DNA of 64,000 nucleotides. Origin: Xiphias gladius. Its lineage: Eukaryota > Chordata > Actinopteri > Istiophoriformes > Xiphiidae. How positions within the stretch are numbered: position 1 is the first letter of the stretch; the number at the start of each line of letters is the position of its first letter. A program made the position numbers and the translations under genes. Below are positions 1 to 64,000 of the stretch, in pieces. Where the stretch lies: positions 20,717,976-20,781,975 of the forward strand of contig NC_053409.1 in the NCBI RefSeq assembly GCF_016859285.1, given 5' to 3'. The notes under the pieces were generated by a model. The model made no database searches and was not told where the DNA came from. It worked only from the letters and a program-made list of their open reading frames with translations.

Positions 1-186
1 TATGAACAACCTTCCACTTCACAAAGATTTGGTACAGTTCTAATGGCTTTGCAAGTTGTCATCTTTTCTTAAATGCATGCAATGTTTTCTATGTTAATAT
101 GTCTATTTTAATATATAAATATCGCCCCCCCCCCAAATAAAAAGAACATTAATTGATGTTACATAGTCTGAAACCTCCCTCGGGAT

Positions 187-442
187 GTGTATGAACTGTG
201 GCTTCAAATCAGGGGCACTGCAGTGAGTGTGACCCGCTTTCAAGATGCAGTGAGGAAGAGGAGAAGAAGGGGGCACCTCATGATCAGTGCAGAGAGAGAC
301 AGAGAGACACACACGAGGGGCGAAAGAGAGGGAGAGAGAGACGTTGAGTCCCGTTGTGTTTTCGCAGCAGAGGTGCTGGAGGTCCGGTCTGACTGCTTCA
401 CAAGAGACGCAGACCGGCTATGTCCCGAACTGCCTGGTGCAG
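187..442 (+). other. grm1: probable non-coding 5' exon of grm1
   Basis: A purine-rich stretch ends in a strong donor, CAG|GTAGGTGA, at 442/443, about 1 kb upstream of the acceptor at 1400-1401 that precedes the start-codon exon. Mammalian GRM1 also has non-coding 5' exons. The 5' limit is not visible; the start given is only the edge of the purine-rich block. Confidence 0.4.
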
Positions 443-1401
443 GTAGGTGAAGTCATGTCAGTGATTAGATGCGGCGCTTGGCAGACGCAGCCTCCCTACT
501 TAACATGTGGCCGATTTCCCAAACCTGCTCGAATATTCAGTCGGCTCCGCCAATTAAGCTCCGCGGTCTGATTTGGGATGCATGTGCATGCAGGTGACGC
601 TGCCTTTGAAAAATGTGGTCCCGTGCGGTGAAACTGCTTGCGGAGCTGCGAGTAAAGAGCCAGAGTCGGCTGTCAAACGGCGAAAAGATGATTCAGACAG
701 AGCACATCGCAGGCTTGTGTGTGATGTCTGAGGGGTAAAAGTTGAAGAAGCAGTCGCAGGTTGAAATAGGGGATCGGCTGAGATCCTCAACAGTAACAGA
801 GGCAACTCTCCCTGGTGCTGAAACTCAAAAAGGTTTCTCTTTTATAAAAGATACCTTTTTATTCCTCACATTCAGCATTTAGAGTCTTTAAAGGTTGATA
901 TATATTGTTGTGGTTCCATCCTGTATGTATTTAATCACTTTATAGCAAAGAAAACTCTTATATTTTTGCCTTTTTGCATGTTTTTGATACGTTTTATATG
1001 GTGCGAGTCTGTTTTTACACTCCATGGGGCTGCAACCACGGCTGGATTACCAACCGGGCAAAGACAACAGATAATGACACTGCCATGTGTAGTGGGGGTC
1101 AATAGGGGCCCGACAACAATTTTTCACAGTCAGTTAAATGATTATGTTGTCAGAGAATAATTTAAAAAAATCAGTCTACAATCACGCAAGACAAAGAAAA
1201 ACATCAAATTCTCGCATTTGAGAATTTGGAACCAGAGAATGTTTGGTGTTTTTGCTAAAAAAAAAATGGTCAAATGATTGACCAGTTATCAAAATAGTTG
1301 CTAATTTTTGGTTGATCAACTAATTGATTAATTAACTAATCATTGCAGCTCTAGTTACATGTTTTAAAAATGGGAATTAATGCCCCTTGTCCCATCTACA
1401 G

Positions 1402-20504
<19,103 letters not shown>

Positions 20505-21590
20505 GGACACACACTAAATATTACAAGTTGTACTATATTTTCAAGTTTATCATGACTTGTGCTGTATATGATAAGGAAAAAAATCATTGTGTGGTCATTT
20601 TTCACTCTATAACTTAATAGCTTTTACATGATAAGGGTGAACAACAGGCGCAACATTTTAAAATTCTTTTAGATGTTAGATGAAAGAATTTGCCTATTAA
20701 AAACATATATTTCTATGGTAAAATACATTTAGGATAAAATAGGTTTTCTTCGTATGAGACCGATAACAAAGATTGTGTATGTCTGTACTTTTATGAATTA
20801 ATGTCATTTAAATACAATCATTTGATATATATGAGGGAACAAGCAGCAGTTTGTTGATTATAAACAGGGAAACTCAATGGTAAATATAGTTTGTATGTAA
20901 TGAAAAACAATTCAATTTGATAATATTGTAAGAAAATGTGTTTTGTGTTACAAATTGTGCGTTTTGTGCTTTATCAGGAAGAGAAAGATGTAGAGGTTCA
21001 AAGTTTAACATTTTGGGAAACATGCTTATTCACTTTCTTGCGGAGCACTAGATGAGAAGATTGGTTTCACTCCCAAATCTGTCCAGTGAATATAAAGCTA
21101 CAGCTAGCAAGCATTAGCTTAGCTCAGCATAAAGACTGGAAACGAGGAAACAGATAGCCTGGCCCTGCCTGAGGTGACAAAACCCAAATACTGTATCAGG
21201 ACCACTTACCACAATTTGGGGTTTTACGGGCAGTTACAGGGGCTGTTTCTTGGCTGGGCCGAAAAAAAGTCCGGCACATTGCCTCTCACAACGCCACCAA
21301 TTGTTGTTTGTACACTGCTGTTTTCGCAGGAGACAAACAAGCTATAACGTTTGAATTTGTGAGCTGCTGGTAGGCGGATTTTATTACCTTTGGACAGAGC
21401 AAGGCTAGTTGTTTCCCCCTTTTGCCAGTCCTTATGCTAAGCTAAGCTAACAACCTGCTGCCTGTAGCTTCACATTTAGTGTACAGACATAAGAGTTGTA
21501 TCTATCCTATCACCTAAATCTTGGTAAGAGCAATTTAGCATATTTCCCTAAATATCAAACTACTTGTTTGAGCTAGGAGTACAGAATAAA
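20505..21590 (+). other. grm1: probable grm1 3' UTR, including an inverted-repeat element
   Basis: AT-rich non-coding sequence after the stop codon. A candidate polyadenylation signal AATAAA lies at 21585-21590, just beyond the repeat element at 20995-21560, and an ATTAAA lies near 20696. Which is used cannot be told from sequence. Confidence 0.35.
20995..21560 (+). repeat. inverted-repeat (MITE-like) element, copy 2, grm1 3' region
   Basis: Starts with TTTAACATTTTGGGAAACAT GCTTATTCACTTTCTTGC and ends with GCATATTTCCCTAAATATCA AACTAC, an imperfect inverted repeat. The middle resembles copy 1 (GGACAGAGCAAGGC, TTTCCCCC, CTTATGCTAAGCTAAGCTAA). Same orientation as copy 1. Confidence 0.7.
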
Positions 21591-22534
21591 AATGTTCTCC
21601 TTTGAGGGAATATAAAAGTTGACATGTCAACATGAATTCTTATTGAAAAAAAAAAAAACTAAACACACACAAAAAAACAAAACTAAACGTTATCTTTTCA
21701 ATGATACAATACTGCCAGGCAAGTGCATTGACTGTATCACGAATGTAGCAGAGGATGTTCAAGTGCCACATTTTCATTAAGATTTTTTTTCTTTTGTACA
21801 TTTATCTAATTTCTATTGTCTTGAAATGCAAGTTAAACTAATTTCAAATTTGTAACTTTTGTAATTAGACATCTGATTTCATAATTGTATAAAATTTATG
21901 TATAAGATAAATGATATACATATGTTTTGTGAATGTATAATTGTGTATCATATTTTGGTATTCAGATGATATCTATATGCATTAGAAAGAACTCATTAGC
22001 TGTGTATGCTTATATTGTTTGATTGGCTGTGTACACCAATTTCCTAAATATTAAGACTTTAACAGCCTATTGAAACCGTATGTGATAAAGTGCTATTGTT
22101 ATTAATACTCTGAATAAGCTATTTGCAGCCTGATACAGTATATACACAGTATAAATTACGTCTACCATTTTAGACAAATATTTACCGTAGAGCATTTGAA
22201 GGACACTTGTTTGATTGGAGTAAATTAAATATTTTTTATGCTTTTGTCTCCTGTTTTTCATGGTGAAATGTCAGGCGGCTCCAGGCTCTTGGCTCACCTA
22301 CTACGACAAGTCTTTTAAATGCAGGGTCAGAGATTTATGGCTTTGGTTTGAAGGGAGAAATTCAAAGCGAGAAGAGAGGAACAAGAAGATTTTAGACTTC
22401 TAAATGCAGATAATTTCAAATCTTTGCAATGTATTTATTGTAAAACCGGACATGAAGTAGACCTAGTTTTGCCATGGGTTAGGTAAAAATTATGTTACCT
22501 GTCTCAATACCTGTGTCAGCTTCTCAACCACAAC

Positions 22535-22738
22535 ATGGCAGGACGTTCAGTGCCACTGTGCACAGACAAACTAAAGTTTTAGTCATTGGAGATTTAGGCG
22601 TCGGGAAAAAGTAGCATTATCTTGCGTTATGTTAAAAATACGCTTTGATGAAAGATACAAAGCATCTGCTAGAGTTGACTTTGCTCCAAAAACACGAAAC
22701 ACAGTTATAGTGTTTTACCATATAAAATGACATGGCCA
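22535..22738 (+). pseudogene. rab32: decayed first exon of a Rab32/38-type GTPase
   Basis: Read across three frames, this stretch gives the N-terminal third of a Rab32/38 protein: MAGRSVPLCTDKL, then KVLVIGDLGVGK (P-loop) from 22573, a shift to SSIILRYVKN from 22610, another shift to FDERYKASARVDFAPK from 22644, and a faint NDMA (expected WDIA) at 22726-22737. There are at least three frameshifts plus stops (TAG at 22612-22614). The expected donor after WDIA is gone. Position and strand match RAB32 in the human GRM1-STXBP5 interval. It cannot encode a working GTPase. Confidence 0.85.
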
Positions 22739-23813
22739 TAGAAATGTGTAATATCTGTGAAAACAGCATGTAAAATTTGCTGTAACTACAAAACAGAGCC
22801 AAAAATCAAACTGCAGTGACTGTGCTCCGGCTGAACGCCTAAAGCAAAGTAGTTATATAAGCTAGTTGATTAGCTAGCCATGGCTAGCTTTAGCTAAAGC
22901 TAAAAAATGTACTTAATAGTTTCCTCATGGCCGTTATCTGCAGTTGACCCACATCACTTTTGATAAACCCATATCTTGGTGAATTTGTTTACAGTAGCTA
23001 AATCCAATTGTAATGCAGAATAAAAACCCAGCAAACGCCAACCTAGCAGACTGCCATCTCAGCTTTTGACTCGGTTGTAATGTGATTTGGTGGTTGTTAC
23101 TTTTAAATCGCATTAAATATATTCAATTTTAAATTAATGTACAATATTGATCTTAATACAAATATTAGTGGTGGAGAGATAATATGTAAAATATGTATAT
23201 TTAATCCCTGTGAACTATAGACTGTAAAAAACATCAAAGAAAATATATATTTTTAAGGTATGTATTTATATAAATAAGGCATAACAACCTACCTTTCTAT
23301 GTGTTAAGCCAATTGGCAGCCAGCCTCACAACTTTAAACCCATTTTTTCTACTTCTTATGTTACTACTACTTATGTTGTTACTACTGTCTGCCTAGTGGT
23401 CTCCGGAAGTTTCAGATTCGTCACACTATAGTTCAAATCTGCAAAAATGACCTTCAAACTCTGATAAATCCTGCTATGATTTGACTATGACTGTTGTATA
23501 AGCTTACAGTATGATGAGTGTTTTCATGCCTAAAAACTGCAGCAAGTACACGTGCAGCCCTTCCCAGTGTTTTCGCAGATCTAATTTTAATCCTAACCAG
23601 TGTCCATGGAAACATACCATTTTATTTCAGAAAATTGCTGTTGTTAGTCTCTCACTTGTTAGATAATGTTAAAGCAACAGTTGAATATGATATGCTAATT
23701 TAAATCACAGATGATAAACAGAAGCACTACTTTCTGCGTGTCTGGGGCAACTTTAAATTCAAATCCAAAAACTGCAAGCCTTTTTCCAAATCATATTTTT
23801 TTATTCTTTCAAG

Positions 23814-24085
23814 GCCAAGAGCGGTTTAAGAAGATGTGCAGAGTGTACTAAAAAGGGGCAATGAGAGCAGTAGTGGTCATTACACACAGCTCCACCCTGA
23901 GGGCTGCCTCATAGTGGAAGCAAGACCTGGATGGCAAAGTCTGTCTTGACAGTGGACGTCCGATCCCTGCTGTCCTGCTGGCCAACAAATGTGGCATGAC
24001 AGGGAAGGAAGTAGACTTGGTGTCCTCTCTGGACAGCTTCTGTGAAGACCACAGCTTTGTTGGCAGGTTTGAGACTTCTGCAAAG
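23814..24085 (+). pseudogene. rab32: decayed second exon of the same Rab32/38-type GTPase
   Basis: A single open frame interrupted by two stops (TAA 23849-23851, TAG 23912-23914) reads GQERFKKMCRVY, then KGAMRAVVV, ITHSSTLRAAS, WKQDLDGKVCLDSGRPIP, AVLLANKCGMTGKEVDL, SFCEDHSFVGRFETSAK. This follows Rab32 from the G3 box to the G5 box (ETSAK). About two residues are missing after AVVV, and the G4 box NKCD has become NKCG. The exon is bounded by an intact-looking acceptor (TTATTCTTTCAAG) and donor (AAG|GTGTGT), where Rab32 exon 2 should begin and end. This is a gene relic with intron, not a processed copy. I could not find the last exon. Confidence 0.9.
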
Positions 24086-27000
24086 GTGTGTGTTGCATTA
24101 CAGTTACCATGGGAAAAGAAAATGTGTCTAGAGTAATAGTTAGGGATATGCAAACATATCTCAGAGGCATTATTAGCTGAGTCAAGCCTGAGTGGGGCAA
24201 GAGGAGCCAAAAATTCCCTTTTTTTTCAGTGCTGTCACGATTATTTTAGTAAATTAATTTCAACATAGAGTCTAGACTGAATTACCATCCAATTGGGAAA
24301 CTGCCCCGAGAACCCATACCCATAGGGGCCCCTTAAAACCCCCAGTTCACTATGCAGATATCACTTGGCTTTTTGTAATTTGATTACAAACGTATAAGAG
24401 AATTTGCAACACTTCAGTACAATGTTAACCGGGGCAGGTCCTATATTACTAATTAATAAAAATCTAATTTTAACACCTTCATTACTGTACATAAGTGTAT
24501 ACTAACATTCCTTGATAAATGTACATGGGTGCACCAGCAATTTCTTGCCCCAGGAACCCCTAACAGGTAAATGTGGCCTCAGAGTTATGCCAATTAAATA
24601 TTAACACATTAAGATGTGTTAATATTTACACTTCTTACTACAAAAAGCAGACCTATACATAATTAGACCAAAAAACAAATTGTAAAAGTACAATATAAAC
24701 AACATAAAGTGCAATAGATAGAAAAAAAAATGTATTAAAAGAGTTATGTTTGATTAGGTACAGCTTTATAAGCATATATAAGCATCTTCTCTTACTTTTT
24801 TCCATTCATTCTTGTTGTAGCATGAAAAGTTAAATTTATAAGCATTAATATGCACCCTTGCTCGATTTAATGCCCTCAGCAGTTTTGCTCTAGCCAGATA
24901 CTTGGTCTGGTATGACCAGCATCTTATGATGGCTAATGTAAGCTAATGATAGCAAACATTAGGTAGATATTGCTGTTATAATCGACATTACAGAGTCACT
25001 TTATGACCCTTCTCTACCTGTGCTACTGTTACACCACGTTTTACCATTTAATTCATGTCCTATGAAGACCATTTATCTCCAAAACGTCATCTCAGGAACA
25101 CAACCCTGTTTTGCAGTGCATTTTCCTGATCATTCAGTGGGGTTTTAAATGGTTTATTTACCCTCAATAAGTAGATTTTTTATCCAAAAACAATCAAAAA
25201 TCACCAAATATGGAGGTACATAGTGTTCAATGGGGCAAAAATGTAAATATAAGTGAGGCTGCACTCTTATTGGCTATTTTGAAAGTGGAAGCTGGTCAGC
25301 TGCACTGCATTTTTTTCAAAGTTAAAAGGTTCTGTTTAATAATGTAAACTTCATACTCTCTTACCCATCTCTTCAGGTTTTAATCAACCACTGATTGGTT
25401 GACTAATTGACCTATTGAATTACTCCTATATTTGTTTGCCTGTTTGTTGGCGTTTGCCTTTGACAAATTTTACTTTGCAGCACTGAAGCTGCATTCTGCC
25501 TGAGTAAAGCTATCAACGGGTCATGTGGCTCACAATTAGAATCGTATGAGGTTATACTATGCTGTATGTGTGAACTTCAACACTACAGCCATACGGCCTG
25601 CTCATAAAACGTTTTCAAATATTAACACAAAGGAACAACTCGCAGCCAAGGTTAAAACACCGAGCAAAACACTTTACTCAACAGATGCATACACAATGTT
25701 CTAAATCATATCCTCCCGTACCATTTATAGGACAACATAAATATTGATGAGGCAGGTGCCTTCCTTGTCAAACAAATGGCGCTGTGTGACACTGGGCTGT
25801 CCAATGAAGAGCACCACTGGGACAGGATCAAAGTGAGCCAGGCTCCCGGGGAGAGCCAGAGACCGTCATTGTGCTGCTGGAGGCGAAGGCTCCAAGGCAA
25901 AGAGGCAAACAAAGGCTGCCAGTGGTTAAACGTTCTAACAAGACCTGATTTGATACCAAGTCACGAATCCACAGCCACCACACTGAAGCTAGTATTTCAG
26001 AAAGCCTGTGAGCCTGTGTTACATAGTCAGTAACTTTATATCCGTATTTCTGCTTTGCCAGTTTTCCCAATATTGTGTGGATTGTGTGGGCTGCCTCATA
26101 AACACCTCTGTGGGGACGACTGAGCTCATTTCGCTGATGATCCACTGATACAATCAGGTTAATAAACAGATCAGCATGACACACATCCCGCTGGGAAATA
26201 TCTGTGGCACTCCCCGTGCAACCAAGACGTGCTGGTGATTGACCTACTATAATGAGAGGCCAGAAACTGTGAAACAGTCACAACTGACATTTTATCGAAC
26301 CACAGACACAGCAGGAGAGAGAAAAAAATTATCCACAAACATTTTGGGGTTTCAAGCTGTCAAATATTCCTCATTAAATGGCAAACTTTTCAATCCCAGG
26401 TCCAAGAGTTACTTGTCTGTTATGCAACCCATGCATATAATTATCTGTTAATCACTTCACAGCGAGATGAGCTAAGACCCATGCATAAGCATTGCAGCCC
26501 GGCTTGATATGGCCAATAGCGGAGAAAAGCTATCAGCATGACCTGATTTTAGGGGAGGGAGGAAATATGTGAAAATGTACCACACTGCTGCACAGAGAGG
26601 TCTGTGTTAGAGAGTGCGCTAAGATGAAGGGGGCAGAAAAGAATTACTGTATGACTGTTACACTCATTGATAGACAACACATTACAAAAGACACAATATT
26701 CTGATGCCTTTTTTTCCCCGCAAAAGCGAGGCAACCATGACACGATTGAATTTCGGGATTGCTGCCTTGGTAACATCTAGATATGTTGATGCAGAGACAA
26801 ACAGAGTTGGAGTATCAGGCATTTACTGACTTCTGATCATGATTTTTTTTTTTTTTTTGTATTACTGACCACAAGTAGTGGTGAAAAAAGCTTTCAGATC
26901 ATTAACATGAGTATAAGTAGCAATACAACAATGTAAAATGACTCAACTACAAGTAAAAGCCCTGTATTCAGATTTGAACTATTATTAAGTGTAAGCACAG

Positions 27001-30000
27001 AGAAATTATCCTGAAAATGTACTTGTATGAAAACTAAAAGTACTCATTATGCAGAAACGGGACGCCTGACAGTGTTGTATCATTAGGTATTATATTAGTA
27101 ATAAGTATTGGAGAATTAGTGTGTAGGCAGCATTTCAGTGCTGTAGTTGGTTGAGGAAGTGATTTTAATCACTTTAAACAATGTGTAGTAGGTTTAGTAT
27201 GTACAGTCTCAACACGCAAAGTAACAGTAGCAGTGCAGTAAATGCAGTGGAGAACAAAGTAGAACTTGTGCCTCTGAACTGCAGTGAAGTTCAAGGATTA
27301 AGTAGAATATTTTGGAAATACTCGAGTAAAGGGCAAGTCCCTCAGAATTGTACTTAATTACAGTAATTGCGCAAAAGTACTTTTAGTTAGATTGCATCAC
27401 TGTTAAACCAGTGCAAATTAAATGTATTACTCTGTGTCCCAATTTCTACTGTGGTCGCTAATTTAGAAGTACCAGCAAAGCCTGACACATGACATTAGTT
27501 GCTGAGTGAAATTATTCACGTCTGTTACACTCCCTAGAGGGTGTGTGTGCAGTTCTGTTTTTCATGCTCCAAGGCCAGTCAATTATAATTTACATTAAGC
27601 TCCAAAACTATTTATTTATTTTCATGACAGCCCCTTACTTGCCATATTGGTTCTCATCTAAAATCATATGTACATGTTTACGCTCTGATTATTATCGTTA
27701 TTGTCTGGAGGATTGTGTTCATTCATTGAACTCTGTCAGGTGCAACAAGAGTGGAGCCAGATGTTGTTGTAGAAATTGTCATGTTTAACCCAGGCTTTTG
27801 AACCTTTTGTGCTTTAATGAAGCAGAAGGATTTTTACACATTGCAGTACATAGGAATTGAAGATCGTACACTAGTAAAAATCCTCAAGTTAAACTTTGTG
27901 CATCCGCGCCAAATAAATCTTCATTTCTGAAGCAATGGGCTGTAAATGCAAATAATGTGAATTTTAAGATGCAATTTATTTACTCATCACTTAGTAAGAG
28001 ATATAATCCAATGCATTGTCTTTCAGATATTTGGGGAGAATGAAACCTTGTCTTTCATGTTCACTGGCATGTTGTGTATTACTCTACGCTATTTCTGCAC
28101 ACCGATCTATTCTTTGCTGTCCTGTAGTTTTACTTTCCGGTGTCCTTGCTGTGCATCTAGGGAACTGCTCTACATCTTGCCACCGGGTACCTATACACAG
28201 TAGCTTTTGTGCAAATTCAGGCTCTATCCAGGTGTGTCATGTAAATGTTGTTATTTAACCTTGGAATGGTCTACGTGTAAAAAAAACAAAAAAAACCATA
28301 CTGCTTTGTTATACCAGCATTTATACACTTTGCTGATCGAGCGAGTTGCAACATAACCGCCAGGAAGGTAGTTTATCTCGTGTGGCAATTGTGCCTGAGG
28401 GAAAATGAGGTAAGAAATAACACACAACTGCTAATAATGGATAATTGCCCCAGATACTAGAGACCTAAATTCAGGAGTCAAACAGGGAGGCTGGGCCTGA
28501 TACTTTTTCACATCGGACACATAAGCTCAACCTCTTAACTTGTTGTTTATAAATATGATAGTCTGAGTGGGAGTCGCACTCTCTCTAACAGATCCCATTA
28601 CTTGTGCATTATTGATATTGCCCTATTTTACCCGCCCTCCAGTGTGCACTTTCTCTGGCAGCTTTGTTCATATATTCATGCTTGCATGAAAATTTCAGTT
28701 TAGTCAAGCTTGAGAATAGGTTGATAAGGAGTGAAGCACTGTACGTAACCCTGCTGTGCCTCTTTCGGTCTCGTACTGTGTCTTGAGTGACCCATTTTAT
28801 GAGGGGCCTGTGTTAATTAAGTATCCGCTGTCTGTGAAAACCAGACATAAGTGGCAGACTGGTATTTTACTGCGCAGACATTCTGTGTGTTAGAACGACC
28901 CTTTTGACGTGCCTGAGTCCCTCTTTCAATGAAATGAGAAATTATGAGTGTGTGCAAAAATGGCAGAGTGTGAATGAACCAGATTATTGAGAACAGATCA
29001 TATCCTGTACCATCAAGGAGACCATTCAGGGGCAGGAATCCATGTGTCACTGTCCATGGTGCTGAGTTTTGGCTGTAAGGACGCCACAACAAAATGCTCA
29101 GATTGCAGGATGGTAGAACGTTGGTAGACTCCGCCATCTAGTGTACAAAACATGCATGTGTAAAGACAGTAAAAGTGCTCGAGGAAAGCCTCGGGGTGCA
29201 TTTTTTGCCTCCAAATCTGAAAAAGAGTTTATAATAGAGGAGAGAAAGAAGTGTTCTTACTTACTTAAGTAAAATCAATTATACTACAATGTAAAAGTGC
29301 AAAAAAAAAAGAAAAAAGTGGAGAGGAGGTATAATATTGTGGCTGATCAGTGTGTTTACTCTACTCTTTATACTTGGTTACTTAGTTACTCTCCATCACT
29401 GGTGGACAATGGTGGATTGAGCTCCAAAATTGACATTATAATATCAAAGGGGAAAACCCCAGAATTTAATCAAATTTGGCATTCATGAATTGTTATTTTC
29501 AACCGATTCAAAAAAAGACAAAAAAGATATGATCGGAATTTTGATATATTGACCTTATTAGGGCAGGATTAGTCAGGATTCTGGAAATACCGAGGCCAGG
29601 AGTTCAAAGTCCCCAGTGAAACCCCACCCACCCTAATATTCTGACAGTAATAGTTGATCTGAGCAAGATTTAAAAAACCCAGTATGGTAGATTATGTCCA
29701 ATTGTAGATTATAAACTACTCCTCAGAACGTTAAAACCATCAGTGTCCCTGAAATGATATTGAGGACATGCCTACAAAAAATATGTATATACAGTGTATA
29801 TATCTAGGTCATGACCTTGGTGTACTCAGTAGTAACTATGGCCTTGGACCTTAAAATTATTTTTTTTCTTTTTTGGCCTGTGTGTATATGAATGTTGTTC
29901 GTGTTTCTTTTGTCATAACTTATAATATGAACCACACAAACTGAAGTTGATATTATTTTTGCCTCAACATAGATACAGTAAGGGTACAGTATGTTCTATA

Positions 30001-32100
30001 TGTGGTATATGATCAAAATAAAGACAAAACATGGAGGGAATACCTGGAATAAAGCAGCACAAGATGCAGTATCATATATGTCTATTTTAAAATTCATGAC
30101 TAAGTGGATTTTAAACATAGACTAGAGTCAGTTTACTCTGTAGACCAGTTCATTTATGACTATAATAAAACTTTCTAAAATTATTTCAGCCTAGTATTTA
30201 CAGGTTAACCACATGTCAACTGAAATATGCAACAGTACAAATATGGTGTTGGGTTTGTAAAGAGAAAATATTTTTGTCATTCTAAAACATTTTACAAGAT
30301 GCAAATTCATCAGCTAAAACATTTTACTTCAAAGATATTACAAAAAAAAAAAAATCCTCCACCTTAAATCTATGTGGCACAAAAACTGTCACAGAGTAAA
30401 TAATGTGTATTAATCTAAATGTCATGTGCTTAACTTCATTATAAAACACTGTTGGGATTAACCCACATAGTGTGTTATCTTACATCTGTTCCACATCCCT
30501 TCTTCAGATGTGTTATTCAAGGAGTGCTGCTTAATTCCTGACAGTTCCTGAATCAGTAAAGAAATGTCAGCCAGGAAAAAAATATGGACTTCCTAAAATG
30601 ACAGATGACAAAGGTCATGATTCAACCAGATTTTCTGGTTCTTTATCTAACCAGATATTCTAGTTTTGCAATTCTCTGTGGAGGTAAAATAACCTCGTTT
30701 TTTTCTCCTTGGGGAACAAGGCCTATTTTCCATGCACACACAATAGATTTGATCCTGAATTGGTAATTTAACCATTTACAAAAGGTCTACACTCCTATCA
30801 AGTTTCTGCGGGAAAGATCTTTAGATTTTGAAGAGGACTATGCATGGGAATACTAACATGCACCAATTTTAATGGCTCCAAACGACATCTAGAGCATTTT
30901 TCTCTCACTGCTCTTGCATTATTATTTTATAGATTTTTAGGCTTTGTTAGTTGTCACAAGGGCAGCTTTTCTCCCTTTCCCCAAACTGAGGCCTTAACCT
31001 GTTCAGGACCCCCTCAGCCAGCAGGGGGCCTCAAAACAAACTGAAAATGTGAACTCCAGACTCCTCTGTACCTTTCTTTTCTTTCTTTCTTTCTTTTTTT
31101 AAACCATAGTTACAATGATTTTGCCACAGAGCTCATAGTTGCAACAACATTTTGGGATTATGAAAAAGTCTTTGGGGATTTGACAAAATCAAGTGTTTCT
31201 AAAAGTTATTATGACATGGTTTTCTTGTACTTTTTATGTTTATGTTTTATGTCACTGTCACAAATTTAGTTGACGAGTGAGCTACAAGTGATAGCTAGGA
31301 GGAATAATCTATTAAAATACACAACCATTAGTAAAAAAATTATGTAAACGTTTTGATTGCCATTATTATACATTATTATAACATTCATTTTGAGCACGAT
31401 CCTATTTTATATATTTTTTTTCCACAAGACAGAATGACCTACCTTATCTAAGCACATGTGTCAGTCCATTTTGATAATTACTGTATTTCCCACCCGACGG
31501 AATGAGATATTGCACGTTGAAATACTTGTACTGCAGTGGTAACGAAAGATAAAAGAATAACCGGTCTTGAAGAGGAACTTTTGGTATTTTTGCTTGCTCA
31601 AACTTGTTGCCGGTTAATTTTCAGTCGACTGACTAGTTGATTAATCAGCTACTCGTTTCAGCTCTAGTATTGGTTGGTTTCTGGGTGCCATACACCACCA
31701 TATACAGTATACAGTATATGTCTGCACTTTTGCTTTGCATGTTTCATTAGTGCCTAATACTGCAGCAAAATGTTGTTCTATTCAGTCCATATTTCTGTCA
31801 ATTAACATTAATATTCCCCATTTCTTTTCATTCCGTGTATTATGTGCATCTGTGTTGCATGTTTTAACTGAAAATGTCGTAGGTTATAATGGTGTCCTTT
31901 TTAAAAAAAAACATGAATCTCTTCTTTTAATTTTTTTTTTCTCTGCGTGCTTATAAATGATCTCAGCAACTTTGTAATTTTAACATTATGTTCTTATATC
32001 CTGTTTCTGGGTTGACACTCTTAACATCTGTCCAGGGGACTCCATAAGCGTAATGGCCTCTTCGGGTTGCCATCAATTCACGATTTTTTTTTTTTTTTTC
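24086..32100. other. intergenic stretch between rab32 relic and stxbp5
   Basis: No coding exon recognised. It holds a full interspersed repeat (26870-27410), short simple repeats, and GC-richer blocks near 25,690-26,530 that might be regulatory. In human the ADGB gene lies in the equivalent interval; I saw no exon resembling it. Confidence 0.5.
26870..27410 (+). repeat. teleost interspersed repeat with AAGTACT motifs (long copy)
   Basis: Contains AAAAGTACTCATTATGCAGA, a GTAGGCAGCATTTCAGTGCT block, CAAAGTAACAGTAGCAGTG and the end GTACTTAATTACAGTAATTG, in the order of a repeat common in fish intergenic DNA. Confidence 0.7.
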
Positions 32101-32596
32101 CACAGCTGTCAACATACAGAGTTCAGTTCCCGTTAAAACATAAGTTAGCTGAAAACCGCCTATCGAGGTCACGCAGTTTGACAGGTCACAAAATACACTG
32201 TAACGCCAGCCCTGCATCCGGGTGACCGCGCGGCGCAGACTCAGTCCCCGCTGCAGTTCACTGCGTTTCCGTAGCCAGCTTGCTACCCGCTGAGCCCTGG
32301 CTGCTGGGGGAAACAGCTCACGGAAACGACCGATCCCGATCGAATAACGCCAAAGCTGGCCACCTAAATGGCGGATTGACACTTATGTCGGAAAGGACTC
32401 GCTAAATCCATGTTCCTCACTAGGGTGCTTTCGGGTAGTGCGCTGGCAACACCCTCCGTAACATGTGAGATGTATACAGAAAGATATTAACTGTGCGTTA
32501 TTTCGGCTAACTAGCTAGCAGCTACCCCCTCTCTATCCAATATATGGTAGCTGGCTCGATCCGTCTTTTCAACCGTCGCGTCCGTACCGGAGGAAA
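32100..32596 (+). promoter_or_regulatory. stxbp5: probable stxbp5 promoter and 5' UTR
   Basis: A local rise in G+C and CpG compared with the AT-rich flanks directly upstream of the stxbp5 start codon. It includes AAATGGCGG (near 32367), which resembles a YY1 core. No TATA box at a convincing position. The transcription start is not determined. Confidence 0.45.
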
Positions 32597-32740
32597 ATGA
32601 AGAAGTTTAACATTCGGAAGGTGCTGGACGGCTTGACAGCGACGTCCTCCTCCTCGTCCGCCGCCGCTCAGCCGGGTGCTCCCAGGGAAAACGATGCTGT
32701 CCAGGAGACTCTCCAGTCGGAGCATTTTCAGCTTTGCAAG
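32597..32740 (+). CDS. stxbp5: stxbp5 exon 1 (residues 1-48)
   Basis: Starts at ATG 32597 with the family N-terminus (KKFNIRKVLDGLTA), then a serine/alanine run and VQETLQSEHFQLCK. Donor AAG|GTGGGT. Confidence 0.95.
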
Positions 32741-35700
32741 GTGGGTTCCCGTTAATAGCGGCTTACATTACCGGACCGTCCTCGCACACTGACAGTCAGA
32801 TGACACCGGCGTGACCAAACACTGGCGTTGTTTTCATATTTCATTTTCTATCAGCGCTGCTCGGCGCGACGTATAATGACTTGAGTGTACGCTTACACAC
32901 CGAAAAGGCACCGGAATTGTAGTCCAGGTGTTGAAGTGCTTGTTGTGGCCACGGTGACATGAGCAAGGAATAATATCTAACCATTGGCCGCCTTGCTTGG
33001 CCAGGCTGCCTTAGCACCATCCGCGGCTGTTTGCGTTGCACTGAATCGTCGCCTCAAGTCACTGTTTTTTTTTTTTTTCATCGCCACTGTAATCTCATCA
33101 GCTGCCTGCAGTTTGTCAGGGAAGAGATTTGGCGTTGAAGGATAGGTTGACGTGTTTTCAAGTCTAGCACCCGCACAGGTCCAAATGTACATCGGAAGAG
33201 TTTTCGGTTTTGCTGTGATGACCGTCCGTTCTGGCCGTGGAGGGCTCCGGTCCTGTCCATGGTTTCAATGCAATGCAGTTTTGTTCTGTGTAACAGAAAG
33301 TAACTAAGCAATGCCGTGTCGTCCTGTGTGATGGAAAGTAACTAAGTAAATTTACTCAAGTACTGTATTTAAGTATTTCCTTTTTATGCAGCATGACAAT
33401 CTACAATTCAGAGGGAAATGTTTCACTTTTAATTCTACTACTGCTACTATTTATTTGACGGCCATAGTTACCAGTTACTTTTCAGATTACTTTTTTACAT
33501 AAAGAAAAGTATGATAAGCTTATCAAATACAGTACACACACATTGTTAAAGATAAAACCAGTGGTATCTGACCTGTTTGGCTTGTGACCTCTTACAAAAA
33601 GGCAGTGCGTATCTGGGGCCCTGTGTCATTTGAAATGACTACGAGTTGTTAGCCGTTTCACCAGATAGTGAGGTTGGGAGCAGGTGGATTAAACTAGCTA
33701 ACTGTCTATAAAGTGTATATAATGCCATTTCGTACTAAAAACTCTGTAACTTTGTTAATATCCACCTCCTTTGTCCAGCTCATATTAGCTTCAGGTAAAC
33801 TTGCATGCAATTTAACATCCAACGAGGACTGTGGATTTTATCCTCCATCACTTCCATTACAATCGTGTTAAGAAGGAATCTCTTCAGGACCAATTTGAAC
33901 AGGAGGAATGATTACATTGACCATCTGGTTCATTGTACATATCAGCCCCTGAGTTTTGTTTTAAGAATGACTTAGAAAAATGTGAAGCTATCCTTTAAAT
34001 CCCAGCTTCACTGTTTGCCCAAACTAATTTTGAGTCATGCACGGTGTAATGATCTAGCCTGTTAGGTCTGGATGGAGAGGTTTCGCTTGTGTGAAATGTG
34101 TTGAACATTTCGGAGAGCCAGCTCACCAGCTTCTGCCCCAGCTGGGAGCAGAACAGGTCAGGTCCCCCAGGTTACAGGGCCATGGCATTACCTGTTACAT
34201 AACCCTGCTGCAATCAGTGCAGAGCTCATGGATGGCTGGGCAAGGTTTCCAACCCGCAAACAATTGAGTTATAGATTCCTGATGATGATAACATTTTGGT
34301 GGCTGTGGCACTGCAAGATCCCGGTAATGAAGTGCAAATGTAATCCTTAGGATCGATAAGATTAATATATTGCTGATGTTTTTACAGGACTGAGCCTGCA
34401 CACGTCAGGCGGATAACAGAAAAAAATTCCAGTCCCCATTCACGCTAATGTTTATGATTCATGTAATTTATTTTGATAACGAGACTAATTTTCCGCATTG
34501 ATGGATTGCATTTCTAGGAGATTATGATAGTGTTTTTTGTCCAGCTTGACTGTGTAGTGGATGATTGATTAGCTGACTGGAGGTCTAATATAAATTCTGT
34601 TCTTTCCTGCAGACTGTGCGTCATGGCTTCCCCTATCAACCATCCTCAATGGCTTTTGACCCCGTGCAGAAAATCTTGGCCGTCGGGACTCAGACTGGAG
34701 CTTTGAGGCTGTATCCTTTATTTCTTTTCACGGGAAAATGAAAATGAAGAGAGCCCCACAAGGAAAGTAAAGCTTGGATGATTCCAGCGGGTTTTTTTTT
34801 TTTTTTTTTTTTACATCCTCCTCCCCCTCATGCACACACACGCACAAACATAACAGCTCACAGTAGACCCACCATGTCTAACTTCCTGACATCCTTTCCG
34901 CACATGTCATATGACCAAGCCACCCTCCAGCATTCCACAAAGTCTGGGGAATTCGGAGCAGTAAGTGACCTGTCTTTGCCTCCTGTCATCCAGCACGACA
35001 AAAAAGAAAATCCATACCACACAGAGGGAATTGGAAGGCTCAGAGGTAGACACTAGCTAGGATGTGTTTCTGTGCAGCCGGCAGCCTCGTTCTCCTGGAG
35101 CACCAAGGCTCATTAGTGGTATCTCTGCAGTAGCATGAACAGCTCCTACGCCATATGCCGTGGAGCCAACCTCATCAACTGTGCTGCCCAGTCTGTGCCA
35201 GGATGCCACTTCATATTTGCTGCAAACATCACTCGGCTTGCACAACACACACACACACACAATCAAGCTGCTAGAGCAATGTGTGGCCCCTTGGGCAGTT
35301 GGGAGTCAGTTTTGTATTTGTTTGTGTTCAGGGATAAACATTTGTTTTTACAGCAAACCAAGCAGCTTCCATGACTCACAGCAACAGAACTGCCCCTGCA
35401 TGCTAGACTATCAAATGCTGCATGTGATAGTCTGGTCATATCCAGGTTATGCAGTTCGAAACTTGTCTTCAGGGTTGGCCTATTTGTGTATAAACACAGG
35501 GTTTCCCTTTGTGCTGATATCCTGCTTGGGAGGCCCATCTGCTTTATTTAGATTTTCATTAGAAGTGGCTCCATCCTCGTCTTTATCCACTCTCCAGATT
35601 AAGAGAGCATCGCGTTTACAGGGCAACTCCCAGAGAATACACACCGCTTCCATGTTGTCTTAATGCACAAGGTGGAGCTGATGGGATTACTGTCATTCGG

Positions 35701-38700
35701 GCAATTGGTCCATTTATCAAAGGACAGGCTGTATTGATCCACCTCATTGCCCCTGGAGTTTGGAAACGCTGCCACAGCTAAGTAGACATAAGCTCAATGA
35801 GGTGTCTACAAGCAATAAATGTCTGCTTTTACAAGATGTGTCTCTATTACAGTGTTTTAATCAGTGTGTTACCTTAGACAGTTCCCTGCTCTTTCAAATG
35901 CACACGCCCTCAAATTTTGGCCATTACAGAGCAATCTTGCCCTGGGTTTTTTAGCGATTAAAAATAATTTGGAAGTGTGGTGACAGTAAAAAATATCATC
36001 TTTTCTTGTAAATTAAATGTTGTAATTATGTATTTTAAAGTAATGTCCAAATTTTGTGCAACATTGGAAATATTTCACAAGTTTGACTGGTCATGCTGGA
36101 AGTCAGTTGTTTGTTTTGATGAACTTCCAATGCAGAGGTACTTCCTCTTCTTCTTTTGGGACAAGCATTTCTTAACCTAGACTTTTAGAAGGGCTGCAGA
36201 GAACATTTTCTATCTTTCATTTGTAAGATAGCATGATTAAGATGACTTCCTGCCCTGATGATTATCAGTTGACTACACCAGAAACCACTGGTGATGTTGA
36301 AATGTTATAGTGAACCGTGGTGGTGGTGGTGGTGGTGGTGGTTTGGTGTGTGTATGGGGGGGGGGTAGTTCGAGTTGTGTAACTTTTTTTATATCTTTAA
36401 CTCTTAGGCATGAAGTGGATATCCTTGTAAATGTTGAGAGAGCAACATGTTCAATATTTGTTATTGATTAAAAAAAAAAATCAAAATTTAGCAGAGTTGG
36501 ACTACAGTATGTGTAATAGATAATACATGGCACATGGAATGTAGAGCTACAAATAACTGATATTTTCATTATCTATAATATAATATATACATTATTTTCT
36601 CAGTTCCCAGAAATTGTTTGATAAATAAAGCATTATAAAAATAGTAAAAAAAAAAAAAAAAAGCAGTCTCCCAGAGCGCATGTTGATTGTATTCAAATTG
36701 CTTGTTTTGTCTAACAGTCCTGAAACCTGAAGTTATTCAGTTTACAATTGTGGAAAACAAAAAAAGCAGCAAATCTCCACATTTGAAAAGGTAGAACCAA
36801 TGACCATTAAACATTTTGGCTTGAAAATGACTTTAAAAAATTGATGCCAATTAATGTCCTTGAGGTTTGACTGAGTGATTAATTGTCACTAATTGTTTAA
36901 ACTTTAAAAGGAGTAGGCATATTTCATGCTTATCCAACCATATGACCGGCAGATGATGACATGACTATTTTATTTTTTTTATACTTTTTGTTTCCCACAC
37001 CACAGGATGTTTTTGTTACATGCAAAGTCACATTTGAGCAGTGTGACTCAGCTTCCTGTGCTCACGCTATCCCAGAAGCTTAATATCAACTAATGAAATT
37101 ATATTATGTTATACTATATATTGTCACAAGTAGTCTCGGCTGACAGACTACGAAGTTCGCACCTGTGGCTTACATGAGCACAGTAAAGGTTTTGATCATG
37201 AAGCATGAAAGGAAGTTCCAACAGAATGCTCTACTTGCTCACCACAGTCATAGAATCTTGTTTTGAGGTACATCTTAGTAATTTCCTGCCAGCCTAGAAG
37301 GTAGCGTGTCTCAGCAGTACCATTAACCTACATTGCAGCAGAAGCAGTTCAGACTCTAGACAACTTTACATTTACTTACACTGATGGGTTGATGCACACA
37401 GAAAGAGGATCGGGCTGTAACAGTACCTTGTATCCACAGTAACAAGGCTGTTGAAGTGATCCTACTTGATGTTAGCAATATGAAGAACACACAACAGTGT
37501 TACAGATTAACATTTTTGCTCTTTAGAGTTCTGCTCTGTTCTTATTTATGCACGACCAGAGGCTATGAAACAGACTTAATGACTCTTCCTCCTCCATTGT
37601 GGACCTAGGGAGACATGATATCCGTTAATAATTCTGACAAATGTTGTACAGAACTTGCGGGGCCAGGAGCTGAAACTGGACAGAAAGGTCGGGGGTGAAT
37701 ATGAGTTCAGTTGCCAACAGCCTTCGGCTGGCGCCGGCTTAAAGTCTGAAAGTCTGTGTTTGCCTCCATCCTTCTGCAGAAGTGATGCCCACTGTTGTGC
37801 CTGTCCTGAAACAGGCTCCTAAAACCCCACCTTAGTTTGTTTAAGGCACTGAGGGATTGTTTGATCACAACTGGGTTAATCCTGTTGAGACATACTATGC
37901 TGTGTCAGCTCAAAATGGACAAAGATAGTGACCACAGCTGTCTCTCTTTGGAGCTTTTCTTCAGCATGATCACATTAAGAGTATGAGAAACGGCATCTTT
38001 TTGTCTTTGTGGCCAATCCATCCTTCTAGAGACTGCCTCTATGATTAGATCTTGTGCGGTTTCCTTCTTCTTTTGTGCGGGTGTGCATGACTCTATGCAC
38101 ATACTCTGTGTGAAAGTGATTACAGGCCGGTTGAAATGGACAGCCTTTTCCTCTCTGTGCTTCTCATTTCTGCGCAGTTTGTGAAAGTATTTGGAGGTTT
38201 TCATGGGAAACATAACAGTCCTGGTGCCTACGTGGCGGTGCTCCACTGTGTCCACAGTCTCCTTTTTTGCCACTGATGCAATCATTTTGGTTCATATTGA
38301 AGGCTGACATCTACTGGTGGCTGAATGGCTGACCCGGCTGTTTTTGAATGGATAGATTTAGCAGGCAGAGATCCTCTGACCTGAACTTAACAGTCTAATA
38401 GAGAGAGGTTAGAGTTAAGTAAATCATGCTGCCGTCATATTGGCTGACGCATGTGAATAAATAAGGAAGACAAGGCCCACTGATTTTATTTATAACTCAA
38501 AACTTTAATTTGTTTTACGTTCCTGCCGGGGCCTGTTTAGGAATGTAAACTAGAAATGCCAACTTACATTTGTTTATAAAAAATGAAGAGCTTGGGAACC
38601 TTTTTGTATGTTTTTGATACGAATACATCTACGGTAGAAAATAACTTCAGAAAGGGATCAATAAGCAGTTATTTAAATTCACATTGTTCAGTATTACTGT

Positions 38701-41700
38701 ATCCGATAATCTACAGTATGTTGGAAGTGTTTTCCCCACATTTCTGCATGAACTTTACCGGCAGCTGTCCAGTTTTCTTTGACTGAGCCGCCTTTTAGCT
38801 TTGGCCGTGCCGGTGTGGAGTGCTACTGTCAGCATGAGAGCGGTGCGGCTGTCATCCAGCTCCAGTTCCTGATCAACGAGGTTTGTTGTCATTACATGTC
38901 CCTTGTTTACTTGTTTGATTTTCTCTCCTCCTCCTCCTCCTCCTCACCCATTCACGCCCTGTCAGTCCCCTGCATCTGTCTTTCCATGTTGTTTATAGGC
39001 CATGAATCACTCCAAGTTGTGGTGATGGCCTCACAGCTACGTTGATAAATAAAACAGCCCATACTAAGCCACAAGCTGCTATGTGCATGCTGATAACCCA
39101 TCTGCTTCTGACCCTTCCCACAGGGGGCGCTGGTGAGTGCCTTAGCTGATGACAGCATCCATCTGTGGAACCTGAGGCAAAAAATCCCAGCTATCCTGCA
39201 TTCTCTCAAGTTCAACAGGGAGAGGTAGAGTAACATGTTATTACTGCTTCTCTGTTTGCATCTGTCTCTCTGTGAAGTCTGAGCCCAAGTTGGAAACAGC
39301 CCTCACAGCTGGCCAAATGCTTCACACTATAATTAGCTGTTTTGTTCCCCTAAGATCTTGAAAAATTATGCATTAGTGTCCTCTTGCGATTCTGCAACAA
39401 CTAGGGTTTTCCTTTTTAACCAAATAGGAAATGTGAATTCCTGAGGTCTAGGTAAAATAATTCTAAACATACTTATGAATATGAGAATAACACTATATTT
39501 CTGGAAATTTACCTGTAGCTGCTAAGTTTTATTTGTTATTAACAGTGGATCAAATTACGATGTGTAATGTGAAAGGGGTTGCCCACAAAGGATTATCATC
39601 CAACACTGCAGTTGCTCTCAGCTCTACAGAGCCTTTAGCCTCTTTTAGCTTATTGTTTTTGGCTTTTTGGCCTGCGAATTCTGCACTCCTCAGCCATGTT
39701 TCCAGCAGCAGCAGAAAGCTGTTTTTTGATATTAGGTTGCACTTATCAAAAAAGTTTTGCAAAAACAAAAAAAACAAAATTTTTTTTAATCATATAAGAA
39801 AACAATGAGCAAAAAAGGTAAATAAAATGCCAGTAAACGGACAAATTAAATACCACTATAAACCTACCTATAAACTAGCTGCCCCAGATTTCTTTTCTCA
39901 GGATTTGCCGGGGACCAAAACTGGATGGTGAATAATGGATTCATCAGGTGGAAAGAAACACATATCCAGATGAATGCTTATATGGTTCTGTATCATCCAC
40001 ATTAACAACGTTATAAGGTGACAACGCGTCAGGGATGTCATGTTTTCAGTTTGTTTCTTTGGCCCCACACGGTCAACGAAGTCAATTAATGCAGCTTTAA
40101 TAGGTGCAAATATATAAGTCAGGCAATTGTTTTGTAATATAGAGACAAGCCGGGAATAGTTTAGGGGGAAAAAAGTTTAGTGAAAATGTCCATGTTCAAT
40201 CAAAATCACAAAAGATGTCACCTGATATAGAGGTAAAGAAACACAATAAAACAGTTAACATCATTGGTGTCCATGTGACACTGTAAATGTGGTGTATGAC
40301 TGAATGTTTCTTCCTACCATGCGAAGACAGCAGTATTTAGCTATTCCTCCCCATTGGTCTATATATACTCTGGCTTCATTAGTGGGACACAGAGCGAGGC
40401 CTTTGTAATTAAATCTTAGTCACTCGCTACTCCTTCCAGTTGGACTGGCATGATTAGGGACAAGGGTGACTCTTTGATAGGCCTGAGTCATGAGATAATG
40501 AAAAGCCTGGTTGCTTATGGATCCTGATCTTGTCCTCACAGAATCACATACTGCCACCTGCCCTTCCAGAGCAAATGGCTTTACATCGGCACAGAAAGAG
40601 GAAACATCCACATTGTCAACGTGGAGTCCTTCACCCTCTCAGGCTACGTCATCATGTGGAACAAAGCCATCGAACTGTGAGTCTGTATCCCCGTCCCCCT
40701 TTTGCTCACTGGCCATTTGCAAATCTTCTGTGTGCACTTCAACCAGGAAACTCTCAAAGGCAAAGGAATGTGGATGTCTGTTTTTGCAGATACAGTGTGT
40801 CCTGTAAGCTGGGAATACTGTAGCCCTGACCAGTGTGAGGGTGGTATGGAGGTGGTGATTGTGCCATGCCAGAACTTGCTGTTGAGACTTTTGGAGCTGT
40901 TTGCTGCCTGATTTAACAGAACATCTGTGTTAGGAAGTGCCCACTTGACAACCCCAGTGACTTATCCCATGTAACCCACTCCCACATGTAAACACCCACC
41001 GTAAGGATCACAAGGAATTTTACATCACATCCTGTGCATTTTAGGATGTTCTACTGCATTTCCTGCAGAGTTCAGATAAAACTTGGCAGGTGCCACATGC
41101 AGGTAAAATTAGATTTCAGTAGATAAAATCAGTGTCACCCAATACACTGAATGGAAACCTTTAAATGTCTTGGTTATAATAGTATTGAAGTACCTGATCC
41201 TTGCATGCAATGGATCTGAAAATGGATAGTGTGATAATTATCTTTAGGAAAAAATAAACCTTAAGCCAGTAAAAGTTGTTCTTTGGAAGTGATTTCTCTA
41301 GTGCACCCACCAGGGAACTGTAAGAAAATAATTTGAGACAGTGACTGGCAGCTAAAATTGGAAGTAGAGTAGAAAAAGCTGTGTGTGTGAGGGTGCTGGT
41401 GAAATCTGATAAATTGCTGTTTTAGATCAGGGAGTCGAAAGTGTCAGAACACCAAGGTATACCATCAGCTCAGATGAGTGTCTCAGAAACAGACAGTGGA
41501 GATGGGAAATGATTTTGTCTGTCTGACTGTGAAATGATTAAAGAAGAGAGTTTTTGCTTATAGTGTGAAATTAAAAACATAATATTCTATCTTTTCTTAC
41601 TAGAAGAGTTGTCCGATCTCTGATGGAAATGTTTTTTCAACACACTCACTGCTTCATAGTTTGTAGTCTCTGCAAACTTGTGGATTCCTATTCTAGGTCT

Positions 41701-44700
41701 CCTGCAGTGGACAGAAACAGCCTCTATGGTCTTAATGATCAAAGAGGAAGCTGAACTCACCAAACTCAGTTATTTGATTAAAATAGGGTTTACCTTCTTT
41801 TTCAGGTAGTAAAAAACCATGTGTGAGAAGCTGTTTTAAATAAATCTTTAAGATGAGAAAACATACTGTATACATGAATTAATCAGGATTATTGTATATT
41901 AAAACACTTCTTTATTTTGATGATATATCAAATTGTGATGATTACGGACTGGAGTTCATATTCCAGTCCATCCCTTCCTTTTATTCACTTCTACATCTCT
42001 GACTGTATCGACTCATCAGCAGCAATGAGATCATTAGCTACCGGAGCCAGACCACATTCAGAGGCAGCAACACTTTCTTTAAGCCAGGCCCTCACTTCCT
42101 CCATGCCTCTTTGCTCTGTTGCTACGGTGATGCTGTCTCCACATACAATAATCTCTCATAGACCCTCATGTGACCCTGTTCTCCCTTGTTGTTTGTCTCT
42201 CTCATATGTAATGTCTCTTTCTCTGGTGCACCAATGCACATTTTTTGAATTCCCTCTCCTAATTGTCTGCCTATCTTCCACTCCTTCGAAAATGCTAGAA
42301 AATATGTGTTAGACAACATGTAGCAGATACGTTTTACTCATCAGGTATTCATCATGTTCATCCACACAACACAAATTATCTTAAATTTACACACACTGTC
42401 TCTTTTTTCTTCTGTCTGTTCTCTTTAAAACCTGCACAGATCCACCAAGACACACCCAGGGCCTGTTGTGCACATCAGTGATAACCCCATGGATGAGGGA
42501 AAGGTAAACATAACCTGTACGGAAGAGATAAATTTCTGCTCCAAAACATAAAACAGAATGTACCATTTTTTTTTTTTTTAAAAACATGGCATAGTTTTCT
42601 TCTTTTCTGTGGATAACTGCTCCGGTGCAGACGACACAATGTCAATGTTGCTTGTGCAGCTACAATGGAGAATGATAATAGAACATTTTCAGCTAATTAA
42701 AATGCCAATGGTAAACATCAGTTTTAGTGCCAAAATCAAAGGGAAAAGATTTCTTCCTAACCTAGTCGTTTACAGAAGACCTTGCACGATGCTACACACA
42801 GAGAAAATCATGACAGAAGAGGTTGAGATACAGTTTTTTTTGTTTTGTTTTGTTTTTGACGGCAGCACTGGCTTCAGCAGGCCAGGAGTGCATTGCACCT
42901 GTTAAGTCTAACAAGCGAGGGATGTCTCCATGGTCAAACATCATGGAACATGGAAAAAAGTAGAATTTGTTTTTCTATGTGTAGTTTTAAATTACAAGCA
43001 GGCTTAGAATACAATACATTTTAATCACTTGGATCAGGTGGACAGAATTTTTTTTGGGTCATTAGCAGTTAAGCTGTTCAAGGAAATTCTTCTGGAAATC
43101 AAATACTGCATGTAAAATATACACAGCTACACAACTACTGTAGAATTTTCTGGTATACATAGTCATTAAATGAGTTGGTACTTACTACGGGACAGAAATT
43201 TGCCTATATTCCCTATAGTAAGTACTAAATTACATAGATGTTTCAAAGAAATGTGCTACGAAGCGATTAAGAAATTACAATACCTGTAAAGTAAAGTGTT
43301 ACCAAGTATTGCTAAAGATGATCCATCTTTCGAACATCACATACTGTTCGTGATGCAGTCATGCTAACTCCAGACTCAGGTATATGAGCAGAATGTGGTT
43401 TCACAGCAGTCAGTTAAGCTCTGCTTTGCTTCCCTTGTTATTGCAGCTTCTGATTGGATTTGAGTGTGGGGTAGTGGTGTTGTGGGATTTGAAGTCCAAG
43501 AAAGCTGACTACCGCTATAATTATGATGAGGTAAGACATTATTTTCTCTCCACTCAGTTCTTGCGAAGATGCTAGTAAGTTTGTTGTCTCAACAACATGT
43601 TTGGTCTTTTTTTTTTTTTTGCACAATCTATCACTTCCTTCACATGTGAGAGGACATGTGAAGGAAGCCTGAAATAGCTGGTCCTTTTTTTCCCCATGGA
43701 GGTTTTGTCTCAGGGGCTTTCATACTGGATAACTTAAGTTGTTGGTTGAGATTACACGGTGAAGGAAAGGCTATTTTGTAATTGTTATTCCTGTACTATA
43801 CACACTGGAATTAAGATGATATCCAGTGGATCAAGTAAAATAAAACAATTTTGTAGATTATTGTTCTTATAACATGAAGTGAAACAATGAAAAATTTGCC
43901 AAAATCTATAATCAAGTTCCTTTTCTGCTTCAACAAGATGAGAAGCATTTTCTCAAAGCGTGGAAATGATAGCGCAGCAGCACTATTGAAGAATAAGCCT
44001 GGTGATATTGTTTAGTTTTCTTACTGTCAATCAAGCCCATCAAGAGACAACAACTAAGAATGAATTAATCCTACAAACCAGCTTTGCCATTATAGGCAAA
44101 ACCTGATATTGCTTATTCCTCTTTGCCAGAGTTCCATTGTTGTTCAAAAAACGATTAAATACACATCACTGAGCCACAGTGTTGCACTGGGTGACATTTT
44201 ACATCATTGCCTGTGGATTATTTCGAGTCAATCCCATATACACTGTCCGCCAGCCATAGATACTCACTAGAGCACCAAATGAGTTAATCCGCGTCTGAAA
44301 ATAGTCCTCGACAAATACATAATGTACTCCTCTTTCAGTCACTTTTGCTAGAAACTACAGTGCCCAGCTGTTTAAGAAATTGTTTAGTCTTTTTAAAGAG
44401 GGAGGTATATATATTTGTGACTTGTTTTTTAAAAATTTACCTCTTCAGTAGATAGGACGGAGCTTGGGGTTTAGAGCCAAGGCATAGGCTGGGGAAGTCA
44501 GAAAGTAGTGACAGAAGGACTCTTGGTTTTAGTCTTTTCATGGGATTTTTTTTGACTCCAAGAAAAATATAAAACCAGCCGTAACCTTTTCAATATGTCG
44601 CACACGGAGCTACTACAGATCTTCTTATTTATCATTGCACAGCTGTAAAATTTGCATATATTTTACGTATCACACTGTAACGATGTGCTGCTGTGTGTCT

Positions 44701-47700
44701 TCCAGGCGATCCACTCAGTCGCCTGGCACCATGAGGGTAAACAGTTTGTTTGCAGCCACTCAGATGGCACTCTGACCACATGGAATGTACGAGCCCCGGC
44801 CAAGCCTGCACAGATCATCACACCACATGGTTAGAACTGTTGTATACACACAGTTGTACTGTTCATACACACCCAGGCATATTGAATAGAGGCCACCTAT
44901 GTCTCATATTGTAGCAACATATGTGGACAGGAGCATATGTATTGTACTTCCGCAAATTAAAGTTTGCATCGGCACTTTTTGCCGTTTGACCTCCACTAGG
45001 AAAGCAGCCTAAGGATGGAAAAAAGCCAGAACCATGCAAGCCTATCCTGAAGGTGGAGTACAAAACAACGAGGGCTGGGTAAGTTTGTTGGTAGCAAGTC
45101 CACACCCATCCTGTGTCTTAACTGACTCTGGTTTGAATCCATATCCTGTACTGAAAGTGGCCTTTCCTGTTATTCTATCACAAAAGCATATACTATACCA
45201 AACAGGCCCGTCTTGTTGACAGTATCCTTACACTGGTGGAAATTGAGCGGAAAGCTTGGACGGTCCCTGTCTAATTATTTTTTTATGTTCTTGCAGGCTT
45301 TGTTTTGTTGTGATCATTAAATAAATTAGTTTTATGTTATGATCACTGTCAACACAATTATCATTATCTGGAGAGAACAAACTTGACATGTCAAGGTCAC
45401 AAAGTAAAAAGACAAAACTTTCCTATGATTATTATAATTATAATTATTATTCGATCTTATTAGAGGAGAGGGAGTAATATAGTTGTCATTATAATTAAAA
45501 AGTGTGCTCCTCCCATCATAGATGCTCTTGAAATGGGGCCAAATAATTTCCAGAGAAAGCACAACAGTAAAAATTTTGGTGTACCTCTTCACCAATTTAC
45601 CACTGATTAGATCGAGTAGCTTTTCACCTTTACAACAAATTGAATTTTTCGGAATGAACAACGGAAATGTTGGTGTGTGTTTGCGTAACTCAGGGACCCA
45701 TTCATGGTCCTGTCTGGAGGTCTGTCTTACGATACATTGGGGAGGAGAGCCTGTCTGACTGTGATGCATGGAAAGAGCACTGCCGTCCTCGAGATGGACT
45801 ACCCCATTGTAGATTTCCTAACGCTGTGTGAAACCCCATATCCAAATGGTGAGCTGTAATAGTCCACTCTCAACTGGTTTTGTTCCCTTTGTCGCAGAGT
45901 CTGTATTAGCTCACTGAAATTACATCATTATCCCTGTTAATTTTGTGCCGTTTCGTTTGCCAGACTTTCAGGAGCCTTATGCTGTGGTGGTCCTGCTCGA
46001 GAAGGATTTAGTTGTAATAGATCTCGGACAGATTGGGTAATTATTTGACGTATTATCATTCTCCTTATTTTTATTTGGCTACATATATTTTAGTTTGAGT
46101 ATTTTTGCTATGCATCAAAGGTCATCATTGGTTTTGTAGAGCAATCACACGGTGTACAAGAGATGCTGCTAATTATTTAACCATATTGACGATTTAAGTC
46201 AGAAATGGAGGATTCAAACTTTTCAGACTTTAATAAATATTAGTCATGATCCTTCTCTTCTACACAATACACAAGAGCTGTCACAGTCACTTACATTTTT
46301 GACCTACTCCTATTCTTTAAAGGTTCCATGTAAGTAAAATGTCTAACTTTAACTTTATTGTTCCAAAGGAATTTGTTTTCTGGTAAAGCATTGTCTTCTT
46401 TTTACCTTAATCTTAATGTTTTGTGCTTTTTCCCCTCGGTGTATCATGCTGCCTTTTATCATCCTATGCCAAATATATTCTTGAACTGGTATTTTAATTC
46501 CAAATCTCAGTATTTTCTCTTTGTTTTTTAATGTTAACATTTTTAATGTTGTTGTAACTTGCACTGGTGGGTGTGTGTAAACATGTCACCCCGTAAATCC
46601 AATATTTGTTGAGGGCAAACCAGCCAGCATAAAGGCCGAAGATGCACTCCTCAAATTGGTTATTGCACTTAGACGTGCCCCCAAATCTACAAGTTTCCTC
46701 CCAGCGCACTGTTGTTGCTTTGAAAGTCACAGTTGAGTTTAAAAACCGGCAACATTAAAGCACTAACATACAGTGGGTCACATTTAATGTTTGGGTGCAA
46801 CAATTGCTGTCCAATTCCAGCCTCTGTGATTAGAAATTATGAATTTAACATAAAATTTCCATTGTGAAAATGTTTAAAATTACAATAAAGCTATTAAAAA
46901 CTGTATAATCAACAATCTCAAGGCCATTTCATGGGACATTTTATTGTAGTCAGTCAGTCAGTGAACTTGGCCGTAAAATTAATTGGCATTTACATCTCAA
47001 GTTGACAGACATGCAGATATGATAAGAAAGTCTTTTTTCAAACCTAACCTATGGCACATTTTCCTCACAGGTACCCAATATTTGAGACTCCATATCCTTT
47101 GACTATACATGAGTCACCGGTGACTTGCTGTGAGTACTTTGCTGACTGCCCTGCTGAACTTATACCTGCACTTTACTCCATTGGCAGTCGGCAAAAGAGA
47201 CAAGGTTACAGCAAGAAGGTAATTTATTCATCTTTGTAATCTTTTTAAAATGCATTGTTCAAACGCGGTGGTTTCAAACTTTCTTCCATCTCACAATTAT
47301 TGAGGCCACTTTGCTCCTGGGAACACTCAAATGGATTTATACCCTTGCCCTGATCTATGCCCCGCTGCAGGGAGAAGCACGCTTTTTATTGGAAATAAAT
47401 GAAAAAACCCACGGAGGTAATATTACTGCATTTGATCATTTAAAGTTCTTATTTTCACAGGAATGGCCAATTAGTGGGGGAAACTGGGGCCAAGGCACAC
47501 AGAGTTACCCAGAGATCATAATCACAGGGTTAGTGATTAATAAATGAATTAATTTATTTTTTGATACACGCAAAACTGTGAATCACACACATGGACTTGT
47601 GGTGTTTTTCAATGATTTCTCTGCATGTTTTCCCCTAAAACAGACATGCTGATGGGTCGATCAAATTTTGGGATGCTTCCGCATGTGAGTAGTTTTGTTT

Positions 47701-50700
47701 TATGTATATTGTTTTGTATAATGTTGTGTATAATGTGTAAGTGTATAATGTCAACAGAAATATTAGCATTTGGTGCAGTTTTTATCGCACCAAAAGATTA
47801 GATTCATCTTACAGAATATTTCTAGTCCCATTTCAGGTTACAGTTAAAATACATACAGCTGTACAATCCATGCTATGATACTACACATTTCCATATCTCA
47901 AGATCATACATATGCTCAGAAAATGGTAGACATTGAGATCTGCAAAGATGAGAATATAAAAGCCAGTGCATTTTACATGTAGATATTCATATTAACGTAA
48001 GGAACTGCTTGCACAGTGATGAAGTCCGTCTGTGGAAGAGAAGCTAAATTATGTAAGTCTTGAACATCAGACAAACTCTAGAATTATAGAGTACATTGCA
48101 GAAATGATATTGCTCGGGCTTTTTTATCAAAAAATTTGGAAATAAAGGAGTTGTCAGTGACAGTGTTTATCATTCCACGTTGGTACATGAGAAAGAGTTA
48201 TGTCGCACCAATGTTTTTGGCATTACTTTTTTTTTTTTTGTCTGAATTTTGCAAAGTTGTATGTCACATCATTTTAAATCTGCTTCTTAAATATTTGTTA
48301 TTCTTCTTGAATACAGTATGAATTCTATCTTGAAGCAGTTCGCAGATTGAAGAGGGGCACATTCACAGAGTCCTGCTGACTTTGAGGTTAAAACGCAATT
48401 GATTTAGGCTTAAACGCAATTGATCAATTGATTAATCCCTCTGAGAGCTTTGCCATGGCTGTATTAGGCTTTGAAGCAGCTGGCTATGCCGTTTTAGCAT
48501 GTGTATACACTACGGTGTCATCTGCATAGATTACTGTTTCCCCTCAATGACAGTGTTTAGAGAGATTATTAACGTTTAGCCAAATTCACACTACGGATCT
48601 TGGTGACAACTGCTTTTGTGCATTTAATGCCCACTGGAATTAATACTGACTCCAACACACTAGTTGCTGCCATGGGTACATTTGATGTAGGTAGAGGATC
48701 ATCATATCTTTCTTTTTCTTCACTCTTCTCAAAGTAATGCTTCAAGTGCTGTACAAGTTGAAGACCGCCAAGGTTTTTGAGCGGGCTCGCAGTAAGGAGG
48801 AGAAGCCAAGTACAGATATAGTAGAAGAGGACCCATTCGCCATCCAGACCTTGTCCTGGTGCCCTGAGAGCAGGATGCTCTGTGTGGCAGGTGTGTCTGC
48901 CCACGTTATCGTCTATAGGTTCAGCAAGCAAGAAATCACCACTGAAGTTGTGCAGGTGGGTAAACGTCATTTTCCATGGCAGTGTCATCAGAAACATGCA
49001 GAATTAAAGTTTTGGACAAATGTTAATCATTTAAATCTTAGTCCTGAAACTTTTATCTGACTGCAGACAGGCCACTGCCCTTTGTAGTTTTTTTTGTTTT
49101 CTTTTTCTTTTTTGTGACAGACAGTTCAGGGAAATACAGTTTAGGGAAAGAAACCTCTGGCATGCATGCATGTACAGGTGTTTTGAGAAGTGGAGGTACA
49201 AGAACAAGCCTTTTTGTGACAAATCATCTCTTGTGTTAAGCTTTTGGAGGTGCGGATGCAGAGTGAATTTAGCGAAGTGGATTCCCCTGATCCAGGGGGG
49301 GAGCAGACGCCGACTCTGCCAACCCCGGGAGCTCCCCCCAGCCCTCAGGAGACTGAAGTGCCCACCCAGCCTTCCACAGGCAACAGCTCCTCTGACGGAC
49401 CCCGGGACAATATACCATGCCTGCAGTATGGACAACAGTGTCTTCTTGTTCTTTTTTTTTTCTTTTTTTCTTTTTTTTTGGCAAAAAAGATTGAATTGGG
49501 ACAAGCTTTTTGTTTCATTGTGAAGCAGATTGTTACTGAACAAACCAAAAACTGAAACAAAAAGGTCATTTGTGTGACGTAGTCATCCATTCATTCCTTA
49601 CAGCCATCTGTTCAATCCTTCATGAAATTTCCACATCAGTACACCAGGGGAAAATGTTCTTCTGTATAAAGATATTAAAAATGATGAAAATGTTTTGACA
49701 GCAGAAGGTTGGAAGGGGGAATAACAATAATAAAAAATGATCATATTGTCAGTGCAGCAAAGGGTCAGGATTCGTTCCCATATAAACCATATCCTGCTGT
49801 CTCATGTTGCTGTGTGTTTGATGCAGGGTGCGGAGCTCCCCGCTGAAGCAGTCTCCGGGCTACCAGGTGGAGCTGGTGATCCAGCTGGTGTGGGTGAGCG
49901 GGGAGCCACCTCAGCAGATCACCAGCCTGGCTATCAACTCCTCCTACGGCCTGTAAGTATCTATGGCCAGCACACGTGATATTTTGGCATGAGGTCACAT
50001 CACTTTATGCCCACACTTGTCCTGACAGTGGTAGTTATGCCTGTCCAGTAGCTTTTTTTTTTGTGCAAAATTTGTGTGTATCAAGAAATTTTAAGTGCAT
50101 CCTGTCACGCAGAAGGCAGTAACCAGGCATTTATATAGTGCAACTGTAAATAAAGCCTGTATCACAGTTTGGAGTAAGGAGCCAAAATAGCATCTGAATC
50201 CTAATTACACCGTGTCCCTCATCCCCCCCTGTGTTTCAGCGTGGTGTTTGGAAACAGTAATGGCCTGGCTGTGGTGGACTACCTCCAGAAAACTCTGCTC
50301 CTCAACATGGGCACATCAGAGCTGTATAGCCCATCTGACCCCTACCAGAGGCAGCCTCGCTCCCCACGCAAAGCACGACAGCCCTCTGGAGGTGAGCTGC
50401 ACTCCAAAAATTATACCCCTGTCTCATTTTTCCTGGTGCTCACTCTCTAAGCACTGCTAAGTAGCTGCACCGACTGCCCTGACTCACATTAATCTCCCTG
50501 AAATAAACGCTTTATTCAATAGTGAGTTACCTTATATTCCATTGCGTTGCTTAACACTGACTGACCGTTAGAGGTGGGTTAGGGAGGCAGCGCTGACACT
50601 TGGCAGCCGCTGTTACTTCGCACTATGACCACCACCCCCTGCAGTAGCTCCTCTCCCTCAACAGGGGGCATCACTGACAGATTCTCCATCTGTTCATTTG

Positions 50701-53700
50701 GACTGTGCAAGGACAGTGGAGCTAACATGTTGGGGACCTGTGCAGTCAGAGTGGATGCTGTATCATTGCCTCTCTCCTGTAATAAAATAATCTTTTGATT
50801 TGTTTGAATGATGAAAACAGTACATAAGCCTTGTTTACTTGCTTGTACTAGCCTAGCAGTTTCTCTCATGTCATTTATTTTCTCTTTTTTATCTAATCAT
50901 CCTCTCATTCGCTATTTGTATTCATTCTTCTCAGTCTCAGTCGTCTGGTGCTAGACTCTTTTAACTCTTTTTTGCTCTTTTAATTGGGTTTTCTGCCATG
51001 CAAAGCATTTTTTTAGTTCATGTGAACTATAAGAATGCTATGTGAGAAATATATTTATACTGTTTAATTTCCATCGCAAATCCAGCAGCAAGCCTCTGAG
51101 ACGTCCTTCTCTTTTGCACTTATGATTTCCAGTCATTTTTCTGTCTCACTGTTTTTACTCTTGGTCTCTCTCTGTGATTTGATAAAGACATTCCAAATGT
51201 GACGTCTTGCATGTCCAGACTTTCTAACTTGTATACTGAGTCTGTGAAAAAACTACGCTCACCTCACTTCAGTAAGTCATGTTGTGTCAGAATTTACCCC
51301 TCCTAGTATCATTTTTCTCCTATAAAGCCTTTCCTTCTTCCCATGAAGATATATTCCCTGATTTGGTTATAGCAACCCCCCATCCCCAAAGCTCACTATT
51401 GACTTTTTTTTTTTTTTTTTTTAAACACCAGCAGTCAGCTGGGAGGAAATTTTAAGACTTGAGGGTTCTGTAACAAAATCAGGTAGTTTATCTTTCAACC
51501 CTGCCTTCCTGTTTTACTAGACAAACAGTGACACATTGAGTCAAATGTAATAGGTTTGTGAACTCAAGTTTGGTGTATTTACTGGACTGTATGGATAGCT
51601 ATCCCTGCCTTTGTTTAAATAGGTGACCCTTTATTATTTTCACCACATGTACTGTAATGTAGAAGTTGGCATAGCTTTAGTAAGAGTTGCTAAGAGTAGT
51701 CGAATTGTAGGACTAAATCTGCCATGTTTGATTACGACTTTTGTGGATCCCACAGCACTGTGCGATTCCAACGATGGATCTAACACCTCAGAGGACCGCT
51801 GCAAATCACCTACGTCAGGTAAGCGTTAGTGCTCCATGCAAAAAAACAAATCATTTTATTATTTTAAAATACCTTTTTTTTTCAATTGCCGCTATTTGTC
51901 ATGTAGGATCTACCTCACCATGCAATTCAGACGATGAACGAAAACAGAAGTTCATAGAGAAGGGTACTGTATCATTCAAAGCTGCATATCCACTTAAATT
52001 CAAGCATTTGTAAAGTGGCTGCAGTTTTCTGATTTGTCTTTTTGAACCTTATTTCCAGTGAAGTTCAAAAGCAGACGCTTTTCCAAGACGGTTGCCAATG
52101 ACTTTGGTACTGTATCATTCAAATGTATTCCTTCTGATTACTCACTCTTTCTCTCTGAATGACGGCGTTCTAACCACACTGTGCCTTAATCCTACATCAG
52201 TCTGTGCTTCTCGTACCAATGACAGAAAGAAGTGCATTCAGGAAACGTGTTTTTACTAATCACGTGGTTTTGGGGTTTCATAGTCGATATCAGAAATTAA
52301 TCAGGATTCTTCATCGAATGCATGACAGGACATCTTTTAAATTTCAGGCCTCAGATTTTCTATGCAGAAATTTGTCACAATAGGCTGTAGGCTGTTGTTA
52401 CGCAACTGTAGGTAGAAAAAGGTATGCCAAATTGGCAGATGTTACTCTATACTTCATATTTTTACTAATTCGAAAGCATAGAAAATCTGCTTCATGCCAC
52501 CATATTTATCGTACTAATGTCTAACCGCATCACTTAATTGTTTAAGTGAAATATTTCTCTCTGATTGTAGACACTTGCTGTGTGTGTTTCTGATTCCAGG
52601 GCTTCAGTCAGTGTTAAATGTTTGGCTGCCCACTGATTTTTTTTTTTTTTTACCTTTCCTCCCACTCTCTTTGCATAACTATGTTCAATGAATTATAATT
52701 ACCTTATTTCTTGACTGCCTCTTGCTTTGTTTGGCATTACAGGCCCTTTGGTTGTCTGTGATGCTTCTCAGCGTCCTTTGTATTCTCAGGGTTTCTCTTA
52801 GGGTGGTTATAGACTACAACAGGCAACTTTTGGGGTACTTTTGGTAGCAAGGAACAATATTCCTATCGAAAACCCCAAAACAAACCAAGTCAAATGTTTT
52901 TGGAATCAGAATATTCCTCTTAAAGCAATGCACAGCATATACTGTAAGCATGTCCTCAGCAGTTGTCCTACAGTATGTATCACCACTCTTACGTTGACTT
53001 TTTTCGATTGACTACCCACTAATTTGCAGTAAAAATTATGACAAAATAATTAATTGATGATTACTTAATCATCGGTTGTAATTTATCTCAGTAACCTTTG
53101 ATTCATCAACAAAAAAAATGTCAATTTTTAGCCCTCATTCTCTCCTCATAAAATTGGGGTATTTGTTTCTGTTACAGCCAAGATGTCACGGAAAATTAGC
53201 TCGACTAGTGAGCAAAAGCCAGACCTGGGTAAGCCAAAACTAATGCCTATAAGTTTCAAAGAACCTTTATATTTTCTTACAGGTGTTCCTCTTGTCATTT
53301 GAATCTTCTGCTTAGTATTAAATTCACAGTTTCAAAATACTCCTTTGAGAATACTGCTTATTCTCTAACAGCATGTTTTGTGTGAATGTGAGACTCCTGT
53401 TATCTTGTACTGTAAGTTGAGATGAACACTGTCTCTGTGTGCATTGTGTGCAGAGGAGAGGTCCCAACGATGGCGCTCTCTCACATGTAAGACGCACTTT
53501 TATTGTATGAACAAAGGCAAGGCAGCAGACAGGATGAGCCAGAAGGCGGACGTATGTAGAACTAAGTCAGCCCCTGACTCCTGTGAGTGGACCAGGTTTG
53601 GGCTGAAGTGGGATAACTGGTACTAACCCCCACCACTGCTGGGGCTTTTATTTCGAATTGGTTGACATATGACACTAATCCTCTCACAATGATTGTGTTC

Positions 53701-56700
53701 TTCTTTTTGAGGAGGTTCCACTGGCTTGACTGCACTCAGCATTAAAAATCTTGCTTTTCTTGTTTGCAGGGCAGTTTGTTTAGCCTTCCCTTCTGTGTCA
53801 CAGATCTTTTTTTATTTTCTGTTGCGATCCCTCATTAGCTTTTTAAAGTGGGTAAAAGCTTGTGTTTCAGCTTCCGTCAGCACAGTAATGAGGCATGAAT
53901 AATTTTTGCTCCTTATAACAGTTCTTCCTTGGGAGTCACTGTAGTACTACATTCATATCTTACGCATTTTTTCACATTGAGAATGTTGTTGTCAAATTTT
54001 TAATAGCAGAAAAACAAATTGGGAACAATTTAAAGAAAACTGCATCCTTGGGTGTAAACTGTGAAAGAAAATCTCAATGTCAAAAAGCTTTTTGGTGTGC
54101 CATAGATGAAGGGTTTGTTTTTTTTTTTTTTTTTTTGGCTGCACTGAGTCATTTCCATGAAAGACATGAATATGATCAAAGGCGTGCTCCACTAATCACA
54201 TGGTCGCAAAACATAGCCCTAACATGTTAACTGAGTTTTGACTTGGTGGATTTTATGCCATAATACCTCTAATTCTCCTGTTTGCATGGAGAAGTCCTCT
54301 GTAAACTTCTTACCCCTTTAGTTTCACATGAACGATTTCCTCATCGTCTTATTTCTGTGCTCACTCCCGCTGTCCAGATGCCAAGGATAACTCATTCACC
54401 CGCTCGCGTAGCTCGAGTGTAACCAGCATAGAAAGAGAATCTCGAGAGGCCATCTCCTCCTTTCACTTCTGTGAGAGTTATCCCAGGAAGACGGACAGCG
54501 TGGTCGGTCCCGGTGTGCTGGTGGGAACCACCCAGGGCTCTGTGATGATGGTGGCCCTCAGCCTGCCGCCTGGTGGGGACCAGAGGCAACAGCAGCCAGT
54601 CGGCATCTCCTCCTGCGGTAAGATATGTAATATACGTACTAGATATATACTGTATATACATAGCAGCCTTGCATCGTTAAATGTCAGTCATATTTGCTGA
54701 ACACAAGGTTCAAAAAAGACCAATCCTGTATTTTTCTTTTCCAAAAACTGAAATGTCATGCCAGAGTTAGGTCAATTCTATTGCGCCAAAATGTGTAAAG
54801 GCAATTTCTCTAACCTTAGTGAGAGCACAGGACAGAGAGAAAGTTTGAATAGGGTGGTCGACTAGTGAAAGTGGTTATATTTATTTATTTCCCATCTCAG
54901 TTAATGTGCACATGTTCCAAGTGAAAATATCCAACCGTCCATGCTCTACTGTCCTTTTAGTTGACCACGAGTTAAGGACTGCAGAAGTAGGAGAGCAAGA
55001 TTTTGCTTTACATCCTGTGGTAATTTGAAGGGAGTCTCTAATTCTTCCTCTTTATTACCCATTTTTCCAGGCACTCTAGTCAGACTCAAAGGAGGCATTT
55101 TGACGATGGCCATGCTGGACTCCACTGGAACTCTGCTGCCCCCATCCTACGAGCCATGGTATGACCCAAATGCCTCAGATGAGGAGAAGGAGAAGAGCCG
55201 GAGGCGCAGGCCAGCCTCCCCTCCCTCATCACAAGAGGGTCAAGACTCCCAGTTTGCTGTGCTGTGCTCGGAGAAACAGGCCAAGGTGGTGGCAATGCCC
55301 TCTCAAACCTGCATCTACAAACACAACATCACAGAGACCTCCTTCGTGCTCAGGGCTGATGTTGTGCAGATGGCCGGAGCTAACTTCATCGCCTGTTTCT
55401 GTGCTAATGGGCACATCATGACTCTGAGGTATCGTTACCGGTAGCTTCGGCTGGTATTGACATCTACTCTCAGAAACCAAAATAACTATCTTTGTCCAGC
55501 TCATTTCATAGCAAAGATACATCTCAGTCCAAAGGAGGACAGATGCAGCAGTAACAGTCAGCTGCCTGGTGGCCTTACGCTGTCTAATCTTTGTATCCTC
55601 ACAGTTTGCCCAGTCTACGGCCTCTGCTGGATGTGAACTACCTGCCGCTGACGGACATGCGGATAGCCAGAACGTTCTGCTTCTCTAACCTAGGTCAAGC
55701 CCTGTACCTCACCTCTCCCACCGAGATCCAGAGGATCACCTACAGCCAGGAGACCTGTGACAACCTGCAGGTCAGATACTTTCAATCAGTGAATGAGTTT
55801 TATTGTGAAAATTTTGAATTCATGTGTCATTATCAGAGCCGATAATGGTAAATGTGCAGACTGAAACAAACCAAAGTACAATATGTCAGTGTTTGAAATG
55901 AATCTTTGGGCTTCCCAACACAACAGCAACTATCCCTACACCAAACATCCTCTGTGTTCAAGTCTGAATCTGGGAAGGCACTTATTAATCTTCTGAGGTC
56001 ACTAGTATTAGAGTTTAGTATTTAAAAACATTTGTGTTCTTTTCAGACATGTGAAATGACATAATTTCATATCCATTATTAACACCTGAAATGGCTAAAT
56101 GACTAAAAAAACAACAAACAAACAAAAAAAACAAGCTTTGTAGGTCAGTCTATATGTCCACAGGGAATATAGATTGAAATAGATGCGTGCTGATGTTTTC
56201 TGTCTTCTCCAGGAGATGCTCAGTGAGTTATTTACCCCTGTGGAGACACCAGAGGCTCCTAACAGAGGTTTCTTCAAAGGCCTTTTTGGTGGAGGAGCTC
56301 AGTCTCTGGACAGGGAGGACCTCTGTGAGTACAGAACAGCCTAGTATCACATCATGATTCCCTCATTTACATACATGCTTCTATTTGCATATTGATATAT
56401 TTCTGTTTCTGTTTCTCAACACGACTGGCTTCTATTGCTCCCTATGAGTGCCGGCGCTCAGGCTCCAACGGCACATTTGTAGTCTGTATAAATAAGAGAG
56501 CCATTGTCTATATTTCTCTTCTAGATTCCAACTACTATTAAAGTATTTTAGTATTTATACTTCTTAATAGCGTATGAAACTTTTTAAATTTTATTTTATG
56601 TGAAATGTGACAAAGTTAAATTCATTCAGTATGAAGATTTTAACACCATAAAAATCATACATATTTTAGACATAAATTTCACTCATTTTGGGAACGTGGC

Positions 56701-57181
56701 GGATGACTTTTGGGTTTCAGAAAAATTCTGTAATCGCCAAGATACCATTTGATTTAACATGACAAAAGAAGATTTGGCAACATGACCTCTTTTTTTTTTT
56801 TTTTTTTAATTTTAAAATCTTCGATAGTTGGTGAAACAACTGCTGGTAAGGCCTCCCGTAGCCTGGCCCAGCACATCCCTGGCCCAGGCAGCATGGAGGG
56901 CATGAAGGGTGCAGCGTCTGGGGTTGTGGGTGAGCTGGCCCGCGCCCGGGTAGCTCTGGACGAGAGAGGGCAGAAATTGGGTGAGCTGGAGGAGAGAACG
57001 GCAGCCATGATGGCCAGCGCAGAGTCCTTCTCCAAACATGCCCATGATGTATGCACCTGACATTTCTTTGAGCACCTTAACCATTGTTTACAGTTTAAAT
57101 TCTTATGTCTGACTCCCCTGCTTTTATTTTTGAATTCAGATGATGCTGAAGTACAAAGATAAAAAGTGGTACCAGCTCTGA
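32597..57181 (+). CDS. stxbp5: syntaxin-binding protein 5 / tomosyn-1 (28 core exons, complete)
   Basis: Tomosyn binds syntaxin-1 and SNAP-25 through a C-terminal R-SNARE motif and restrains vesicle priming; it is cytosolic or membrane-peripheral in neurons and secretory cells. Core exons join in phase to 3438 nt, 1145 residues (human about 1151). Order: N-terminal KKFNIRKVLDGL, two WD40-type beta-propellers of the Lgl/tomosyn family (to about 690 and again about 770-1020), a low-complexity linker (544-598), a variable linker (694-766), and the VAMP-like coiled coil from about 1065. The zero-layer arginine lies in LDERGQKLGELEERT, and the end is KYKDKKWYQL. Extra cassette exons are listed separately. 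STXBP5L was considered; the sequence follows STXBP5 and the neighbours are those of STXBP5. Confidence 0.96.
33290..33610 (-). repeat. same AAGTACT-type teleost repeat, inverted partial copy in stxbp5 intron 1
   Basis: GGAAAGTAACTAAGTAAATT TACTCAAGTACTGTATTTAA and TTCAGAGGGAAATG, TTACTTTTCAGATTACTTTT correspond to the reverse complement of the 26870-27410 element. Confidence 0.7.
34613..34710 (+). CDS. stxbp5: stxbp5 exon 2 (residues 49-80)
   Basis: TVRHGFPYQPSSMAFDPVQK through GTQTGALRL, first blade. Acceptor TTCCTGCAG, donor CT|GTATCC, phase 2. Confidence 0.94.
36317..36342. repeat. (GGT)n microsatellite
   Basis: About eight GGT units followed by a G run, in stxbp5 intron 2. Confidence 0.9.
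36540..36890 (-). repeat. ATCGATTAATCG-type teleost repeat, inverted copy, stxbp5 intron 2
   Basis: AGCAGCAAATCTCCACATTT and GGCTTGAAAATGACTTTAAA are the reverse complement of the 5' half; an A run (36647-36662) interrupts it. Short fragments of the same family may lie near 1300-1355 and 31600-31665. Confidence 0.6.
38799..38880 (+). CDS. stxbp5: stxbp5 exon 3 (residues 81-108)
   Basis: FGRAGVECYCQHESGAAV through QFLINE. Acceptor CCTTTTAG, donor GAG|GTTTGT. Confidence 0.94.
38924..38945. repeat. (TCC)n microsatellite
   Basis: About seven TCC units in stxbp5 intron 3. Confidence 0.9.
39124..39224 (+). CDS. stxbp5: stxbp5 exon 4 (residues 109-141)
   Basis: GALVSALADDSIHLWNLRQK through SLKFNRE, a WD40 blade with the HLWN strand. 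Donor GAG|GTAGAG, phase 2. Confidence 0.94.
40542..40676 (+). CDS. stxbp5: stxbp5 exon 5 (residues 142-186)
   Basis: ITYCHLPFQSKWLYIGTERG, then NIHIVNVESFTLSGYVIMWN. Acceptor GTCCTCACAG, donor CT|GTGAGT. Confidence 0.94.
42440..42503 (+). CDS. stxbp5: stxbp5 exon 6 (residues 187-208)
   Basis: STKTHPGPVVHISDNPMDEG and K. Acceptor CTGCACAG, donor AAG|GTAAAC. Confidence 0.94.
43447..43530 (+). CDS. stxbp5: stxbp5 exon 7 (residues 209-236)
   Basis: LLIGFECGVVVLWDLKSKKA then DYRYNYDE. Donor GAG|GTAAGA. Confidence 0.95.
43634..43667. repeat. perfect 14-bp inverted repeat, 6-nt loop
   Basis: CTTCCTTCACATGT, loop GAGAGG, ACATGTGAAGGAAG. About 100 nt downstream of the exon 7 donor of stxbp5. Confidence 0.9.
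44706..44829 (+). CDS. stxbp5: stxbp5 exon 8 (residues 237-277)
   Basis: AIHSVAWHHEGKQFVCSHSD, then GTLTTWNVRAPAKPAQIITP. Acceptor GTCTTCCAG, donor CATG|GTTAGA. Confidence 0.95.
45000..45078 (+). CDS. stxbp5: stxbp5 exon 9 (residues 278-303)
   Basis: GKQPKDGKKPEPCKPILKVE and YKTTRA. Donor GG|GTAAGT, phase 2. Confidence 0.94.
45694..45848 (+). CDS. stxbp5: stxbp5 exon 10 (residues 304-355)
   Basis: GDPFMVLSGGLSYDTLGRRA, then CLTVMHGKSTAVLEMDYPIV, then DFLTLCETPYPN. Acceptor GTAACTCAG, donor AATG|GTGAGC. Confidence 0.94.
45964..46036 (+). CDS. stxbp5: stxbp5 exon 11 (residues 356-379)
   Basis: DFQEPYAVVVLLEKDLVVID and LGQI. Acceptor GTTTGCCAG, donor GG|GTAATT. Confidence 0.94.
47071..47218 (+). 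CDS. stxbp5: stxbp5 exon 12 (residues 380-429)
   Basis: GYPIFETPYPLTIHESPVTC then CEYFADCPAELIPALYSIG, ending RQKRQGYSKK. Acceptor TTCCTCACAG, donor AAG|GTAATT. Confidence 0.95.
47461..47528 (+). CDS. stxbp5: stxbp5 exon 13 (residues 430-451)
   Basis: EWPISGGNWGQGTQSYPEII and IT. Acceptor TATTTTCACAG, donor GG|GTTAGT. Confidence 0.94.
47644..47684 (+). CDS. stxbp5: stxbp5 exon 14, 41-nt small exon (residues 452-465)
   Basis: GHADGSIKFWDASA, a WD40 strand. Only 41 nt; phases 2 in and 1 out fit both neighbours. Donor T|GTGAGT. Confidence 0.93.
48735..48955 (+). CDS. stxbp5: stxbp5 exon 15 (residues 466-539)
   Basis: LMLQVLYKLKTAKVFERARS through TLSWCPESRMLCVAGVSAHV and IVYRFSKQEITTEVVQ. Acceptor CTTCTCAAAG, donor CAG|GTGGGT. 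Confidence 0.94.
49241..49425 (+). CDS. stxbp5: stxbp5 exon 16, proline-rich linker (residues 540-600)
   Basis: LLEVRMQSEFSEVDSPDPGG followed by a Pro/Thr/Ser/Glu-rich stretch and DGPRDNIPCL. Low complexity here is typical of tomosyn. Acceptor GTGTTAAG is weak, donor CA|GTATGG. Confidence 0.92.
49827..49952 (+). CDS. stxbp5: stxbp5 exon 17 (residues 601-642)
   Basis: QVRSSPLKQSPGYQVELVIQ then LVWVSGEPPQQITSLAINSS. Acceptor GATGCAG, donor CT|GTAAGT. Confidence 0.95.
50240..50391 (+). CDS. stxbp5: stxbp5 exon 18 (residues 643-693)
   Basis: VVFGNSNGLAVVDYLQKTLL through SPRKARQPSG. Leaves in phase 1, opening the run of phase 1-1 exons that follows. Acceptor GTGTTTCAG, donor GGAG|GTGAGC. Confidence 0.95.
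51188..51271 (+). CDS. stxbp5: candidate stxbp5 cassette exon A (28 codons)
   Basis: An open 84-nt segment between acceptor GATAAAG and a strong donor CA|GTAAGT. Entered in phase 1 it reads DIPNVTSCMSRLSNLYTESV then KKLRSPHF and leaves in phase 1, so inclusion or skipping keeps frame. It lies in the linker where mammalian tomosyn-1 is alternatively spliced. The residue pattern looks coding, but I cannot confirm use. Confidence 0.7.
51432..51482 (+). CDS. stxbp5: possible stxbp5 cassette exon C (17 codons)
   Basis: An 18-base T tract (51405-51422), then CACCAG, precedes 51 open nt reading AVSWEEILRLEGSVTKS in the required phase, ending TCAG|GTAGTT. Phase 1-1 again. The donor is weaker than the others and the exon is short, so chance is not excluded. 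Confidence 0.4.
51756..51818 (+). CDS. stxbp5: stxbp5 exon 19 (residues 694-714)
   Basis: ALCDSNDGSNTSEDRCKSPT then S, matching the GLCD...EDRCKSPTSG segment of mammalian tomosyn-1. Phase 1-1, 63 nt. Acceptor GATCCCACAG, donor CAG|GTAAGC. Confidence 0.92.
51907..51963 (+). CDS. stxbp5: stxbp5 exon 20 (residues 715-733)
   Basis: GSTSPCNSDDERKQKFIEK, matching mammalian SSPHNSDDEQK...FIEK. Phase 1-1, 57 nt. Acceptor GTCATGTAG, donor AAGG|GTACTG. Confidence 0.9.
52059..52106 (+). CDS. stxbp5: stxbp5 exon 21 (residues 734-749)
   Basis: VKFKSRRFSKTVANDF, matching mammalian VKTKSRKFSKMVANDI. A basic segment, phase 1-1, 48 nt. Acceptor TATTTCCAG; the donor context TTTG|GTACTG is the same as in exon 20. 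Confidence 0.9.
53178..53228 (+). CDS. stxbp5: stxbp5 exon 22 (residues 750-766)
   Basis: AKMSRKISSTSEQKPDL, matching mammalian AKMSRKLSLPTDLKPDL. Phase 1-1, 51 nt. Acceptor TCTGTTACAG, donor GG|GTAAGC. Confidence 0.92.
53454..53582 (+). CDS. stxbp5: candidate stxbp5 cassette exon B (43 codons)
   Basis: After GTGTGCAG an open 129-nt segment reads EERSQRWRSLTCKTHFYCMN then KGKAADRMSQKADVCRTKSA and PDS in the phase set by exon 22. It ends at the donor T|GTGAGT, again phase 1-1. If the donor is not used the frame stays open to a TAA at 53624-53626, giving a truncated protein ending WDNWY without the second part and SNARE motif. I do not recall this segment from mammalian tomosyn with certainty. 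Confidence 0.6.
54378..54617 (+). CDS. stxbp5: stxbp5 exon 24 (residues 767-846)
   Basis: DAKDNSFTRSRSSSVTSIER, a serine/arginine-rich stretch, then ESREAISSFHFCES and the next propeller strand GVLVGTTQGSVMMVALSLPP. Acceptor GCTGTCCAG, donor TGCG|GTAAGA. Numbered 24 because cassette B is counted as 23. Confidence 0.95.
55071..55428 (+). CDS. stxbp5: stxbp5 exon 25 (residues 847-965)
   Basis: GTLVRLKGGILTMAMLDSTG through QFAVLCSEKQAKVVAMPSQT and CFCANGHIMTL. A charged loop DEEKEKSRRRRP interrupts the propeller. Acceptor CATTTTTCCAG, donor GAG|GTATCG. Confidence 0.95.
55605..55770 (+). CDS. stxbp5: stxbp5 exon 26 (residues 966-1021)
   Basis: LPSLRPLLDVNYLPLTDMRI through YLTSPTEIQRITYSQETCDN and LQ, the end of the second propeller. 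Acceptor TCCTCACAG, donor CAG|GTCAGA. Confidence 0.95.
56213..56324 (+). CDS. stxbp5: stxbp5 exon 27 (residues 1022-1058)
   Basis: EMLSELFTPVETPEAPNRGF then FKGLFGGGAQSLDREDL, the conserved hinge before the SNARE motif. Acceptor TCTTCTCCAG, donor T|GTGAGT. Confidence 0.95.
56828..57048 (+). CDS. stxbp5: stxbp5 exon 28, R-SNARE coiled coil (residues 1059-1132)
   Basis: FGETTAGKASRSLAQHIPGP, then ASGVVGELARARVALDERGQ and KLGELEERTAAMMASAESFS. The arginine in LDERGQKL aligns with the zero-layer arginine of VAMP2. Acceptor CTTCGATAG follows a 19-base T run; donor GAT|GTATGC. Confidence 0.95.
57140..57181 (+). CDS. stxbp5: stxbp5 last exon (residues 1133-1145 and stop)
   Basis: MMLKYKDKKWYQL then TGA at 57179-57181; mammalian tomosyn ends KYKDKKWYQF. 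There is no membrane anchor, as expected. Acceptor TGAATTCAG. Confidence 0.95.
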   Translation: MMLKYKDKKWYQL

Positions 57182-60100
57182 TGGCAGCGTGGAGAGCATC
57201 GGACTCTGTGATCACGCATACCAGTATCTCTGAGGAGCTGCAGGTCCCTCCTCTTCTCTTCTCTATTTCTCTCCACGGGGGGTTCTGCTCAACAGACTCA
57301 TGCTTTTATTCTCAGCACAATATCATACACTCTGCATAACTTCAGTCACCGGAGGACTGCTGCGGAGTAGACACTGGTCGCCCCAACGTAATGAGAATGG
57401 AAAGAAATGGAAGAAGAGAAGCTCTTAGGAATCTCTCTTTCAGTTTCACCAGAGAGCACAGATGTTCACATAACATCTGTCCCCAGATCAAGAGAGAGAG
57501 GACCTTTCATATCCATCAGTCATGCACTCATATATATCTCATATATATATCTACACACCCTGCTGTTTTGTTCTGAAAGAGGAAAGACAATTCTGCAAAA
57601 CATGTACTTGTGGTGGCCTAATTGCAATTGTTCTCTTTTCCTTTTTCTGCCCTTTATGGTGTCTGCCAAACACAGTGGACTTAAATGAGGAGAAAGGTCT
57701 GATAACCCGTTGTCCTTCAAATCTGATCAAGTCAGTGAAGATGTTGGTTTCTATAGGAATGATTGAATCAGTGAAGGTCTTGAGTCGGTTTGTTTTTCTT
57801 GTCAATTATTTTTAGGAGTTTGACATCTGTCCTTTTGTCAGTCTGTTTTTGTCATGATTGTCCAAAAAAAGGGCCTTTCAAGCACTTAGAACCGTGAAAA
57901 AAATGGACAGGGAGATGATGAATCTATTGCTCCTCACCAAATAAGGGCTGGTAGTAAACTAGTTCATCACCGACCACTCCTTTTAGAGCTTTTTCCAACC
58001 AAGTTGCTTTAGTTGAGAAGGATAAATGGCTTTTTTTCTGAGAGTCACTTTGTTTTTATTTTAAAGTTGATTATTTATTGGAACAGTATGATAAATAGCA
58101 ATTATAGGAGTTTGTATGTTGGGCATTTTTTTTTTTTTCCTTTGTCAATTAAATGAGCAAAAAAGCGCTGAAAATGTTTACCCCCGATGAAGAGTTTACA
58201 TTGATCTATCAGAAGAATGAAGAGTAGATACACTGGAAAACTCCTGAAGGTCTTTATATTCTTCTAGCTTTCAAGGGGCTGTAGCTAAATCACGTATGAG
58301 AAGGATGATGTGTTGAAGGGCAAGACAAAGATTGTCCTTAATATAATTAGCATAAATGTATATTTTGGTTACAATTTTAAGTTTTTTGTGATAAAGATTA
58401 TATCTATACATGATTCTTCAAATTTCTTTTGTTGCATTCGGTCATAGCTGAAGTTAATTTTTGTCTTGTTTCTCAGTGTGTAGGGAAAAAAGCATGTGTC
58501 TCTTACAGCACAGTTGAAATGGTAATGCTGTCTTTGTATTTGTAGCTGCCAGTAGAAATGACCAAGCACCACAGAGTGTTCCACACAGTGCCATTGGTCA
58601 TCTCTCTCCGAACCATACGGTTAAAAACTGGTTGTCTTCTGCCTTTGCCTCATGATGCATATATGCTAACCTCTACCTATGTGTATATCTGTGCGTTTGT
58701 GAACATACATATATTCAGGAATATGTGTATGGGCGCCAATATTTATAATACTACATAGATACAGTGTATTACAATAGGTCTTTTGAGGTTTTTGTTTTTG
58801 CTTGACAGTGTTTTTCAATGTGATTAACTAGAATTCTTATTGTAATTAGATTTTTTTTTTTTTTTCATGAGGTGCAAGGATATGCTGCTATTTGTGTCAA
58901 TGTAGGAGCATTATCTTTCGGTCTTTTATTTTGAAAAGAGAGACGAGACTTTTGTCAGTCCAGATTGCTGCCAAATTGTGTAAATAATGGGACAGCTGGA
59001 CACAAATCTGACAGTGCAGGTTGAGGCAACGTGACATACTGTACGCTTGCGGCCATGTTCTTTTCCGACACCAAAGAGTTGCTTAATTTCACAGAGTTGT
59101 CTTGATTTTTCCAAATGGTAAGAGTCAGTCTGGATACCTTGGACAGCACTATGAAGTCAAGAAGTCTCCTGTGTGTAGGGGCGAAAGTAGATTGGCTTTA
59201 GCTTCTTCTTATGGGCATGACACCCTCATTACTGTCCAAAACTGCTGTACCTATGTTCAGAGGACAGGCAAAGTGAATTTGAAGAGTTTCATTCCTAAAT
59301 GAGATATCCACCAAAGATAATCATGTAACACAGACTAATGGAAAATGCATGAAGTTAAACTTAAGCGATACTGTGAGAGGTTTTGAGACCTTGTCTTAGA
59401 TTTAAGAGTATAAAATCATGTACACTTAGGAGATTATGAGTTATCAGTTAGACCAAAAATGTTTCCTCCAAGACGGATATACAGCATTTTGGAATAAAAC
59501 CCTTCACTTTTAGCTGGCTGATTTAAAAAAAAAAAAAAAAAAAAATCTACTTTATACTACTGAGATAAACCCATTTGAAAGGGCAGTTATGTGGGTTTTG
59601 CACTATTTTTTGTACTTAACATAATTTTGTTAGTATGATTTCAATGTGTTCATTTTTTCGTGTCCCATTTTCTTATTTTTGAAAGGACCAAAACATGACA
59701 GAACCTATGCTTATCTATGTCATTTGCCAATTATGCTGATTGCTTCACTCTCAGATTTGTTTTCAATGTCAGGTTAATGATACTATGATATATTTATATA
59801 TTTGAAAACAAATATATATATACTTTTAATTTCAAGAGTTATTGAAAACGAATACCTTTAATGTAATTTTTTGGATAGAATAACTCACATTAATGTCCAA
59901 ACAATGGTTGTGCATAATTATCCATCATCCAGACATGACAATAAACATTTCTGGTTCTGTATTGAACATGCTCATCTCAGATTCAAGCTTTGCTACTGCA
60001 GGAGGGTCATCTTCTCTCGGTTGGCCACCCGGTCTCTCTGCAAAGTTTGGGCTCGGCTTTAAAGTGCTTCAGTTTGCAACATATATGTCCTAAGTGGTCT

Positions 60101-60650
60101 CTTATTGCACATTGAAGGATGCATGATATTAAGTGTTTACAAACTTGAAACGACCATGTATTATCCCTTTTAGAGATTGTCTGTCTGTTCTGGCATTTGT
60201 ATTTACCACCATGTTGATCAAACCTGAAGTTCTCGTCACACATCAGGCGAGTGTCCCATTTTCGTTTGATCATGCCAGTTGTATAAGTGTGAGAGATTAT
60301 ATTTATTTTATTGGTACATCCGTTTATGTTAGTGTTCTGCTTCATGAAAACTCTTGCTTTCCCTGCGCTGTAAAAATGCATTGAAATTGAAGCTAGGCTC
60401 ACAGCACCGTGCAGGAGAGCTCAAGGGTTTCTCAGTCGCCATACTTCCATCCATCTGTCTTCTGGGATGAATATCTGTGGAGTTGCAGTATTTTCTCATA
60501 GTAGGCAATTTTTGTACAGTTTTATTAAAATAAATTTCACATGGATGTCTGACTTAATCTGCTGCCACAAACAGTTTAGACTGTAGATACAGTACATATA
60601 GATATTATTGTGCAATGGAAAATAAATGTAAAACCAATCATAACATGTTT
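57182..60650 (+). other. stxbp5: probable long stxbp5 3' UTR
   Basis: AT-rich non-coding sequence with no recognisable coding exon. Polyadenylation signals AATAAA lie at 59493-59498, 60529-60534 and 60621-60626. The last is followed within about 25 nt by a GT/T-rich stretch (60648-60672) typical of a cleavage site, so I place the end near 60,645. A 21-base A tract sits at 59525-59545. Confidence 0.5.
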
Positions 60651-61720
60651 TGTCTTGTGTTTTTTGTTTCATGTTTTCCAGTTTACTCACCAACTTCATT
60701 TAAAAATGAATGCTTCACTGATTCCAATATGGAAATTATTTTAGGGAATGTTCCTCCTCAGGTCAGAGGTCAATATCAGCTATAGATTAAAGTGTCTTGC
60801 TCAAGGACCCTGGAGTATTGTCCAAAACTGCCTTGATCACCGTGAGGGACAGCCTGGTGTCTCCTTCATTTATAGTAGTTTGTGAAATATTAGAAAGTTG
60901 TTTTTAATTTTTAGGAAGGGAGTATTTATCCCAACAAAGTGACAGAAATTATTTTATGCTGTCCCTTTTCACAGGGTCAGACACTTTCAGACATTTTTTT
61001 TAAAGATGAACTTCAAGTTGTGGAAAACATATCTTTTCTAAAAAGATATAAACCAAAAATGTTCACCCTTTAAAATTTACATTTGGTGTACTGGCTGCTG
61101 AGGTTATGTACATTATTTCATCCTGTCTTATAGCTTGTAATGTTATGTGTATTATCAAGCACTTTTAAGGTGTTTTTATGCTATTTTCTTTTTACTTGTT
61201 TTCATTGGAGATATACCTATATACTGGCATACCATAAGCTGTAAAAAATTAAATCAGTGTTATTTTAGTGCCAATATTTTTGCCACTTAGGGAATTTGCC
61301 TTTTTGTGACTTTTCTTTTCTGAAATTATGTCACTTTTACAGTGTGATTAAGCACTTTTCAAACCCACAGAATATAATATTAAACTGTGGTGGAGATCCC
61401 ACAGTTTCAAAGGTACAAACATGTACTGTATGTCAAGCTCAAAACATAATATTTTAGAGTCAACAAGGTAGAACAATTCCACATTTAGATCAAGATATAA
61501 AATATATTTTTTTTAAATTAATTTTTTAAAAATACCACATCTAGAATACATATATTTTATTTCATGATGTAGTCATAACAAGTACCTTGGGTTCAAGGAG
61601 GGACAAAATAAGGAGGGAATAAGAGTTTAAGACTTATAGAAACTCACCTATATTAGTTTTATGGGTGGTAATGACAGCAAATCAAAAGTTTTATTTTATT
61701 TTATTTTGTTTTATTTTAGA
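60651..61720. other. intergenic spacer stxbp5-samd5
   Basis: AT-rich, about 1.1 kb, ending in a short TTTTA-type repeat (61689-61718). No gene, RNA or recognisable element seen. Confidence 0.4.
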
Positions 61721-61927
61721 GTCCTACATTTCCCAGAAGCCCCCTGCAGGTGGCGCCGGTGCTCGCCGGACTCCCGTCGTCCAGCGGGGTAAAGGCTCCA
61801 GCAATGACTGAACCAGGAGCTGCATCCTCACACTGACTGAACCGGCGGATGAAGCGGAGCTACAGCAAAGTTGAAAACGGCGAGAGCCAGGCACAGAGTG
61901 AGCCACAGCAAGTGCGCTCTGAACAGG
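61720..61927 (+). other. samd5: probable samd5 first (leader) exon with an upstream start codon
   Basis: A G+C-richer block with CpGs ends at the donor CAG|GTAGAG. An ATG at 61850 opens 26 codons reading MKRSYSKVENGESQAQSEPQ and VRSEQ region up to the donor, phase 0. It may be 5' UTR with an upstream reading frame or an alternative N-terminus of samd5. The 5' limit is not visible. Confidence 0.4.
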
Positions 61928-61991
61928 TAGAGAACAGATTTTTTTAAATGTTTTATCCTCTACGAGCGTTTTTTGTAGTAGTTATATATGA

Positions 61992-62037
61992 ATATATGTG
62001 TATATATATATGTATATATGTATATATACACATATAT
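61992..62037. repeat. TA-rich inverted repeat with 17-bp arms
   Basis: ATATATGTGTATATATA and its exact reverse complement are separated by 12 nt, 65 bp after the samd5 leader-exon donor. Confidence 0.9.
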
Positions 62038-62634
62038 ATTTATACGTCGCTCTGGCTTTAGCGTTAACCTTTTAATTGTTGCTCCGGATAAACGTTTGAT
62101 GGACCTGAGCGTCTCCGTAACCGTTGCGATGCATGAAACAAAGAGGATGGATGCAGCCTGAGAGGGACGCCAACTGTTAATGCTACCCCCCCCCCCCTTT
62201 CTTTGGAAGAGGATAACTTAAAGCTAATGTGGTCAACTCGGCTTTTCTCACTAGCTAACGTTAACTTTACGATTCCGTCGACGAAGGTACAGCAGCTAAA
62301 GTAACTGTTACTCGAGACACACGGTGCACCTAACCGTTAACATGCGGTCTAACGGTTTGTTGTTTGACTCTTCAGGCTTAAAAAAATAATCACAGCATAT
62401 TCTGCCTTTCAGTTAAACGCCCCCCCCCACAGAGATGTCAAAGGTCAGGGTAAACGAGAAAGCCCGAAGCTGTCTTCACTGTTTTTACTCAAAAGAACTT
62501 CCGCAGGGCGACTGTCTCAGCCAGGGGTGATTAAAGGGATTTAAGATTAGAGGGCTTCGGACAAGTTAAAGGTGTTTCATTTAACATTTACCTCCCCTGC
62601 TATCTCTAAATATGCGTTCTCTCTGTTTTCTAAG

Positions 62635-62694
62635 GCTCTTCCCACAAGCAGTAGATGTGACTACTTTGGAGAATTGAACCAGGGACTGTGTAAG
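62635..62694 (+). other. samd5: possible samd5 leader exon 2 (20 codons, phase 0)
   Basis: After TGTTTTCTAAG the next 60 nt are open in phase 0 with the leader above (ALPTSSRCDYFGELNQGLCK) and end at a mediocre donor AAG|GTGGGA. If not spliced there, the frame runs to a TGA at 62770-62772. A second donor-like AAG|GTAGGC lies at 62797/62798, only 28 nt before the main samd5 exon, too short for an intron to it. Confidence 0.3.
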
Positions 62695-62801
62695 GTGGGA
62701 GTTACATGGCTAGCCTCAGCACAGCCCCAAGCAGAAGCAGAAGCAGGAGCCGGAGCAGGAGCAGCAGCGTGAATGAAGATGGTGGTGCGCACTTAAGGTA
62801 G

Positions 62802-64000
<1,199 letters not shown>

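Follow-up and report, generated by a model that had tools for sequence, protein, structure and literature searches.

Remains of an unprocessed rab32 gene beside grm1 in Xiphias gladius, with an intact sister gene in a mirrored segment

Results

Remains of a three-exon gene downstream of grm1

We examined a window of 64,000 nucleotides from Xiphias gladius (NC_053409.1, here C10; positions 20,717,976 to 20,781,975), in which an earlier note, made from the letters alone, had described two separate + strand stretches at 22,535-24,085 as exons 1 and 2 of a broken Rab32/38 gene. Both are present, yet that description was incomplete, as a third exon at 25,731-25,877 had been overlooked. The rab32 relic spans 22,535 to 25,877 on the + strand, and parts of each of its three exons are still readable. 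The features of the window are the following:

1416..20504, + strand: grm1, with ligand-binding, 7TM, and Homer-binding exons (Pfam; mGluR1 in PDB, E 2.5e-180)
22535..22700, + strand: exon 1 relic, with aligned start Met, P-loop KVLVIGDLGVGK, switch I, and FAPK (the FALK equivalent)
22701..23812, + strand: lost 3' end of exon 1 plus intron 1; donor unrecognizable; 3' end still with polypyrimidine tract and AG acceptor
23813..24085, + strand: exon 2 relic, from GQERF to ETSAK in one frame; donor AAG/gtgtgt kept
24086..25730, + strand: intron 2 relic, with GT donor and AG acceptor
25731..25877, + strand: exon 3 relic, DNINIDEAG...SLCC
48695..57060, + strand: exons read as stxbp5, ending in a synaptobrevin-type coil (Pfam and C4 paralogue)
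62802..63461, + strand: exon with a SAM domain, read as sash1 (Pfam SAM_1, 7.9e-12)

Three of the four splice sites of the relic survive, namely, the acceptor of intron 1 and both the donor and the acceptor (TAG) of intron 2; base 23,813, the first of the exon 2 interval, is the G of its acceptor AG. The boundaries of exons 2 and 3 are those of the rab32 gene found on C4 (see below). The intron and the two exon 2 splice sites reported earlier are thus visible, acceptor and donor alike. The frame is open from 23,915 to the donor (24,085) and, across the intron, from the acceptor (25,731) to 26,033.

The end of grm1 lies about 2 kb upstream of the relic on the same strand; in PDB, this gene scores 602 bits with mGluR1 and 506 with mGluR5. 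Within its span, an open stretch on the - strand (8728-9270) is presumably a fragment resembling a LINE-type reverse transcriptase. Downstream, the stxbp5 region gives a Pfam Synaptobrevin match (2.1e-4 for 56,758-57,060) that is below the curated cut-off, weak WD40 matches at 48.7 kb, and no WD40 match in Pfam at 54.3-55.4 kb. The searches themselves return domains and paralogues only, and the names stxbp5 and sash1 are our assumption from the human gene order. In human, ADGB sits between RAB32 and STXBP5; the corresponding interval of the window is 26,034-48,694.

Homology to Rab32

When searched against all PDB chains, the exon 2 fragment at 23,915-24,136 matches Rab32 best (E 1.8e-15), followed by Rab38 (2.5e-14) and Rab29/Rab7L1 (5e-10), while the next Rab reaches only 0.34; no unrelated Rab subfamily comes first. 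Exon 3 has two PDB matches up to E 10, both to Rab32 (1.2e-5 and 4.2e-5). The P-loop piece of exon 1 alone is too short to be significant in PDB (best E, 0.92), and neither the exon 2 nor the exon 3 fragment is assigned to a Pfam family at E 0.1. In a frameshift-tolerant alignment with C4 rab32, exons 1, 2, and 3 score 115, 222, and 108, against maxima of 33, 39, and 31, respectively, among 60 shuffles each. The Rab32/38 identity of the first two exons is thereby borne out. The relic does not appear among the listed matches of a genome-wide Ras search in which 150 of 538 candidates were scored, nor does its exon 1 among the 57 genome matches of C4 rab32 exon 1.

Lesions

The earlier count of at least three frameshifts plus stops stands as to the three, all of which are in exon 1, near 22,568, 22,606, and 22,643 in the alignment to C4 rab32, which permits one-base steps only and scores all three changes so. 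Exon 2 keeps a single frame, interrupted by two stops (23,849-23,851 and 23,912-23,914), and is two codons shorter than in C4 rab32. Its NKxD motif reads NKCG, with the D lost, and the W preceding FETSAK in its 3' half is gone. In exon 3, the Cys-Cys pair is kept in place, but the stop codon after it has disappeared and the frame continues to 26,033; the CC, a prenylation signal when C-terminal, is no longer so. The last 16 or so codons of exon 1 and its donor are unrecognizable: the score of the C4 tail alignment is reached by 62 of 300 shuffles, and DNA alignments of this end to the C7 gene and to the C17:10.02 gene are equaled by 80 and 165 of 300 shuffles, respectively.

Judged by the marks of a functional Rab GTPase (an open frame and intact G1, G3, and G4 motifs), the relic falls short: its frame breaks at the P-loop, and WDIAG is unrecognizable. 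Because of this break, the lost end of exon 1, the changed NKxD, and a Cys-Cys that is not terminal, it would make no working GTPase. There are 102 positions invariant in the five Rab32/38 genes described below. After 13 unreadable and 2 gapped positions were dropped, 85 could be scored in the relic, of which 23 are changed; 2 more are stops.

Segments on C4 and C10 are mirrored

The sequences of the window have counterparts on C4 in the same order and on the same strand. Both segments lie on the + strand, with the grm1 7TM exon at 20,735,718, relic exon 2 at 20,741,890, stxbp5 at 20,773,054, and sash1 at 20,780,807 on C10, and grm1 at 11,506,479, rab32 exon 1 at 11,512,182, stxbp5 at 11,671,060, and sash1 at 11,749,878 on C4. 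The C4 grm1 is 89% identical. At E 1e-5, the stxbp5 and sash1 queries each find two places in the genome, C10 and C4. Such a mirrored pair is the pattern of a segment or whole-genome duplication. The ancestral slot claimed for the relic, with grm1 upstream and exons read as stxbp5 downstream, is found twice. The gnathostomes examined in PMC4728774 always have rab32 beside Grm1, with zebrafish as the teleost, so a Rab gene is present at this locus in at least one other fish.

The 7TM region of grm1 is one exon of about 930 bases in both C10 and C4, unlike that of two grm5-like copies, where it is split over several exons (C17:7,108,921-7,110,787 and C7:12,311,042-12,314,377). This contrast could have arisen if grm5 gained introns before it was duplicated, or if grm1 lost them.

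Five intact Rab32/38 genes and the closest relative of the relic

A search of the assembly (690.8 Mb) with relic exon 2 found six places at E 0.1 or better: the relic itself, C4, C17 (two), C7, and C12. With C4 rab32 exon 1 as the query, those five genes were recovered at 1.7e-26 or better, the next match being at 3.9e-9. All five are apparently intact, in the sense that they have open exons 1 and 2 followed by a match to exon 3; for C4 alone, exon 3 was checked in full along with its stop. The five genes are the following:

C4:11.51 Mb: rab32 (11.512-11.527 Mb), three exons, GE P-loop, ending in CC and a stop
C17:7.12 Mb: Rab38-like, 6 kb downstream of a grm5-like match
C7:12.35 Mb: Rab38-like, 32 kb downstream of a grm5-like match
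C17:10.02 Mb: Rab32/38-type gene
C12:14.95 Mb: Rab32/38-type gene

The grm5-like matches on C17 and C7 are what we take to be grm5. The last two genes (C17:10,012,000-10,017,000, - strand, and C12:14,947,000-14,956,000, + strand) form a pair with an extra coding intron after DLDSK, and near each of them the other strand holds a further Ras-type match.

Over the whole protein, the relic is most similar to the C4 gene, with 104 identical residues of 191; the other genes share 89/185, 78/166, 85/165, and 83/175. The individual exons differ in what they tell. In exon 1, C4 shares 32/53 residues and C12 28/46, and the alignment score of 115 with C4 is followed by 111 and 106 for the next genes; in exon 2, C4 shares 49/89 and C17:10.02 49/86. 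Exon 3 shares 23/49 residues with its C4 counterpart (47% over its whole length), and a local tblastn search in a database of about 157 kb gave E 2.6e-10 for C4 rab32, compared with 0.013 for the next gene. By these sequence comparisons, exons 1 and 2 alone do not single out C4, whereas exon 3 clearly does. The N-terminal MAG..SV is common to the relic and C4 only. A midpoint-rooted tree joins the relic, on a long branch (1.05), to C4 with support of 87/88, which is below the starred level; with six rows, all taken from the same genome, it cannot tell whether the relic is rab32a or rab32b.

The relic and C4 rab32 share three coding exons, an N-terminal MAG, and a CC at the place of the C terminus (no longer terminal in the relic), in addition to the exon boundaries and same-strand neighbors noted above. 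They differ in that the C4 gene is intact and has longer introns, about 11.5 and 2.9 kb versus about 1.1 and 1.6 kb in the relic. They also differ in the P-loop, which has GD in the relic and GE in C4. According to PMC4728774, GE versus GD separates Rab32 from Rab38, GD is diagnostic of vertebrate Rab38, and rab38 is located beside grm5; rab38 is also described as duplicated beside tyr (PMC1890551). We therefore considered whether the relic could be a rab38. The Rab38-like genes (C17:7.117 and C7:12.346 Mb) resemble it in subfamily, in exon 1 and 2 boundaries, and in the GD P-loop, but they have grm5-like neighbors, an N-terminal MQ, another C terminus, and fewer identities with the relic overall. 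This identification was set aside, given the grm1 neighbor of the relic, its exon 3 match to C4 (2.6e-10, against 0.013), and the grm5-like matches that lie upstream of both Rab38-like genes. A single third-position change in a decayed gene may account for GD in place of GE. The FALK stretch after switch I, which is common to Rab32, Rab38, and Rab7L1, reads FAPK in the relic; it is in the right place and departs at one residue of four, in a gene that has decayed.

Discussion

Origin of the relic

The relic is a genuine rab32 pseudogene, unprocessed and still in the ancestral slot, and its sister gene is intact. We consider it very probable that it is the dead C10 member of a rab32 pair, namely, the second of two copies left by the teleost genome duplication, a copy retained for a long time before its loss. 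According to this model, one grm1-rab32-stxbp5-sash1 segment would have been duplicated, giving the C4 and C10 segments, and both rab32 copies would long have remained genes. Later, released from selection, the C10 copy would have accumulated small indels, stops, and missense changes where it lay, with no retrotransposition involved. The C4 gene presumably supplies Rab32 function now, next to two rab38 genes and two more genes of Rab32/38 type, much as the earlier note had supposed. That the duplication was the teleost genome duplication is most likely, judging from published pairs (PMC6403355, PMC4728774).

The earlier note had left the choice between a unitary and a post-duplication pseudogene, and the second alternative holds. 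That this fish has lost its sole rab32 might be read from the relic occupying the grm1-stxbp5 slot, but C4 carries an intact rab32 of three exons, complete with CC and stop codon, between its copies of grm1 and stxbp5; we reject the unitary reading and give it almost no weight. Just as remote is a retrotransposed or tandem copy of some Rab. The relic is no intronless copy: it retains two introns at the parental rab32 positions, along with one GT site and two AG sites, which excludes the processed origin as the earlier note had claimed. Its position and strand are mirrored on C4, and the genome search with its exon 2 gave no further match on C10. Assembly or sequencing errors in an intact gene could in principle look similar, as the frame changes of exon 1 are modeled as one-base steps and such steps can be read errors. 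Yet errors of this kind are a hardly credible source of changes at 23 of 85 invariant residues, two stops, two missing codons, a lost stop codon, and an exon 1 end beyond recognition, and elsewhere in the window the 7TM exon of grm1 has an open frame of 310 codons.

A less extreme alternative is that only the 5' half is dead, while the 3' half (exon 2 from the Trp on, plus exon 3) is still used with another first exon, as a short protein or as a transcript with a new role. The open frame across the splice junction agrees with this, as does the lower fraction of changed invariant positions in the 3' half (6/31) than in the 5' half of exon 2 (12/25; Fisher p 0.04). However, this p value is marginal and the split point was chosen after the stops were seen; against exon 1 and the 5' half of exon 2 together (21/58), the difference gives p 0.15. 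The 3' half also lacks the D of NKxD, the W before FETSAK, a stop codon, and a P-loop. An open 3' half is in any case expected, since about 0.15 changes per site predict just 2 to 3 stops in the whole gene. We regard continued use of the 3' half as quite improbable and keep to the loss of the whole C10 gene.

Timing of the loss

The decay of the relic fits about 0.15 neutral substitutions per site, an estimate that includes an exon 1 alignment picked for best score; this predicts 2.8 nonsense codons in 193, and 2 are seen. Had the gene fallen silent at the teleost duplication, far more decay would be expected. The milder decay suggests that selection probably maintained the copy through most of that period. 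If some of the protein change arose while the gene was still alive, as may be the case, the loss would be more recent. At neutral rates in fish of a few per billion years, 0.15 per site would correspond to some tens of millions of years, a conversion in which we place no confidence.

Second rab32 genes of other fishes

The list of published pairs presumably goes back to the pigment gene review of Braasch et al. (2009). Stickleback has two rab32 paralogues, of which the XVIII copy was found in embryos and the bracketed copy, placed on LG XV by our reading of the table, was not detected (PMC6403355); zebrafish Rab32b is fast-evolving and could not be amplified (PMC4728774); and arowana has two genes listed under rab32 (PMC4684697). 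Overexpressed zebrafish Rab32b localizes to the muscle T-tubule/SR junction, although its puncta were separate from the induced tubules in a cell model (PMC7381618). The C10 relic resembles zebrafish rab32b and the LG XV gene of stickleback as a second teleost rab32, one being fast-evolving and not amplifiable and the other undetected in embryos. It differs from them in that they are listed as genes, whereas the C10 copy is a pseudogene; the likeness draws on published descriptions. Its orthology to rab32b of other fish, like the date of its loss, is an indirect suggestion. It is conceivable, though on the whole unlikely, that the second teleost rab32 is gradually being lost across fishes, with weak expression and fast evolution where the gene survives and a dead copy here, and that the 3' half of the relic may linger as a transcript using the surviving splice sites.

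Among the titles and abstracts listed in our literature searches, no description of this rab32 pseudogene was found. The loss of a duplicate gene is an ordinary, well-known kind of event, and this case is well preserved: living and dead sister genes in mirrored segments of one genome make a clean before-and-after comparison. It suggests that a duplicate can persist long after a genome duplication and then be lost. The relic would offer a fixed point for dating the loss of rab32b in fishes, and species without the second rab32 would be natural tests of whether its role at the T-tubule/SR junction matters.
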